Of a stretch of DNA of 64,000 bases, positions 1-64,000 are shown piece after piece (within the stretch, counting starts at the first letter, position 1; each line of letters opens with the position of its first letter). The notes below the pieces were generated by a model. It saw only the letters and a program-made list of their open reading frames with translations, did not search any database and had not been told where the DNA came from. The position numbers and the translations under genes are program-made. The DNA is taken from assembly GCA_025353725.1 (NCBI GenBank), contig JANXOF010000012.1:62001-126000 (forward strand). The letters are read 5' to 3'. This DNA comes from Polyangiaceae bacterium. Its GTDB lineage: Bacteria > Myxococcota_A > Polyangia > Polyangiales > Polyangiaceae.

Positions 1-1311
1 TGAACCGTACACATCGAGCCAACCCCCGAATTTGAGCACACGGCCGCTTGCGCGAAGCGTGTACGCGGTCGCGGGGGCTTTCGCTTCGATGTCTATCGAC
101 GTTTGGTCGAAGACCGCGTCTTTCATCTGGCTCGCGATGAAGCGCTCCCAGATGAGTTTGTAGAGTTTGAACTGCTCGTCTTTTAGATGTTTTCGGACGG
201 CGTCCGGCGGAAAGTCGAGTGACGTCGGCCGTACGGCCTCGTGCGCGTCTTGAGAATTTTTCTTCGACTTGAAGACGTTGGGCTCCTTGGGAACCGCGTC
301 TTTTCCGTACTTTGTTGCGATGTACTGGCGCGCGCCCTCGAGGGCCTCGGGCGATACGCGTGTCGAGTCGGTCCGCATGTAGGTGATGAGGCCGACCGTA
401 CCGAGCTCTTTCCCGAGATCGACGCCTTCGTAGAGCCCCTGCGCGACCTGCATCGTTCGCTTCGCGCTGAAGGCAAGGCGGTTTACGGCGTCTTGCTGCA
501 GCTTGCTCGTCGTGTACGGCGCGTACGGCTTCCGCTTTCGTTCAGCGGTGGTGACTTTCACGACCCGGTAGGCTGCCGTTTGGAGGTCCGCTTTGACGCG
601 CGCGGCTGTCTCAGCGTCGGTCACTTCGATTTTTTTCCCATTTTCTTGGGAGAGGCGCGTCGCGAATGGATGTCGCTTATCGCTACCGACAGCGGTTTTG
701 TCGCCTTTCGGCGTTAGCTTCGCGAGTCGGGCCCCGACATTCCAGTACTCCTCGGGTACGAAAGCGTCGATCTCGCGCTCCTTGTCGACGATCAGGCGTA
801 GGGCGACGCTTTGAACGCGCCCGGCGGAGAGACCGAAGGCAAGCTTCGACCACACAAGAGCAGACACGTCGTAGCCAACGATTCGATCGAGCACGCGACG
901 CGCTCGCTGCGCGTCGTACAGGTCGCCGTCGAGAGCGCGGGGTGAGGCGACGCCCTTCAAAACGCCGTTCTTGGTAATCTCATGGAACTCGACGCGTTTC
1001 GCTTCAAGTGGCTTTCCCGTCAGCTCTTCTGCGAGGTGCCAGGCGATCGCTTCGCCTTCCCGATCAGGGTCGGTGGCGAGAAGAATGTCGTCGGCATCTT
1101 TGGCCGCCGCCTTGAGCTCGGCGAGAACCTTCTCTTTTCCGGGAACGACTTCGTACGTTTCTTGAAATCCCTTATCGAAGTCGATGCCCATTTTCTTGGG
1201 CAGGTCTTTTACGTGACCCTTCGATGCGAGGACTTCGTAGCCCGGCCCCAGGTACTTTTTGATGGTCTTGGCCTTTGCCGGAGACTCGACGACCACAAGT
1301 GTCTTGCCCAT
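1..1311 (-). CDS. topA: DNA topoisomerase I, N-terminal part (cut by window start)
   Basis: Type IA topoisomerase that relaxes negative supercoils by cutting and passing a single strand. The 437 visible codons begin with MGKTLVVVESPAKAKTI at an ATG and run in frame to base 1, so the C-terminal part lies outside. The Toprim domain shows VESPAKAK, the conserved glutamate region, and the metal-binding DPDREGEAIAWHL. The active-site tyrosine lies in GLITYMRTDSTR at about codon 311, close to Tyr319 of the E. coli enzyme. The SAGRVQS motif of the DNA-binding region is also present. dprA lies directly upstream on the same strand, and dprA-topA adjacency is common in bacteria. Identification is firm; only the zinc-finger tail cannot be judged. 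Confidence 0.97.
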   Translation of the reverse strand, partial: MGKTLVVVESPAKAKTIKKYLGPGYEVLASKGHVKDLPKKMGIDFDKGFQETYEVVPGKEKVLAELKAAAKDADDILLATDPDREGEAIAWHLAEELTGKPLEAKRVEFHEITKNGVLKGVASPRALDGDLYDAQRARRVLDRIVGYDVSALVWSKLAFGLSAGRVQSVALRLIVDKEREIDAFVPEEYWNVGARLAKLTPKGDKTAVGSDKRHPFATRLSQENGKKIEVTDAETAARVKADLQTAAYRVVKVTTAERKRKPYAPYTTSKLQQDAVNRLAFSAKRTMQVAQGLYEGVDLGKELGTVGLITYMRTDSTRVSPEALEGARQYIATKYGKDAVPKEPNVFKSKKNSQDAHEAVRPTSLDFPPDAVRKHLKDEQFKLYKLIWERFIASQMKDAVFDQTSIDIEAKAPATAYTLRASGRVLKFGGWLDVYGS

Positions 1312-1441
1312 GCGTTCGGATGCCCCCAGAAAAAGGCGAAACGTAAAATGTAAAATGTGAACGTACAAAAAAACGAAAAAAGACCACAAATAGAAGCTAA
1401 ACGAGACGCGACAGCGAAAAAAACCTAAGCAGTCCCGATAG
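1312..1441. other. AT-rich dprA-topA spacer
   Basis: This 130-base gap between two minus-strand genes is clearly richer in A and T than its surroundings. It has several A/T runs (around 1366-1380 and 1419-1426) and a short direct repeat, gtaaaatgtaaaatg, near 1342-1356. It would hold any promoter for topA or the dprA terminator. I cannot identify a convincing -35/-10 pair or a hairpin followed by a T run, so the role is inferred from position and base composition only. Confidence 0.4.
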
Positions 1442-2398
1442 TTATCGCACCGTTGTGCGACTGAAGAAGCCGTTCGGGTTCTCTACTACTACGTCCTTCA
1501 AGGCGAGCGTCAAGAGGGCCGTTGCGGCAAGGGGTACCGAAAGGCATGTTGACTCGCTGATTTGGTCCTTGTGCATGGAGTTGGTGCAAAGTGTTGAAAA
1601 TACGAGTATTTCTTCGGCTGTCCACGACGTCGTATCGGGGTGTTTAGAGCGGTCCTTGAGAATTCGTGCGGTGGGGCTAGCGCAGCCGCTCTTTCGGTCG
1701 TGAAGTGTGAGCTGCGGCGCGGTGACATGCTCCCGAAGTCCAAGAGCCCGGAGGAGCTGGGCTGGCGAACAGAGAGGACGAGCGCGGTCGAGCTCGATTT
1801 CCGAAGAAGACCCGCAAAAGTCGCTCATCCACGGCGCCGCGGTCATCGCCCATACGGGGCGGCCGAGGTCCCGTGCCCATGCGGCAGCGTTCCGAGAACC
1901 GGATTGGAACCGCGCTTGAACGACAACGAGCGTTTCGGATAGCGCCGCCAAAACGCCGTTTCGATAGAGAAACGAGTCCGTGGTCTTGTCGTGGTCGTCC
2001 GGAAATGGCCAGATCATCCGGCTGTCGTCAGACGCTGCGACCTCATCGAAGAGCGCTCGGTGGCGAGGTGGGTAAATGTGATTCTTTCCCGTGGGACTTA
2101 CGACCCATGTGACGCCCCCGGCAGCGAGCGCTCCTCGGTGCGCGGCACCGTCAATTCCGACGGCTCCTCCCGACACAACGACTACGCCCGCATGCGCCAG
2201 TTGAAACGCGAGGTCGTGCGCAAAGTCTAAGGATTCCTTGGTCGCTTGCCGCGAACCGACAATGGCTACCGTACGAGAGGCCCGAAGCGGCCCGCTGGTG
2301 GTGACGACGCGAGGTGGATTCGGGAGTTGGAGGAGCGGCCGCGGGTATTCAGAATCGTTGAGTTCTAGCTTCACGCCGGCGCATCGGCCGAACGTCAC
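1442..2398 (-). CDS. dprA: DprA/Smf-like DNA-processing protein
   Basis: DprA proteins bind incoming single-stranded DNA and load RecA during transformation; many non-competent bacteria also carry one. The 318-residue product has the Rossmann-type core: IVGSRQAT near residue 47, then VVSGGAVGIDGAAHRGAL, and later FLYRNGVLAALS and SGSRNAAAWARDLGRPVW. The last 60 or so residues read like the DprA winged-helix domain (KDQISESTCLSVPLAATALL). It is diverged: the usual TIAVLG-type strand is WVVSPTG, and the canonical SGSLITA is SGSRNAA. A later start near VKLELNDSEYPRPL is possible. It sits upstream of topA, as DprA genes often do, which supports the call. Confidence 0.88.
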   Translation of the reverse strand: MTFGRCAGVKLELNDSEYPRPLLQLPNPPRVVTTSGPLRASRTVAIVGSRQATKESLDFAHDLAFQLAHAGVVVVSGGAVGIDGAAHRGALAAGGVTWVVSPTGKNHIYPPRHRALFDEVAASDDSRMIWPFPDDHDKTTDSFLYRNGVLAALSETLVVVQARFQSGSRNAAAWARDLGRPVWAMTAAPWMSDFCGSSSEIELDRARPLCSPAQLLRALGLREHVTAPQLTLHDRKSGCASPTARILKDRSKHPDTTSWTAEEILVFSTLCTNSMHKDQISESTCLSVPLAATALLTLALKDVVVENPNGFFSRTTVR

Positions 2399-2449
2399 GC
2401 GCGTTGCGACAATCAGAACGCTGAGCGCCGGACCGTGTCCGACCTTGGC

Positions 2450-4126
2450 CTATTGTCGTACGAACTTGAACGGAATGTTTACGGTTGTAGCGGCACCCGG
2501 GGCATTGAAGCGCCAGGCTCTGACCTGTTGCTCGATGCACTTCGCCACGACGGGGTCGTCGCCGCTTGATGATGTGCCCGACACGCTCCCGTCCGGGGCG
2601 ACGGTCGCGCTGACCGTTACATTTACAGACGATTTCTGGTCGGCTCCCCCGCGTTCCCAGCACGTACGCTTGACGCCTGAGCGGTGAGACGCGACCACAC
2701 GCTCGACGGACGACGAGTCGAGGCCTCCTCCAGCTCCGGCCCCAGGCCCGGCTCCGCCCCCGAGGTTCGGACCCCCGGCGCCTCCTAGCAACCCTGAGAC
2801 GTCGAGTCCCTTCTTCTCCTGGGTAACTACGGGCGCCGCGCCGTTCTTCGGTGCGGTACCGCTGGCGCCAACGGTAGCGACTTTTGCGGTCGGAGCTGTC
2901 GATGTCGGAAGGACGTCGACGGACGCGGCAGGAATCGGGATGTCTCCCCTCGTGTCGGCCGTCGCCGCCGCGGTCGCTGGCGGCATCTGCACGACGAGCG
3001 GCGCTGGCGCGGATTGGCGGAAGCTTATCACCGCGGCGGCGACGCCAAACACGCACGCGAAGACGAGAATCGGCCAGAACCAAAGGGGAGCACCACGCTT
3101 CGGTTGGGGCGGCGGGATGGACGGACTCGGCGCCAGAAAAGCCGGCGACGCGAACGGCGCACCGGCGTTGTCGGTCGGGAGTGCGAACGGCGCTGGGGGC
3201 GATGCGAACGGGTCGCTCACCGGTCGTGGCGGCGGAGGAAGCGCAGGCGAAAGAGCTGCGTGGGGCTGTTGCGCGAGCGCCGCCGCTCCGAATGCCCCAG
3301 CTCCTGAGCTGGAAGCGCCAAGCGGTCCTAGCGAGCCGCCCATCAGAGTGGGGCCGGCGCCAGCCTTGTCGTCCGCGCTCGCGGCGAACGAAGGCCGTAG
3401 TGGAACGACGTTGCTCCGCGTAGGCCCGAGCGCGGAGGCCGGCCGTGGCGGATGAGTATCGCCGCGCGGGGCCTCCGGAGCTCGTGATGGAGCGAGCGGT
3501 CGCCCAGGAGCTCGAGGCGGACTTGAAGCCCTTTCACTCGGCGCGACGAGCGAGGGTCGCTGACTTTGGGCCGCTTCGCGAACGAGGGCCGCCAGCTCGG
3601 GTATGCTGCGCACGGCGCGCCATTCCTCGAGTCCCTCCTGCCAGCAGAGCGAGTCTTCGGTGACTGCACCCGACGCGGCCTTGCGCCTCAGCTCTGAAAT
3701 GCGCACGGGGCCTACAGGGACGCCGTTGATCGCGACGTACCATTCGTCCGTGACGCTTATGTCGAGCCCAGCGCCTTGGCCTTGGAAGGACGGGGGGGCC
3801 GTGGACGAACCTTGCACGGTCCGCTGGAAGGCGCCCGCAAGGGCGCTCCCGTGTGCGTGGCTAGGCTGAGCCGAAGGACCCGAAGGTGCTCGTGGCTTTG
3901 CGGCGGAAAGGCTCGTGGCGAGGCCACTGCGGACGAGAGGCCTCGCGGCATCAGAGCCTTGCGTCGACTTCGATGGGGGCGCGCCGGATACACTCGTCTC
4001 CGTTACGGCGGATCTCACTTCGATTTGGTGGCCGCACTTGCGGCATTTCATGCGGACAGTTTTGCCCGCCACCTTTTCGTCGGCGATTTGGTACTTGGCT
4101 TTGCAGTTGTCGCAGAGAAACTTCAA
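2450..4126 (-). CDS. AgmX/GltJ-like motility scaffold: Zn ribbon, GYF, TM, TonB-like C-terminus
   Basis: The 558 residues start MKFLCDNCKAKYQI. A four-cysteine zinc ribbon (Cys5, Cys8, Cys28, Cys31; MJ0042 type) is followed by a linker. A GYF-like domain follows at about 127-183 (EWYVAINGVPVGPV, then EEWRAV). After it come a Pro/Ala/Ser-rich stretch and one membrane helix near 346-368 (PLWFWPILVFACVFG). The C-terminal ~90 residues resemble the AgmX/PglI, TonB-like tail (RTCWERGG, then VNVTVSATVAPDGSV, ending IPFKFVRQ). Known family: AgmX/GltJ spans the inner membrane in the Myxococcus gliding machinery, with Zn-finger and GYF domains in the cytoplasm. This copy has one TonB-like domain. An equivalent role here is inferred; no other glt/agl gene is in the window. 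The next gene upstream is an MshEN-receiver-TPR protein, 156 bases away on the same strand. Confidence 0.78.
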   Translation of the reverse strand: MKFLCDNCKAKYQIADEKVAGKTVRMKCRKCGHQIEVRSAVTETSVSGAPPSKSTQGSDAARPLVRSGLATSLSAAKPRAPSGPSAQPSHAHGSALAGAFQRTVQGSSTAPPSFQGQGAGLDISVTDEWYVAINGVPVGPVRISELRRKAASGAVTEDSLCWQEGLEEWRAVRSIPELAALVREAAQSQRPSLVAPSERASSPPRAPGRPLAPSRAPEAPRGDTHPPRPASALGPTRSNVVPLRPSFAASADDKAGAGPTLMGGSLGPLGASSSGAGAFGAAALAQQPHAALSPALPPPPRPVSDPFASPPAPFALPTDNAGAPFASPAFLAPSPSIPPPQPKRGAPLWFWPILVFACVFGVAAAVISFRQSAPAPLVVQMPPATAAATADTRGDIPIPAASVDVLPTSTAPTAKVATVGASGTAPKNGAAPVVTQEKKGLDVSGLLGGAGGPNLGGGAGPGAGAGGGLDSSSVERVVASHRSGVKRTCWERGGADQKSSVNVTVSATVAPDGSVSGTSSSGDDPVVAKCIEQQVRAWRFNAPGAATTVNIPFKFVRQ

Positions 4127-4282
4127 GGGCTGCTCGCGTTCTCTTGGTTAGACTAACTGCAGTTCCGCGTTCGCGGGAGCACGAAGTTTTCGTCTCTTGG
4201 CGTTTGCGTCAACGAAGCCTCGCTCGTCGCTGAATCTGCCGAGTCTACCGAGTTTACGCTCCAAAGCACGCCTCCCGCCTTT

Positions 4283-5752
4283 CTAGAGAAGTTTTGAGAG
4301 GTGCTCTTTGAGCGACTCGCGCGTGGCGGCGTCTGGCGCGATATGTACGCACCGCTCCCACAGCTCCACGGCTTTGTTACGGAATCCAGCGTTCTCGTAC
4401 AAGACAGCCAGATTTTTGAGTGCAGCGAAGTGTCTCGGGTTGAGCTCGACAGCCCGTTCGAGCTCGCAAATCCCGTCGAAAATCTGCCCCTGTTTGCCGT
4501 AGATGAGCGCAAGGTGGTACCGCAGGCGATACGCGAGCGGGTCCAGGGTTATACCCTTTCGGAGGAGGCCAATAGCGTTCTCGATATTCCCAGCCTTGTA
4601 GGCTGCGATACCATCTTCGAGGTGCTTTGCCGCAGCGCGGTTTATCGCTTCCGGGTCACCCGTGACCTTGGCTCCAGGAGGGCGATCAAGGATTCGATTG
4701 ACCTTTGCTAGAAGCTCGGAAATGCGGAACGGCTTCTCGATAAAATCTTCAATACCGTACGTTGCTTTGAGGTCTTCTTTGATGCGCCATCCTCGGTAGA
4801 TCGCGCTCATCATCAGAATCGGAATTGATCCGTACTTTTCGCTTCCTTTGATTCGCTTAGCGATATCGAAGCCGTGCAACTCGGGAAGCATAGCGTCGAG
4901 CAGCAGGAGATTAGGGAACTCCGTTTTGACGAGTTGCAGCGCGACAACACCTCCTCCTGCTTCGAGGACCTGATGACCATGCTCGGTGAGTAGGCGTTTG
5001 ACGAGTTTGCGGATGTCGTCGTCGTCGTCGACGACAAGAATCTTTTTTCCGATTCCCCGCAGAGGCGCTCCGCCGATCCCCGCGGCTTTGCGCATATCTC
5101 CGCTAAGAACCTCGATCTTTGAGACCTCCTCGTCGAGGAGTTCAAGGTCACGCGTCGCGATCTTGAAGTGGGCCGCTGCCTCCGCGATTTGTTCGTCGAC
5201 CACGACGGAAGGAGACCCCTTTGCGCCGCCGATACCTTCTCCGCTGAGCCGCGCGAGGGCTTCGGCCGGGGCAGATTTACCCGCGTAGTGAGTCGCCCCT
5301 GCCTCTTTCGCGTCGTAGGCGGCTGCGATCGTTTGCTCGAGCGTCGAAGTCATCGCGACGTAGGGGTAGACCCGTCTGCCTGTGACGAATTCGATCTCGT
5401 CAATCACGCGTTTGTCGCGAGGATTGGCCATCGCCAAGAACAAGCGGTCGTCACGCGCGAGAAGGGGAAGGATGAGACTCGCGGAGGCCACTTCTCGCGG
5501 GACGAGATCAAGAGTCTTCGCCGCGATAGCTACCTGATTGAGATCAATTCCTGGGACCCCAAGTTGCTCCGAAAGGGCGCGAAGGACGTCGGTTTCCGCG
5601 ATAGCACCGCTTTGGACGATGCGAGATGCCAGCGGCACGCCGTCGTCCGCGAGCTTTTGCTTTTCCAGCTGCTTGTCGAGTTCGTCTTGCGAGATGAGCT
5701 TTCGCTTGAGCAGAATCCGCCCGATCTGCTGCTGCTTCTTTTCCTCGGCCAT
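4283..5752 (-). CDS. MshEN domain - receiver - TPR fusion protein
   Basis: About 489 residues from the ATG at 5752 (a TTG nine codons upstream is less likely). The N-terminus has two spaced MshEN-type motifs, at about 9-32 (QIGRILLKRKLIS...LEKQ) and 40-63 (PLASRIVQSGAIA...LSEQ). These are the segments that bind c-di-GMP in MshE/GspE-type ATPases, though both are imperfect at the first Arg/Leu-Gly positions. The rest of a GspE N-domain follows to about 150. A receiver domain begins at ILVVDDDDDIRK, with phospho-acceptor Asp286 (LLLLDAMLPELHG) and Lys340 (IEKPF). The last ~110 residues are two or three TPRs (GNIENAIGLLRKGI, LNPRHFAALKNLA). No ATPase or output enzyme domain is present, so this is likely an adaptor that integrates phosphorylation and perhaps c-di-GMP. 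Confidence 0.85.
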   Translation of the reverse strand: MAEEKKQQQIGRILLKRKLISQDELDKQLEKQKLADDGVPLASRIVQSGAIAETDVLRALSEQLGVPGIDLNQVAIAAKTLDLVPREVASASLILPLLARDDRLFLAMANPRDKRVIDEIEFVTGRRVYPYVAMTSTLEQTIAAAYDAKEAGATHYAGKSAPAEALARLSGEGIGGAKGSPSVVVDEQIAEAAAHFKIATRDLELLDEEVSKIEVLSGDMRKAAGIGGAPLRGIGKKILVVDDDDDIRKLVKRLLTEHGHQVLEAGGGVVALQLVKTEFPNLLLLDAMLPELHGFDIAKRIKGSEKYGSIPILMMSAIYRGWRIKEDLKATYGIEDFIEKPFRISELLAKVNRILDRPPGAKVTGDPEAINRAAAKHLEDGIAAYKAGNIENAIGLLRKGITLDPLAYRLRYHLALIYGKQGQIFDGICELERAVELNPRHFAALKNLAVLYENAGFRNKAVELWERCVHIAPDAATRESLKEHLSKLL

Positions 5753-5840
5753 CGCGTCTGACGAGACTATCCGGGTCAACCGGGAGCCGCAAACGGCGTG
5801 CGCTGAGACCCGCTTTGAACCCTAATTTTCCCGCTTTTCG

Positions 5841-7016
5841 CTACTCGCCCGCGTCGATCCGCGCGAGCGTAGCCGACTTGTGAGCCGGCCACGTTCCGCC
5901 TCGAATGGCCTCTCGCGCCGACGTGACGAGCTCGCCGTACCAATGAAGGTTATGCACGCTTAGAAGGCGAAGCACGGTCATCTCGCCTGCTAGGTAAAGG
6001 TGGCGAAGGTACGCGCGCGAGTAACCACCCAAGCAGCACGCGCAGCCGCACTCGGGGTCGATCGGCCGCTTGTCGTGCTTCCACTGAGCCTGCTTGACGA
6101 CCACGCGCCCGAAGCGGGTAAGCGCTTGACCGTTCCGCGCATTTCGAGTCGGGAGCACGCAATCAAACATGTCGACTCCCGCGTCGATGGCCTCGAGCAA
6201 GTCGCGCGGCGTTCCGACGCCCATAAGATAGCGAGGCCGCTCGGGATCCACCGTGTGGGCCATCGCATGGAGGGTCTCGTACATCTTTGGAATCGCCTCG
6301 CCGACCGAAAATCCGCCCAAGGCGAGGCCGTCGAACGTCTTACCGTCTACCTCGAGGGATGCTAGCTCATCCGCATGGGCGCGTCGAACGTCGGCGTAGC
6401 AAGATCCCTGAATGATTCCAAAAAGAGCCTGCTGCCGGGGTCGAGGAGCGGCGAGTGCGCGCTTTGCCCAGCGTGAAGTGCGCGCGACGGCCTCCTCGAC
6501 GACGGGGCGCGAGGACTCGCCGGGCGGGCACACGTCGAGTTGCATCTGGATGTCGGCGCCGATCAGCGCTTGGATCCGTACGGCCTCTTCGGGGGACAGC
6601 ATGTGCCGCGAGCCGTCGAGATGAGACTTAAAGGTGAAGCCTGTCTCGTCGAGCTTGACCAGGGGCGCCTTACCCACCTTTCCCAGCGTGCTCGCGCCAA
6701 GAGAAAACGCTTGGAATCCTCCAGAGTCCGTCAGCATGGCGTGTGGCCATCGGCTGAAGCCGTGGAGGCCGCCTTGTTCGGCGACGCCCTCGGCGCCTGG
6801 TCGCAACATAAGATGATACGTGTTGCCGAGCACGATGCGCGCCCCCGTCTCGGCGACTTCGTCGGGAGTCAGGCCCTTCACGCAGCCCTGCGTGCCGACG
6901 GGCATGAATGTGGGAGTGAGTACCTCTGCGTGAGGCGTAGTGAGCACCGCTGCCCTTGCGTAACCCACGGTCGCGACGACGCGAAAGCCGAAGCCCTCCG
7001 TGCGAGGAGCGGTCAA
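5841..7016 (-). CDS. tgt: queuine tRNA-ribosyltransferase
   Basis: Exchanges guanine-34 of GUN-anticodon tRNAs for preQ1, the base later matured to queuosine. Motifs seen: NTYHLMLRPG, the substrate-pocket LTDSGGFQAFSL, FGIIQGS, and LALGGFSVGE. FDCVLPTRNARNG carries the catalytic Asp of the family. The zinc site is CGCACC with a His about 26 residues later (SVHNLHWY). No ATG precedes the conserved FRVVATVGYARAAVL. A TTG at 7016 overlaps the queA TGA (TTGA) and gives 391 residues, close to the usual length, so I chose it; a GTG at 6968 is an alternative. The overlap with queA implies translational coupling. Confidence 0.95.
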   Translation of the reverse strand: MTAPRTEGFGFRVVATVGYARAAVLTTPHAEVLTPTFMPVGTQGCVKGLTPDEVAETGARIVLGNTYHLMLRPGAEGVAEQGGLHGFSRWPHAMLTDSGGFQAFSLGASTLGKVGKAPLVKLDETGFTFKSHLDGSRHMLSPEEAVRIQALIGADIQMQLDVCPPGESSRPVVEEAVARTSRWAKRALAAPRPRQQALFGIIQGSCYADVRRAHADELASLEVDGKTFDGLALGGFSVGEAIPKMYETLHAMAHTVDPERPRYLMGVGTPRDLLEAIDAGVDMFDCVLPTRNARNGQALTRFGRVVVKQAQWKHDKRPIDPECGCACCLGGYSRAYLRHLYLAGEMTVLRLLSVHNLHWYGELVTSAREAIRGGTWPAHKSATLARIDAGE

Positions 7017-8164
7017 ACCGTGCCTCGCAGTCGGTCGAGCAGCATCGCATCGCCGTACGAGAAAAAGCGGTAGCGCTCCTTCACTGCAGCGGCGTAGGCC
7101 GCGAGCACCTGCTCGGTTCCAGCAAACGCGCACACGAGGGCGAGCAGAGTCGACTTCGGGAGATGAAAGTTCGTGACTAGGCGATCGACGATGGAAAACT
7201 GATAGCCCGGCTGGATCAGGATACGCGTTTCTCCTGAGGACGGCAGCACGTGGCCGGCCCTCGACGGATCCTGCGCGGATTCAAGCGCGCGAACGACCGT
7301 AGTTCCTACGGCAACGACGGGAGAACCACGCTCGCGCGCTCGAGCGATTGCGTCAGCGACGGTTTGCGAGACCACAAAAGACTCCGAGTGCATGGGATGA
7401 TCGTCAAGGTCGGAGACCGTTACGGGTTGGAACGTCCCTAGTCCTACGTGCAGAGTGCACGTCACGACTTCGCAACCCCGAGATTCGAGCTGACTTATCA
7501 GTGCGCGCGTGAGGTGAAGACCGGCTGTCGGTGCGGCGACGGCGCCTTCGGTCCGCGCGAACACGGTTTGGTAGCGCGAGGCGTCTTCCGCGTCGAGATG
7601 CCGTCGGATGTACGGAGGCAACGGGACCTGTCCAGCCTTCCTTCGCGCCTCGTCAACGGGTGAACCGTCGCGGGTGGAGAGGCGAACCTCGAAGAGACCA
7701 CCCTTCGCTTCTCCCTCGAACTCGATGACGAGCGAGTCTTTTAGGATGCGCGTTCCGCGCCTGAGCGCTTTTGAGGCTCGCCCGAGCACGCTCCACCGTT
7801 CGAATGTGGCGGCGCTCTCGCCCGCGTCGTTTCCGAGCCGACGGACGAGGAAAACCTCAGCTTTGCCTCCCGTACCCTCCTTCGACCCGAGAATTCGAGC
7901 CGCGAGGACTCGGGTGTCGTTGAGAACGACCACAGACCGAGGAGCAATAAGACTCGGCAGGTCGGCGACGAAGTGCCCCGTCGGCTCCGCGGCTGCCGCC
8001 AAACTCCTCGACGGGTACTTACTCCCGTCAGCGAGAGCTAACGATTGAGACGTGGGACTTGCTCCGACGCTGGGCACGAGTAAGCGTGCTTGCTCCCGCT
8101 GGGGCGCGGGAGTTTGAGCAATCAGCTCGATAGGCAGTGTGTAGTCGAAGCGATCGACTCGCAT
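7013..8164 (-). CDS. queA: S-adenosylmethionine:tRNA ribosyltransferase-isomerase
   Basis: Transfers and isomerises the ribosyl group of SAM onto preQ1-tRNA to give epoxyqueuosine. The start chosen is ATG 8164, giving MRVDRFDYTLPIELIAQTPAP, the standard QueA beginning; longer readings add a non-conserved stretch. Conserved segments include VVLNDTRVLAARILGSK, QVPLPPYIRRHLDAEDASRYQTVFA, GAVAAPTAGLHLT, HVGLGTFQPV, and VTNFHLPKSTLL near the end. The length of 383 residues is slightly above the usual ~350, owing to an insertion after EQARLLVPSVG. It is followed by tgt, so the two tRNA-queuosine steps are encoded together. Confidence 0.96.
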   Translation of the reverse strand: MRVDRFDYTLPIELIAQTPAPQREQARLLVPSVGASPTSQSLALADGSKYPSRSLAAAAEPTGHFVADLPSLIAPRSVVVLNDTRVLAARILGSKEGTGGKAEVFLVRRLGNDAGESAATFERWSVLGRASKALRRGTRILKDSLVIEFEGEAKGGLFEVRLSTRDGSPVDEARRKAGQVPLPPYIRRHLDAEDASRYQTVFARTEGAVAAPTAGLHLTRALISQLESRGCEVVTCTLHVGLGTFQPVTVSDLDDHPMHSESFVVSQTVADAIARARERGSPVVAVGTTVVRALESAQDPSRAGHVLPSSGETRILIQPGYQFSIVDRLVTNFHLPKSTLLALVCAFAGTEQVLAAYAAAVKERYRFFSYGDAMLLDRLRGTV

Positions 8165-8189
8165 CGGCGGCTTGATAGCACGAGTACCC

Positions 8190-8673
8190 TCAGCGAAGCT
8201 CGTCTTCGCGAGACGCCGCGAAGAGCGTCGCGGCGTCAACGTTTGCCGGTGCGTTGAACTCAGCGCTTGCAGCCTCCGTAACGGGGCGCCATCGCGTCGA
8301 ACACGGCGGACCGTCGACTTTTTGTCGAATAAACGCGATCACCTCGGCGACGTCGTAAGGCTTCGGGATGAACCACTGACGCCGCAGTTCACGCGCTCGA
8401 GCTGTCGTTCGCTAAGGTAGTACGCGCTGGTGAGGAGCACGCGTGGGAGGGGCCGACTCGCTTTGATGTCACGCGCGAGCTCGAGGCCGTTGGCATGCGG
8501 GTCAGAGAAAAGCATGAGGTCAAAAAGTGCAACCGCCACACCGGTTCGTTCGAGTGCTTTTTGGCACCCGACGCAGAGCCGACGAGCACGACTTCGAAGC
8601 CCTCGACGCGTAGGGCACTCGCGAGGAGTGAGGCGTCGCCATCTGGCGCGTCGACGAGCAAAACTGTTCGCAC
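8190..8673 (-). pseudogene. Response-regulator receiver gene broken by two frameshifts
   Basis: The pieces lie in three successive reading frames. They run MRTVLLVDAPDGDASLLASALRVEGFEVVLVGSAS, then CQKALERTGVAVALFDLML to SERQLERVNCGV, then WFIPKPYDVAEVIAFI and on to a TGA at 8190-8192. Joined, they form one receiver domain with the acceptor Asp in ALFDLML, the Thr/Ser region LLTSAYY and the IPKPYD lysine, plus about 45 tail residues (~161 in total). The breaks fall near 8566-8575 and 8374-8382, and each fits a one-base deletion. The stop is 25 bases before the queA ATG. It may be a decaying gene or sequencing/assembly error in an intact one; the good codon pattern throughout suggests a recent event or error. 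Confidence 0.75.
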
Positions 8674-8871
8674 TCCCCACCCCGAGCAACTTTAGGGCAA
8701 TGGTGTAGGCCATCAAATTCAGCGAGATTGACCACCGTGGGTCGATGTTGCGGGCTTAGACGTGAACGACAGCTCGCGCGAACAAGCCGTCGGCACCCCA
8801 TGAAAGCGCACCCGTGTATCCTGACCTCCGTGACGGCGCCCGTCGGGCGGGGTCGAACCTGCGAACGGCAG

Positions 8872-10230
8872 TCACGCTCTCGCGTCGTAGACGATGCCGA
8901 GGCGGGTCATCTTGCGCCAGAGTGTAGTGGCCGAGATACTCAGGACTTCCGCAGCCTTTTCGCGGCTTCCATCACACTCGCGTAGGGCTGTCTCGATGGC
9001 CTGCCGCTCGGCTGCGTCGACGACGTCGGCGAGCGTATGACCTGTCCGCACACCGCTCGTGTCCGCCTTCGGAGCGGCAGGCATCACGTCGTCGCGGGTG
9101 ACGATGCCGTTCTGCACCAGCGCCACGGCTTGCTCAATCATGTGCTCGAGCTCCCGAATGTTACCCGGGAAGTCGTAGCTGTTGAGAGCTTCGAGAACGC
9201 CTTCGTCAAGACGCGCCTTCGTTCCCATCTTCTTATTGTACTTCGCCATAAAGTACGTGAGGAGGTCTGGTAAGTCTTCTCGTCTGTCGCGCAAGGCGTG
9301 GAGTTGGAAGCGAGCGACGTTGAGTCGATAGTAAAGATCTTGGCGGAACCGCTTTTCGGCGATCGCCGTCAAGAGGTCTTGATTCGTCGCCGCGATGATT
9401 CGGACGTCCACCTTAATCGGCTTGTTTTCGCCGACGCGGCGTATTTCGCTCTCTTGAATAACGCGTAGGAGCTTCGCCTGGAAAGCCGGGGACGTTTCGG
9501 CGATCTCGTCGAAGAAGAACGTGCCCCCATCGGCTTCTTCAAAGAGCCCCTTGCGCGCGTTGATAGCACCGGTGAACGAGCCTCGCGCGTGGCCGAAGAG
9601 CTCACTTTCGAGAAGCGTGTCGGTGATGGCGGCGCAGTTGACGGGGACGAACATCCGATCCGAGCGCTTGCTATTTGCGTGAACGGCTTTCGCGACAAGC
9701 TCTTTGCCGGTTCCGCTCTCGCCCGTGATGAGCACAATCGCGTCCGTTGGTGCGATACGCACAATGCGCCCGAGTAGCTCACGCACGGCTCGCGACCGAC
9801 CCACTATATTTTCAAATTTATAACGGTCCTTGAATTCGACAGCCAAGAGTGCAACTTCGCTCGCGAGTCGTCGGTTGTCGACGGCTCGCCCCACCTTAAC
9901 CAGAAGTTCTTGCTCGGTAAACGGCTTCTGGATGTAGTCGAACGCTCCGAAGCGCATCGCTTCGACTGCGCTTTCGATGGTCCCGTATGCGGTCATCACA
10001 ATGACCTCGGTCATCGGTTGAGCAGTCTTCACGGCGCGGAGCACGTCGATGCCGTCTTTGGACCCCATGCGAAGGTCAGTAAGCACAACGTCGTAAGCTC
10101 CCGCGCCTCCGCGTTCGGAACCTTCTTCCCCGTTTTGAGCTTCATCCACCTCAAAGCCCGCCCCGCGAAGCATCATGGCGAGCGTGGTTCGCATGTTGCG
10201 CTGGTCGTCGACGATGAGCAGCTTAGCCAT
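8872..10230 (-). CDS. Sigma-54-dependent response regulator, NtrC family
   Basis: Transcription activator that uses ATP hydrolysis to open sigma-54 promoters. The order is as in NtrC. A receiver domain spans 1-120, with acceptor Asp52 in VVLTDLRMG and Lys in IQKPFT. The AAA+ domain has Walker A GESGTGKE, the sigma-54 loop GSFTGA, Walker [10 protein letters not shown] and the R-finger region. A Fis-type helix-turn-helix ends the protein ([20 protein letters not shown]). The sigma-54 loop is GSFTGA rather than the usual GAFTGA. Length of 452 residues is normal. No histidine kinase is adjacent, so the partner is unknown; the broken receiver gene downstream is on the same strand. Confidence 0.93.
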
Positions 10231-10322
10231 GACAGCTTCCTCCGTTTCTCGCTAGCAACCTTGGCTTGCTTAACATCCTCTCGCGCCCACGGCCGCGCCC
10301 CAATTGAGAAGAGCGCGCCGCA

Positions 10323-12479
10323 TCAGAAGAGCACGCCGAGGAGCAAGCGAACGGACTGGGCAGTCGAGAGCTCGTAGTTCACGTTTGGCTTCGCGTTTTG
10401 GGCGGAGCTCTCACCGGGAAGGTAATCAAGCCCGCCGAGCGGAAAGAACACGCCGTACTGGAGTGCGGCGTAGAAGCCGCCTACCCGATTGGGGTCGTCA
10501 TTGAGCGAACCGTCTTTTGACTGGTAGTAAACCTGCAGATTCAGCTCAACTCCGAGGTCACGCTTGTTGCCGGGCGCCTGCACAAACTCGCTCGCGCGAC
10601 TCCAAATAATGGCGGCTCCGCCTCCGAGCTTTTGACCGTTCGGATTTCGAAGGAAGTCATACTCAACGCTCGGGCGGAAATAGTACGCACCTTGTACGCG
10701 TGACATCAAACGACGGAAGAAGATGTAGTCAACCTGGTACGAAGGGTGAAAGCGAAAGGTCGAGATGGCACCGCCGCTCTTTCGTGCTTGAAGACCGTCA
10801 GGACCGGGTGCGAGGCCTTCGACGTGGGGGTCGCCGCTCGACCATCCTGCGCCGAACTGCACGCGCAACTTATCTTCGACTGCGCGATACTCCGTTTGGG
10901 TCGCGAGGCCCCACATGCGGAGTTTGACGGGGTCGTCAACCTTCGCCGTTGGCAGTGAGGGTGAGCTTTCAATCGACCCCCACACCGTCGCGAACTCGGC
11001 CTCCACGCGCAGCTTGCTCCAAAGGATTTGTATCCACGCGTCAGGTGTGAGGGCAACGGCGCCGCGCCGTTCTAGCCCATTGTTTGTATTGCCCGTCGCG
11101 TTCGCCGAAGAGTCGGCAGTGATTGGTGTTTGGCCCTGCGCGAGGTCAAGGAGCTGAGAGCGGTAGGTGGCGTAAAGACCGCCGTTGAGAACAACCTCGT
11201 TACGTGAAAGTTTGAGCCGTTGAAGTTCCGGATTCGTGCGCTTGGCGACGAACGCGGACCATTGGTTTACGTTTGCAAGATTGGCGGTATTCCGGGGCTG
11301 CCCGCCGTACACATCGTACGGAGTCGCGTTCGTGGGACCTGATGAGACGAAGTCCCAGGAGCCACCGAAGTACAGGTCGGCCGATTTAAGTCCAGACACG
11401 AACATGATACGATCGAGGTTCGTCTGATAGTCGTGGTCGATCCCGTCGCCCGAGTTGGAGACCATTCCGAGGCCCCAGTGCCAAGGCATACGACCGAACC
11501 GCAATTGCCCTATCGGAGTGAGGTATTCAGCCCACGCGCGCTGCACGTCGATCGAGTTGCGTAAGCTGTTGATTCCCGACGTGGGCGGCCCCTGCGACGT
11601 TGACAGGGCACCAAGCGGAGCATAACCCCGACCGGCACCCGAAGCGGGGCTGTATCCAGATGGACCCGTGCCACCAGGCCGCATCGCGTACGCGTCGGGC
11701 GTCGAGCCCAAGACGAGGTTGTCGAGGAGATCAATCTGCGACATGATTCGCAGATTGTCTGAAACATGAATTTCAGGGTTGAGGCGAAGTCGAAGGTTCG
11801 CGTAGGCCTCAGTCTTGTCGCCGCATTGACCTAATTGCCCGTTGGAGCCGGCGCTACCGCAAAGCTGGACAGACCGAGGCGCCCCGTTGGCTTGCGTGTA
11901 GCTGGTATCGAGCGGTTGCGGCCAGAGGTTCTGCTGGTCGGCAGCGTCGGCCGGGCGGCCGAGCGCGAAGTTATGGTAAACCTCACCACGCGTGCGGAAG
12001 TAGCCGTGAATTTCGAACGTCGGCCTCGTGTGAGCCCACCAATCCTCGCTGTATACTGTCGACGGACGTACGCCGACCATACCGCTGCTGGAGCTGTCGC
12101 TCGCACCCGCACCCGCACCCGCACTAAGACTCGATGCGTTTGGGGCGCTCGTTGAGGTGAGCGAGCTCGTCGAGTTGAGAGGGTCGACTGGGGTAGTCTC
12201 GCTTGGGTTGCTTTTCGAGGCGGTGGGGGAGGTTCCGGTTGCCGGAGGCGAAAGCGATTCGTTAGCGCCTTCGGTCCGAACGGGTTCCTGGGCGAGGAGG
12301 TTGTCGCCACCGTCGCCTATCCCCTTCGTACCGACAGCGGCGGCGCCTGGGGAAATTGTCCCGGGACGACCGCTAGGAGCGGGGCGCCCAGTGGTCTGCG
12401 CGGATGCGGAGGTCGAGTACAGCACGCCGTTGCCGGCGAGCAGCGCGACGGCGATGAAGCGGTGGCGTCGAAAGACCAT
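10323..12479 (-). CDS. Large outer-membrane beta-barrel-type protein
   Basis: 718 residues with an N-terminal signal peptide (basic MVFRRHRF, hydrophobic core, cleavage likely after ASAQ). A low-complexity Ser/Thr/Pro/Gly region to about 135 follows. The C-terminal ~580 residues are rich in aromatic residues and alternating polar/hydrophobic strands and end LLLGVLF, a barrel-like terminal Phe. Recognisable stretches: PTFEIHGYFRTRGEVYHNF, LRLNPEIHVSDNLRIMSQIDLLDNL, and LRFGRMPWHWGLGMVSNSGDG. From memory this resembles the TIGR04551-type proteins of Myxococcota, which I could not verify. It is likely an outer-membrane protein of unknown substrate. It is transcribed in the same direction as the ihfA-merR group upstream. 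Confidence 0.72.
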   Translation of the reverse strand: MVFRRHRFIAVALLAGNGVLYSTSASAQTTGRPAPSGRPGTISPGAAAVGTKGIGDGGDNLLAQEPVRTEGANESLSPPATGTSPTASKSNPSETTPVDPLNSTSSLTSTSAPNASSLSAGAGAGASDSSSSGMVGVRPSTVYSEDWWAHTRPTFEIHGYFRTRGEVYHNFALGRPADAADQQNLWPQPLDTSYTQANGAPRSVQLCGSAGSNGQLGQCGDKTEAYANLRLRLNPEIHVSDNLRIMSQIDLLDNLVLGSTPDAYAMRPGGTGPSGYSPASGAGRGYAPLGALSTSQGPPTSGINSLRNSIDVQRAWAEYLTPIGQLRFGRMPWHWGLGMVSNSGDGIDHDYQTNLDRIMFVSGLKSADLYFGGSWDFVSSGPTNATPYDVYGGQPRNTANLANVNQWSAFVAKRTNPELQRLKLSRNEVVLNGGLYATYRSQLLDLAQGQTPITADSSANATGNTNNGLERRGAVALTPDAWIQILWSKLRVEAEFATVWGSIESSPSLPTAKVDDPVKLRMWGLATQTEYRAVEDKLRVQFGAGWSSGDPHVEGLAPGPDGLQARKSGGAISTFRFHPSYQVDYIFFRRLMSRVQGAYYFRPSVEYDFLRNPNGQKLGGGAAIIWSRASEFVQAPGNKRDLGVELNLQVYYQSKDGSLNDDPNRVGGFYAALQYGVFFPLGGLDYLPGESSAQNAKPNVNYELSTAQSVRLLLGVLF

Positions 12480-12533
12480 GTAGGGCGCCCTTCTAACACA
12501 ACCGAGGTACCTCGTGGCTAGCGAGGAAGTGAG

Positions 12534-13268
12534 CTAAATCCTTGAGCGCGGCCTTCGACGGAGGCCGACGGCCATCGACGCGACCGCTAAGCTGGCCATA
12601 CTGAGCCAACCAAGAGCGTTTGACGGGTGATTTAAGGCCCAGCTTAGACCGCTGACGACGGCACCAGCACGCGGTGGGCTGTCGCTTCCTTCAAGTCGGG
12701 CCTGCACGACGCTCGCGTCGCAGGCGCGTTGATCAGGGGACCTACCAGAAAGGTGCGGTCTCGAAACGCAGACGATGAAACATGTTACGAGTTCGTCCGC
12801 GTGCCATCCGATAAAGGTTCGGCCAGAGCCTACGGATTTCGTTGTTTCGCGAGCTTCGCGAGCGGTCGTCTGCTGGTTGTCGGCGACCCAGAAAGAAAAC
12901 TGCGACTCGCCTGCTCGCGCCTCAAGCGCCGCGCCTGCGATGCGTTCGGCCGCCGCCGTCATTAAAGCGACCGTGCGTCGGTCGACCGTCGGTTGCATCT
13001 CTGGAAACCACCATGAGACTGGGGTCGTGACACACCCAACAACCTGGGTGTCGGGCGTCGTCACCGACTCGTAGATCTCCCACTGCGTGTAAGTTGACCC
13101 GAGCGCTTTTGCGATCTCAGGCCTGCTCGTTGCCGCTTCGACAGTGATTAATTTCTCGGGTCGGAAGCCGCCGTCAGCAGCCCCATACGAGTCGACGCTG
13201 TCGTAGCTTCTGTCGACGGGTCTTGTGGTGAAAGGGGTAAATCGAACGCCGACCGCCGGTCTACTCAT
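12534..13268 (-). CDS. Unknown protein with C-terminal membrane anchor and Arg cluster
   Basis: 244 residues, not recognised. The body is soluble and contains three cysteine-bearing stretches (VVGCVTTPVSWWFPEMQP, LVTCFIVCVSRP, and a third near QRACDASVV). There is no signal peptide at the start. The tail has one hydrophobic helix (LGWLSMASLAVASMAVG) ending in RRRPRSRI, like C-terminal anchors of the MYXO-CTERM type but without the Gly-Cys typically seen. Its ATG directly abuts the merR stop (TGAATG on the minus strand), so the two are probably translated from one message. This layout suggests a tail-anchored inner-membrane protein; function is unknown. Confidence 0.6.
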   Translation of the reverse strand: MSRPAVGVRFTPFTTRPVDRSYDSVDSYGAADGGFRPEKLITVEAATSRPEIAKALGSTYTQWEIYESVTTPDTQVVGCVTTPVSWWFPEMQPTVDRRTVALMTAAAERIAGAALEARAGESQFSFWVADNQQTTAREARETTKSVGSGRTFIGWHADELVTCFIVCVSRPHLSGRSPDQRACDASVVQARLEGSDSPPRAGAVVSGLSWALNHPSNALGWLSMASLAVASMAVGLRRRPRSRI

Positions 13269-13832
13269 TCAGAGGTCAGTCTCGAGCTCATCGAGGAAAG
13301 ACTCTATTTCCGCACGCAATTCAACGAGCTTTCCGCGAACGATGGCGTTCATCGAACTTCCCACGAAGGGTCTCGACGATTCCGATGGGGATAGATGAGG
13401 CGCAGGCTTCAAGAGGCGTAACTCAGGGGCGCTACCGCTCGCGACGTCGTTCGGCTGCGCCGATCCGTTCGTCGGTGCGTCAGGCGTATGTGTAAACCGA
13501 AAGGGGAGTACACCTTCCGGACCGAGCTCTAGCGTTCCGCGCTTGAGTCGTTGCTTTGCACCTGCGATCGTAAACCGGTCGCGATAGAGGAGGTCGCGGA
13601 CGCGAATCAAACTTTCTACGTCTTTGCGCGAATAGACCCGCTGACCTTTTGCGCTCTTCGTCGGGCGCACGCTCCGAAATTCGCGCTCCCAATAGCGGAG
13701 GACGTGGGGTTCGACGCCTACGAGTCCGGCGACCTCGCCGATGCGAAAGAAGAGCTTCGACGGGAGCTCGGTCACACTCGCACCCTGGTACGGGGCAACC
13801 GTGGAACCCAAATTACTCGCTTTGATTTTCAT
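13269..13832 (-). CDS. MerR-family transcriptional regulator
   Basis: 187 residues with a winged helix-turn-helix at about 28-97: FFRIGEVAGLVGVEPHVLRYWEREF, then GQRVYSRKDVESLIRVRDLLY. The usual effector-binding region is replaced by a Pro/Ser-rich middle and a short C-terminal helix (GKLVELRAEIESFLDELE) that could dimerise. No metal-binding cysteines are seen. The ATG at 13832 overlaps the end of ihfA by 20 bases, and the stop touches the ATG of the following gene, so ihfA, merR and the anchored protein look like one transcription unit. An ihfA-merR pair is a frequent arrangement in Proteobacteria and related phyla (from memory). The effector is unknown. Confidence 0.9.
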   Translation of the reverse strand: MKIKASNLGSTVAPYQGASVTELPSKLFFRIGEVAGLVGVEPHVLRYWEREFRSVRPTKSAKGQRVYSRKDVESLIRVRDLLYRDRFTIAGAKQRLKRGTLELGPEGVLPFRFTHTPDAPTNGSAQPNDVASGSAPELRLLKPAPHLSPSESSRPFVGSSMNAIVRGKLVELRAEIESFLDELETDL

Positions 13833-14334
13833 GAGCGGAGCTTGAGAGGGGCAAGCTTGGAAGCTCGCGGGCGGCGACGCCTACGACGGCATGCGGCTCC
13901 CGCGGCATGAGATCTCGCGGAGATGGCTGAAAAGTACCGGTCGGGGAACCCGCGGAACCGACGGAACCCGCGGAACCGGTCCCTGGCAGTCCGTAGCCTG
14001 CGTGTCCGGGGAGGGAAGGGGCCGCCGCCGGTGCCCACGAAAGTTGGTCCTTCTCTCTCACATTCAATCCGATTTTCAGGATCTGACTCGCCTTGAACGT
14101 GAGGACGCGCCGTTCGCTGATACGTATCGGATCGCCGGTCTGCGGGTTCCGTCCCGGCCGTTGGCGCTTGTCACGGAGGACGAAGTTGCCGAAACCGCTG
14201 ATCTTGATTTTCTCACCGCGCGCAAGCGTGTCCTTCAACAGCTCGAAGACGAGGTCGACGATGTCCGCGGACTCCTTTTTGGAAAAGCCACCAACCTTCG
14301 CGTAGAGCGCTTGGACGATCTCGGCCTTTGTCAT
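13813..14334 (-). CDS. ihfA: Integration host factor alpha-like protein with long C-terminal tail
   Basis: DNA-bending HU/IHF protein. The start chosen is ATG 14334 (MTKAEIVQALYAKVGGFSKK); a longer reading adds 11 non-conserved residues. The core of about 92 residues has IKISGFGNFVLRDKRQRPGRNPQTGDPIRI, the beta-arm with its conserved Arg-Asn-Pro tip. A tail of about 80 residues rich in Gly, Pro, Ser and Ala follows; standard IHF-alpha is about 100 residues and lacks it. The tail codons are GC-rich and coding is continuous, so it is not an obvious frameshift product. It overlaps merR by 20 bases. Assignment to IHF alpha rather than HU rests on the core motifs. Confidence 0.9.
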   Translation of the reverse strand: MTKAEIVQALYAKVGGFSKKESADIVDLVFELLKDTLARGEKIKISGFGNFVLRDKRQRPGRNPQTGDPIRISERRVLTFKASQILKIGLNVREKDQLSWAPAAAPSLPGHAGYGLPGTGSAGSVGSAGSPTGTFQPSPRDLMPREPHAVVGVAARELPSLPLSSSAHENQSE

Positions 14335-14461
14335 GATCGCCTCACCCCCCAGGTTTCCGTTCCTCACACACAGGCGCCCGAAACTCGTCGTGGACCTCTA
14401 CAAGCGCTTGCGCGTCCTCGAGAGTAAACGGCTTATAGAATTGCGGCCAGCGGAAAGAACC

Positions 14462-16072
14462 TCAGGCAGCCAGCTCCTTGGAGCTCTCGAGTGGGGCGGG
14501 GGAAGGACGAGTCTCGCGCTCGCTGGCGGCGGTACCAGACTCGAAACGCATCGCCCGGCTTCGGGCGAGCTGCTCCGACGCAACGAGCGCGGCCACGTAA
14601 CCGTAGCCGATGGTAAAAAGCATGGCGAACGGGGTCGCAAACCAGTGGCCCGTCTTGAGGGCGGCAATGACGCTCGCGAACGAGAGCGAGCAGAGAAAAA
14701 TCTCAATCGCAGGGACGTCCGCGCGAGCGCGGTAGCGGTTGCGGTTGCCTAGCAACTCTCCACGTTTCGGCGTTCGCACGAACTCTCCGGACATCGACCG
14801 CAGGCCCTCAAAGACGGCCTTCGAGAGGTGCGGGGCGAGACCGGCCCCAAGAGCCAAAAGCGCAGGCAGCGTCTTCAACGCCGCGAGGCGACTGCGGCCC
14901 TGCGCAGACTCAGCCATCGCGTAAAACGCGAGAAGCGAACCCGTGGTGCCGACGCAGAGTGGTAGGTCGACGAGGAGCATCGTACCCGTGCTCGTAGCCG
15001 GCATAAGAATGAGCGCGGGAAGGAGCAAGACGCTCAGCACAACCATAAGCGGATAGGCAAAATGCGGCGTCATGTGGAAGAAGGCTTCGACGCGTTGCGA
15101 CACCGAAAGCTCCTTCGAGAGCATGACGCGCTTCATGAGTTTGCGGGCGGTCTGCACGGTGCCCTTCGCCCACCGAAATTGTTGCGCGCGAAACGCGCTG
15201 ACGTCTTCCGGAAGCTCGGCTGGTGAGACGACGTTTTCGCGGTAAACAAAGCTCCAACCCGCCATCTGAGCACGGTACGAGAGGTCGAGGTCTTCGGTGA
15301 GCGTGTCATGCTGCCAGCCGCCGCTCTGCGCGATAGCTTCCTTGCGCCAAATGCCGCCGGTGCCCGAAAAGTTAAAGAGCCAACCTGCCGCATGACGCGC
15401 ACGGTTTTCGACGAGGTGGTGACCATCCAGCATGAGCGCTTGGACGCGCGTGAGCCACGACACGTCTCGGTTCATGTGACCCCAGCGTGCTTGCACCATG
15501 CCGACCTTTCCGTTTTCCGTGCCGACGAAATGCGGGACTAAGTCGAGCAGGAAGCTATCATTCGGGACGAAGTCGGCGTCGAAGACGGCGACGAGTTCGC
15601 CCTTCGCGACCTTGAGGCCCTCGTCGAGGGCGCCGGCCTTGTATCCGGTACGATCGACGCGATGAATATAAACGATGTCGAGGTCGCCATGCCAGGAGGC
15701 GCTCGCGCCGCGTGTCATTGGAAGCGGGTCGCTTTGAAGCGCAAGTACCGTCGCGCGAGCCATTTGCCGACTCTCATCGGTCGAGTCGTCGAGGACCTGG
15801 ATCTCTAGCTTGCTTCGCGGATAGCTCATGCGCGAGGTCTGCTCGAGTAGCCGAGCTACGACCGTTGCCTCGTTGTAGAGCGGGAGCTGAATGGTGACGT
15901 GCGGAAGTTTGGCGGGGTCGACGTCAGTGGCGAGGCGCGGGACGCCCTCGCGCAGCGTGCGGAGCTTCGAAGCGTAGCGCAGACACGTCAGAACGAGGTG
16001 CGACCGATGGATTCCGTACATCGCGAGGAGCAGGAGAACGGCGAAGTACATGAAACACAACACGACTTGCAT
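14462..16072 (-). CDS. Membrane glycosyltransferase, family 2, cellulose-synthase-like
   Basis: 536 residues. It starts with one membrane helix (MQVVLCFMYFAVLLLLAMYG), followed by a GT-A catalytic domain and four or more C-terminal helices. The processive-type motifs are present: QLPLYNE, DDSTD, DADF (metal site), TEDLDLSYR and QQFRWAKG (the Q-x-x-R-W signature). Such enzymes polymerise or add sugars at the cytoplasmic face and often translocate the product. The substrate is unknown; similar proteins act on glucans or glucosyl lipids. No cellulose partner genes (bcsB, bcsC or a PilZ domain) are seen here. The next gene downstream on this strand is ihfA, 127 bases away. Confidence 0.9.
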   Translation of the reverse strand: MQVVLCFMYFAVLLLLAMYGIHRSHLVLTCLRYASKLRTLREGVPRLATDVDPAKLPHVTIQLPLYNEATVVARLLEQTSRMSYPRSKLEIQVLDDSTDESRQMARATVLALQSDPLPMTRGASASWHGDLDIVYIHRVDRTGYKAGALDEGLKVAKGELVAVFDADFVPNDSFLLDLVPHFVGTENGKVGMVQARWGHMNRDVSWLTRVQALMLDGHHLVENRARHAAGWLFNFSGTGGIWRKEAIAQSGGWQHDTLTEDLDLSYRAQMAGWSFVYRENVVSPAELPEDVSAFRAQQFRWAKGTVQTARKLMKRVMLSKELSVSQRVEAFFHMTPHFAYPLMVVLSVLLLPALILMPATSTGTMLLVDLPLCVGTTGSLLAFYAMAESAQGRSRLAALKTLPALLALGAGLAPHLSKAVFEGLRSMSGEFVRTPKRGELLGNRNRYRARADVPAIEIFLCSLSFASVIAALKTGHWFATPFAMLFTIGYGYVAALVASEQLARSRAMRFESGTAASERETRPSPAPLESSKELAA

Positions 16073-16193
16073 CGAATAAGCGTGTCATCGACGAGCCGCG
16101 GCATTGTCATCGAAGTGTAATTCGTTGTCCGTCGTTGTCCTGGGAACGACGTTGCCGGGCCGTTCGCCGGTCAGCGCCGACGCCTCTCCGCGT

Positions 16194-17513
16194 TCAAAGA
16201 GGCGCGGGCTTCGAGCCGAAGTCGAGGCTGTAGTAGAGCGCTAGCCCCAGGAACACGAACGTGTGCGTCGCTCGGTCCTTCTCAGGGATGTCGCCCTCCG
16301 CGGTCGGGGGAGTCGTAGGGTTCGGGGAAGTGCCCGTCGCGAACGACCCCACGCCGAAGTTGACGCGAGGGACGATCCGAACCGGACCTGCGGGGATCGA
16401 GAGGCCAGCACCCAACGCAAACTCGAGACCGTTCGCGGAACTCTCCCGCGTGACGACGCTCCCAGACTTCAGCGTTGAGGAAAACGAACGCGATCCGAAA
16501 CCGATGTCGCCGATGAATGAGACAGCGTCGACATTTGGCAAGACTCCCACATTGACGCCGAAGTACGTTGTCGTGAGCGTCGCGTCGAAGGTGCCTGTGG
16601 CGTTTTTCGTCGTGCTTGGTGCCCCGAGCGAGGCTGCCTCGACCGTCAAGCCAAGCAAGAAAATCTTGGCGACTCGTCCGTAGATATCAATGCCACCCCC
16701 CGCGCCGCCCTTGCTTACGTCGGCCATTTGGACGCCGTTGATGAGGCTTCCCGCGGGCAACACAGCACCGCCACGAAGTCCAAAAAGCAGCCCCGTCGAT
16801 GTCGGACCGTGGGTTGGCTTTGGCTTGGTGCCCTCGTACGGGTCGAAGGCCGGCGGCGGGGGCGCCACGACAGCGGTTGCGGTCGCGCCTTCCACGAGGG
16901 TGAGCTCCACGCTTTTTTGCTCTTTCTCGGCGAGTGGAATGTCGACCGACTGCGGCGTCGCCCATCCCGTGGCCTGCGCGCTGATCCGATAGAGGCCCGG
17001 GTTGAGAGGCCTCGCGAGTCCGAGAACGTCGTTGAGCATCGTCACCCCGTTGATGTTAACGACGAGGTTTTTAAGCTGTTGGGCTCCAGGCTTGGTCGTG
17101 ACCCGCAAGCTCGGAATGCGCGCGCGAACTCCAGGCAGCTCCGCTTGGCCCTGCTGCTGGGCCTGCGTGAACGCTTCCGGGGAGCCGGGCGGCAGCATCT
17201 TCCTCGCCAGCAGTTCGTACGTTTCCGAGGCTTCGACGAGGCGTCCAGTCAGGGCCTGGCATTCCGCGATGCGTAAAACGTGCGTAGGCGCATCGAAGAG
17301 CTTTTGCGCCGAATCGAAGCGCTTCAGAGCCTCCTCGAACTTCCCTTCGTCTTGGAGCTTCGTGCCCTCGAGATAAGCGGCGCGCGCTGCTGATTTCTTC
17401 TCGGGCTCCGACATCTGTGCGGCCGCGCGCGTCGTAAAAAACAAGATCGCGGCGACCGCGAGCAGGTTGAAAAAGAGTCTCGAAAACGCGGTCATCATCG
17501 CTCGCTCCAACAA
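16194..17513 (-). CDS. TPR-containing secreted or outer-membrane protein with C-terminal barrel-like domain
   Basis: 439 residues; Met6 or Met7 could be the true start (MTAFSRLFFNLLAVAAILFF). A signal peptide ends near RAAAQ. A TPR-like region follows (EGKFEEALKRFDSAQKLF). A PEGA-like beta domain (VVNINGVTMLNDVLGLARPLNPGLYRIS) comes next, then a Pro-rich linker and about 200 residues of alternating strand-like sequence (GLLFGLRGGAVLPAGS, ending ALYYSLDFGSKPAPL) suggesting an outer-membrane barrel. The kinase gene upstream is 38 bases away on the same strand, so the two may be co-transcribed and functionally linked. Substrate or partner is unknown. Confidence 0.65.
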   Translation of the reverse strand: MLERAMMTAFSRLFFNLLAVAAILFFTTRAAAQMSEPEKKSAARAAYLEGTKLQDEGKFEEALKRFDSAQKLFDAPTHVLRIAECQALTGRLVEASETYELLARKMLPPGSPEAFTQAQQQGQAELPGVRARIPSLRVTTKPGAQQLKNLVVNINGVTMLNDVLGLARPLNPGLYRISAQATGWATPQSVDIPLAEKEQKSVELTLVEGATATAVVAPPPPAFDPYEGTKPKPTHGPTSTGLLFGLRGGAVLPAGSLINGVQMADVSKGGAGGGIDIYGRVAKIFLLGLTVEAASLGAPSTTKNATGTFDATLTTTYFGVNVGVLPNVDAVSFIGDIGFGSRSFSSTLKSGSVVTRESSANGLEFALGAGLSIPAGPVRIVPRVNFGVGSFATGTSPNPTTPPTAEGDIPEKDRATHTFVFLGLALYYSLDFGSKPAPL

Positions 17514-17551
17514 GATGCGGAAAACCGCGATCTGAGACTAACCCAACCGAC

Positions 17552-19171
17552 TCAGTAGCCTGGGTCGTTCTTGCTGGGCTTCTTCGGAGGTGTAGGGGGG
17601 ATTTGACCTGGAGCCACGGCCGCAGCCGGAGGCTGACTGCCGGAGGGCGATCCCGGTGGGGTACCCGGTAAAGGAAGCGGCAAGGCGGGCGCCACGAGCA
17701 CTGTGCCTCCAGACGGCTTCGGACTGGCCTTTGCTCCCGCGAAAGACCTTAGGCCCTGTCTGTCTCCCGCAAGCAGCGGCGCACTTCCCGGGGGCGACGT
17801 GACCGTTCGTGGACTCGACGGTGTTGCCGCTAAGACTTCCGCGGGCTCCGCACTCCCTGTTTTTGGCGGAAGGGCCGAGGGCGCAGCGGTAAGGATGTTG
17901 AGTTCGCTCGATGGATCCACGCGGTTTGCGGCCGCCGCGTCTCGGCGCCTCACCGCTACGACGGCGCCCGTGCCGATTCCGGCGAGCGCAAGCCCAAGCC
18001 CTGCACTCGCTACGACCCACTTCCACTTGATCGGCGTCACGCCAGTCACAAACTGGGACGACGTGAAAGGTGCCGCGGTCCACCCTGGCTGTGGAGATGG
18101 TTGCCGGTCCCCGTCCGTCAGGAAGCGTTCCGTCCCCCCGTAAGCGACCCCGGCATGTTGGGGAGTCGGCAGAGCGCCACCGGAATCTGACCCGGGCGAG
18201 CCTGCGTCGTTTGATGACCGCCGTGCGACCGCGATGGCGCCCGCAGACCCCCCGCCGAGGTTCGGTGCGGGAGTCAACTGGCGCGCCCCGAGCCCTGCCG
18301 CAAGCGCAAGCTGATCCGCGAGCTCAAGAACGGTCGCAAACCGTCGCTCTGGCTCGCGTTCGAGCGCGCGCGCGAACCAAACGTCGAACGCCTGCGGCAG
18401 ACCGGGCAAGGCGTGGGATGGAACAGGTAAAGGCGCAGTGCAAATCTTCACGAGAAGGTCACCGACTGACTCGCCGTCGAACGGCATACGGCCGGTGACA
18501 CACTTGAACGCGATGACCCCTAACGACCAGATGTCGGTGCGATGGTCGACGTTTCGCAGGCCCCGCGCCTGCTCAGGCGACATGTAAAACGGCGTTCCCA
18601 AGACGGCTCCAGTCTTGGTGCTCGACGCGACCCCCGAATTCTCGCCGTCGGTTTGAATCTTGGCGATTCCGAAGTCGAGTACCTTTGCCACTTCGTCGTC
18701 GTCGTCCGTGTTCCGCACGATAAAGATGTTTTCTGGCTTCAAGTCGCGGTGAACGATGCCGCGTTCGTGGGCGCGAGAGAGGCCGCGCGCGACTTGCCTC
18801 AGGATGCGCCCCGTGTCTTGTAACGTAAGCGCGCCGAGGCGCTCGATGCGCTTGTCGAGTGGCTCGCCCGTGAGCAACTCCATCACGATGTACGGTTTGC
18901 CGTCTTCCGTTACCCCGTGGTCATAAATCTGTATGGCGTGCTTTGACTGAATCGTCGCGGCGGCTTTGGCTTCGCGATCAAAGCGAGTCCGCGCCTCAAC
19001 GCTTTTTGCGTACTCGGCATCAATGAACTTGATCGCGGAAGGCGTCCCGAGTGACGTGTGACGGGCTTCCCATACCGACCCCATCCCCCCGCGTCCGATA
19101 AGTTTCACGAGCTCGTACTTCCCTCCAATGAGCCCAGTCGACGGAGGTGCTTCGGATTCGGGCGTACTCAT
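17552..19171 (-). CDS. Ser/Thr protein kinase, Hanks type, single-pass membrane
   Basis: 539 residues. The kinase domain covers about 20-290: GRGGMGSVWEAR, catalytic Lys in SAIKFID, IVHRDLKPENIF, and VLDFGIAK, followed by MSPEQARG. A spacer rich in Gly and Ser follows, with one membrane helix near 370-395 (WVVASAGLGLALAGIGTG) and a periplasmic Ala/Pro-rich tail. No sensor domain such as PASTA is visible outside. The ATG lies 119 bases from the preferred polA start on the other strand. The next gene on its own strand is the TPR/barrel protein, which may be a target or partner. Confidence 0.93.
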   Translation of the reverse strand: MSTPESEAPPSTGLIGGKYELVKLIGRGGMGSVWEARHTSLGTPSAIKFIDAEYAKSVEARTRFDREAKAAATIQSKHAIQIYDHGVTEDGKPYIVMELLTGEPLDKRIERLGALTLQDTGRILRQVARGLSRAHERGIVHRDLKPENIFIVRNTDDDDEVAKVLDFGIAKIQTDGENSGVASSTKTGAVLGTPFYMSPEQARGLRNVDHRTDIWSLGVIAFKCVTGRMPFDGESVGDLLVKICTAPLPVPSHALPGLPQAFDVWFARALEREPERRFATVLELADQLALAAGLGARQLTPAPNLGGGSAGAIAVARRSSNDAGSPGSDSGGALPTPQHAGVAYGGTERFLTDGDRQPSPQPGWTAAPFTSSQFVTGVTPIKWKWVVASAGLGLALAGIGTGAVVAVRRRDAAAANRVDPSSELNILTAAPSALPPKTGSAEPAEVLAATPSSPRTVTSPPGSAPLLAGDRQGLRSFAGAKASPKPSGGTVLVAPALPLPLPGTPPGSPSGSQPPAAAVAPGQIPPTPPKKPSKNDPGY

Positions 19172-19289
19172 GAGGAAGCTGGAGGAGACTACTGCCAGAG
19201 CCCTGAAAAGTGAACTTCGGCACAGAGGCGTCGCGGTGCCTCGCTTCGGACTCGTTGCGACCGCGCGCAGGCGCTCCTACGGTGTGCGC

Positions 19290-22127
19290 GTGTCCAGAGC
19301 CCCCGCCGACCCCGCCGCCCGTCCAGCCCATGTCAGCGCGTTGCCTCCACCGGGAAGCGACGACGTCCTCTATCTCGTTGACTTGTCCGGCTATGTTTTT
19401 CGTGCGTACCACGCGTTGCCGCCACTCTCGAATTCAAAGGGCGAGCCTACCCACGCGGTTCTTGGGACCGTCAGCATGCTCCAAAAAGTGGTCAATGATA
19501 GGCGACCGTCGATGTTCGCGGTGGCGATGGACTCGCGGGGACCTAGCTTCCGCAAGGCGATTGACGTCCGTTACAAAGCGACGAGGCAGGTGGCGCCACC
19601 TGACCTAGGCCAGCAGATGGCGCGATGCGAGGAGTTCGCGCGAGCCTCCAACATCCCGATCTTTCAGGCTGAAGGTATCGAGGCGGACGATCTCATCGCG
19701 GCTGTGGTCGAGCGCGCAGTGAACGAGGGAGTGCGCGTCGTTATCGTCAGTGCCGACAAAGACCTCATGCAGCTCATTCATGACACGGACGATCGCGTGC
19801 TCATGTGGGACTCGATGCGCGACCGGACGTACGGTGCGCCCGAGGTGTCGTTGAAGTTTGGCGTGCCGCCGAGCCAACTGCGTGACTTGCTCGCGCTGAC
19901 GGGCGACACCTCCGACAACATTCCCGGCGTACCGAGTGTTGGACCGAAAACGGCGGCGGACCTCCTTCGCGCGTATGAAACGCTCGATGGGGTCTATGCG
20001 AACCTCTCGACCATTAAGCGAGCCAAGTTGCGAGAGGCGCTCCAGCAACACGAGACCGACGCGCGAATTTCTCAAGTGCTCGTGACGTTGAAGCGCGACG
20101 TCGAGGTTTCGTGGAGCAAGGAGAGCCTGCGGTATGGGGGGGCGAACGTCGAGACACTGCGAAGCTTTTTTCTCGAACTCGAACTCACGCGTTTCCTCGA
20201 TCAAATGAGCGCCGCCCAGGCGCGACTTGGAGCGGGACATCCGTCGCATAGTGGTGACAAGGGGGCTGGCCGCGCGGACGTGATGGTGGCTGCGGCGGCG
20301 CGGAGTGTCCCGCCGGCAACTTCGATCCTCGAGCACACCTACCGGCCCGTGCTCGATGAGGCCGAGCTCCGTCGTGTCGTCGCGCGGGCGCGGGAGGCTG
20401 GCACCGTCGCTCTTCAAGTCATGACGTCGTGCGCGGATCCCATGCGTGCTCACATCTTGGGAATCGGCCTGGCTTCATGCGCGGGAGAGGGATTTTATAT
20501 CCCGCTCGCGCATCGCTATCTTGGTGTGCCGGCGCAGCTGACGTGGGAGCAGGTTCGCAAAGAGGTAGGGCCACTCCTTGCCGACGCGTCCGTGCGAAAG
20601 GTAGGATACGACCTAAAACGAGCTGAAAATGTGCTTGCGCGTCATGGCGTAGCGATCGCTGGACCGCTCTCCGAGACCATGCTCGCCTCGTATCTCCTCG
20701 ACCCTGAAGCGCCAAACGATCTGAAGAATCTCGTCCGCCGCGAAGTGGGAACCGAGCTTCCGACCTTCGATGAGGGATCAGGAAGAAAGGCTCATCGCGT
20801 CGCGTTTGACGAGCTCGATATTGAGCGCGCATCGGTTTTCGGTGGCGCGCCCGCGGACCTTGTCCTTGCGATAGCGGAGCGACTCGACGTGCGCATTGCG
20901 AGCGAGGGACTGGACAGGCTTTACAAGGAGGTTGAGCTCCCGCTGTCGCGCGTTCTCGCTTCGATGGAGCGCAAGGGGGTGCTCGTTGATACCAGCAAGC
21001 TTGCCTCGATCGCGGCGCGCGTCGGTGTGGAGTGCACCGCACTCGAGGCGAAAGCGCACGCCGTCGTGGGTCGAGCGTTCGCGATTCGATCGCGTGATCA
21101 GCTGGAGGCGCTGCTGTTCGACGAGTTGAAGCTCCCTGTCGTGAAGCGCACGCTGAAAGGCGGTCGTTCGACGGACGCTGCGGTGCTCGAAGAGCTTTCG
21201 GACAAGCACCCGCTCCCGTCGGTCATCCTCGAGTACCGAGAGCTCGACAAACTCAAAGGCACGTATCTCGACGCCCTCCCCCGCGCCGTGAATCCTGAAA
21301 CTGGCCGCATTCACACGCGATTCGAGCAAGCGGTCGCCGCGACGGGTCGTCTCTCCTCAACCGAGCCGAACCTTCAAAACATACCGATCCGAACGGAGGT
21401 GGGCCGCTTGGTGCGCTCAGCGTTCGTCGCGCCTCCGGGGTACCAGATCGTGAGCGCGGACTACTCACAGATTGAACTTCGCGTGCTCGCGCATCTCGCG
21501 AAAGACGAGCAGCTCGCTCTCGCGTTTCGCGACGAGCTCGACGTCCACCAGCACACGGCGTCGCTCATCTTTGACGTGCCGCGCGAGCAGGTAAGTCCGG
21601 ACATGAGGAGGCGTGCCAAAGCCATTAACTTCGGGCTGATGTATGGGATGGGAGAAACGCGGCTTGCGCGCGAGCAGGGGATTTCGCGCGAGGAGGCGCG
21701 GAAATTCATGGAGGCCTACTTCGAGCGTTTTGTGGGCGTACGCAACTTTATGAACGCAGCTGTCGAGAGTGCCCGTGCGGGCGAAGCTGTCACGACCCTA
21801 CTTGGTCGGCGCCGTTTCTTGCCAAACCTAAACTCGCAAAACCGCGGCTTGCGTTTCGAGGCGGAGCGCGTCGCGAAGAACACGCCCATTCAGGGAACGG
21901 CCGCGGACATTCTGAAGCTCGCTATGATTGCGTTGGGGGACGGTGACGTAGTGCCAGGCGCTCGAATGATTTTGACGGTCCACGACGAGCTCGTCTTCGA
22001 GGTTCCAACCGAGCGTGTCATCGAGGCGGAGAAGCGAATCAAAGAAGCGATGGCGTCTTCATTCAAGCTCGACGTGCCGCTCGTTGTCGATGTGGGTCAC
22101 GGAGACCATTGGGGCGATGCCCACTAG
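19290..22127 (+). CDS. polA: DNA polymerase I, proofreading site apparently lost
   Basis: Gap-filling and primer-removing polymerase. The 5'-nuclease domain begins DVLYLVDLSGYVFRAYHALPP and has GDTSDNIPGVPSVGPKTAADLL. The middle 3'-5' exonuclease-like domain keeps its fold (YIPLAHRYLGVPAQL, ETMLASYLLDP) but the catalytic carboxylates are missing: the D-x-E of Exo I reads Q-V-M, the Exo II Asp is Ala (KRAENV), and the Exo III Tyr and Asp are Phe and Pro. Polymerase motifs A (DYSQIELRVLAHLAKD), B (RRRAKAINFGLMYGMG) and C (VHDELVFEVP) are intact. The start is uncertain: a GTG at 19290 or 19284 leaves room for divergent promoters, whereas an ATG at 19170 would overlap the kinase start. It converges with the protease gene, overlapping by 4 bases. 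Confidence 0.95.
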   Translation: MSRAPADPAARPAHVSALPPPGSDDVLYLVDLSGYVFRAYHALPPLSNSKGEPTHAVLGTVSMLQKVVNDRRPSMFAVAMDSRGPSFRKAIDVRYKATRQVAPPDLGQQMARCEEFARASNIPIFQAEGIEADDLIAAVVERAVNEGVRVVIVSADKDLMQLIHDTDDRVLMWDSMRDRTYGAPEVSLKFGVPPSQLRDLLALTGDTSDNIPGVPSVGPKTAADLLRAYETLDGVYANLSTIKRAKLREALQQHETDARISQVLVTLKRDVEVSWSKESLRYGGANVETLRSFFLELELTRFLDQMSAAQARLGAGHPSHSGDKGAGRADVMVAAAARSVPPATSILEHTYRPVLDEAELRRVVARAREAGTVALQVMTSCADPMRAHILGIGLASCAGEGFYIPLAHRYLGVPAQLTWEQVRKEVGPLLADASVRKVGYDLKRAENVLARHGVAIAGPLSETMLASYLLDPEAPNDLKNLVRREVGTELPTFDEGSGRKAHRVAFDELDIERASVFGGAPADLVLAIAERLDVRIASEGLDRLYKEVELPLSRVLASMERKGVLVDTSKLASIAARVGVECTALEAKAHAVVGRAFAIRSRDQLEALLFDELKLPVVKRTLKGGRSTDAAVLEELSDKHPLPSVILEYRELDKLKGTYLDALPRAVNPETGRIHTRFEQAVAATGRLSSTEPNLQNIPIRTEVGRLVRSAFVAPPGYQIVSADYSQIELRVLAHLAKDEQLALAFRDELDVHQHTASLIFDVPREQVSPDMRRRAKAINFGLMYGMGETRLAREQGISREEARKFMEAYFERFVGVRNFMNAAVESARAGEAVTTLLGRRRFLPNLNSQNRGLRFEAERVAKNTPIQGTAADILKLAMIALGDGDVVPGARMILTVHDELVFEVPTERVIEAEKRIKEAMASSFKLDVPLVVDVGHGDHWGDAH

Positions 22128-23278
22128 AAACCTGAGCGACGGCGCCTTCGCCGCCTCACGGCGCTAAGCGCGCAGGCGACCGTGACAGCGAGGATTCCGT
22201 AGTTCGTCGAACGTGGGCCCGGGCGCGTCGAGCAAGCCTCGGTGGAGGCTCCAAGGGCGGCGGGCACGCCTCCTGGTTCCAGCGCGGACTTGCCTGCGGC
22301 GTTACCGCTGGATGGTTCCGCCTCAAGCGCGGGTACGGCGCCTGCGACCGCAAAGGCTTCAGCGAAAAGGGAATCGAACCCTGACGTGGTCGTGTAAATG
22401 TGTCCAAAGTCTTCTTCGCAGTCGCCACCTCGGGAGACGACGCCAATCACGGCGCCGGTCTGTTCGCTTATCGCAGGTCCTCCGGAGTCGCCCTGACAGA
22501 TCGAGCGGCCAACCTCGAATTCGTGTATCCCGAGCGGAGTTTTACTCTTCGATACACCCTTGCCTTGAGCCAATACTTCGACGCCATCTTTGCTGAATCG
22601 CGTGCCAATGGGCGTCGCTGAATCGTTCTGGCCGTAGCCAATGGATCGAATCTTCTCTCCCTGGCGTGCGGCTGACCGGGTGCGAACGGCGAGTGGTTGA
22701 ACGTCCAGAATGGGGGATTCGAGAATGACGAAAGCAATGTCCGCGTCGCACAAGTAAGGGGTTGCGGGAGTGATAATTGCGCGCGCTTTCGTCGCTGGCT
22801 TGCGCGCGAAGCTCGGCGTGCCTCCGACGTAAACGCCGATACTTTCTGGGACTTCGCTGGCCGCGATGTGCGCGCCGTTTGCGCTGCGGCCGTTTTCGTC
22901 ACACGAGACGGTCGCCGTAATTGTTTTCGAAACGCAGTGGCGAGCTGTGAGCACGACATTTGGAGCTACAAGCGCCCCCGAGCAGAGCTCGAAGGTAGTG
23001 CCGACGCCGACTCTAAGCGCGACAGTTCCAGCGACCCCTGTACGCTGCTCGGCTTGGCTTCCTCCAAAAATTTGAGGCTCGACCGTCGACTCTGACGGAA
23101 GGCTGACCGTGTCAGACGCCGTTTCGACGGCACAGCCGGCCGCTGCCAGCGCGATGAGGACCAACCCCAACGTGGGGGACTTGGCGATCCACCTGGAGCG
23201 AGCGTGAGCCTGGGTGCGTGGGCCCGCTTCAACGTAATTACGCTCGAAAGTCGGAATAGCCATGGGGTCATCGCTCAT
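22124..23278 (-). CDS. Trypsin-like serine protease, probable lipoprotein with C-terminal sorting-like tail
   Basis: 384 residues from ATG 23278; an ATG five codons later is also possible. A long N-region leads to a hydrophobic stretch ending AAAGC, a lipobox with Cys49. The S1 protease domain begins IFGGSQAEQRT and has His in LTARHC, Asp in CDADIAFV and Ser in CQGDSGGPAI, so the triad is complete. The tail contains a Cys in EACSTRPGP, one hydrophobic helix (YGILAVTVACALSAV) and RRRRRRR, resembling a MYXO-CTERM signal. Having both a lipobox and such a tail is unusual. It is probably an exported, membrane-anchored protease. It overlaps the polA end by 4 bases, converging, and a probable small gene lies upstream. 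Confidence 0.88.
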   Translation of the reverse strand: MSDDPMAIPTFERNYVEAGPRTQAHARSRWIAKSPTLGLVLIALAAAGCAVETASDTVSLPSESTVEPQIFGGSQAEQRTGVAGTVALRVGVGTTFELCSGALVAPNVVLTARHCVSKTITATVSCDENGRSANGAHIAASEVPESIGVYVGGTPSFARKPATKARAIITPATPYLCDADIAFVILESPILDVQPLAVRTRSAARQGEKIRSIGYGQNDSATPIGTRFSKDGVEVLAQGKGVSKSKTPLGIHEFEVGRSICQGDSGGPAISEQTGAVIGVVSRGGDCEEDFGHIYTTTSGFDSLFAEAFAVAGAVPALEAEPSSGNAAGKSALEPGGVPAALGASTEACSTRPGPRSTNYGILAVTVACALSAVRRRRRRRSGF

Positions 23279-23302
23279 TCCTTCACTATGTGTGCCTGCT
23301 CC

Positions 23303-23470
23303 CTACAGCTCGTGTAACAGGAACTTTCCGCGGATATTGTAGGATTTCGCGAGCTCCAGGTTGAGCTCATCGCTCTTTGGTGTTGGCGCGAGGACACCCG
23401 TGATCGGCGCGTCATGGTCCTCCGCTTTTTGTGCCGGGTAGACTCGGATCGGGGCACGGGCTATGCTCAA
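23303..23470 (-). CDS. Probable small gene (about 55 residues) upstream of the protease
   Basis: This short open frame opens with a possible TTG at 23470 and ends at TAG 23303-23305. It reads MSIARAPIRVYPAQKAEDHD and later PTPKSDELNLELAKSYN, ending RGKFLLHEL. Codon choice is typical of coding DNA here (GAG, CTC, GTC, GAC and GCG dominate). The frame is acidic/basic mixed and hydrophilic, with no signal or membrane segment. It ends 24 bases before the ATG of the serine protease, so it may share that transcript. No known family is recognised; the start is unsure because the frame stays open further upstream without an ATG. Confidence 0.45.
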   Translation of the reverse strand: MSIARAPIRVYPAQKAEDHDAPITGVLAPTPKSDELNLELAKSYNIRGKFLLHEL

Positions 23471-23671
23471 TTCGCCAAAAATGAGGGAAATCGTTGGCTG
23501 GGCTAAGAATTGCTTGCACGGTTCTGTCGTTGCTCGTGTCGCATTGCGTCTGAAGTTCGCAGGGAATCGCGGTCATGGTCGCAGCGCCCCGAACCCCCTT
23601 TTTTTGAACGCCTCAAACTCCGAGCTCCCCGAGCAACCACGCCACCTGCGACGACGCTTGAGCTTTGCCTG

Positions 23672-25483
23672 ATGCCTAACTCCGACGCCCTCGCGGACCT
23701 TCGCACGCGCCGCGCCTCTACGAGTAGGCGTAGGCGGCCGGACCTTGGAGATGCACGCGCTTCGGTCATAAGGTCGAGCGCCTCACGCTGGCCGCTGCCG
23801 CGTTCGCTTGGCGCCTTGGGTGACTTGAGGTCTGGTTTCGTTCTCACGGACCGGCACGCGTTGTGGCTCGTGAGCGCGGCCCTTTTTATGGTCGCTGCGT
23901 GGCCGCTTGCCCTCGTCGAGGTGCCCCCTTACCAAGATCTCCCGAACCACCTCGCGGCCGTGACGGTCATGCAGAACCGGGCGCGTTATCCAGAATTCGT
24001 TTTCAACGGATTCTTTAAAACGAACGCAGCTCTCTTTGCTTGGCTTTTTGTCGGGGGCAAAGTCCTTGGGGTGCGCCTGGCCGCACGCGTTTTCGCGCTT
24101 ACGGTCGTCGGAGCCAACGCGTTCGTGTTGCCGCGTTTTGTGTGGGTCACGACGGGGAGTCGCAAGAAGATGCTTCTCGCCAGTCTCTTCATGTGGCCGA
24201 TGATCCACAACTGGTTCGTGTCGATGGGGATGCTCGACTTCGCTCTCGCCGTTCCCCTGTCCCTGGCGACCTTGCTCGCCATCGACCGGCAGCGTCGAAC
24301 GCCTTCACTCGCCCATGGGCTCCTTGTGAGCGGGCTCGGTGCTGCCACGTGGTACGCCCACGTTTTCCCACTGTTCGTCGTCCATTTGCTCGTCTTCATC
24401 GAAGCGATGCGTGCAGTGTCCTGGCGAGCGCGAGCGCGCTCACTCGTAAGGATGGCGTCGCCACTCTTGCCGCTCACTGCGCTCGTCGTGCTCTCACTGG
24501 TCGACCACCTGCGCGACAACGTAGGGCCCATGTCTGCGTTCGTGCATCATCAGAAAGTTCTGCCCCCCTGGGAGCTGGTTTATAACCTTTGGGCTGAATG
24601 GTTCTGGGGATTCACGAAGCTGTCGATCTCGAGCGTCGTGCCCTGTGTGCTGCTCGCTTTTTACGGTGGTCTACACTTCATCGGTCACTCGTCGAAAGCC
24701 GTTATGACGGCTCGAGTCGCGCCAGATCCGTGCGATGTGCGGGCCGAGCGCGAGCCGTCACCGATGTTCTTCTCGGTGGCCGCGGTGGTCTCGCTCGGTG
24801 TGCTTTTCTGCATCGCCCCGTACCGGATAACGAATTGGTATCACGTCAATTCGAGACTTATTCCGTTCCTATGGGTGGCCTTGCTCGTCCGTGTGCCGGA
24901 CCGACTCCCGAAAAGCGTCATGACCGCACTCGGCGTCTCGGCTGTTCTCTATAGCGCCGGAATGGGGGCTGACTTCGTGCGGCTCGACAGGGATCGCGAG
25001 CAGTTTACTGCCGGCATTCGCGCCGTTCCTGAAGGCGCGAAACTTTTGCCACTTGTGTTCCGTCACAAGGGGGCGAGCGATAACACCCGCAGTGTCCTGC
25101 ACGCGTGGGGGTTTTACGTAACGGAGAAGTTTACGAGTGCGCCACTTCTGTTCGCGCACTCGCGCTCGTTTCCAGTCATGTACATGACGCCGCCCCCCGC
25201 GCGGTTCAACGACTTGGTCCTCGAAAATTTTGCCGCAACCATGATCACGTCGTCGAATTTCTGCGCGTCGATCGGAATTGTTTCCGGTGATTGCAAAGGT
25301 CAGTACCGCGAACGTTGGGCCGAGTTTTGGACCGATGCCACACCGCTCTACGACCACATTCTTTTGTGGGAGCCATCCGACGAGGCTCTCGAATGCGTAC
25401 CGCCTGAGTACACCATCACGTACCGCAAGGGGGCCCTTGCGATTTTGGAGCGTGGCGAGAACGTGCGGGCCGCCCACCGCTGA
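23672..25483 (+). CDS. Polytopic membrane protein of unknown function (GT-C-like topology)
   Basis: About 603 residues from the ATG at 23672. A start at 23510 would add 54 residues of poor composition. After a short Arg-rich head come roughly ten hydrophobic helices: LWLVSAALFMVAAWPLALVE, GLLVSGLGAATWYAHVFPLF, VPCVLLAFYGGLHF, and others to GVSAVLYSAGMGADFV. A soluble C-terminal part of about 170 residues follows. The first outside loop carries YQDLPNHLA with an Asp and His, as in glycosyltransferases of GT-C fold, which is only a resemblance. It faces a TonB-like gene, with which it converges. The sugar or lipid acceptor, if any, is not identifiable. Confidence 0.6.
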   Translation: MPNSDALADLRTRRASTSRRRRPDLGDARASVIRSSASRWPLPRSLGALGDLRSGFVLTDRHALWLVSAALFMVAAWPLALVEVPPYQDLPNHLAAVTVMQNRARYPEFVFNGFFKTNAALFAWLFVGGKVLGVRLAARVFALTVVGANAFVLPRFVWVTTGSRKKMLLASLFMWPMIHNWFVSMGMLDFALAVPLSLATLLAIDRQRRTPSLAHGLLVSGLGAATWYAHVFPLFVVHLLVFIEAMRAVSWRARARSLVRMASPLLPLTALVVLSLVDHLRDNVGPMSAFVHHQKVLPPWELVYNLWAEWFWGFTKLSISSVVPCVLLAFYGGLHFIGHSSKAVMTARVAPDPCDVRAEREPSPMFFSVAAVVSLGVLFCIAPYRITNWYHVNSRLIPFLWVALLVRVPDRLPKSVMTALGVSAVLYSAGMGADFVRLDRDREQFTAGIRAVPEGAKLLPLVFRHKGASDNTRSVLHAWGFYVTEKFTSAPLLFAHSRSFPVMYMTPPPARFNDLVLENFAATMITSSNFCASIGIVSGDCKGQYRERWAEFWTDATPLYDHILLWEPSDEALECVPPEYTITYRKGALAILERGENVRAAHR

Positions 25484-25507
25484 GAAGCCCTTAGGATACC
25501 TTCGGCA

Positions 25508-26290
25508 TTACGGAGTGCCGACTCGCAGTTCGATGCGTCGGCCCCCTCGGAGGGCGAAGAACGCGCTGTCGTCACCCGCGCCGATGGCAAAGACGTCGCC
25601 GTGAAGACCGTCGGGCACGCTGTTCGGGATGACTCGCGCGCTTAGGTGAAGCTTCGTTACTTTGCGCCTCGCGACGAAGGGTCGGCTTCCGAGGATTGAA
25701 AATGTTCGGCGGATCCCTTGTTCGAGCGCCGACGTTGCGGCGCCAAGAATCTGCGTGTCGACCAGGTGTCCCGACTCATCGAGCGTGAGCACCACGGTAG
25801 CGTCACCCGCCGGACCAAACGCAACGGTTCGCCACGCGGGATCTCCGCTTGCGGCTTGCGGGAACCCTCGCGTGAATGCGCGTACTAACTCGATGGCAGA
25901 TCGCTCTCCTACGGCGCCGTACATCGCCGCGGCGGAGGTGGCTTCAACGCGTCCAGGCCCGTCTGCACGGCCCGTCGCCCGGCGGCTTGGACGTTGTGGG
26001 GCCACTGCTGAGGGCGGCTGGTCGGAAGGCGCGGTCGAGTCTTGAGGGGGGGAGCCCAAAAGCGTTGAAAGACGCTGGCTCGACGTCCGCGTAACGTCGA
26101 CGGTCGCCAATTCTTGCGGTCGGATGGCTTCGAAGACATCCGGAGTGGGCAGGTCGAACGTCTCGCCTACGAGTTCGCCCGACGGTGCTGTTTGGCGTGG
26201 GAGCTCCGCGGGTACCGCCGGCGTCATGAGCCGTACGACAACGGCTACGTGGGCCGCGAGTGACGCCGCGAGTGTTGTCTGCCAACGCAT
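25508..26290 (-). CDS. TonB-like single-pass inner-membrane protein
   Basis: 260 residues starting MRWQTTLAASLAAHVAVVV, a short hydrophobic anchor typical of TonB-like proteins. A Pro/Ser/Arg-rich periplasmic linker follows (PPSAVAPQRPSRRATGRAD). The C-terminal ~130 residues have the TonB-like feature of paired strands around TVVLTLDESGHLVDTQIL. TonB proteins carry proton-motive force to outer-membrane transporters. No ExbB, ExbD or TonB-dependent receptor is near, so the partner is unknown. The domain is weakly conserved, so a periplasmic envelope protein of other function is possible. It is divergent from malQ, 146 bases away. Confidence 0.58.
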   Translation of the reverse strand: MRWQTTLAASLAAHVAVVVRLMTPAVPAELPRQTAPSGELVGETFDLPTPDVFEAIRPQELATVDVTRTSSQRLSTLLGSPPQDSTAPSDQPPSAVAPQRPSRRATGRADGPGRVEATSAAAMYGAVGERSAIELVRAFTRGFPQAASGDPAWRTVAFGPAGDATVVLTLDESGHLVDTQILGAATSALEQGIRRTFSILGSRPFVARRKVTKLHLSARVIPNSVPDGLHGDVFAIGAGDDSAFFALRGGRRIELRVGTP

Positions 26291-26436
26291 CCCCCACAGT
26301 CTGCTTCAGTTCTGCGGAAGTTCCCGCGTCGGCGTTACGTGTGAAGTCGAATGTCACGTATCCATGCGGTCCCGTGACTCATGGGTGAGGTACGCGTATC
26401 TTGCACGCACGTCGGATTCGTGAGAAAGCTAGCGTA

Positions 26437-28014
26437 ATGTCTAGGGTTTCGGGCGCGACGGTCCCGCTTTTCTCCATCCGCTCGCGCGACGATTGGGGCA
26501 TCGGTCAGATCACGGACCTTCCCGCGTGTGCCGCGTGGCTGAAAGGTGCAGGCCAGAGCCTTCTTCAGGTACTGCCCGCGCATGAGCTTGCGGACGGTGA
26601 AACAAGTCCATATAGCGCTTTGTCCGCTTTCGCCCTCGACCCCATCTACATTTCGGTGTCGGCTATCGTTGACCTCGACGCCGCAGCGATAAGCGAACTT
26701 CTCGGCGCCGACGGTTGCGCCGACCTCGCGCGCGTACGTGCGGCAGAGCGTGTCGACTACGCGACCGTGCGTCGGCTAAAAGCGCGCGTGTTCGTCGCGG
26801 CCTTCCGCCGCTTTCGTGAACGGGAGCTCGAGGGCCGCACCGGACCGCGCGCGATAGATTTTTTCGCGTTTATCGAGCGTGAATCCGCATGGCTCACGGA
26901 CTACGCGCTCTACATGGCTCTTCGCGCGTCGCATGATGGTCATGGGTGGAGCACGTGGCCTGCGGCGGAACGCGACCGCCATCCGAGCCTCCTGAGAGTC
27001 GCAAAGGACGTCGCAAAGGACAGGTGCGACGATGGTGGCCTGGGCACCCGCGTTCTCGAGCACATGTATCTTCAGTGGACCGCGCATACGCAGTGGAAAG
27101 TCGCTCGGTCCGAGCTACGTTCGCTCGGAGTCGCCCTCATGGGAGACATGCCGTTTGTGGTCGGTAGCGAGAGCGCCGACGTGTGGTCGCACCAGGCTGA
27201 GTTTCGCACGGATGTCTCGCTCGGCGCACCCCCCGACGACTTTTCTAAAGATGGTCAAAGCTGGGGACTGCCTGTCTACAATTGGGAGGCCATGGACGCA
27301 GACAACCTGTCTTGGCTTAGACTCCGCGCGCGCCACGCGTCGGCGCTCTTTGACCGATTTCGGATTGACCACTTGGTGGGCTTTTTTCGTCAGTGGGTGA
27401 GGAGAGATGGCGAAGCGGGATACTTCGTTCCCGCGTCCGAAAGCGACCAGCGGGCGCGTGGCGAGAAAGTGCTCCGTGCGCTTCTCGACGCCGCCGGTCC
27501 AGGGACGGTCATCGGTGAGGACCTCGGTGTGATCCCGCCGTTCGTGCATGAGGCCATGACACGTCTCGGACTCCCCGGTTACAAGGTCCTTCCGTGGGAA
27601 AACGACGCGAACTTCATGCCTAGGGATCCACGCAGCTTTCCTGAGTTGTCCGTCGCGACGTGGAGTACGCACGACACGGCGCCCATTACGGCGTGGTGGA
27701 ATACCCTCGAGAGCTGGGAACGTGAGCGCCTCGCCGCCCTTGACCAGATCCCGCTCGACCTGCCCGAGCCATCGCGCGAGCTCGCGTTACTTAAGCTTCT
27801 GTTCTCGGCTCGTTCGGAGCTCACGCTCGTATTGGTCAATGAGTTGCTCGGGGATAAGACCCGTATCAACATGCCCGGCACAGTAAACGATCAAAACTGG
27901 ACATGGCGTTTGCCGCGCACGATCGAGGAACTCCGCGAGGACAACGATCTCGCAGCGCGATTCTCGAAGATTCGCGCGCTAGTAGCCGATGCGGGGCGCC
28001 TCTCAGCAACGTGA
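26437..28014 (+). CDS. malQ: 4-alpha-glucanotransferase
   Basis: GH77 enzyme that disproportionates malto-oligosaccharides. ATG 26437 gives MSRVSGATVPLFSIRSRDDWGIG; an upstream TTG would add 12 residues. Seen are LPAHELADGETSPYSALSAFALDP, RIDHLVGFFRQW with the catalytic Asp nucleophile, GEDLGVIPP with the acid/base Glu, and WSTHDTAPITAWW with the transition-state Asp. The enzyme has 525 residues, the usual size for the compact bacterial form. It is followed by glgX only 25 bases later on the same strand, so the two work together in glycogen or maltodextrin breakdown, malQ elongating short chains released by debranching. Confidence 0.96.
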   Translation: MSRVSGATVPLFSIRSRDDWGIGQITDLPACAAWLKGAGQSLLQVLPAHELADGETSPYSALSAFALDPIYISVSAIVDLDAAAISELLGADGCADLARVRAAERVDYATVRRLKARVFVAAFRRFRERELEGRTGPRAIDFFAFIERESAWLTDYALYMALRASHDGHGWSTWPAAERDRHPSLLRVAKDVAKDRCDDGGLGTRVLEHMYLQWTAHTQWKVARSELRSLGVALMGDMPFVVGSESADVWSHQAEFRTDVSLGAPPDDFSKDGQSWGLPVYNWEAMDADNLSWLRLRARHASALFDRFRIDHLVGFFRQWVRRDGEAGYFVPASESDQRARGEKVLRALLDAAGPGTVIGEDLGVIPPFVHEAMTRLGLPGYKVLPWENDANFMPRDPRSFPELSVATWSTHDTAPITAWWNTLESWERERLAALDQIPLDLPEPSRELALLKLLFSARSELTLVLVNELLGDKTRINMPGTVNDQNWTWRLPRTIEELREDNDLAARFSKIRALVADAGRLSAT

Positions 28015-28039
28015 GCTTTGCTCTGGTATAACCGTCGCC

Positions 28040-30244
28040 ATGCATGACGGCGCGCTCACTGCCAGACCGGGGCGACCTGCGCCACTCGGGGCTTCGTTCA
28101 ACGCTGAATCACCCCACGAAGGGGTCAACTTCGCCGTGTTCTCTCAGAATGCGACGGCGATGGAGGTCTGTCTTTTCGACGGGGCGGGCGTGGAGACGCG
28201 CATCGCGCTCAGAGACAGAAGCAACTATGTCTGGCACGGTTACGTTCCATCGTTGCGTGTTGGACAGCGCTACGGGTTCAGGGCGTCAGGGCGTTACGAT
28301 CCTGCGGAGGGGCAGCGCTTCAACGAGAACAAGCTGCTCGTCGATCCGTACGCGCTCGCACTCGAGGGTGAGGTTGACTACGCGTTTCCCCTTTTTGGCT
28401 ACGTCGGTGCGCCTTGGGACGGAGCCGTCGCGCTAACGCCCAAGAGCCTTCTCGACGATCGGGTCAAAGACCTTCGTGACAGCGCGCGCGGCGTACCCAA
28501 GGCCATCGTGACGGATACGGCGTTCGACTGGGAGGGAGATCTCCATCCCTGCGTACGTTGGGCGGATACGGTGCTTTACGAGGCTCACGTTAAGGGGGCG
28601 ACAATGCGCCATCCGGAAGTTCCGGAAGCCCTTCGCGGAACCTACCTTGGACTCGCCCATCCCAAGATGATCGAGCATCTCGTGCAACTGGGAGTCACGA
28701 CCGTGGAGCTCCTTCCGGTCCATGAAGCGATGAATGAGTGGGGCGTCTCCTCCCGCGGAATGGTGAACTATTGGGGTTACGCAACGCTTGCGTTCTTGGC
28801 GCCGAGTCAGCGTTTTAGTTCCGTGCAAGGTGCACAGGTGCGCGAATTTAAAGCGATGGTCAGGGCGCTGCATCGCGCGGGCATCGAAGTCGTCTTGGAT
28901 GTCGTTTATAACCATACAGGGGAAGGCGACCAATTCGGGCCGACCGTTAGCCTGCGCGGCCTCGACAATCCTACTTACTACCGACTCAATGCCGCTCACC
29001 GGGAACTGTATGACGACTTCACTGGCTGCGGAAACAGCCTGAATATGCTGCACTCCCAGTCCCTCAAGCTTGTGATGGACAGCCTGCGGTACTGGGTTAC
29101 TGAAATGCACGTCGACGGCTTTCGTTTTGACTTGGCGTCAACCCTCGCGCGAGAGTCAGGCGCGGTCGACAAGCTGAGCGCGTTCTTCGACATTATTCAC
29201 CAGGACCCCGTCCTCTCGAATGTAAAACTCATTGCTGAACCCTGGGATCTCGGCGATGGGGGGTACCAAGTGGGCAACTTCCCGGTTCTTTGGACCGAAT
29301 GGAACGGCCGATATCGAGATACTGTTCGCCAGTTCTGGATGGGAAAAAAAGAAGCCATTGCCGATCTCGGTTATCGGCTCACGGGGTCGAGCGACCTCTA
29401 TGAAGACGATGGACGACATCCTCACGCCAGTATCAACTTCATCACGGCGCATGATGGGTTCACACTCCGTGATCTCGTGTCGTACGAAACGAAGCGGAAC
29501 GACGCGAATGGCGAGCAAAATCGCGACGGTAACGACCACAATATGGCGTGGAATTCCGGCGTCGAAGGCGAAACAATCGATGCGAACGTTGTCGAACTTC
29601 GATTGCGCCGACAACGTAACTTCCTCGTCGTGCTCGCACTTTCGCAGGGTGTACCCATGCTCACCGCTGGCGACGAGATGGGTAAAACACAAGACGGAAA
29701 CAATAACGCATTCGCGCAAGACAACGAGATCTCGTGGCTCGACTGGGAGCTTGATGAAAACCGAGAGTCGCTTCGTGACTTCGCTCGCTCGCTCTTCGCT
29801 TTCCGCCGGCGTCATCCCGTCTTCCGTCGTCCAGGATTTTTCAAGGGAGAGCGGGTAGGAGAGAGCGCACACAAGGATGTCGCGTGGTTTCACCCGACAG
29901 CTCGTGAAATGGAGCCGGATGATTGGCAAAATCCTTCGCGGTGCGCCATCGGCATGATGGTGGCTGGGGACGCGCTCGATTGGCGCGACGCGTTGGGCGA
30001 GCCGGTCGTCGATGACTCCTTCCTGCTGTTGCTCAATGGCTCGCGCGAAAAGGTTGATTTCACGATCCCTTCCCGTGAGTGGGGAGCTCGCTGGGCGCTT
30101 AGAATCGACACCCGTGAGGCTCGGATGCTGCGTGGCCCGGAATACGAAGCCAACGCGATCGTGAGTCTCGATTCCAACACGATGGTCGTACTGAAACGTG
30201 TCTTTCATGAGCGCGGGTCGTGGCGGCCGTCCGCTCACTTCTAG
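28040..30244 (+). CDS. glgX: Glycogen debranching enzyme
   Basis: GH13 isoamylase-type enzyme hydrolysing alpha-1,6 branches. The start chosen is ATG 28040 (MHDGALTARPGRPAPLGASF), as the upstream extension overlaps malQ. An N-terminal CBM48 domain (EGVNFAVFSQNATAMEVCLFD) precedes the catalytic barrel. Catalytic residues are DGFRFDLAS (nucleophile Asp), LIAEPWDLG (acid Glu) and FITAHDGFTL (Asp). The GlgX signatures PTYYRL and the insertion after the barrel are present. The length of 734 residues is typical. It follows malQ closely, most likely one operon. It converges with a metalloprotease gene 27 bases away. Confidence 0.96.
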   Translation: MHDGALTARPGRPAPLGASFNAESPHEGVNFAVFSQNATAMEVCLFDGAGVETRIALRDRSNYVWHGYVPSLRVGQRYGFRASGRYDPAEGQRFNENKLLVDPYALALEGEVDYAFPLFGYVGAPWDGAVALTPKSLLDDRVKDLRDSARGVPKAIVTDTAFDWEGDLHPCVRWADTVLYEAHVKGATMRHPEVPEALRGTYLGLAHPKMIEHLVQLGVTTVELLPVHEAMNEWGVSSRGMVNYWGYATLAFLAPSQRFSSVQGAQVREFKAMVRALHRAGIEVVLDVVYNHTGEGDQFGPTVSLRGLDNPTYYRLNAAHRELYDDFTGCGNSLNMLHSQSLKLVMDSLRYWVTEMHVDGFRFDLASTLARESGAVDKLSAFFDIIHQDPVLSNVKLIAEPWDLGDGGYQVGNFPVLWTEWNGRYRDTVRQFWMGKKEAIADLGYRLTGSSDLYEDDGRHPHASINFITAHDGFTLRDLVSYETKRNDANGEQNRDGNDHNMAWNSGVEGETIDANVVELRLRRQRNFLVVLALSQGVPMLTAGDEMGKTQDGNNNAFAQDNEISWLDWELDENRESLRDFARSLFAFRRRHPVFRRPGFFKGERVGESAHKDVAWFHPTAREMEPDDWQNPSRCAIGMMVAGDALDWRDALGEPVVDDSFLLLLNGSREKVDFTIPSREWGARWALRIDTREARMLRGPEYEANAIVSLDSNTMVVLKRVFHERGSWRPSAHF

Positions 30245-30271
30245 AGGTCTTACGACCTGTGCCGCAGGAAC

Positions 30272-31600
30272 TCACTCTGCGAGGGTGATGACGCGTACCT
30301 TTGCGTAAGTGAGTGCGGAATCGGCCATGCCCAATCGCTGCGTGAGCGGCGCGAGCGCGCTCGGAAGGCGAGCGAAGGAGACGTTGACGGTGTCTCCAGT
30401 CTTTGGGGAAAACTCTTCCCCGACGTCTTGACGAACGGAGCCGACTGTCCCTCCCCAGGCCACGCCCTCCCCCACGTTGGGGCACAAGGCCGCTCGGCAT
30501 GCCACGGTGGCAAGAGTAAAGTGAGTCTTGACGAAGCCTCCCTCGAAGGCGCTAAACGTGGACGTTACCGAGGCTCGAGCGTGACCCGGAGCGAGCGTGG
30601 TTGCGCGTGCCACGTTTCCTTGTTGCTTTGAAATGCGTGGAAACATGGCGTAACTCGCGAGAGAAGCGACGGCAACGAACGCGAAACGCGCGTGCCGCGA
30701 TGTGCGGCCACGAAAAATTAGAAAAAAGAGAAACCCAAAAATCGTCACCGAGGCAAGCTGCGAAACAGCTGAAGATGGCTTACGTGGCGCAAGGGTCGCG
30801 TTGCCACACCCGCCACCTACCGCTTCGAGTTTGGTCGAATAGAGCTCCGCGAGCCCGGCAATGTCGTCTGAGGCGGGCGCCCTTAGTGTCGTGTCGTTTG
30901 GCGATGAGTAGCGGTACATTAGCGCGTCTTTTCGGTCTAATTCGTCGTTCATGCCGAGCGAATGGCCTAGCTCGTGCGCGACGACATGGTGCAAGTCGTA
31001 GACGGCGCTGGAGGACTTCGAGGGTTCGTCATGCGTCACGCCGTCGGTAATGGCGATGGCCGACGACGGAGTGTCTTGTGCCTCCACTGCCCCTCCATTG
31101 GAGAGGACAGCGAAGGCGTACGCGCCGTTGACGATGATGTCGGCATCGAGGATGCGGCCTGAGTTGTTGTCGTAAGTGAGTACGGTGATCGCCAGCGCTC
31201 GCCCTGCGGGGGCGTAGCCGCCCGGCATGAAAAATACGCCGTTCTTCTGATCAAAGGCGGGTACTTGGGGGGGGTCGGCGACCTCTGCGGCTACGTGGCC
31301 ACGAAGTTCAGGCGCACCCACCGTGCCGCTCCAGCTTCGCATCGAGGCCGTGGTGGCCTCGACGGCGTCGGCCACATTCGCGCGTACCGACGGGTCGAAC
31401 GTAAAGCTTACGCTGGGTTCATCCCAATGAACGAGGTGGCCTTTTACCGTTCTCTTCACCACGTACGCGTTCGCGTCTCTCGGGTCGATGCTGAGAGTGA
31501 AGAGGCTCGCCGCGGTTAGCGCAAGGACCTGAAGGAGCGCTTGAAGTCCTCTCCGTGCAGCCCACTCGCGAATTCGGACCGACGCGACGAGGAAAGCCAC
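30272..31600 (-). CDS. Matrixin-type zinc metalloprotease with membrane segments
   Basis: 442 residues from a GTG at 31600. A hydrophobic N-terminal segment (LLQVLALTAASLFTLSI) is a signal peptide or anchor. The metallopeptidase domain has the zinc site HHVVAHELGHSLGMNDE and the Met-turn ALMYRYSS. The third ligand after HxxxHxxGxx is Asp rather than His in M10 order, as in some myxobacterial matrixins. After the catalytic part a hydrophobic pair follows (ASVTIFGFLFFLIFRG, RFAFVAVASLASYAMF), then ~120 residues with a periplasmic-looking strand-rich region. It is likely a membrane-bound protease of the envelope; substrate unknown. Confidence 0.85.
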   Translation of the reverse strand: MAFLVASVRIREWAARRGLQALLQVLALTAASLFTLSIDPRDANAYVVKRTVKGHLVHWDEPSVSFTFDPSVRANVADAVEATTASMRSWSGTVGAPELRGHVAAEVADPPQVPAFDQKNGVFFMPGGYAPAGRALAITVLTYDNNSGRILDADIIVNGAYAFAVLSNGGAVEAQDTPSSAIAITDGVTHDEPSKSSSAVYDLHHVVAHELGHSLGMNDELDRKDALMYRYSSPNDTTLRAPASDDIAGLAELYSTKLEAVGGGCGNATLAPRKPSSAVSQLASVTIFGFLFFLIFRGRTSRHARFAFVAVASLASYAMFPRISKQQGNVARATTLAPGHARASVTSTFSAFEGGFVKTHFTLATVACRAALCPNVGEGVAWGGTVGSVRQDVGEEFSPKTGDTVNVSFARLPSALAPLTQRLGMADSALTYAKVRVITLAE

Positions 31601-31887
31601 TCCATCTTTTTACGATGGCTTGATTAGCCTAATTACCTAATTACATCGCGTGAGTAAAAATGAGTATCAGGCTGTCACGCGCGCACCGCAGTCGACTCCG
31701 AGTCCACCACGACCGCCGCACTTGGGCGAGAACTCCGTCCGTGTGAGTCGCAATAGCGTCTCAAGCGGTACGGAGACATTCCTCGTCGTCCTACGATTCA
31801 AAGCCAACACGTTTGTTGCCTACGTTTGACGGGTCGTACCTCCGACCTGGGTAGCTCCGATGTCGTGTCTCTAGCGGCGGCTCGACA
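31601..31887. other. Intergenic region between matrixin and FAH-family genes
   Basis: 287 bases between two minus-strand genes. The part near 31614-31645 is AT-rich with a short direct repeat, aattacctaattac (31630-31643). It lies just upstream of the matrixin gene, so a promoter there is likely. An open frame on the plus strand near 31659 would encode only about 28 Arg-rich residues and is not convincing. I see no RNA gene or clear terminator. Confidence 0.35.
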
Positions 31888-32967
31888 CTAGCCTGCCACG
31901 ACGTGGTTCTCGAGGCGACCTAGTGCGTCGATCTCGAGGGCCATGGTGTCGCCGGGCTTCAGCCACTGATCGTTCGTGACTTTCGAACCGTTGAGTTCGA
32001 GGAAACACCCGGTGCCGCAAGTTCCTGACCCGATGACATCGCCCGGGTACAGAGTGACGCCGTAACTAGCTCGCTCGAGGATCTGCGCGAATGTCCACGT
32101 CATGTCTCGTACATTGCCCGACGAAACTTGCACGCCGTTGACGAACGCGCGCATCCCCATGTCGAAGACATTGCCGTTCAGCGTTTTGCTCGTGCAGTCG
32201 GTGAGTTCGTCCATCGTGACCAGATAGGGCCCAAGAGCTGTCGCGAAATCCTTTCCTTTTGCTGGCCCAAGTGACATGAGCATCTCTTTCATTTGAAGAG
32301 TTCGCGCTGAAAAATCGTTCATAATCGTCATACCGAAGATTACGGCGTCGGCGTTTTGAGCGGTGAGATCGCGCGATTCTTGGCCAATAACGATCGCTGC
32401 TTCGAGTTCGAAGTCGAGCTTGTCGAGCTGCCTTGGGCGAACGTGTAGCGGGCCTGGACCTATGACGGCTTGGTGGTTGGTAAAGTAGAAAACTGGGAAT
32501 TCATCGAACTCCGGAATCATCGCCAACCCCCGGTTGCGGCGTGCCGTTTCGACGTGTTGGCGAAATGCGTAGCCGTCGCGCATCGAGGGCGGCCGTGGCA
32601 CGGGCGCGAGGAGCGTCACTTCGCTCGCTAACAGAGTGAGGGGGCCCGAGTCCATCTTCGTCGGCAAATGGCCGCCGCTGTGCGCCGAGAGCGCCTCTAC
32701 CGCGAGTGGGCGTGCATCACCTGAGTGCTCGATGAATCCGAGCACTGTCTTGCCAAACCCTTCTGTGAGGTCCTGCGCTAGCTGCGCGCCGCCAGCGCGG
32801 TGACGCTCGACCCAAGAAAGCGCCCGCGCGAGGTCGAGGACTTGGGCGGAACCTGGGTCTTCGCCTTTCGAAGTGACCAGCAAGCCTGCGCGTGCCGTCG
32901 GCGCGCTGTTTGCGTTGTTTGCGTTGAGCGAGCCGTGGTGTCCGGTAGTGTAGGTCACGAGCTTCAT
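31888..32967 (-). CDS. Fumarylacetoacetate hydrolase family protein
   Basis: 359 residues from ATG 32967 with the FAH metal-site region DFELEAAIVIGQESRD, followed by IFGMTIMNDFSARTLQ and DVIGSGTCGTGCFLEL. Members hydrolyse or decarboxylate beta-diketone or oxo-acid substrates using a divalent metal bound by acidic residues. The pattern resembles fumarylacetoacetase (tyrosine degradation), and the N-terminal ~110 residues match its N-domain better than the short FahD type. The exact substrate is not clear. No hmgA or maiA gene is adjacent; the next gene on this strand is 287 bases downstream. Confidence 0.87.
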   Translation of the reverse strand: MKLVTYTTGHHGSLNANNANSAPTARAGLLVTSKGEDPGSAQVLDLARALSWVERHRAGGAQLAQDLTEGFGKTVLGFIEHSGDARPLAVEALSAHSGGHLPTKMDSGPLTLLASEVTLLAPVPRPPSMRDGYAFRQHVETARRNRGLAMIPEFDEFPVFYFTNHQAVIGPGPLHVRPRQLDKLDFELEAAIVIGQESRDLTAQNADAVIFGMTIMNDFSARTLQMKEMLMSLGPAKGKDFATALGPYLVTMDELTDCTSKTLNGNVFDMGMRAFVNGVQVSSGNVRDMTWTFAQILERASYGVTLYPGDVIGSGTCGTGCFLELNGSKVTNDQWLKPGDTMALEIDALGRLENHVVAG

Positions 32968-33040
32968 GGGAGCCGGCTTACCACATGTCGTGAGCGATTC
33001 GAGCTACTCCCAAACCGTGGTGACGAGGTAGGCTCTCCTT

Positions 33041-33517
33041 GTGCTTCTCTCCTGGCTACCAAAGGCTGCCTTCGGGATCCTCCATGAGGCGACGCGTCAT
33101 ATTCTCAAACGACCTGTCGTTGGTATTTCAGCCGTGGCTCGAACACGCGACGGTCAACTAGTTCTCATTCGTAGGGGTGACACGGGTACGTGGGGACTGC
33201 CCGGCGGGACGGTCGAATGGGGTGAGACGCTTCGCGTCGCGCTCGACCGTGAGCTCGAGGAAGAGGCCGGAGTCGTGAATCCGGAGTTCGTACGAGTTCT
33301 AGGCGCGTGGTCTGAGCCCTCACGTGACATGCGGTTTCATGCCGTGACGATAGGGGTCGAGTGCATTGTGGCTCCTCCCGTGAAGGCGCCTCTGAATCGA
33401 CTGGAGATACGCGACGTGCGGCTCTTCGCAAGAGAGGCCATGCCGCAGACGCTAGCCTTCGGTCACCAAGATATCGTCGCGGCGATGCTTGATCCGTCGA
33501 GGACCGTTTTGGAATAG
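33041..33517 (+). CDS. Nudix hydrolase
   Basis: 158 residues from GTG 33041. The Nudix box is complete: GGTVEWGETLRVALDRELEE and the next residues E-A-G-V fit G-x5-E-x7-R-E-U-x-E-E-x-G-U. These enzymes cleave nucleoside diphosphates linked to another group; the substrate is not predictable from this sequence. The N-terminus (LPKAAFGILHEATRHI) is a short helix. A quinone oxidoreductase gene begins 45 bases later on the same strand, so the two may be co-transcribed. The gap holds the perfect palindrome ccctgcaggg (33526-33535). Confidence 0.9.
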   Translation: MLLSWLPKAAFGILHEATRHILKRPVVGISAVARTRDGQLVLIRRGDTGTWGLPGGTVEWGETLRVALDRELEEEAGVVNPEFVRVLGAWSEPSRDMRFHAVTIGVECIVAPPVKAPLNRLEIRDVRLFAREAMPQTLAFGHQDIVAAMLDPSRTVLE

Positions 33518-33562
33518 ACTTTTGCCCCTGCAGGGTAAAATTAAGGTTTGATCGAGGTCCCC

Positions 33563-34528
33563 ATGAAGGCTCTCGTCTTTGAACGTTTTGGCGGCCCCGA
33601 AGTCTTGGCCTACGTTGATGTACCTGACCCACCTGAGGAGACGGGACACGTCGTTGTCCGAACCGCAGCTATTGGGCTCAACTTTGCGGATGTCTATCGG
33701 CGAAATGGCGTTTACCATCTCGCTGGCGCGCCACCGTATATCCTTGGTTACGAGGCTGCCGGCACCATCGAGTCTGTCGGTCCCGGGTGTGAGAACCACC
33801 AGCCCGGCGACCGCGTAGCTTTCGCAGATAGCCCCTTTGCCAATGCCGAACGAGTCTCGGTTGCTGTCGGTAAGCTCATTCCGCTCCCCGCGGATATCTC
33901 GTTTGAGACGGCGGCTGCGACGCTTCTTCAAGGACTTACGGCTCACTATCTGGTCACCGATAGCTATGCCCTTCGAGCAGGCGAGAGCGTGTTGGTTCAC
34001 GCCGCCGCTGGGGGCGTCGGGTTGCTCCTCGTTCAAGTTGCACGTTCGCTTGGCGCTCGCGTCCTCGCGCTTACCTCTTCCGAAATAAAGGGAGCAGTGG
34101 CCGTGCGCGCGGGGGCCGAGTGCGCCCTTCGGTATGACGACGACTGGGTGGCTGCGGCTCGCGCCTTCGGCAAAAGCGGCGGTGTCGATGTCGCGTACGA
34201 CTCGGTGGGCTCGACGCTAGACAGCAGCCTTCAGGCCATCCGAACGGGGGGCCATGTCGTCTTCTTCGGGATGGCTGGCGGAGACCCCAAAGCCGTCGAC
34301 CCTCGCGTTTTGATGGACGGGTCGAAGACGCTCTCGGGAGGAGGTCTCTGGAATGTTTTGACTTCGCCGACCGAGCGCGAAAGGCGTGCCAAAGTCGTAT
34401 TCGCGTGGCTTCGCGACGGCAGCGTGAGGGTCGAAGTTGGTGCGCGTTTTCCGCTTTACGAAGGCCAGAAAGCACATCATCTTATCGAAAGTCGTAAGAG
34501 CGTTGGAAAAATTCTTTTGATTCCCTAA
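33563..34528 (+). CDS. NADPH:quinone oxidoreductase-like, zinc-independent MDR family
   Basis: 321 residues from ATG 33563 (MKALVFERFGGPEVLAYVDV). It has the MDR pattern: an N-terminal GroES-like domain (GLNFADVYRRNGVY, AAGTIESVG), then a Rossmann domain with AAAGGVGLLLVQVARSLGARV for NADP(H). Catalytic zinc-binding Cys/His residues are absent, as in the quinone oxidoreductase/zeta-crystallin branch. The enzyme reduces quinones or unsaturated carbonyls. It lies downstream of the Nudix gene in the same orientation. The specific substrate is unresolved. Confidence 0.92.
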   Translation: MKALVFERFGGPEVLAYVDVPDPPEETGHVVVRTAAIGLNFADVYRRNGVYHLAGAPPYILGYEAAGTIESVGPGCENHQPGDRVAFADSPFANAERVSVAVGKLIPLPADISFETAAATLLQGLTAHYLVTDSYALRAGESVLVHAAAGGVGLLLVQVARSLGARVLALTSSEIKGAVAVRAGAECALRYDDDWVAAARAFGKSGGVDVAYDSVGSTLDSSLQAIRTGGHVVFFGMAGGDPKAVDPRVLMDGSKTLSGGGLWNVLTSPTERERRAKVVFAWLRDGSVRVEVGARFPLYEGQKAHHLIESRKSVGKILLIP

Positions 34529-34603
34529 AGGGGCTGCGGAGTCGCATCGGCAATCGGCTTGTCCGGCGCAAGGAATTAGATAAATTGGATCAGTGGGATT
34601 TAA

Positions 34604-35893
34604 TCAGTCATCACCAAACGCGATACCGTCCGGGTAAACTTGAACTCTCCATGAGGCAAGAATACGTAGAGTGTTCGTGTCGAGCTGCAGCACTGTGCCT
34701 GGGTTGCGGTGGTCACCTTCGCAAACGACGTAAGCTCGTTCGTCTTTCGATACTCGAATAGCGTGTGGAAGGGTGCACTGCTCCGCTGGAAAGGATACTC
34801 GGCGTTCGATTTTGGCTATGCGCAGGTTTACGCGGGCAACGCCGTCCGGCGCTTGCATGGGCACGAGTATCGTTTCGTTATCGACAAACGCTGGCATAAA
34901 CGCTTTCGCAGAGAGGGATATGGCTTTCTCGGGAATAAACCTCTTGGACTCCCGGTCGAAGACGCGCAAATCTTGGCCTTCCAGGTCCGCGAGGAGCACG
35001 ACGCGCTCGTCCGGCGAGAGGGTTGCTGAGTACGGACCAAAACGCGGGACACCGGGTACTCCTTGTGTCGGACCGAGCGGGATTCGCGACGTCGCAAAGC
35101 CGTCGCTCTGAAGATCCACGACGGCGAGCTCGTCGGACCCGTAGCACGCCACGTAGGCGATCCTGTCGTCGGCCGTTACGGTGACGCCGTGGGGGGCGAC
35201 GCAGATGGGCCGAGACCCGAGCTTGCGCATGGTGTTCGCGTCGAACACGGCGAGATGCGCGAACATGGTCGAAGGGCTTGCAAGGCCGCGCGCCGCGACG
35301 TCCATAGCGCGCTTTATGTCGAAGTGAGTGACGAGTACGCGTTGCTTGTCGTGGGTGAGAATGACGTCGCCAGGGTTCTCGTCAACGTCACGGACTTCAC
35401 GCGCGGCAAGGGTGTCGAGGTCGAGTCGGACAAGCTTTCCCAGTGCCGATCCGTTGCCGTGGCTCGCATGGGGGTCCCCCGAGCGACGCTTTGCGTCGCG
35501 CGCTGGAAAAGCAAGCGCGACGAAGACATGTCGCGACGCCGCGTCAATGGCTAGATGATGCGGGGCCTCGTGCGCTTCGGGGTCGAGGTCCACTGGAACG
35601 CTCACGACGGCGTCACCGTCCCGATCGATGACGCTTACAGAATCGGAGCCGTTATTCGTTACATAGGCCGCACGCGCGGTGGGTAGAGTAACGCGCATAC
35701 CCGGAGTGATCGAAACCCGCGTATCTGGATTCGAGGAGTGTGGAGAAGGTTTTTTGGAACACCCGACACATCCCGCCGCGTGAAACGCGACGGCGACCTG
35801 CAAGCACGCCACAACCACTGAAACGAAAGCGTTTTGAAGCGTGCAAAACCGCCCAATGACGGCTTTTCGCGATCCGTTTGCTATTGCCTTCAT
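34604..35893 (-). CDS. Secreted beta-propeller protein, YVTN/YNCE-like
   Basis: 429 residues from ATG 35893. A long basic N-region precedes a hydrophobic core ending near HAAGCVGCSKKP, so it may be a lipoprotein or a cleaved secretory protein. The rest consists of repeating ~40-residue blades typified by AAYVTNNGSDSVSVIDRDGD, IAYVACYGSDELAVVDL, and VVLLADLEGQDLRVFDRE, as in seven-bladed YVTN propellers. Such proteins bind ligands or assist redox and surface functions, but no catalytic residues stand out. A gene-poor stretch lies upstream of the start. Confidence 0.78.
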   Translation of the reverse strand: MKAIANGSRKAVIGRFCTLQNAFVSVVVACLQVAVAFHAAGCVGCSKKPSPHSSNPDTRVSITPGMRVTLPTARAAYVTNNGSDSVSVIDRDGDAVVSVPVDLDPEAHEAPHHLAIDAASRHVFVALAFPARDAKRRSGDPHASHGNGSALGKLVRLDLDTLAAREVRDVDENPGDVILTHDKQRVLVTHFDIKRAMDVAARGLASPSTMFAHLAVFDANTMRKLGSRPICVAPHGVTVTADDRIAYVACYGSDELAVVDLQSDGFATSRIPLGPTQGVPGVPRFGPYSATLSPDERVVLLADLEGQDLRVFDRESKRFIPEKAISLSAKAFMPAFVDNETILVPMQAPDGVARVNLRIAKIERRVSFPAEQCTLPHAIRVSKDERAYVVCEGDHRNPGTVLQLDTNTLRILASWRVQVYPDGIAFGDD

Positions 35894-36544
35894 TAGTTAC
35901 AGCCTCCTTGATATCATCCGACCGGCACGAGCGGACCGTCGATTCACTCAAGCACAAGCCATCGTTTTCGTGCCCTGAAGCGATGGAATTGACGTATGTT
36001 CTTTGCGCAACGTTTGGCATTCTCGTAATCTCGAGACGCCGAAGTTTCGAGGCTGCGGGCCCGTGAGCGAGCGCCCGTGAGCTAGCGCCCGTGAGCTAGC
36101 GCCCGGGTGCGAGGACGCGTGAGCGCCGTCGAGCACGGTGACCCTTGACTTTCGGATTAGGGACGGAGACCACCCGAGGGCTGCCCCGTTGCGACGAGGC
36201 CAGCGCTCGTCGGCGAGGAAGTCAACGACGCAACCCGACAACGGCAACTTGTCAAAGACCTGAGTCCTGTCGCGCAGCAAATCCAAGGAAGAGACGAATT
36301 CGCGCTAGCCGACTTGGAGGTCGAGCCAGGTAAGAAGGACCCGACGCTGCTCGTGCTGAATATCGCCCACGCTGCGATTCGCGCTCGCGGGTACATGTAC
36401 GGCGGAGCGAACGGCGAGGCCCCTGGCTTCAGGGTCGGCGTGAGCCCAGATTTCAATCGAAATCGAGAGCTGCGCTCGTCCGCCGGAGGCGGTCGCGTCA
36501 TTTGGGATGACCGGACCGCGAAGTACCGTGATAGGTCGCTCGCC
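35894..36544. other. Gene-poor 650-base stretch upstream of mscS
   Basis: No gene is confidently supported here. From about 36161 the frame of mscS remains open for roughly 128 codons up to the mscS ATG, with coding-like codons (ALVGEEVNDATRQRQLVKDL, then PTLLVLNIAHAAIRARGY). No ATG or GTG starts it, and the only usable start in frame is TTG 36314. It may be a decayed upstream gene or a real N-terminal extension. A 14-base tandem repeat lies at 36060-36101. Minus-strand frames here (for example 35948-36286) look less convincing. Confidence 0.4.
36060..36101. repeat. 14-bp tandem repeat, three copies
   Basis: Three consecutive 14-base units: cccgtgagcgagcg, then cccgtgagctagcg twice; the first differs at one position. 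A degenerate partial unit (cccgggtgcgagg) follows. The unit contains the near-palindromic gctagc. It lies in the gene-poor stretch before mscS. It could be a protein-binding cluster or a slippage product; nothing points to one or the other. Confidence 0.8.
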
Positions 36545-37375
36545 ATGGACTTTCATCAGGCCAACACTGCACTCGCGTTGCAGACGGCAATAGCTACGCT
36601 AACTTCTGTCCTCTTTAAAGTCGCGGGCGCGATTGTGCTCTACATTGGCGGTAGGTGGCTCATCGGCGTCGTCGCGCGTGCCGTGCAGCGAACCCTCGAG
36701 CGCCAAAAAGTTGACCCAACGATCCTTCGCTACCTCGGGACGGTCATCACGGTTCTGCTCAATATCGCGCTCGTTGTCTCAATTTTGGGCTTCTTCGGCG
36801 TCGAAACGACGACCTTTGCGGCGCTGCTCGCGGGCGCAGGGCTCGCTATCGGTACGGCATGGGGCGGGTTACTTGCGAACTTCGCGGCCGGCGCATTCAT
36901 CATCGTGCTTAAGCCCTTTAAGGTTGGCGACTTCGTGATGGCCGGAGAGGTCACCGGGACAGTGAGTCATGTTGGCCTTTTCATAACGACCTTAGATACG
37001 CCCGACAACGTTCAAACCTACGTTGGAAACAACAAGATTTTCTCGGGCACCATTCAAAACTACTCCGCAAATCCGGATCGTCGGGTCGACCTTGTGGCTC
37101 AGCTTCACCAGACGGTCGACGTTCACGATGCCATCGCGCGTTTGAAAGCAGCCCTTGCGAAAATCCCCAACGTGTCGACGACCATGGCGCCGTGCGTCGA
37201 AATTCTGAGCTTTTCGGACTTGGGGCCCGTGCTTGCCGTGCGCCCTTACGCTCATACCGACCACTACTGGCAGGTATACTTCGATACCAATAAAGTGATC
37301 GTCGAGGTCAGCGGTACCGCTGGTTATCCGGCTCCCGAGCGTCGCGTGTACGTAAACCACGTTGCCGCCGCGTAA
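36545..37375 (+). CDS. mscS: Small-conductance mechanosensitive channel, MscS type
   Basis: 276 residues from ATG 36545 (MDFHQANTALALQTAIATL), the size of E. coli MscS. It has three membrane helices, the third being the Ala/Gly-rich pore helix (LLAGAGLAIGTAWGGLLANFAAGAF), followed by the beta domain starting KPFKVGDFVMAGEVTGTV and a C-terminal alpha/beta domain. The heptameric channel opens under membrane tension and releases osmolytes on hypo-osmotic shock. An in-frame TTG at 36314 would lengthen it by 77 residues; the ATG matches the family better. An EEP-family gene follows 20 bases downstream. Confidence 0.93.
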   Translation: MDFHQANTALALQTAIATLTSVLFKVAGAIVLYIGGRWLIGVVARAVQRTLERQKVDPTILRYLGTVITVLLNIALVVSILGFFGVETTTFAALLAGAGLAIGTAWGGLLANFAAGAFIIVLKPFKVGDFVMAGEVTGTVSHVGLFITTLDTPDNVQTYVGNNKIFSGTIQNYSANPDRRVDLVAQLHQTVDVHDAIARLKAALAKIPNVSTTMAPCVEILSFSDLGPVLAVRPYAHTDHYWQVYFDTNKVIVEVSGTAGYPAPERRVYVNHVAAA

Positions 37376-37395
37376 CTCGAGCTAATGTGCGTCGT

Positions 37396-38190
37396 ATGCG
37401 TACCTTTCGGGCGGCCACACTAAACATCTGGAGTCGTTTTGGGCCGTGGGAGGCTCGGCTTATCGCGATTCGGTCAGGTCTCGCGACCCTCCTACCGGAC
37501 GTCATTGGTCTGCAAGAGGTCCTCAAGGTGCCAGGAATGGATCAAGCCGCGCTGCTCGGGGACGGCCTCGGTTACGACAATGCGTGGGGGTTGTCGTCGG
37601 AGAATCACGGTTTCCCCATCGGAAACGCGATTCTCTCGCGATGGCCCATCCTCCGTCGCGAAGTTTTCGTCCTTCCCGATGGTGGTAGCGACGAGCAGCG
37701 CAGTGTGCTTTTCGCCGAGCTCGACGCGCCATTCGGTCAAGTGCCTGTATTTTGCACACACCTCAACTGGCGGCTTGATCATGGCCACGTTCGACAACAG
37801 CAGGTCAAAGCGCTCGTCGGATTTGTCTCCCAACTCGCCCCGGAAGGCGCGTTCCCGCCGGTAGTGGTCGGCGATTTTAATGCCGAACCGGACTCCGACG
37901 AGATGCGCTACCTTAGGGGCCTTACGGAGTTGGGCGGCTCATCCGTGTACTTTGCAGACAGCTTTCTAGTGAGTGGAACGGGGGCGGGGACCACGTTTTC
38001 CAAGCGAAATCCTTTCGCTGAGCCGCTTCGAGAGCCCGAGCGACGGATCGACTACGTCTTCGTGCGCGGACCTGACGAGGCTCAGCGCGGTGAGCCCACG
38101 GACGCTCGGGTGTGTTTCGACGAAGCCTACGAGGGGACATTCCCGAGCGATCACTTCGGCGTGGTGACAACGGTGTCCGCCGGTCGTTGA
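37396..38190 (+). CDS. Endonuclease/exonuclease/phosphatase family hydrolase
   Basis: 264 residues from ATG 37396 (a GTG at 37387 is an alternative). The EEP fold is shown by RAATLNIWSRFGPWEAR, LPDVIGLQEVL (metal-binding Glu), CTHLNWRLDHG, VVVGDFNAEPDS (Asp-Phe-Asn), RRIDYVFVRG and FPSDHFGVVT (catalytic Asp-His). Members cleave phosphodiesters in DNA, lipids or nucleotides. Lacking a signal peptide, it is probably cytoplasmic. It is close behind mscS in the same orientation, but a functional link is not evident. Confidence 0.9.
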   Translation: MRTFRAATLNIWSRFGPWEARLIAIRSGLATLLPDVIGLQEVLKVPGMDQAALLGDGLGYDNAWGLSSENHGFPIGNAILSRWPILRREVFVLPDGGSDEQRSVLFAELDAPFGQVPVFCTHLNWRLDHGHVRQQQVKALVGFVSQLAPEGAFPPVVVGDFNAEPDSDEMRYLRGLTELGGSSVYFADSFLVSGTGAGTTFSKRNPFAEPLREPERRIDYVFVRGPDEAQRGEPTDARVCFDEAYEGTFPSDHFGVVTTVSAGR

Positions 38191-38257
38191 GGACATGCCT
38201 ACATGAACGCTTCGTAATCTCCACGACGGAGCGCTCGGGTCTTGTAGGCTAGCCGCC

Positions 38258-40105
38258 GTGCGTAGAGTTCGTAGGGCAAGGCAGCGCGGTGCCGCGTCGC
38301 TCTTGATTTCGCTCTCCCTATCGCTCCCGTTGTCGATGCTCGCGCCCGGGTTTGCGCGAGCGCAACGGCCCACGTCTCAAACGACGGAATACTCTTCTTA
38401 TGAAAAGGAGACGATAGCTCGCGCGCTGAAGGCCACCCGGCTCGTGATGGACTCAGCCCCCGAAGGCAAGATCGTAGAGCGCATCGATACACTGCGACTC
38501 GAAGTCCTGGAAGATCGTGACCCGATTCCTGAAAGGGTTATCGGGATCCCGGCGCGAAGCTTCCTCAATAGCCTTCATGTTCGGTCTCAGGACTTCGTCA
38601 TTCGGCGTGAGTTTCTCCTCAAGAAGGGTGAGCCGTTCGTACAGGTCTTGGCCGATGAGACCGCTCGGAACATGCGCTCGCGGATGCCGCTTCAAGTCTC
38701 GGTCGTCATCCTCGTACCGGTCAGAGGGTCGACGGCTGATAGAGTCGGCTTGCTTGTCATTACGAAAGATATATGGAGCCTGAGGCTTTCGTTCGACGTC
38801 GCGGCGACGGCGGGCGGGGTCGAAAAATTCCTCCTGGTGCCTCAAGAAACGAACCTCTTCGGCTTGCATCATACCGGGCAGGTTCGGATCGAATACCAGC
38901 CGGAGACCTACAGCTTCGGTGCAGGCTACAAGATTCCTCGCTTCGGCTCTTCGTGGGTTGGAGCGTCCACAGGGGCGAGCATCACGCTCAACCGGCGCAC
39001 TGGCGATGCGGAGGGGTCGGCGGCTTCCGTAGCGGTAGAACGCCCGCTTTATTCGACGCGCACGGAATGGGCTTGGGGCGCAGAGGCGAAGTACGCGGTC
39101 GGTGTGACACGTCGCTATGTGAATGCGAGCGTAGCCACCTTTGATTCTCGCGAGACCCCTGGCGTGCGCGATGCGATACCTAACCAATACAAGACTCGCA
39201 TTTTCGGAGCGTCCGTCGGGCTTACCCGATCGTTCGGGTGGGCTACCAAGACCAACGTGGGTTTGACGATGAACGCGGCCTCATCGAGCTGTGATACCAT
39301 CGGACTTGAGCGCTTTGACCCGAAAGCGGCGGCGGACTTTGTACAGCGGATTGTCCCCGTGTGTGAATCGCGAGTCTATCCTGCTCTGTCATGGACCACG
39401 TTTGCAAATAGCTACTTACGGACGCTAGAGATTAATACGCTAGCGCTTCAAGAGGACTACCGACTTGGCCACACGTTGAGCGCCTCAGTCTACGCGGCGC
39501 CTAAAGCGATTGGGTCTTCACGCGACCTCGTTGGGTTCAGTGCAAGCGCGGGCTACGGAATCGCGATGGGCGATGGGCTAACAGCCGCGAGTTTATCGAC
39601 GTTCGGGGAACAGGATCTCGAGACTGGACGACTCACGGACGCGTCGGTAAGTGGCGGGCTTACGGTCGTGACGCCGCGAATTGGATTCGGCCGTCTTGTC
39701 ATGAACGCGACGTTCGTGAACCGCTACCAGAACTATCTTCGCGCAAGGACCATCACTGGCGGCGACGATCGCCTCCGCGGATACCCATCCAACTTTTTTT
39801 TCGGGAAGGACGCTCTTTTTTACAACCTCGAGTTTCGGACCAAATCGGTTGAAATCCTGAAGTGCGCAATCGGGGGAGTCGCCTTTTTCGACGCGGGAGA
39901 CGCGGCCCAAGGCTTTGACGCGCTGCGCGCAAAACAGTCCTTGGGACTCGGCCTTCGCGCACTCTTTCCGCAGGTCAATCGTCTCGTCTTTCGCGCCGAT
40001 CTTGCGTTTCCGCTGAAGCGTGGTCCGTTTCCGGAGACCGGCGTGACGAGCCCCGTGGACCCCGTGGGGTTCTTTTTCTCCGTGGGTCAAGCGTTCGGAC
40101 CGTAG
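38258..40105 (+). CDS. Outer-membrane surface-antigen (D15/BamA-like) protein
   Basis: 615 residues from GTG 38258. A basic start and a hydrophobic segment (LLISLSLSLPLSMLAPGFARA) form a signal peptide. A POTRA-like region follows at about 100-180: DFVIRREFLLKKGEPFVQVL, then LQVSVVILVPVRG, then LLVITKDIWSL. The remaining ~420 residues alternate as in a barrel (QVRIEYQPETYSFGAGYKI, LGLGLRALFPQVNRLVFRAD) and end near FFFSVGQAFGP. Only one POTRA-like repeat is clear, against five in BamA, so it is a relative such as a TamA- or patatin-barrel-type protein rather than BamA itself. It may insert or secrete other proteins. Confidence 0.75.
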   Translation: MRRVRRARQRGAASLLISLSLSLPLSMLAPGFARAQRPTSQTTEYSSYEKETIARALKATRLVMDSAPEGKIVERIDTLRLEVLEDRDPIPERVIGIPARSFLNSLHVRSQDFVIRREFLLKKGEPFVQVLADETARNMRSRMPLQVSVVILVPVRGSTADRVGLLVITKDIWSLRLSFDVAATAGGVEKFLLVPQETNLFGLHHTGQVRIEYQPETYSFGAGYKIPRFGSSWVGASTGASITLNRRTGDAEGSAASVAVERPLYSTRTEWAWGAEAKYAVGVTRRYVNASVATFDSRETPGVRDAIPNQYKTRIFGASVGLTRSFGWATKTNVGLTMNAASSSCDTIGLERFDPKAAADFVQRIVPVCESRVYPALSWTTFANSYLRTLEINTLALQEDYRLGHTLSASVYAAPKAIGSSRDLVGFSASAGYGIAMGDGLTAASLSTFGEQDLETGRLTDASVSGGLTVVTPRIGFGRLVMNATFVNRYQNYLRARTITGGDDRLRGYPSNFFFGKDALFYNLEFRTKSVEILKCAIGGVAFFDAGDAAQGFDALRAKQSLGLGLRALFPQVNRLVFRADLAFPLKRGPFPETGVTSPVDPVGFFFSVGQAFGP

Positions 40106-40192
40106 GACGCCCAGTCGTACTCCTGCCGACGACCAAGGGGCTTCGATGACCACGTCACACGTTGAAAGGACCGGCGTGTAAGGTGAGTGGAT

Positions 40193-41677
40193 ATGGCTGA
40201 ACGAATTCTCGTGTGGCACCGTCTCGATCTGCGCGTTACCGACCATGCTCCGCTCGCCACCGCCTGTCGCGACGGCGCCGAAGTTGTCGCGCTGTACGTC
40301 TTCGACGAGCGGCAGTTCACGGCAACGCCTGAAGCGGTTGCCAAAACGGGAGCTTTTCGTACTCGTTTCTTGCTCGAAACTGTCGAAGCGCTTCGCCTAG
40401 CCTACCGTGTGCTGGGCTCAGACCTCATCGTTCGCAGGGGGCGAACTGAGGAGCTTGTTTCGGCGCTCGTCGATGAGCTTGCGGTCGACCGAGTCTACTT
40501 CCATACGTATCCGACCAGCGAAGAGCTTGCGGTGGAGCGCGCGGCCGTGTCGCGGTTGCGGGTGCCCTACCGCAGTTGGTGGGGACATACGCTGTACGCG
40601 CTCGAAGACCTCCCTTTCGAGATTGGCGCGTTACCGGAAGTTTTCACAAACTTTCGTAAAGTCGTCGAAGGAGGCTGTGCCGTTCGCGCACCCATCGCTG
40701 CGCCCGTTCACATTCGAGCGTTACGTACGAACGTAGGGACAGACCGTATTCCGTCGATCGAGGACTTAGGTGTTACGCCTCCCGAAGTCGACCCTCGTGC
40801 GGTCCTTCTTTTCAAGGGTGGCGAGCTCGAGGGAAAGGCTCGATTGTTCGAATACATATGGAAAAAAGATTGTTTGAAGAGCTACAAAGAAACGCGTAAC
40901 GGGCTTTTGGGGCCTGACTACTCGTCGAAATTGTCACCGTGGTTGGCCCACGGTTGCGTGTCTCCGCGGTCCGTCTATGCCGAAATAAAGCGGTACGAAG
41001 CGGAGCGCGTCAAAAACGATTCGACCTATTGGCTCACCTTCGAGCTGCTCTGGCGCGACTACTTTGCTTTCATCGCGTCGAAGCACGGCACAAAGCTCTT
41101 TCGGGCTTCTGGTCTTCGGGGGATTGTACTTCCATGGACACACGATCGCATTAGCTTTGGCCTCTGGTGTCGCGGAAAGACGGGCTTTCCGCTAATCGAC
41201 GCCAATATGCGCGAGCTTTCCGCTACGGGGTTTATGTCAAATCGCGGACGCCAAAACGTTGGCAGCTTTCTTACGAAAAACCTCAGCATCGATTGGCGTT
41301 GGGGCGCCGCATGGTTCGAGTCGCTGCTGGTCGATTATGACGTCGCGAGCAATTGGGGAAATTGGAACTATACGGCTGGCGTGGGCAATGACGCCCGTGG
41401 GTTTCGTTTTTTTAACACGGAAAAGCAAGCGAAAGACTACGACCCCGAAGGTCGTTATGTAAAGACGTGGTTACCTGAGCTCGCGGCCATTCCCGCGGAC
41501 CGCGTGCACAATCCTAGTTCGCTGAGCGCAGCAGACCAGCAGCGGTTTGGAGTGCGGATGGGTAGTGACTACCCAAACCCGATGCTCGACCTCTTCAAGT
41601 CTGCCGCGGAAAATCAAGAACTCTACGAATCCGCCGTGACGCGAGTGACGAAAGCCGTTCGGGGTGGGCATGCCTGA
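40193..41677 (+). CDS. DASH-type cryptochrome/photolyase
   Basis: 494 residues from ATG 40193 (MAERILVWHRLDLRVTDH). The N-terminal photolyase alpha/beta domain is followed by the FAD-binding helical domain. Diagnostic DASH features are DANMRELSATGFMSNRGRQN, FLTKNLSIDWRWGAAWFESLLVDYDVASNWGNW with the next residues N-Y, and GVGNDARGFRFFNTEKQAKDYDPEG. Family members bind FAD and often MTHF and repair cyclobutane dimers in single-stranded DNA under blue light; some act as light sensors. It is convergent with lon. Confidence 0.95.
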   Translation: MAERILVWHRLDLRVTDHAPLATACRDGAEVVALYVFDERQFTATPEAVAKTGAFRTRFLLETVEALRLAYRVLGSDLIVRRGRTEELVSALVDELAVDRVYFHTYPTSEELAVERAAVSRLRVPYRSWWGHTLYALEDLPFEIGALPEVFTNFRKVVEGGCAVRAPIAAPVHIRALRTNVGTDRIPSIEDLGVTPPEVDPRAVLLFKGGELEGKARLFEYIWKKDCLKSYKETRNGLLGPDYSSKLSPWLAHGCVSPRSVYAEIKRYEAERVKNDSTYWLTFELLWRDYFAFIASKHGTKLFRASGLRGIVLPWTHDRISFGLWCRGKTGFPLIDANMRELSATGFMSNRGRQNVGSFLTKNLSIDWRWGAAWFESLLVDYDVASNWGNWNYTAGVGNDARGFRFFNTEKQAKDYDPEGRYVKTWLPELAAIPADRVHNPSSLSAADQQRFGVRMGSDYPNPMLDLFKSAAENQELYESAVTRVTKAVRGGHA

Positions 41678-41693
41678 GCATACCCAAGGCTCC

Positions 41694-44132
41694 TTAGGTA
41701 ACGTCGGGTCGCTCCAGCGGGGCGTGGCGTGCGGAGGTGCCGAAGACTGAGGGCATATCACTGGGGGTTGCTTCGAGTGCGTACTCAAGGACTTGGCTCA
41801 TGTCATCGACGAGGAAGAACTCGAGGCCATCGCGCACCTCGATCGGGATGTCGTCGAGATCTGCGCCACACTTGCGAGGTAGGATAACTCTCTTGATGCC
41901 TGCACGGTGCGCGGCCAGCACCTTGGCTTTGATGCCGCCGACGGGTAGTACCCTGCCGCGGAGTGTGGCTTCACCGGTCATCGCGGTATCCGAGCGGACG
42001 CGTCTACCCGTGAAGAGGGAGACGAGCGCGGTGAAGATGGTCACACCCGCGCTTGGACCGTCTTTCGGTATTCCGCCCGCTGGTACGTGGATATGAATGT
42101 CTTGATCCTCGATGACTTGGGGGCGTATGCCCAGCTGCTCGGCGTGGCTCCTGACGTATGTGAGAGCTGCTCGCGCAGACTCCTTCATGACGTCACCGAG
42201 TTGTCCCGTGATCTCGACGTGGCCCTTGCCTGGCATTCGCGAAGTTTCGATAAAAAGAATCGAGCCGCCAAAGGGAGTCCACGCGAGACCGGTGGAGATT
42301 CCGGACATCGAGGTGTGTTCCGATACTTCACGCTCGAACTTTGGCTTTCCTAAGCGCTTGAGAAGGTCGGATTCGCCGATCGCGATAGGCTTGAGGGGGG
42401 TCGAGTCGTCTAGCGCGACGTCTGCTTCCTGGGTTCTCGCGACATCGAGCGCTGCGCCTCGACATAGCTTTTTGATCTCGCGGTCGAGCTGGCGTACGCC
42501 GGCTTCGCGCGTGTAATCGCGCACGATGGCCGTGAGTGCGTCGTCATCAATAAGGAGCTTCCCCTCCGCGACGCCATGTTCTTCCGTGCGCTTCGTGATG
42601 AGGTGCTTCCTTGCGATCTGCACCTTCTCGTCGGGTGTGTATCCGGCAAGTTCGACGATCTCGAGACGATCGCGGAGGGGAGCCGAGATGGTCTCCAGCG
42701 TATTGGCGGTGCAGATGAACATGATCTCCGAGAGGTCGAACGGCAGTTCGAGATAGTGGTCGGTGAAGGTTCTGTTCTGCTCGGGATCCAAGACTTCGAG
42801 AAGAGCGGACTCGGGCGAGCCAGCCCAACCGGTACCAAGTTTGTCGATTTCGTCGAGGAGCACGACCGGATTGTTCACTTTCGCTTTACGCAGCGCGTTT
42901 AGAATTCGCCCGGGAAGGGCGCCTACGTACGTCCGGCGGTGGCCTCTAACCTCCGCTTCATCGCGCACGCCTCCGAGTGCGATGCGTACGAACGGGCGAC
43001 CGGTGGCGTCGGCAATCGACTGTCCGAGCGAGGTCTTACCGACCCCCGGAGGGCCGACCAAGCAGAGGAGTGTGCCCGTTCCTTTGGTGCCCGCGAGCCT
43101 CTGTACCGCGACGTGCTCGAGGATTCGCTTTTTGATATCGTCGAGGCCGAAGTGGTCCGCGTCGAGGTGGCGTTCAATGACGTCGATGTCGGCGGAGGCC
43201 TCCGCGCGTTTCGACCACGGAAGGTCCGCGATGAGTTCGAGGTAATTCCGTATGACGTGCGTCTCAGCGCCTTGGCCGCCCATCGATTCGAGTCGCTTAA
43301 GCTCGCGATCGGCGACCTTGCGTGCTTCTACAGGGAGGCCAGCGTCGTCAAGACGCTTGCGGAGTGCATCGAGTTCCCCGGCGCCGCTTTCGCTGTCGCC
43401 GAGCTCTTTGCGGATGGCGCGCATCTGCTCCCGAAGGACATGCTCACGCTGGTTCTTCCCGAGCTCGCGCTTCACCTCGTTTTCGATCGTAAAGCGAACT
43501 TCGGCTTGCGCTTTGGCTTCGGCTATCCGTGTGACGAGAAGGCGGATTCGCGCCGCGACCACGGGTTCGCCGAGGATCTCAATTTCGCCTTCGACAGAGA
43601 GCTGGAGCAGCGCCGCGACCCGGTCGGCAAACGCGGACGGGTGTTCTTCGTCCAGCTCGAGTTGTGCGAGCGCGCCGCCTGCCTCCCGAACGAGTGTTTT
43701 CACCTCGGCGCTCAACGCGCGAGCAAGCTCCTTCGCCTCGATGGCGTCCTCGGCCTGGTCCTTGATGTGCGTGACATCGGCTTTGTAGAACGCTCCTGTC
43801 CCGTCGATGGCGTCGAGTCGAGCGCGCCCAAGGCCTTCAAGGGACAACTCATACTCGCGCTCACTGCGACGGTTGACGTGCTTTACGCGAGCGAATGTGC
43901 CGAAAGGATAAACATCACTCAAGCCGAGCTCTGAAACGCGTGGATCGCGCTGCGTTAGAGTGACGATGACATCGCCCGGGTGAAGATCCCGTACCAGCGC
44001 GAGCGAGCGCGGGCGGCCGACGGCGAAGCTCAACGTCGCGCCCGGAAGAAGAACGCCTGTACGCAGCGGTAAAACCGAAACGGAATTAATCGGCACGGGG
44101 GCGCCGTCGAAGAGCATTGGCGTAGTAGGCAT
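41694..44132 (-). CDS. lon: ATP-dependent Lon protease
   Basis: About 812 residues from ATG 44132; an ATG at 44237 would add 35 residues of low conservation. The N-terminal substrate domain (SVLPLRTGVLLPGATLSF) is followed by the AAA+ module with Walker A GPPGVGKTSLGQS and Walker B VVLLDEIDKLG. The proteolytic domain has the catalytic Ser in PKDGPSAGVTIFTAL and the catalytic Lys in GGIKAKVLAAHRAG. Lon degrades misfolded and short-lived regulatory proteins in the cytoplasm. The tetR gene upstream is on the same strand, 140 bases away with this start. A GGAG-like ribosome site lies about 12 bases before this ATG. Confidence 0.96.
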   Translation of the reverse strand: MPTTPMLFDGAPVPINSVSVLPLRTGVLLPGATLSFAVGRPRSLALVRDLHPGDVIVTLTQRDPRVSELGLSDVYPFGTFARVKHVNRRSEREYELSLEGLGRARLDAIDGTGAFYKADVTHIKDQAEDAIEAKELARALSAEVKTLVREAGGALAQLELDEEHPSAFADRVAALLQLSVEGEIEILGEPVVAARIRLLVTRIAEAKAQAEVRFTIENEVKRELGKNQREHVLREQMRAIRKELGDSESGAGELDALRKRLDDAGLPVEARKVADRELKRLESMGGQGAETHVIRNYLELIADLPWSKRAEASADIDVIERHLDADHFGLDDIKKRILEHVAVQRLAGTKGTGTLLCLVGPPGVGKTSLGQSIADATGRPFVRIALGGVRDEAEVRGHRRTYVGALPGRILNALRKAKVNNPVVLLDEIDKLGTGWAGSPESALLEVLDPEQNRTFTDHYLELPFDLSEIMFICTANTLETISAPLRDRLEIVELAGYTPDEKVQIARKHLITKRTEEHGVAEGKLLIDDDALTAIVRDYTREAGVRQLDREIKKLCRGAALDVARTQEADVALDDSTPLKPIAIGESDLLKRLGKPKFEREVSEHTSMSGISTGLAWTPFGGSILFIETSRMPGKGHVEITGQLGDVMKESARAALTYVRSHAEQLGIRPQVIEDQDIHIHVPAGGIPKDGPSAGVTIFTALVSLFTGRRVRSDTAMTGEATLRGRVLPVGGIKAKVLAAHRAGIKRVILPRKCGADLDDIPIEVRDGLEFFLVDDMSQVLEYALEATPSDMPSVFGTSARHAPLERPDVT

Positions 44133-44272
44133 AGAGGTGATCGTCTCCAAAGGGCGAGAACGAGACCCGTTCGCACGACCGTTCGCGTGAACAAGACTTC
44201 GTTCGGTGACCCGTGAATGAAAGCTAAGTTGCTTCATTCATCCGTCAACTCGGCTTCTGTGATCGCGTGCGG

Positions 44273-44887
44273 TTAGCGCCCTGCGCGCGAGGTCAAGCCG
44301 AGCAACAGCAGGTTGCACATGTCGTAAGCCGTCCGACGCGCCTCGACCTTTGTAAGCTCGAAGACCCAAGGTGGAGAGAGCGTCGCGTACGCGCGCTGCA
44401 CGAGCGCGACCGCACGGTTTAGGTCCGCCTCCGCGAGCTCGCCTCGCTCTTTCGCCTCCTCAAGCACCTGACGGAGTAGCTCGGCTTCGTCGGCTCGAAA
44501 CCTCGCGTGAACCGCGCGCACGGCGCCGCTCGAACAGTGGACGAGCTCGCAGGCGTGTTCTCCTTCATCCGCGACGTCCAAAAACGTAGCGACGCGCGTC
44601 TCGAGAACGCCCCTCAACCGTTCGGAAAGGGACTCGTCGGCGCGTGCTTCTGCGACCGCGCGCATGGCTTCGAGCACGCGGTTGTGGGCCGAAGCCGAGA
44701 GCTCTTCGACGATGGCGTCCTTCGATGCGAACACGAGGTAAAAGGTCCCGACTCCCATTCGCGCCTCGCGCGCGATGTCGGCGATGGTGGTTTTGGCAAA
44801 TCCGTAGTGGCGAAAGAGGCGCGCGGCGCACTCGATGATCAAGGTGCGCCGCTCGTTATCGTTCTCGTGGGGGGGAGCGCCGCGCAT
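44273..44887 (-). CDS. TetR/AcrR-family transcriptional regulator
   Basis: 204 residues. The N-terminal helix-turn-helix is clear: RRTLIIECAARLFRHYGFAKTTIADIAREARMGVGTFYLVFASKD. The C-terminal ligand domain is diverged, as usual. TetR members mostly repress nearby genes and respond to small molecules. The neighbours are the methylmalonyl-CoA mutase subunit (69 bases upstream on the same strand) and lon downstream; regulation of the mutase gene would be plausible but is not shown. ATG 44887 is the start. Confidence 0.92.
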   Translation of the reverse strand: MRGAPPHENDNERRTLIIECAARLFRHYGFAKTTIADIAREARMGVGTFYLVFASKDAIVEELSASAHNRVLEAMRAVAEARADESLSERLRGVLETRVATFLDVADEGEHACELVHCSSGAVRAVHARFRADEAELLRQVLEEAKERGELAEADLNRAVALVQRAYATLSPPWVFELTKVEARRTAYDMCNLLLLGLTSRAGR

Positions 44888-44955
44888 TGTGCCGCTTGAG
44901 AGCTTATCATGAACGGTGAGCTCTTCGGTTCACACGCGGAGCCCGACGCAGTTCG

Positions 44956-46611
44956 CTACAAAACGAGCGTTTCCTGATGTTCGCCCCACACGTCGCGGAA
45001 GACGCCCGCGATTTCACCGACGGTGGCCTGGGCCTTCACGGCGTCGAGCACGAGGGGCAGCAAGTTGTCTTTGCGCGTCGCGGCAGCCGCGAGGCGCCGA
45101 AGCGCTTCGGCGTAGGTGGCGTCGTTGCGACCCGCGCGCACCGCTCGCAGGCGTTTCACCTGGTCGCGTTCGATGCTCGGGTCGATCGTCATCACCTCGA
45201 CGCGTGGAGAGTCTTGGACGAACTCGTTTACGCCGACGATGACGCGCCTTTTTTTCTCGACTTCGATTTGGTACGCGTAGGCACTATTTTGGATTTCGCG
45301 CTGGGGGTATCCCTCTTCGATGGCGGACACCATCCCGCCGAGCTCGTCGATACGCGCGAGGTACTTGTTGGCGTCCTGCTCGATACGGTCCGTAAGTGCT
45401 TCGACGGCGTAGGCGCCGCCGAGGGCGTCGACAAAGTCTGCAACTCCGGATTCGTTGGCGATAATCTGCTGCGTTCGGAGCGCTATCGTTACGGCGTCGC
45501 TCGTCGGTAAACCGAGTGCCTCGTCGTAGCTATTGGTGTGGAGCGACTGGCAACCGCCAAGCACGGCGGCGAGCGTTTGCATCGTGACGCGGACGATATT
45601 GTTTAGCGGCTGCTGCGCCGTCAGTGTCATGCCTGCGGTCTGTCCGTGAAAACGAAGGGCGCGCGCGCGATCCGTTTTGGCGCCAAACCTTTCTTGCATA
45701 ATGCGGCTCCACATCCGTCGTGCGGCTCGGAACTTTGCGACCTCCTCAATGAGGTTGTTGTGGACGTTGAAAAAGAAGGATAGCTGCGCTCCGAATTTGT
45801 CGACGTCGAGTCCCGCTTCCACCGCGGCCTGGACGTACGCGATGCCGTCGGCGAGCGTGAAGGCTACCTCTTGTATAGCGTCACAACCGGCTTCGCGGAT
45901 ATGATATCCGCTGATTGATATCGTGTTCCAAGACGGTACTTCTTTTCCGCAGAATGCGAAAATGTCTGTAATGAGTCGGAGCGACGGCCTCGGCGGGTAA
46001 ATATACGTTCCACGAGCCATGTATTCTTTGAGGATGTCGTTCTGAATCGTGCCACGTAGCTTGTCGCGCGGTACGCCCTGTTCTTCGGCGACGGCAATGT
46101 AGAGGCAGAGCAGCGTCGACGCCGTCGCGTTGATCGTCATCGACGTCGATATTTTGTCGAGCGGGAGACCCTTGAGCAGAGCGCGCATATCGTCGATCGA
46201 GTCGATGGCCACGCCGACGCGTCCGACCTCGCCGAGGCTTCGGCTATCGTCCGAGTCGCGGCCCATTTGTGTCGGGAGATCGAACGCGACCGAGAGCCCG
46301 GTTTGTCCTTGCTTCAGAAGGTAGTGGTAGCGTTCGTTCGACTCGGCCGCTGTCCCGAAACCCGCATATTGGCGCATCGTCCACGCGCGGCCGCGGTACA
46401 TGTTCGCTTGAACGCCGCGTGTGAAGGGAGGCGACCCCGGGAATCCGAGATCGCGTGCGGGGTCGAAGACACCCAGGTCGTCGGGGCCGTACAGAGGAGC
46501 CACATCTTGATGCCCCGCGAGGTTGGGTACGCGCGGCCGTGGCTTGTCTTTCGCCTCGGCGGCTTCAACCCTTGCCAGCCAGGCTCCTTTTTGAACCTCG
46601 TACGTCGTCAT
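44956..46611 (-). CDS. Methylmalonyl-CoA mutase-type large subunit without B12 domain
   Basis: 551 residues matching the substrate-binding TIM barrel of coenzyme B12-dependent mutases: [39 protein letters not shown], and [20 protein letters not shown]. Later comes [19 protein letters not shown] and [13 protein letters not shown]. The cobalamin-binding domain (D-x-H-x-x-G) is absent, and the protein stops after the linker, so a separate small subunit must supply B12, as in two-subunit mutases. That gene is not in the window. Whether the substrate is methylmalonyl-, isobutyryl-, ethylmalonyl- or another acyl-CoA cannot be settled. tetR follows 68 bases downstream. Confidence 0.92.
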
Positions 46612-46724
46612 GGATCGGGCTTAGCACGCTCTTCCTCACGCGAAACCAGGCGCTTGTGCGTTCCCGAGTTACGCCGCCGGACCCGACGAGTTGCGCCCGC
46701 CGCGTTGCGTAGGAGATTTGCTCT

Positions 46725-48236
46725 TCAGCCCTCAGGTGAAAGGCTGATAAGCGAAATTTCGCTCTCCTTCACAACAATGATCTGAGTCATGATCCGTCCG
46801 CCGACGGCATCGCAGCGGAGCATGTGAGCGCCTTTCGGCAGGTCGATGCCGGCGGTCGGAGTACGCCCAAGTTCAAACCCATCGACGGTGACGGCACAGC
46901 CGCCCGCGCTCGCCGTGACTCGTACGCGCCCGAAGCCGCGCGGAATTGCGCCCGATGGTGACGATGCGCGTGGCAGCGAGTCCACGCTTATCGATCGCAG
47001 CACCGGCGTCGGCTCGAAAGTGACTGGAAGCGGCTTCGCGGCTTGCATCGGCATTGCCGCGGGCGTTACGCGTGCCGCCACTGGCCCTCGGGCCATGCGA
47101 TCGGCGAGGGCCGTGCCTCCGCGCTGGACGATCCAGGCGAGCCGTACTCCGACGCCCAGCCCTAAAAACCCTAGTACTAGAACCATTCCCGTTCGAAGCC
47201 ACTGCCGCCGAATCACCTTTGGGGCCGAAGGACCTCGCGAGACGCAAGAAGAAGGGGGCGTCTGCCAGGCGCCGTCTGCACCGCTCCGCTGTCCCTCGCG
47301 CGGGGTTGGCGAATAGGGGTGGTTCGCCGAATGCAAGGGTTCGAACGAAGGGGCTGGCGGCGGGAGTCGCATCCTCGAGTCGCTGAGTTCACGGGTCGCC
47401 TCGCGGAGTCGGGCGGTCACCTCGTTAAACGTCTGCGTTCGTGCGGTGACGTCTACCTCGAGACAACCTCGTACGATCGAGCGAAGCGATTCGGGGAGAA
47501 GCGGAGCGCATGCATCGATGCTCTTCGGGTTCGTTGTCGCCGTGGTTAAGATAAGCGCGTTAAAATTTCGCGCGTTGTAAGCGCGATATCCGCAAAAAGC
47601 CTCGAAGAGAATCGCTCCGAATGCGAACACGTCGGTACGGCCGTCGAGTCCTGCGTCACCGCGGGCTTGCTCCGGGCTCATGTAAAGTGGTGAGCCGAGG
47701 ACAGTGCCTGCACCGGTCAGCGCGGTGTCACGCCCGTCCTCGACGAACTTGCTGACCCCGAAGTCGAGCAGCGTAAGAGTGCTCACGCCGTCGCGCCCTG
47801 ACTGTAGAAAAAGATTGGAGGGCTTTAGGTCACGATGAACCACCCCACTCCGGTGAGCCGCGGCGAGCGCGTCGCTTATCTCGGCCATCAAGCGGGTAAA
47901 TTCGCACACCGTCATCGGCGGGCTTTCGTGCCTCAGGGCGACGTCGAGCGACGCGCCCTGAAGTAGCTCCATCACCAAAAAAAGCTGGCCCTCTTCAGTT
48001 TGACCCACGTCATGAATCTCGATGACGTTGGGGTGATTGACACGCGCGGATACTTTGGCCTCTTTCAGGAACCGCAAGGCCGCATCGTCCGTTTTAGCGA
48101 CGTGCGGGCTCATGAATTTGATGGCGACGTCGCGCTCGGTAAACTGGTGCGAGGCGGACCAAACGTCGGCCATTCCGCCGCGCCCAAGTAGCTCGTTGAG
48201 GCGGTACTTTCCCGCGATGATCTGACCGGAAACCAT
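46725..48236 (-). CDS. Ser/Thr protein kinase with C-terminal PEGA-like domain
   Basis: 503 residues. Kinase domain residues 12-280: GRGGMADVWSAS, VAIKFMSPH, VVHRDLKPSNLF, LLDFGVSKF and MSPEQARG. A Pro-rich segment follows, then one membrane helix (GMVLVLGFLGLGVGVRLAWIV). The extracytoplasmic tail ends in a PEGA-like beta domain (GGCAVTVDGFELGRTPTAGIDLP). This tail is a candidate ligand- or surface-layer-interacting module. It is located between the acyl-CoA genes accA/SDR and the mutase, all on the minus strand; a regulatory link is possible but unproven. ATG 48236 is the start. Confidence 0.92.
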   Translation of the reverse strand: MVSGQIIAGKYRLNELLGRGGMADVWSASHQFTERDVAIKFMSPHVAKTDDAALRFLKEAKVSARVNHPNVIEIHDVGQTEEGQLFLVMELLQGASLDVALRHESPPMTVCEFTRLMAEISDALAAAHRSGVVHRDLKPSNLFLQSGRDGVSTLTLLDFGVSKFVEDGRDTALTGAGTVLGSPLYMSPEQARGDAGLDGRTDVFAFGAILFEAFCGYRAYNARNFNALILTTATTNPKSIDACAPLLPESLRSIVRGCLEVDVTARTQTFNEVTARLREATRELSDSRMRLPPPAPSFEPLHSANHPYSPTPREGQRSGADGAWQTPPSSCVSRGPSAPKVIRRQWLRTGMVLVLGFLGLGVGVRLAWIVQRGGTALADRMARGPVAARVTPAAMPMQAAKPLPVTFEPTPVLRSISVDSLPRASSPSGAIPRGFGRVRVTASAGGCAVTVDGFELGRTPTAGIDLPKGAHMLRCDAVGGRIMTQIIVVKESEISLISLSPEG

Positions 48237-48254
48237 GGTGCTAGCCCGTCGCGC

Positions 48255-49022
48255 TCACGCGACCGTCAGACCTCCATCGATCACCAAAGTGTGCCCTGTC
48301 ACGTAGCTCGCGGCGTCACTCGCGAGGTAGAGCGCGCCGCCGGCGACCTCGTCGGGCGCCGCAGCACGCTTCATGGGCGTCATGCGCATCGCCTCCTCGA
48401 ACAGCGTATCGTTCTTCAAGACCGCCGCGGCAAAGCGTGTCTCGACATATCCGGGAGCGATGGCGTTCACTCGGATTTGTGAGCTTGCGAGCTCGCAAGC
48501 GAGTGTTTTCGTCATCGAAATAACGGCGGCTTTGGTCATCGCATAAACGCCTTGGAGCGGCGACGCGTTGAGCCCCGCGACGCTCGCGACGTTTACGATG
48601 GATCCCTTCGCGCCGCGACTCTGCAAGTGCTTGACGACCTCGCGTGTCATCCAAAAATACCCTTTTAGATTTACCTCGAACGTCTTGTTCCACGCCCCCT
48701 CGTCGAGCGAACTTCCTGCGTCAATGAGTGGCCCGAAATGAGGATTCGTCGCCGCGTTGTTCACCAGAATATCGACTTTGCCAAACGTGCGAACCGCTGC
48801 GGCGACGAGCGCTTTGCAATCCTCCTCACGTCCAGTGTGTGCGGCGTAGGGGTAAGCGCATTCGCCGAGCGAATGGCTGACGGCCTCGAGCCCTTCGAGC
48901 TTTCGCGCGGCAAGGACGACCTTTGCCCCATGAGCAACAAAACATCGTGCGATAGCCTCACCGATGCCGCGGCTTGCTCCGGTGATGAGCGCGACTTTTC
49001 CTTCGACGTTGAGTGTAGTCAC
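48255..49022 (-). CDS. Short-chain dehydrogenase/reductase
   Basis: About 255 residues from the GTG at 49022, preferred over an ATG at 49091 because it has a GAGGG ribosome site six bases upstream and avoids overlapping accA. The classical SDR pattern is complete: TGASRGIGEAIA (NAD(P) binding), NNAATNPHFGP, Ser in NVASVAG and the catalytic YAMTK. The family resembles glucose/beta-ketoacyl dehydrogenases (FabG-like). Lying 19 bases behind accA, it could reduce 3-ketoacyl intermediates, but substrate cannot be assigned. A Ser/Thr kinase gene follows 18 bases downstream on the same strand. Confidence 0.93.
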   Translation of the reverse strand: MTTLNVEGKVALITGASRGIGEAIARCFVAHGAKVVLAARKLEGLEAVSHSLGECAYPYAAHTGREEDCKALVAAAVRTFGKVDILVNNAATNPHFGPLIDAGSSLDEGAWNKTFEVNLKGYFWMTREVVKHLQSRGAKGSIVNVASVAGLNASPLQGVYAMTKAAVISMTKTLACELASSQIRVNAIAPGYVETRFAAAVLKNDTLFEEAMRMTPMKRAAAPDEVAGGALYLASDAASYVTGHTLVIDGGLTVA

Positions 49023-49028
49023 CAGAGG

Positions 49029-49033
49029 CCCTC
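49029..49033 (-). promoter_or_regulatory. Ribosome binding site deciding the SDR start
   Basis: GAGGG on the minus strand, six bases before the GTG at 49022. It lies in the short gap between the accA stop and the SDR gene and supports the GTG start over the longer reading. Confidence 0.7.
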
Positions 49034-49041
49034 GCAAGGTG

Positions 49042-50025
49042 TCAGCGAGCGCTTGGCCCGACGAAGGAGCCGAGTGCTCGAAATCGGTCATAACGTTCGT
49101 TCACGAGTTCGGAGGGGGACTTCATTTGTAGCTGCTCTATCGCTTCGGTGAGCGAAGCATCGACGAGGCGCGCCGCGAGAGCTGGATCCTGATGAGCGCC
49201 ACCGGCGGGTTCTTCAATAATCGTTTCGACAATCTTCAAATGGAGCAATTCGGGTGCCGTAATGCGGAGGCGCAACGCGGCCTCTTCGGCCTTGGCGCTG
49301 TCCTTCCACAAAATCGAGGCGCAACCCTCAGGCGAAATTACGCTGTAGGTCCCGTATTCGAGGACGTTCACGCGATTCGCAACGCCGAGGGCAAGGGCTC
49401 CGCCCGAACCGCCTTCGCCGATAATGGTCGCAAGGATGGGCACGGGTGCCCGGGCCATCGCCGCTAGGCAAGCTCCAATAGCCTCGCTCTGGCCGCGCTC
49501 CTCGGCGCCAAGGCCCGGGTAGGCGCCCGGCGTGTCAATGAATGTGAAAATCGGTAATCCGAAGCGCGAAGCGAGATCATAAAGGCGTCGTGCCTTTCGA
49601 TAGCCTTCTGGGTTTGGCATGCCGAAGTTGCGCTTGACGTTCTCTTTCGCGCCTCGGCCCTTTTGGTGTCCGATGACGAGGACGCTGCGACCGTGATAGC
49701 GCGCGAGACCCGCGACAATGGACGCGTCCTCGCCGAAGCTACGGTCGCCGTGGAGTTCTACGAAGTCTTCGAAGAGCGCGTTGATATAGTCGAGCGTGTA
49801 AGGCCGGTTCGGGTGCCGGGAGAGTTGGACCTTTTGCCAAGGTGAAAGATCAGCAAACAACTCACGCGCGAGGCGACCGCATTTCTCCTCGAGTTTTCGA
49901 AGCTCTGGCTCGAGGCGCCGGTCGCTTTCCGCGAGCGAACGCAATTCGCGAACGCGCTGCACGAGTTCGACGACGGGTTTTTCGAAGGGCAAGACGTGCG
50001 ACGCCACGGGCTCGCCGGTATACAC
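49042..50025 (-). CDS. accA: Acetyl-CoA carboxylase carboxyltransferase, alpha subunit
   Basis: 327 residues, the usual length. The conserved AccA pattern is present: LSRHPNRPYTLDYINALFED, GHQKGRGAKENVKRNFGMPN, PEGYRKARRLYDLASRF, FIDTPGAYPGLGAEERGQSE, and IGEGGSGGALALG. Together with the beta subunit (not in the window) it transfers the carboxyl group from biotin to acetyl-CoA, the first committed step of fatty-acid synthesis. The SDR gene follows 19 bases downstream. The start is ATG 50025 (MYTGEPVASHVLPFEKP). Confidence 0.97.
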   Translation of the reverse strand: MYTGEPVASHVLPFEKPVVELVQRVRELRSLAESDRRLEPELRKLEEKCGRLARELFADLSPWQKVQLSRHPNRPYTLDYINALFEDFVELHGDRSFGEDASIVAGLARYHGRSVLVIGHQKGRGAKENVKRNFGMPNPEGYRKARRLYDLASRFGLPIFTFIDTPGAYPGLGAEERGQSEAIGACLAAMARAPVPILATIIGEGGSGGALALGVANRVNVLEYGTYSVISPEGCASILWKDSAKAEEAALRLRITAPELLHLKIVETIIEEPAGGAHQDPALAARLVDASLTEAIEQLQMKSPSELVNERYDRFRALGSFVGPSAR

Positions 50026-50192
50026 CGTGTGCGGGAAAAAAGAGAAGGAGGGTGGTGTGTGGGCGACTCATGTCTGGGTCCATCACGGCTCACTTCGGCG
50101 TTCGGGCCATTGCGTTTGGGGCGGAGAACAGCGCTCTTTTCGGTGGTTGAAGGGAAATGTAAGATGGCGCCGTATGTGCATGCTTCCTCTGC

Positions 50193-51764
50193 GTGCCTCG
50201 TACCGGAGACAACGCCGACCGAGCCTTTGAGGGCGAACCGCACACGGCGGACGCTGAGCTCCGGACGACCGGCGGGCGGGTATCGCTCGCGGGACCGACG
50301 CGGAAGACGTTGATGTTTCCGAGGTCTTCGACCCCCGTGGCACCGCGCTCGTCGTCGCCCGCGGCGCCGCGCCCGAGCGAACGCCCGACTCTAAAGACGC
50401 TCGCGCCTGTCGATGCGCCCAGCTCTGGGCACAGCAATACGCAGATTATCGACGTGAGCGCGGCCGCGCTCGATAGTAGCGAAGGGCTGAGTTCCACTCT
50501 CGACGCGATCGTTCCTCACGCGACGTGGAGACCGTGGCGTTCGGGGGGGTTGCCGTCGTTCCTTGGGCTGTCGCTTGTTGCTGCCGCGTGTGTCTCTGAA
50601 GCCGCGGTGCTCGCGACCGGGTGGGCGACAGGCGTGAGCGAAGGACTACGCAATCGCGGGGCCGTTCCGCACGAGGTCGTTTCCGAGCGCACGCCTCGCG
50701 CGATGCCGTCGGCGCCAGGGGCGGCCCTACCGACGGCAGGTACGTGCGCGTCGATCGGCGAATCGAAGGTGATCGCCACGCGCGCGAATTTCGCGCCGGG
50801 TCTTGAAATCACGGTGGTCGACCGCGAGTTTAACGTGGCCTTTGCGGCGGGCGCGACGGACGGCGTCGGCCTAAGACTCGCCGCCAGTTCGTCTCGCGTG
50901 GTGGAGCGAATTCACGTCAGAACCAAGACCGCGATCCGCCACGTCACGGCCGTTGGGGGCCGGGCGGAAGACGACGCGATCGATCTGAAAATAGACGCAG
51001 ACGGTGCGCGTAGCCTGTTCTCTGAGGACGCTGAGACCTCCACATATCGCGTCGCGGTGGCTGGCGGATGGGTGCACGCCTCGTCCGCCGGAAAGGTCAG
51101 AGCACTGTGGCCGGTGCCAGCCCCGCGGGTGGTGAAGGTCGAGCGCCGTGTCCCCGCCGCGGCGGTTCCCTTCTTCGCAGTACCAGCCCCAGACGTTCGT
51201 GCGTCCGTGCGCCACGACGGAGGCGTTGTCGTCGCGCTAAGGCGAGCTTCGACGCTTTGGCTCGGGATCGCCGACGGCTCGCTCACCCCCGACGGGCCAC
51301 TCGTGACGCTGATTCGTCCTGGCGCGGAAATAGGGATGCCCGCGGTTACGCCGTGGGGCGGCGGGGGCGTCGCGGCATGGGCGGAGCGTCCCTCAGGCGA
51401 AAGGGAGTGGGCGGTGATGGTCGCTTCGTTTGATGGAGCCGATGAAGGCAAGCGTGAAGCCCCGTCGCTTCGCCCTGTCGGTGCGGGCATGTCTCCGTCG
51501 ATCGTGAGCTTGCCGGATGGCGACTTGCTGCTCGCTTTTACGGTCGGTAAGCCAGGCGCGCACCGTGTCCTCGTCCAGCGACTCGGCCGTCATCTCGAAC
51601 CTCGCGGAGGGCCCATTTTTGCGTCTCAAGAGGGGCTCAATGCCGGGCAGCCTGCCATCGCCGTTGCGGCAGACGGGCGTGCGCTCGTGGCGTTCTTCGG
51701 CGCCACTGCGGCACAATCCGCGCACGTCTTCGCGACGCCGCTCGCGTGCGATTCGAGCTTTTGA
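50193..51764 (+). CDS. Unknown protein with N-terminal disordered region, one membrane helix and C-terminal propeller-like part
   Basis: 523 residues from GTG 50193; an ATG at 50313 is another candidate start. The first 120 residues are Ser/Pro/Arg-rich. One hydrophobic segment follows (FLGLSLVAAACVSEAAVLATGW). The remaining ~350 residues have repeated strand-like units (GVVVALRRASTLWLGIADGS, GVAAWAERPSGEREWAVMVA, LLLAFTVGKPGAHRVLVQRL) suggestive of a beta-propeller or similar repeat fold on the outside. No known family is recognised. It is divergent from accA, 167 bases away. Confidence 0.6.
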   Translation: MPRTGDNADRAFEGEPHTADAELRTTGGRVSLAGPTRKTLMFPRSSTPVAPRSSSPAAPRPSERPTLKTLAPVDAPSSGHSNTQIIDVSAAALDSSEGLSSTLDAIVPHATWRPWRSGGLPSFLGLSLVAAACVSEAAVLATGWATGVSEGLRNRGAVPHEVVSERTPRAMPSAPGAALPTAGTCASIGESKVIATRANFAPGLEITVVDREFNVAFAAGATDGVGLRLAASSSRVVERIHVRTKTAIRHVTAVGGRAEDDAIDLKIDADGARSLFSEDAETSTYRVAVAGGWVHASSAGKVRALWPVPAPRVVKVERRVPAAAVPFFAVPAPDVRASVRHDGGVVVALRRASTLWLGIADGSLTPDGPLVTLIRPGAEIGMPAVTPWGGGGVAAWAERPSGEREWAVMVASFDGADEGKREAPSLRPVGAGMSPSIVSLPDGDLLLAFTVGKPGAHRVLVQRLGRHLEPRGGPIFASQEGLNAGQPAIAVAADGRALVAFFGATAAQSAHVFATPLACDSSF

Positions 51765-51821
51765 CCTCGCCGCGCGCCTGGCTGCCCTGAGTGGCAGTGG
51801 GCGACATCCCCTCAAGGGCGC

Positions 51822-52850
51822 TTACCAGCTCTCCACCGCCACGCTACGGACGGTTTCGGCGATGGGCATGCGCGGCGCGTAGCCTAGTTCGGTCCGCGAA
51901 AGCTTGTCGTCGACCATACAAACGTAGCGAATGTGGTCGAGCTCCGGCGCCGGGAACGTCGTCAATCGGAGCGACCAGAGTCGTTTGAGAATCGCCTTGC
52001 CGAACGTATATGGAATAGGAAAACTAGGCTTTCCGAGAAGCTTGACAATATGCGAGAGTGGCAGCGGACTCGGTCCCGCCACGTTGTAAATTCCTCGCTG
52101 GCGGGGCGTCAGCGCGCACCCGATCGCCGCCACGACATCCGACTCGTGGATGATTTGGACCATTGGGTCAAACCCGAGGAGTGTCGGGATCGTCGGCAGT
52201 CGCATGAAGTTCGATGCCGCGTTGTGAACCGCACCGACGATATGCACCGGACGCAAAATGACGGTTTCGGTTTCTGGGTGTTTCCAGAAGAAACCCTGAG
52301 CCAACATGTCTACTTCGATGAGATCTCGAATCTCGCTAAACCTCGCGCCGCCCAAAAGAGGTGCGTCCTCGTTCAAGAACTGCGCGTTGTCGGGTTGCGG
52401 GCCGTAGACATTGGCACTCGACAGCACAACGAGCTTCGGGATCTTAAACTGTGCGACGTATTCGAGTAGCTTCTGAAAGCCTGCCACGTTCCACGAGTGA
52501 TGCTCAGCCTGCGACGCACGAGGATCGTGCATCACACCGAGATGAATCACGGCCTCGATCGGCTCGGCGCGGAAAACGTCTTTCAGCTTTTTGCGCCGCA
52601 TGTCGACTTGCTCGTGGACCACGTCTTTCGGCTTGTCGGGGAAAGGTCGTCGGTCGACCGCAATCACCCGACGCAAGCGGTGCTGCTCGCGGACGACATG
52701 CTTTCCCAGTCGACCGCAGGCGCCGGTGACCAGCACTGTCCCTTGTCCTCGCGGAAGCGAAGGGCGTGACGACGGAGGAGGGGAGGACGACGAAGGAGGG
52801 GAGGATCCAGGACGGCCACTCGGGGGCTGCACGCGCGCCGTCTCTGTCAT
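51822..52850 (-). CDS. NAD-dependent epimerase/dehydratase, extended SDR
   Basis: 342 residues. A Pro/Ser-rich head of ~35 residues precedes the Rossmann fold: TVLVTGACGRLGKHVV (G-x-x-G-x-x-G), IAVDRRPFP, and IHLGVMHDP. The catalytic region is around LSSANVYGPQP. The usual Y-x-x-x-K is not obvious (VYGPQ), so a non-canonical enzyme is possible. Such proteins modify nucleotide-linked sugars or act on hydroxysteroid/lipid substrates. Its ATG overlaps the stop of the acyltransferase gene upstream by one base (TAATG), so the two are co-translated and probably work on the same lipid or sugar product. Confidence 0.88.
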   Translation of the reverse strand: MTETARVQPPSGRPGSSPPSSSSPPPSSRPSLPRGQGTVLVTGACGRLGKHVVREQHRLRRVIAVDRRPFPDKPKDVVHEQVDMRRKKLKDVFRAEPIEAVIHLGVMHDPRASQAEHHSWNVAGFQKLLEYVAQFKIPKLVVLSSANVYGPQPDNAQFLNEDAPLLGGARFSEIRDLIEVDMLAQGFFWKHPETETVILRPVHIVGAVHNAASNFMRLPTIPTLLGFDPMVQIIHESDVVAAIGCALTPRQRGIYNVAGPSPLPLSHIVKLLGKPSFPIPYTFGKAILKRLWSLRLTTFPAPELDHIRYVCMVDDKLSRTELGYAPRMPIAETVRSVAVESW

Positions 52851-53830
52851 TAGAAGAAGACCCCTTTTCGAGCCTGAAGGCCTCGGTTGACCATCGATTG
52901 GACCGTGGACTTTACGACAAAAACCTTCTCCTCGATGAGGGAGTCGTCGTCGTCCGGATCGCCTGTAAAGTGCATCGGCTCACCGAAGTAGATTCGGTAG
53001 CGCGTGGGCAGGGGCAGCACGCCAAACGGCAGGAGCAACTGCGGAAGGATCGGCATAGAGGGCATTCTTAGCAACTTCGCGAGTCCGTCGAAGTTGCCTA
53101 ACGAGACGTACTGCTCCTCGCCGCCAATCACCGCTACCGGCACGATAGGCGTACCTGTCTCCAGGGCGAGCCTCATGAATCCGAGGCCAAAGTCGACGAG
53201 CTGGTAACGTTTGTCAAACGGCTTTGCGATCCCGCGCGCCCCCTCGGGAAAAACGAGTAGCGCTTCGTTGTTTTCCAGCAACCGTTTGGCGTTTTCGGGT
53301 ACGCCGACGACCTGGCCCACACGCGAAAAAAGTAGTGAGACGAACGGCAAGGTCTGCGTCCACTTGTCGACCATCGCGCGCATGAACCTTGGCGGTTCGA
53401 CATCCATGAACAGTGAGGCACCGATAAGTGCACCATCCATCGGTATTTGCCCTGAGTGATTCGCGATCAGGAGAACGCGCCCTGCAGGGATGTTTTCCTT
53501 CCCGAAGACCTCGGTGCGAAAGTACTTTCGGTGAAGCAAGGCAACCGACGCCAGGGCGTACTTTGTCCATTGTGGATCGAGTCCGAATTCGTCGACGCCC
53601 GTCGGGGTTAGGCTTAGCGGAACGCGCGCAAGGCGCTCGTTGAACTCTTCACCAAGCTTGCCTGTCATCCAGCTATCGATGCCGCCGACTGCGGACTCGA
53701 CAAGTCGTCGTGCCAGCGGTGCGAGCGCTCGAAGCGTGCCTACGGGCCCCGACCAACGGCGCACGAGTGACTTGGACTCCGCTCCCACGGAAAAGCTATC
53801 GCCCCACCCGATGCGTTGGTCAAGGGGCAC
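52850..53830 (-). CDS. Phospholipid/glycerol acyltransferase family protein
   Basis: 326 residues from GTG 53830; no ATG precedes the conserved part. The PlsC-type core is LLIANHSGQIPMDGALIG and the substrate region FPEGARG at about 215. The histidine-aspartate spacing is six residues (H-S-G-Q-I-P-M-D) rather than four, as seen in a branch of PlsC relatives. It probably acylates a hydroxylated lipid such as lysophosphatidate or an alcohol. It ends one base into the epimerase gene, so the pair forms an operon. The gene start is 24 bases from the S66 gene on the opposite strand. Confidence 0.88.
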   Translation of the reverse strand: MPLDQRIGWGDSFSVGAESKSLVRRWSGPVGTLRALAPLARRLVESAVGGIDSWMTGKLGEEFNERLARVPLSLTPTGVDEFGLDPQWTKYALASVALLHRKYFRTEVFGKENIPAGRVLLIANHSGQIPMDGALIGASLFMDVEPPRFMRAMVDKWTQTLPFVSLLFSRVGQVVGVPENAKRLLENNEALLVFPEGARGIAKPFDKRYQLVDFGLGFMRLALETGTPIVPVAVIGGEEQYVSLGNFDGLAKLLRMPSMPILPQLLLPFGVLPLPTRYRIYFGEPMHFTGDPDDDDSLIEEKVFVVKSTVQSMVNRGLQARKGVFF

Positions 53831-53854
53831 CGTGAGGCACTAGGCTAACTTGCG

Positions 53855-54745
53855 TTGGTCTTTGCTTTTCCCCCTCCGCTTCGTCCCGGGTCGCTCGTCG
53901 CTGTCGTAGCGCCCGCAAGCCCAGTCGATCGGAACGAGCTCTTTCGAGGGCTGGCGTGGCTCCGAACTCGCTATCGGCTGCGTATTCACGGCGGACTCTT
54001 GACACGCACGGGCTACACGGCCGGAACCGACGCGCGCCGCAAGCAGGAGCTCGAAGCTGCCATGCTCGATCCGGAGGTCGAGGCGATTTTATGCGCGCGC
54101 GGCGGTTACGGCGCACTTCGGATCGTCGATGCGCTCCCGTGGGACGCTTTTTGTGCTGCCCCGAAGTGGATCGTCGGCTTCAGCGACGTGACGGCGCTTC
54201 ACGTCGCGGCCAACGCCCGAGGAATCGCGACCGTCCACGCGGCCAATGCCTCAGGCTGGGGTCGGAGCACACCCACCGTCACGGCGGAACGCCATGAGCT
54301 TCTCGCCGCGCTGGAGGCGTTTGCTCGATCACCTTGGACCCATCTCGAACGCCTTCACTCGGGTCCGGTGGCGCGCGGCCCGCTCGTAGGCGGAAACCTC
54401 TCGCTGCTCGCGGCGATGGCAGCCGCAAACCAGCTGCGCATCCCGCCGAGCGCGATTCTCGCGTTTGAAGATGTCACGGAGCGTCCCTACCGGCTCGACC
54501 GCATCCTGATGTCGCTCCGCTTGGGCGGTTATTTCGAGAACGTCGCCGCGCTCGTCCTGGGTAGCTTTACCGCGTGCGACGCAGGGCCCGACGAGGTTAC
54601 CGCGCGCCAGGTTTTCGAAGGATTGACCGCCGACCTGGGCATTGCCGTGGTCGCCGGCGCGCCTTTTGGCCACGGACCTCGCAATGCGCCGTTTGTTACA
54701 GGCGGCGTTGCGACGCTTTTGGGAACGACGCTCACCTTCGCGTAA
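53855..54745 (+). CDS. S66 family peptidase (LD-carboxypeptidase/MccF-like)
   Basis: 296 residues from a TTG at 53855; no ATG/GTG is in frame before the conserved part. The S66 pattern is present: VAPASPVDR, ARGGYGALRIVD, GFSDVTALH with the nucleophile Ser, and the acidic and histidine members in AFEDVTERPYRLDR and FGHGPRN. The family includes LD-carboxypeptidases that trim murein tetrapeptides to tripeptides and MccF-like self-immunity hydrolases. No microcin genes are near, so a murein-recycling role is more probable. It converges with the 1755-residue TPR gene. Confidence 0.92.
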   Translation: MVFAFPPPLRPGSLVAVVAPASPVDRNELFRGLAWLRTRYRLRIHGGLLTRTGYTAGTDARRKQELEAAMLDPEVEAILCARGGYGALRIVDALPWDAFCAAPKWIVGFSDVTALHVAANARGIATVHAANASGWGRSTPTVTAERHELLAALEAFARSPWTHLERLHSGPVARGPLVGGNLSLLAAMAAANQLRIPPSAILAFEDVTERPYRLDRILMSLRLGGYFENVAALVLGSFTACDAGPDEVTARQVFEGLTADLGIAVVAGAPFGHGPRNAPFVTGGVATLLGTTLTFA

Positions 54746-54754
54746 ACGAACGCT

Positions 54755-57700
54755 TTAGGTTTGGGGAGCCCCGCGGAACGGAAGCGCGCCCGCGTCGGTA
54801 CGCTCGTCGTCGTCGACGTGATTGGACGTCAGGATCGGGGGAGAGGTTCCGTCGTCCGCGTCGTCCGCGATAACGAGATCGCCTGACTCGAGCGATTCGG
54901 GAACAGTGAAGGATTCGCGCGTCTTCGAATAGCGTCCGCTGCCGAAGGTCGCGGCTGCGGCTCCAGCAGGCATGAGGGACCCGTGTTGCCGACTCCGACG
55001 CTCCGTGGCGGCGGCAGGTTCGTACCCGGTTGAGAGAACGCCTTGGGGGAATGGAGGGGCATTTACACCGCCCATTTCGAGGCCATCGAGCGAGGCTTCG
55101 ATTTCGGATTCGAGCGCGCCATCTCCTGCGCGAGGGCGCGCGGTGGTCTCCGCCATCCCCGGGTCCATTTTTGCAACGTTGGATGGCAACGGAGGCGGTG
55201 CGATGCGCGAGGGACGCGCTGTCGTAAGAACCGCTTCGAGAGGCGGCACAGACGCGCGAATGGAAGGCCGAGGCGGGTTCTCTTGCGCGCCCTGCGCGCC
55301 GTGCGACGGCGGCGAAGAGGGGGACGCGCCGCCAGACGGCGGACCCGCGGACGGGAATCCAGAGGTCGCCGGCCTTTCTTTGGAACGCGACGGAGGTGCC
55401 ACGGGCTGCTCGCTCAAAAGTTTCGGAGGTGCGTAAACGAACTTCGGGTCACCTTCGGGCTTTTTTAGCTGAGCGCTTTTCGCACGCTCGAGTCCTTGGG
55501 TTGCCTCTGTATCTCCGACTCTCATCCGCATGACGCGGCGCCAAGCGTCAGCGGCCTCGCGACCATCGACAAGCTGTTCCTCCCAGATTCGGGCCACTTT
55601 ACGCGCGAGTTCGGCGCGAGCGTTCATGTCCTTGCTCCGCAGGATTTGGTCTTCGTAGAGATGGACGAGTGATTTGTAGTCGTTGAGCTCCATGAAAAGC
55701 CCAGCGAGTTCATCCATCACGCTTTGATCTTGCGGCGATAGGTCATGGAGTCGCTTGAGATCGCTGGCCGCGTTGACGGGCTCGACGAGCTGGTCGCGTC
55801 GGATCTTCGCGCGCCTGCCGAGCAGCTGCTTGACAAGGGGGCCGTCAAAGACTTCGCCGAGGGCGTAGGTAAGGGCGGATTCCGCGCGCCGCGGGTCGCC
55901 GCCCTCGATGCCGAGCGACTCGAGCATATCTAGGGTGAGCGAGTCGACATGCGCGACGAGGGCGTCGCCCAACCACGTAAACGCTTGTTCGATATCGTGG
56001 AGATCGCGGTGCGTCATCACGGCTGCACGACGGAGAAGGTTTGCACGCGTACGGCCTCCGTCGCGCGCGCCATGTCCGCCGGCTGCGAGCGCCTGGCAGA
56101 GCGCGCGGCGGAGTCGGTCGCCGCCCCCAAACTTATCGCCGTCGCGTGCCGCACCCTCGAGTGCGAGGAGGGTCTCTTCAGCGGGAGCGCCTGTAAGCGC
56201 GAGCTCGAAAAACCCACGCGCGCGTTCTGGCTGTCCGCGCATCGAGGCCACCTGCGCGGCTCGCGCTAAGGCACGCACGCGGTCGGCAGGAACCTTACTG
56301 CGACTCACTTGGCGCTCGTAGAGGTCAATGACGTCCGCGGCTTTCGCAGCGAGTTGCGACAGACGCTCGAGGAGCGGTTCGGCCTCGCCGGGTGGAATGA
56401 ACGGGAGACCCTGCTCGCCGTGGGTAATGGCATCCGTGCGCGGCATGCCGGCGCGAACGCGTACCTCGGCCTGCCGCACCAGTTCGTGTCCTCGTTCTTC
56501 GCCGTGAACTTCGCGCGCGAGCAGCTCATGCGCGACGGTCACGGCATCGTGGTCGCCGGTTTTGACGGAAAGCTCTTCGAGATGCTCGGCCAGCCTCTTG
56601 TCAGCGCCCTTGGTGCGAATGAGCTCAATGGCAACTTGCACGGCGTCGGCGTCGCGCCCGACCTCGGCGAAGCGCTCGAAGGCGCCGCGCAGCGCCCCCG
56701 TCCGCGCGGACCCATGGCGAGCGTCGAACCACCACTCTTTCAGTTTGCTCGCGACGATGCCTTTCCATCCGAGCTTGTCGCCGAGCGAGATATACGCATG
56801 ACGGACGGTCAAGTCGCCTTGGTCTGCCAAGTCAGTCAGCGCGCCGAGGGCCTCATCGCCGCGGTCTAGTTTTTCCGCCAGAACCGTGGCGAGCTTTTTC
56901 GTTAGCTCGACAACTTCGAGATCATCGGCCTCGATTTCGATGCGTTCGACAAGGAGTTCGGCGACGCGACCCCATTGCTCGGTGAGCTCGCAAAGTTCGG
57001 AGAGGCGAGTGAGCGCGTCGAAGTCTTCGAGGTCGGCTTTACGCACGAGATCGAGGGCGCGAATGGCATTCCGAGGCTCGTCGAGTTTCTCGTAGAGACG
57101 CGCGAGGCGCGCCGCAATCTGCCCTCGTTCTTGGACATCCGCCACGAGCTTCAACTCGCGTTCGAGCGCCTCTGCCGCCTCGGACATGCAGCCGCGAGCT
57201 TCTTGGAGGTCAGCAATCGCTTGGAGTGCCGGTCGACACGTAGGTTCGAGATCGGCAAGAATCAGCTCGTAGCGCGAGATCGCGGTGTCGATGTCTCCGA
57301 CGCCCTCGGCCAGGAGCTCGGCTTCGCGAAGTGCGACGCGTGCTTTTTCGGCCTTATCAACGGTGTTTTGCCCGAGGCGCCGAAGTAACGTCGCCGCCTC
57401 TGTGTGGTCTTCACGTTCGACAGCGTCGTCGATCAAGTGTTCGAGAGCTTCGCGGTCGTCACCGTCTTCAAGCAGCTTTAGCCAGAGCTCACGCGCGAGC
57501 TCTTTGTCCTGCAACCCGGTCACCGCGAGGTTCGCGGCCTCGCGGCGCAGGAGGGTGCGCTTGCCGCGATCGGAGAGGCGATCGCCGCGCTTCGAAAGAA
57601 ACGCTACGAGTTTGTCGACTCGGCGATCGACGTTGTAGCTAGCCACGAGCTGCTCGGCGTAGTCGTCGTTGAGCGGATCGAGGTCCGTCGCCTCTTCGAG

Positions 57701-60022
57701 CCGCTCGAGCGCCGTATCCAAACGACCTGCCTTGACGAGGTAGTCGGCCGCGCGCGCGAAGAACATCGCCTGTTGCTTTACGTCACCTGTGAGAAGGCCC
57801 CGTTGTTGAGCCGCGTTGGCTGCTTTTTCCCACGCTTCGGAGCCCGCGTAGAGCCGGTCGGCGTCCTCCCAAAGCTTACCGCTTCGGAGGGCATCGGCGG
57901 CGTCGGCGAACGAGTCCCCGGCGGCCGACGCGTCGCCAAGCTGCTCTCGGAGCTCGGCGAGCCGCTGGAGCAGTTGTCCACGCGCCACAGAATCTACGAC
58001 CCGGGGTGACCCTTCGCTAAGGATGCTCGCGGCGAGGTCGAGACGTTCTCCCTTTTCGAACAGGCGCGAAGCCGTCAGCGTACTTTGGTCGTCGTCCTTC
58101 GTCAGGCGCGAGATCCGGCACCAGGCGTTTCCGGCGGCGACGAGATCTTTGCGCTTTTCTTCTTGGAGCTTCGCGAGCTTCTTCTCGAGCGATACTTTGG
58201 TGTCGATGTCCGCTTCGATAGCGGCCTCCTGCTCGATCAAGTGCGCGAGATCGTCCCATCGCTGCGACCTTTCGAGGAGACGCATGAGGGCCGTCCGAGC
58301 GCTTTCGTCGCCGCGGTCGAGGCTGAGAAGCTGCCGCCAGGCGGCGATCGCTCCGTCGACGTCGCGAAGGTTACCTTCGCAAAGTCCGGCGACCTCGCGA
58401 AGTCGCTCGTTGCGCGTATCGGCGTGAGCAGGGTCGTCTGCCGTCGCTCGAATGCTTGCGAGGAGCACATCGCGGAGTTGCCCGTAATCACGCTTCGATC
58501 GTAGGTAATCTTCGGTCCACGCAAGGGCTTCGTCGTGGGCGGGTTCGCCCTCTAAAATCTCCTTGTACTTTGCAAATGCTTCCGCCTTTTTACCCTTTCC
58601 GGAAAGCATCTGTGCGGCGTCGAGGACGCCTTGCAGTTTCTCTGGAGTCATCGTTGGGCCGCGCTTGTAGAGCGGCTCAATATCGACCAACGGGCGATGG
58701 CTCGAGAGCGATGCAGTTGGGAGTTTTGATGCCGAGGTCGCCCCGACGGCAGCGACGGCAGCGACGGCAGCGACGAGGCCTCGCTTCGAGGAGCCGACGC
58801 TCGACGCGGTCGTTCGGGTGTGAGCTTCGGAGCCCCCGCCGGCGTCACGCCTCTCGCCTTCTAGCGACCTTGTCGGCGGAAGGTTCGTTTCTTCTTCGCC
58901 TACGAAGGACCCAAGAACCATCGAAGCTAGACTCGATGCCGCGTCCGCAGCTTCGACACGAGCGTCGCTGGAGGGAATCTCGAGCCTAGCGTCGCTCGAG
59001 GCAGAGCCCGCGGGCCTGACGTCAACCGACTTCGCCGCGCGGTGTGCCTCATAGCGTGCCGGGATCTCGTTCTCTTGGCCCAACGCTCGCGCGTAGTGAG
59101 CGTAGAGCTCGACGCCTCGGTCGTTCCCAGGCTCGATGTCGAGTGCGGCGCCCGCGTAAGCGAGCCCGTGCTCGCCCTCGTACGTCTCCGCGAGGGCCAC
59201 GAGGAGCTCGGCCGAGTACGTTCGCTCGGCACCAGAGACCGCTTCGCCGGACTGGATGCGCTCGAGCACGCTTGACGCGTATTCCTGCTGCAATACGGGA
59301 TCGTGTGCGTCGATCTCACGGGCTAACCCGAGCGCTTGCGTGGCTCCCTGGAGGTCCCCTGCGAGCTTCCGCGACGCGGCCTCGTCGCGAAGAAGTCCGA
59401 CGCGTCGTCCCGGATCTTGCTCGAGCTCGAGCTCGGCGCCATAGAGGGGTATGGCACTGTGCCACTCCGCAAGTTGCTTGTAGAGTTCACGCGCATTGTA
59501 AATTGCGTACGCGCTTGTGGGGTCGAGCTCGATGGCTCGCTTATAGTTCTCGAGCGCTTTTCTTGGCTGCACGAGCGGTTCTTCGGCCCATAGACGACCC
59601 AGTTCTTCGTGCATTCCTGCGACTTCGCCGCGGAGCTCGTCGTTCGACGCGGTTTGCGGCGCCAGTGCCTTCGCGCGGCGTTCGAGGAGGGCGACAAGCG
59701 CTTTCGTGTCGCTCTTGTCGCGGTAGAGCTGCGCAAGACGTTCCGCCGCAACTTGCGCCGTAGGGTCCTTGTCGATTGCCATCATCAGCACGCGAGCCGC
59801 GCGATGGGCATCGTCGAGGGCGCCGGACCAGATGTTCGCGGCCTCCGTGAGCCAGTGTGCGGCATGAGCCGCGTCGCGAGTCTCCGACCCTACCCGCTCA
59901 AGGAGCATCGCGTACGCTTTTGGGTCTTGCTCTCCAGCCTGGTGAGCGTCCGCGAGCGACTGCTCGTCGTGGGGGTCGTCAACGAGACGCTGAACCAGCC
60001 GATCCATCGCGGGGCGATCCAT
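54755..60022 (-). CDS. Giant TPR-repeat protein (1755 residues)
   Basis: ATG 60022; an in-frame ATG five codons later is also possible. Residues 1-320 are TPR-like helical repeats (ALENYKRAIELDPTSAYAIY, ALDIEPGNDRGVELYAHYA). Residues 330-450 form a disordered Ser/Glu/Ala linker with an Ala/Val-rich segment at about 412-425. From about 455 to 1590 there are many further repeats (EAFAKYKEILEGEPAHDEAL, LERLEEATDLDPLNDDYAEQ). The last 150 residues are Pro/Ser/Ala-rich. No signal peptide or enzyme domain is seen, so it is likely a large cytoplasmic scaffold. A zinc-ribbon Ser/Thr kinase gene lies 58 bases upstream on the same strand, which suggests the TPR array binds that kinase or its substrates. 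Confidence 0.85.
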   Translation of the reverse strand: MDRPAMDRLVQRLVDDPHDEQSLADAHQAGEQDPKAYAMLLERVGSETRDAAHAAHWLTEAANIWSGALDDAHRAARVLMMAIDKDPTAQVAAERLAQLYRDKSDTKALVALLERRAKALAPQTASNDELRGEVAGMHEELGRLWAEEPLVQPRKALENYKRAIELDPTSAYAIYNARELYKQLAEWHSAIPLYGAELELEQDPGRRVGLLRDEAASRKLAGDLQGATQALGLAREIDAHDPVLQQEYASSVLERIQSGEAVSGAERTYSAELLVALAETYEGEHGLAYAGAALDIEPGNDRGVELYAHYARALGQENEIPARYEAHRAAKSVDVRPAGSASSDARLEIPSSDARVEAADAASSLASMVLGSFVGEEETNLPPTRSLEGERRDAGGGSEAHTRTTASSVGSSKRGLVAAVAAVAAVGATSASKLPTASLSSHRPLVDIEPLYKRGPTMTPEKLQGVLDAAQMLSGKGKKAEAFAKYKEILEGEPAHDEALAWTEDYLRSKRDYGQLRDVLLASIRATADDPAHADTRNERLREVAGLCEGNLRDVDGAIAAWRQLLSLDRGDESARTALMRLLERSQRWDDLAHLIEQEAAIEADIDTKVSLEKKLAKLQEEKRKDLVAAGNAWCRISRLTKDDDQSTLTASRLFEKGERLDLAASILSEGSPRVVDSVARGQLLQRLAELREQLGDASAAGDSFADAADALRSGKLWEDADRLYAGSEAWEKAANAAQQRGLLTGDVKQQAMFFARAADYLVKAGRLDTALERLEEATDLDPLNDDYAEQLVASYNVDRRVDKLVAFLSKRGDRLSDRGKRTLLRREAANLAVTGLQDKELARELWLKLLEDGDDREALEHLIDDAVEREDHTEAATLLRRLGQNTVDKAEKARVALREAELLAEGVGDIDTAISRYELILADLEPTCRPALQAIADLQEARGCMSEAAEALERELKLVADVQERGQIAARLARLYEKLDEPRNAIRALDLVRKADLEDFDALTRLSELCELTEQWGRVAELLVERIEIEADDLEVVELTKKLATVLAEKLDRGDEALGALTDLADQGDLTVRHAYISLGDKLGWKGIVASKLKEWWFDARHGSARTGALRGAFERFAEVGRDADAVQVAIELIRTKGADKRLAEHLEELSVKTGDHDAVTVAHELLAREVHGEERGHELVRQAEVRVRAGMPRTDAITHGEQGLPFIPPGEAEPLLERLSQLAAKAADVIDLYERQVSRSKVPADRVRALARAAQVASMRGQPERARGFFELALTGAPAEETLLALEGAARDGDKFGGGDRLRRALCQALAAGGHGARDGGRTRANLLRRAAVMTHRDLHDIEQAFTWLGDALVAHVDSLTLDMLESLGIEGGDPRRAESALTYALGEVFDGPLVKQLLGRRAKIRRDQLVEPVNAASDLKRLHDLSPQDQSVMDELAGLFMELNDYKSLVHLYEDQILRSKDMNARAELARKVARIWEEQLVDGREAADAWRRVMRMRVGDTEATQGLERAKSAQLKKPEGDPKFVYAPPKLLSEQPVAPPSRSKERPATSGFPSAGPPSGGASPSSPPSHGAQGAQENPPRPSIRASVPPLEAVLTTARPSRIAPPPLPSNVAKMDPGMAETTARPRAGDGALESEIEASLDGLEMGGVNAPPFPQGVLSTGYEPAAATERRSRQHGSLMPAGAAAATFGSGRYSKTRESFTVPESLESGDLVIADDADDGTSPPILTSNHVDDDERTDAGALPFRGAPQT
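58745..58771. repeat. Nine-base repeat, three copies, inside the giant TPR gene
   Basis: gacggcagc repeated three times on the plus strand. On the coding minus strand the triplets read Ala-Val-Ala, making an Ala/Val-rich run in the linker at about residue 417. Length change by slippage would keep the frame because the unit is nine bases. Confidence 0.75.
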
Positions 60023-60080
60023 TCCCTCGAGAGGCTAACATCACGCGATGGGCACGAGCAATTCGTTGAAGCACACGTGA

Positions 60081-61844
60081 TCAGTCGAAGATTCCGTAAC
60101 CGTTGATGCTCGGCGACTTCGGCGCGGTCGACTCGGCAGGTGTCTCGACGGGAGGACCACCCGTCACTTCCGGCTCGGACCGCGAAGTCGTGCCGAGCTT
60201 CGTCGTGTGGCCGCCAGGCGCGGTCGCTGTCGCCTTCGCCGAGGGCCTCGTTACAAGGTCTGAACTCGACAGCGTCGCGTTAGGCGCCGTGCTTTGGATG
60301 GCCGAGGGAAGCGACTCGGGGGTGAACGACGGTGGCTCGGTCCGCACGGCCGCGGTGACAGAACGTAACGGCTTTGACGCGGTTTCGGGTTCTCGTCTCG
60401 CTTTGGTCGCGGCGTCCGGGCTCCGCATTGAATCGCGGCTTGGCCCTTGTGTACGACCAAGTCGGCTTTGGTAGGCTGCGCTACTTGCGGCTGCGACGAC
60501 GGTTAGGGCTAGGCCCAACGCAACCGCTCGCGGCTTGGTTTTCGCTTTTCCGACGAGCGCGGAAAGCGAGGATCTCGCCCCGGCTCCACCCACGTCGGCG
60601 GTAGCGGATGTACCGAGCGAGGCGTGCACTCCACTAATTTGCGCGCGCGAGGCCTCAAGCGCCGAGAGCAGTTCACTAGCGAAGGCTTCGGCGCTCGACG
60701 GCCGACCGCGTGGGTCCTTGCAGAGTGTCCGCATCACGAGGTCACCGAGTGGGCTCGGTACGTTTGCGTCGGGCGCTGCCTCGCTCGGATGGATCGGCGT
60801 GGACTTGATGTGCCGCGCCATCACGACGACGGCATCGTTGTCCGTAAACGGCGGCCGCCCCGTAAGCATTTGATACAGAATCACGGCGAGCGAATAGAGG
60901 TCGCTGCGTGCGTCGAGAGGTAACCCGCGCGCCTGCTCGGGTGACATGTAGCGCGGTGTGCCAAAGACGGTGCCGGCCTGCGTCTCGATCACGCTCATCG
61001 GGTCTTGGCTGTCGGAGTCGATCATTTTGGCGATGCCGAAGTCGACGACCTTGACGAGTTCATCGTGCTCGCGCGTATCGTCGCCGCCGTCTTTTGATTC
61101 GGTCGAGCTGGTGAGCACGCGTGAGAAGAACAAGTTGTCGGGCTTTAAATCCCGATGAATAATCCCCTTAGCGTGGGCCTCGCCAAGCGACCGGAGCGCT
61201 TGCCGACAAGCATCGACGGCAAGTGGTGCGGACATTCGCCCGACGCGTGCGAGGCGCTGTCCGAGGTTCTCTCCCTCAAGCAGTTCCATCGCGAGGTAGA
61301 ATTCGCCTTCCGAGCTTTGCCCGAAGTCAAAGACCGTGACCGTGTTGGGCGAAGCGAGCAAACTATTCGCGTGGGCCTCGCGCATGAAACGAGCCTTCGC
61401 CGAGTCGTCGTCGGCCCGGTCGCCGCGGAGAATCTTGATGGCGACCTCGCGACCCATGGCGTGCTGCCGTGCGCGGTACACCGTGCCCATGGACCCCGCT
61501 CCGAGCTTCGCGAGGATAGTGTATCGCCCGTCGAGCGTTCGGCCGACCATCGGATCATCGCCGATATCGACCAGGTCGCGGGGCCTCACGAGCAGAAGTC
61601 CGTCGGCCGGACAGCTCGAAGGCGCTTCTGCTTCGGGCCAGTGCCTACGGCAAAGCGGGCAAACCAAGGCGCACGGCTCGGCGGGAACCGTATCGTCGGA
61701 CGAGCGAGCTGCTGAGGAAAGAAGCACGCCGCGCGACCGTGGCTCGGCAGAGCCGTAGACGCAAGCGGTGCCGCCGCAGCCCTCTTTTTTCTGACCTCGA
61801 GAGGCGGTACTCGAGCCGTTTTTGAAGTGGGCTACGGTTTCCAC
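60081..61844 (-). CDS. Ser/Thr protein kinase with N-terminal zinc-ribbon-like motif
   Basis: 587 residues from GTG 61844. A Cys-rich segment at about 58-80 (CALVCPLCRRHWPEAEAPSS, then CPADG) has Cys58, Cys62, Cys65 and Cys78. It resembles the CPxC...CPxDG ribbon that precedes several myxobacterial kinases. The kinase domain covers 107-385: GAGSMGTVYRAR, VAIKILRGD, IIHRDLKPDNLFF, KVVDFGIAK and MSPEQARG. One membrane segment (VALGLALTVVAAASSAAY) and a Thr/Pro-rich tail follow. It lies between an M23 peptidase gene and the giant TPR gene, all on the minus strand and closely spaced, probably one operon. Substrate not known. Confidence 0.92.
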   Translation of the reverse strand: METVAHFKNGSSTASRGQKKEGCGGTACVYGSAEPRSRGVLLSSAARSSDDTVPAEPCALVCPLCRRHWPEAEAPSSCPADGLLLVRPRDLVDIGDDPMVGRTLDGRYTILAKLGAGSMGTVYRARQHAMGREVAIKILRGDRADDDSAKARFMREAHANSLLASPNTVTVFDFGQSSEGEFYLAMELLEGENLGQRLARVGRMSAPLAVDACRQALRSLGEAHAKGIIHRDLKPDNLFFSRVLTSSTESKDGGDDTREHDELVKVVDFGIAKMIDSDSQDPMSVIETQAGTVFGTPRYMSPEQARGLPLDARSDLYSLAVILYQMLTGRPPFTDNDAVVVMARHIKSTPIHPSEAAPDANVPSPLGDLVMRTLCKDPRGRPSSAEAFASELLSALEASRAQISGVHASLGTSATADVGGAGARSSLSALVGKAKTKPRAVALGLALTVVAAASSAAYQSRLGRTQGPSRDSMRSPDAATKARREPETASKPLRSVTAAVRTEPPSFTPESLPSAIQSTAPNATLSSSDLVTRPSAKATATAPGGHTTKLGTTSRSEPEVTGGPPVETPAESTAPKSPSINGYGIFD

Positions 61845-61890
61845 GGGTCCGCGCGGAGCACGTTCTGAAGGCCGCGGAGCAAGCGGACGA

Positions 61891-62733
61891 TTATCTCAGC
61901 GGCAGCACGTTTCGCGGGTCGCAGACTACGCTGACACTTTCGGCGATAAGCGGCGCGCCTCCGACGACCGTGGCCACGTCCACGCCTTCGCGGACGCGCC
62001 TCACTTCGTAGTGTAGGTGAACGAGTGACGGAGAACCCGTGTCGCCGACTGCGCCGACGATTTCGCCGCCCTTCACCTGAGCACCGCGCGCGATGCCAAC
62101 GGCTATCGAATCAAGATGACCGAAAAGAACGACGTAATCGCGGAGGCGTCCGCCTTCGCGCAGCGTGTGTCGCGTCACGACTGTCGTTCCAAAAAGCGCG
62201 CCCGTGAACAACACCTCAGCCTCGCCCTCTTGGTGCTCGAGTGTGACATTTTTGACGGGAGTGCCTTTAATTTGAGGCAAATCTACGCCGCCATGGCCGA
62301 CGTGAGACAAGGTGGCTCCGCGGCGTTGCTCGGGGTCGGGTCGGTCGAGATCATAACCGCTGACGACATGGTGGCCGTTAGGAAGTCCCGGAGGGATCGG
62401 ATAGCGATAGGCGTCGTAGTCTGAGGGGCGATCTGGCAGGCGGGGGATTTGCTCGTACTCAGCCCAATGCCCAGATTTGTCGCGATGGGCGTTCGCGACC
62501 TCCGGCGGAAGAGGCCCAAACGCGCCGCGCCGCGTCAGGTGGATGCACGCGTCATGGTCTGGGGCCGTACCCGGGGCGCATGCTGTGCGCGCAAGAGTCT
62601 GAGCCTCCGAGGCTCGCGCGCTGTCGATCGTTCCTGCTGCGGCCGTAGCGATTTGCAGCGGCTCAAGTGGTCGGCCCGCGCCGAACGCCACGCATGCGAG
62701 CGTGACTGAGACTGCAAAAAACCATCGACTCAC
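61891..62733 (-). CDS. M23-family (LytM-like) peptidase
   Basis: 280 residues starting MSRWFFAVSVTLACVAFGAG, a signal peptide. A spacer of ~120 residues without known domain follows (CAPGTAPDHDACIHLTRRGA). The M23 core has the first zinc ligands in SHVGHGGVDLPQIKG (His and Asp), then VVLFGHLDSIAVG, and the last motif in LVHLHYEVR (H-x-H). It therefore may cleave peptidoglycan cross-bridges in the periplasm or act as a metal-binding regulator. It is co-oriented with the kinase gene 46 bases downstream. Cysteines in CAPGT and VVCDPR could form a disulphide. Confidence 0.85.
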   Translation of the reverse strand: MSRWFFAVSVTLACVAFGAGRPLEPLQIATAAAGTIDSARASEAQTLARTACAPGTAPDHDACIHLTRRGAFGPLPPEVANAHRDKSGHWAEYEQIPRLPDRPSDYDAYRYPIPPGLPNGHHVVSGYDLDRPDPEQRRGATLSHVGHGGVDLPQIKGTPVKNVTLEHQEGEAEVLFTGALFGTTVVTRHTLREGGRLRDYVVLFGHLDSIAVGIARGAQVKGGEIVGAVGDTGSPSLVHLHYEVRRVREGVDVATVVGGAPLIAESVSVVCDPRNVLPLR

Positions 62734-62796
62734 TCGGCGAGCCTACCAGCCACAGTCGAAGTTTTTCTCAAAGACGTGATATGGCTGCACGCCCTC

Positions 62797-63528
62797 ATGT
62801 CATCGACCTCCGCAACTCTGGCCGCAACTCTGACCGCGCTTTTTGACGCTGAGCGCACCGCGCGTAAGCTCCACGCTAGCCTTTTGAGTCGGAGCCGTGA
62901 CGAGCTCGTCAAAGAACTACGCGAGGTAACCCACGCCGCACTTGCCAACGACGATGAAGAGGAGTCCTCGCTTCGGCTCGCGCGGGTCGCGGTTCTTCTC
63001 GGTGATCTCGACGGCGCGGAGGTCGTCGACCTCCTCGTGGACATTCTTGGCAGTGACTCCCCGGAAGCGCGCGTCCAAGCCGGTGAAGCTCTCGAGGGTC
63101 TCGCGTTCGACCGCTTCAAGGAGGTCGCTCTCGGCATCGAACGCGCTGTCGACCGATTGCCGAACGGAAGCCCGGCCCTCACCGAGTTACCCTTCTTGCT
63201 TGCCGAAGTCGGCGAGCCGGGGTGCGTCAAACTCCTCGGACGCTTCCTCAAGCACGCGGACGCGGAAGCCGTCGCCGCGGCCATTGAGGCGCTCGCCGAA
63301 CTCGGCGATCCTGCAGCGATCCCGCTGCTTGCTCCACTTGAAAAAGATTCGCGCCAAGTGCAGATGGACGAAGGCGAGGGGGAAGGGGAACGCGTCGGCC
63401 TGGGCGAGCTAGCCTTCGAGGCGCGAGAGATCCTTGAGGAGCTCTCGAAAGGCGCCCAAGCGGTTCAAAGTCATGCGGTAAGCAGCGGCGGCGGTCGCGG
63501 ACTTGGTTCCCCCAAAAAAGGCCGATGA
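62797..63528 (+). CDS. HEAT-repeat protein
   Basis: 243 residues from ATG 62797; a GTG at 62776 is also possible. Helical HEAT-like repeats are visible, for example RLARVAVLLGDLDGAEVVDL, PEARVQAGEALEGLAFDRFK, and AVAAAIEALAELGDPAAIPL. The tail is Gly/Ser-rich and basic. It is likely a protein-interaction scaffold in the cytoplasm. Its stop overlaps the ATG of the next gene (ATGA), so the two are translationally coupled and the HEAT protein may position the methyltransferase or its target. Function unknown. Confidence 0.78.
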   Translation: MSSTSATLAATLTALFDAERTARKLHASLLSRSRDELVKELREVTHAALANDDEEESSLRLARVAVLLGDLDGAEVVDLLVDILGSDSPEARVQAGEALEGLAFDRFKEVALGIERAVDRLPNGSPALTELPFLLAEVGEPGCVKLLGRFLKHADAEAVAAAIEALAELGDPAAIPLLAPLEKDSRQVQMDEGEGEGERVGLGELAFEAREILEELSKGAQAVQSHAVSSGGGRGLGSPKKGR

Positions 63529-64000
63529 CATTCACGCCGCCAACGCTGGCGGCGCCGCCCGCCGCGATGGATGAGCCCCCGTCGACCTCCGCACCCGTGG
63601 CGTTGCGCGCTCCTTTTGGGGTCAAAGACGCGGAAGAGTTCGAGGCGTCGGTGGTTCCTGACTATCTACGCCTCTTCGCAGAGCCACTCGTCGAAAGCAT
63701 CGCGCCGGGTACCGAGGCGCGCGTGTGTCACCTGGACTGCCGGACCGGGTACCCCGGCCAAGGGGTTCTTGCGAAGCTGCCCAACGCGCATCTGTATGGA
63801 TGTGATGTGTCGGCCGACGCGATCCAAACGGCTCGTTCCAATGCGGCTCGCTTCACGGGATGTCTCTCGGATTACCGTGTTCACGAGGCCAGCACGACGC
63901 CGTTTCCGGCAGGCGCCTTCTCTCACGCCTTTACGCTCTACGCGGCTGCGTCGCCGCCTTCGCGACGTAGGTTGCTCGACGAACTCGCACGCCTCGTCGC
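63525..64000 (+). CDS. Class I SAM-dependent methyltransferase, N-terminal part (cut by window end)
   Basis: 158 codons are visible from ATG 63525, which overlaps the HEAT-gene TGA. A Pro/Ala-rich head of ~30 residues is followed by helical sequence (VVPDYLRLFAEPLVESIAPG). The SAM-binding region reads RVCHLDCRTGYPGQGVL, with LDCRTGYPG in place of the usual LDLGCGTG. Then come LYGCDVSADAIQTARSNAA (acidic Asp) and FPAGAFSHAFTLYAA (motif II/III region). The glycine-rich loop is diverged, so SAM binding is likely but not certain. The C-terminus and substrate-recognition part lie outside the window. The tight coupling suggests a HEAT-methyltransferase pair. Confidence 0.75.
   Translation, partial: MTFTPPTLAAPPAAMDEPPSTSAPVALRAPFGVKDAEEFEASVVPDYLRLFAEPLVESIAPGTEARVCHLDCRTGYPGQGVLAKLPNAHLYGCDVSADAIQTARSNAARFTGCLSDYRVHEASTTPFPAGAFSHAFTLYAAASPPSRRRLLDELARLV

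Follow-up and report, generated by a model that had tools for sequence, protein, structure and literature searches.

Does a gene pair at one end of this DNA encode a membrane scaffold together with its own cytoplasmic regulator, and which signals might that regulator pass on? The pair lies in the window, by which we mean the whole stretch of 64,000 nucleotides that was analyzed, and one of its products resembles GltJ. In one model organism, GltJ is a regulatory hub of the gliding machine, and its cytosolic part binds MglA-GTP and AglZ. GltJ is listed among the MglA effectors (PMC12288465).

Organization of the locus

The two open reading frames, here termed SCAF and ADAP, were found on the same strand and 156 bases apart, as the earlier note had reported.

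2450..4126, minus strand: SCAF, GltJ-like trans-envelope scaffold gene by profile matches, 558 aa, TTG start
4283..5752, minus strand: ADAP, MshEN-receiver-TPR adaptor gene, 489 aa, ATG start at 5752

In the direction of transcription, ADAP comes first and SCAF follows 156 bp downstream, with no terminator-like site found in the spacer. The upstream side of ADAP is occupied by tgt and queA, followed by a gene for a sigma-54-type response regulator (s54RR, 8872-10230, minus strand), while a DprA-like gene (dprA) lies on the downstream side of SCAF. A TIGR04551 family protein (10323-12479, minus strand, 522 bits) is encoded beside the locus and is conserved in close relatives. Elsewhere in the window, a 1755-aa open reading frame (54755-60022, minus strand) gave a weak TPR match only.

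SCAF is a predicted GltJ-like membrane protein

The following features were assigned to SCAF:

4022..4126, minus strand: zinc ribbon, residues 1-35 (C5, C8, C28, C31); Zn_ribbon_4, E 5.5e-11
3827..3847, minus strand: SALAGAF short conserved motif, residues 94-100, N-terminal to the GYF domain within the cytosolic linker; candidate docking site
3593..3742, minus strand: GYF_2 domain, residues 129-178; E 1.4e-17
3020..3085, minus strand: single predicted transmembrane (TM) segment, residues 348-369; hydrophobic stretch read from the sequence
2462..2722, minus strand: AgmX/PglI C-terminal domain, residues 469-555; NF033768, 45.8 bits (cut-off, 40)

The zinc ribbon matches that of GltJ (7zok, E 6.9e-10) and the GYF domain matches the GltJ GYF domain (7z3c, E 9.6e-9), so that the likeness to GltJ claimed in the earlier note extends to the solved domains of the Myxococcus xanthus protein. 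All four zinc-ribbon cysteines (C5, C8, C28, and C31) are invariant in the SCAF alignment, as are C489 and C530 of the C-terminal domain across 29 orthologs. The N terminus is predicted to lie in the cytosol, and the AgmX/PglI C-terminal domain is presumably periplasmic. The zinc ribbon, GYF domain, and TM segment that had been listed for SCAF were all recovered, but the "TonB-C" label that accompanied them is approximate. The TonB_Cterm model TIGR01352 scores 18 bits (E 0.0028), below its cut-off of 27.1, which makes the AgmX/PglI model the right name for this domain.

SCAF thus carries the zinc ribbon, GYF domain, and AgmX/PglI C-terminal domain that characterize the GltJ equivalog, and it is the best match to the GltJ model in its genome. 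Its score of 93.8 bits against NF033761 falls short of the cut-off of 450, which by the model's own rule classifies the protein as GltJ-like and not as GltJ. No GltJ above this cut-off, and with it no Myxococcus-type reference locus, was found among 222 genomes sampled from the phylum.

The ADAP receiver is intact and its c-di-GMP motifs are degenerate

The MshEN-like domain, receiver, and TPRs attributed to ADAP in the earlier note were each matched by profiles: MshEN at residues 64-150 (PF05157, E 3e-19), the receiver at 238-351 (E 2e-21), and TPRs at 381-485. An AlphaFold model (mean pLDDT, 81.7) is confident for an MshEN domain (10-150), a receiver (236-356), and a three-repeat TPR domain (367-488), with a disordered linker (160-235) joining MshEN to the receiver.

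5303..5725, minus strand: MshEN-like domain, residues 10-150; c-di-GMP motifs degenerate (96 orthologs)
4685..5047, minus strand: receiver, residues 236-356, phospho-acceptor D286; profile and ortholog counts
4784..4798, minus strand: YRGWR family signature, residues 319-323, immediately N-terminal to receiver helix 4; 96 orthologs
4289..4654, minus strand: C-terminal TPR domain, residues 367-488; profile and AlphaFold; kept in receiver-less ADAPs

A PDB fold search with ADAP returned matches to the receiver part only, which aligns to DivK (1m5t) with a Z score of 22.1 and an rmsd of 1.3 over 123 residues. The receiver-site set D242, D243, D286, S316, and K340 is conserved in 92 to 96 of 96 orthologs, including D286 in 95, serine or threonine at position 316 in all 96, and K340 in 95. 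ADAP therefore has the receiver fold, acceptor aspartate, acidic pair, Ser/Thr, and lysine of a phosphorylatable response regulator. The YRGWR signature is similarly well kept (W322, 95/96; G321, 94/96; R323, 93/96). Since the active site is intact in 95 to 96 of the 96 orthologs, the phosphorylation input suggested previously is plausible.

The second suggested input, c-di-GMP, fared differently. Residues 7-148 of ADAP match PilB (6olj) in fold and sequence (E 5e-20), and the MshEN c-di-GMP motif consists of two 24-residue RLGxx..G..LxxxLxxQ copies (PMC5013675). Neither copy is preserved in ADAP, where the Arg and Gly positions are gone in nearly all 96 orthologs. Only 3/96 have the motif I Arg, and Gly10 of the same motif has given way to R, K, or Q in nearly every ortholog; the motif II Gly3 is likewise found in 3/96. 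Fourteen of the 96 orthologs do not have most of the MshEN N-subdomain. With the motif residues absent or the binding sub-domain deleted across this set, c-di-GMP input through the ADAP MshEN domain was rejected. The second MshEN sub-domain is conserved, and its retention alongside the loss of the c-di-GMP motifs makes protein binding the likelier role of this domain.

ADAP and SCAF are conserved neighbors

The earlier note had proposed a search for conserved adjacency in other Myxococcota, its absence in relatives being evidence against a pairing. An ADAP relative is present in 42 of 58 near relatives. In total, 140 ADAP loci were fetched, of which 135 had room downstream; SCAF was located there in 125, corresponding to 95 distinct pairs after de-duplication. 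In each of these 95 Polyangia-type loci, the gene immediately downstream of ADAP is SCAF, with both genes in the same orientation. The gap has a median of about 85 nt and is mostly 7 to 286 nt, with four Polyangium loci combining a gap of 674 to 985 nt with a divergent zinc ribbon. The pair was found in 12 families of the sample, and the adjacency is far beyond chance; the outcome that would have spoken against a pairing was not seen. The remaining neighbors are retained at lower frequency (tgt, 40/79; queA, 39/68; s54RR, 41/60; dprA, 12/66). At three strong ADAP loci without an adjacent SCAF, SCAF is located elsewhere in the same genomes, and seven distant ADAP homologs, outside the core group or in other families, have no SCAF nearby, which counts against a functional pair.

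Further genes were observed around these loci. A sigma-54 response regulator of the same type as s54RR is also encoded close to SCAF in several genomes that have no ADAP and is a possible regulator. A gene for a small lipoprotein-like product, whose sequence ends in ...LSGM or ...RSGM, occurs just upstream of SCAF or ADAP in several families (L307, L309, L310, L303, and L150). In one genome (G056, L317), FliQ- and FliR-like genes, read from the sequence only, lie downstream of SCAF.

The dependence between the two genes appears one-sided. Among the ADAP-less genomes checked, SCAF occurs without ADAP in at least 14 relatives, and in six of these genomes tgt sits directly beside SCAF, as after a clean ADAP deletion. 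Within the order, no genome was found to have a full ADAP while missing SCAF; in three genomes (G008, G010, and G019), neither gene was found. SCAF thus survives the loss of ADAP, and no opposite case was observed in the order, which suggests that ADAP acts through SCAF and looks like an accessory to it. ADAP itself can also be reduced. One genome (G035) encodes an ADAP without the receiver that still adjoins SCAF, and two more (G046 and G051) encode ADAPs with no receiver match, again with SCAF adjacent. Since such ADAPs stay beside SCAF, the working parts that stay constant in the protein appear to be MshEN and TPR, and the natural loss of the receiver indicates that phosphorylation is not always needed. 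A natural receiver-less ADAP of 354 aa, MshEN plus TPR, is encoded beside SCAF at L301:8011-9075 (plus strand).

A candidate docking motif in the SCAF linker

Motifs of the [ASPGVTK]LxxxF type, to which SALAGAF belongs, are present in the linkers of 57 of 80 paired SCAFs, compared to 1.5 expected from shuffled linkers. The ALAGAF-type motif is found in 57/80 paired and 3/13 unpaired SCAFs (Fisher p 0.0014), a difference that is confounded by relatedness; counted by lineage, the motif is seen in only 3 of 8 independent lineages (Fisher p 0.10). Three ADAP-less SCAFs keep the motif, which as a putative ADAP docking site therefore does not track ADAP strictly. The link between motif and ADAP is suggestive only. 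AlphaFold was also given a single chain translated in frame through both genes, an artificial tether with Gly in place of the stops, using 16 sequences. This gave no docking signal (pTM, 0.39; linker motif pLDDT, 35-43), a result that says nothing against binding.

Relation to the gliding machine and alternative explanations

Instead of lying next to gltI in the G1 glt cluster, SCAF occupies a locus of its own (contig C64) with tgt, queA, and dprA as neighbors. A glt-like cluster is present on another contig of the same genome (C9; L251 and L263), with GltD-, GltE-, and GltG-like genes and a 3891-aa GltI-like open reading frame. The genome also encodes a second zinc-ribbon/GYF-like/TM protein of 591 aa (contig C5, L091:9578-11353), whose clade spans the phylum. 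Membership of the type IV pilus or the Glt core could not be assigned by co-occurrence, as PilB homologs (in 52/52 genomes, with 47 scoring above the cut-off) and GltG-like genes (52/52) occur whether or not the genome has the ADAP-SCAF pair. No motility gene was found at the ADAP-SCAF locus, and we regard a gliding role of the pair, by judgement and not by computation, as doubtful.

SCAF could still be the Polyangiales GltJ itself, relocated from the glt cluster, with ADAP in the role of AglZ in the gliding machine. Its top rank among the GltJ-model matches in its genome fits this idea, and so does the absence of a ZnR-GYF gene after the very large GltI-like TPR gene at all five cluster ends that cover the end of this gene, the window's genome included, whereas gltJ does follow gltI in M. 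xanthus (PMC3169522). In a tree of the zinc ribbon and GYF domain, moreover, GltJ falls on the SCAF side, outside the other paralog clade, although this tree is based on about 95 residues. On the other hand, SCAF is far under the 450-bit equivalog cut-off. Two genomes (G008 and G010) carry a GltG-like gene and no SCAF, and the second ZnR-GYF-TM paralog is widespread, with one member (in G253) beside gltD/gltE-like genes. SCAF may thus be a GltJ that has changed its location or a paralog that serves a different purpose, the tree being too short to decide, and the full scenario with ADAP in place of AglZ seems unlikely to us.

A shared promoter or a slowly rearranging locus might account for the adjacency even if the two proteins have no joint function. 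Partial conservation does extend to the wider locus (s54RR, queA, and tgt), yet the pair outlasts those neighbors across 12 families and ADAP without SCAF was not found in the order, which makes mere proximity improbable. The proposal of the earlier note, in which ADAP is a c-di-GMP receptor through which both c-di-GMP and phosphate would signal to the scaffold, draws on the genuine PF05157 match; set against the motif I, Gly10, and motif II losses and the 14 truncated N-subdomains described above, it is the most improbable of these readings.

A proposed model for the ADAP-SCAF pair

The best explanation, to which we assign a probability of roughly 0.6, is that SCAF is a scaffold and ADAP its dedicated, phospho-switched accessory, together forming a functional pair. 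SCAF would act as an inner-membrane GltJ-like scaffold that extends into the periplasm with its C-terminal domain and, on the cytosolic side, captures cytoplasmic partners through its zinc ribbon, GYF domain, and linker motifs. ADAP, dedicated to SCAF, would be a response regulator of the cytoplasm that binds other proteins through its TPR and MshEN-like domains. Phosphorylation of D286 may alter TPR/MshEN binding to the scaffold, or the delivery of a client, and the altered binding would in turn switch the assembly or activity of an envelope complex. Surface motility is one option for the process under control. As a matter of judgement instead of calculation, we consider the functional pairing itself quite probable, give direct ADAP-SCAF binding an even chance, and see phosphorylation control in most lineages as equally finely balanced.

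More speculatively, Polyangia might control a GltJ-like trans-envelope machine through a dedicated, phosphorylated, neighbor-encoded adaptor that replaces MglA/AglZ of Myxococcus or works beside them, the adaptor being a removable module that can lose its receiver and its MshEN N-subdomain separately; we consider this broader scheme unlikely. If true, a GltJ-like scaffold that has kept a response regulator as its partner would represent a second control route for trans-envelope complexes in a large, little-studied class. Genomes that naturally lack ADAP, the receiver, or the MshEN N-part form a deletion series that would be useful for assigning functions to the parts.

Comparison with known systems

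A literature search for the ADAP-SCAF pair, or for AgmX with GYF, found no description, and the pair appears to be an undescribed, strongly conserved combination of known domain types. MshEN-receiver fusions have already been reported as a class (PMC5013675). ADAP residues 7-148 are alike in fold and sequence to the N-terminal domain of the MshEN proteins PilB, PilF, and MshE, but in contrast to these, ADAP has no ATPase domain and its c-di-GMP-binding motifs are degenerate. SCAF shares with GltJ/AgmX of M. xanthus (NF033761; 7zok and 7z3c) the order of zinc ribbon, GYF domain, TM segment, and AgmX/PglI C-terminal domain; it differs in its low model score, its position outside the glt cluster, and its pairing with an MshEN-receiver-TPR gene. 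In M. xanthus, AglZ and FrzS (both with receiver-like parts) and SgmX (TPR) are cytoplasmic adaptors that link the polarity signal to the machine. All three are MglA effectors (PMC12288465). ADAP resembles them as a predicted cytoplasmic adaptor type with receiver or TPR parts, whereas it combines an intact receiver site with MshEN and TPR domains, has no long coiled coil, and adjoins a GltJ-like gene.
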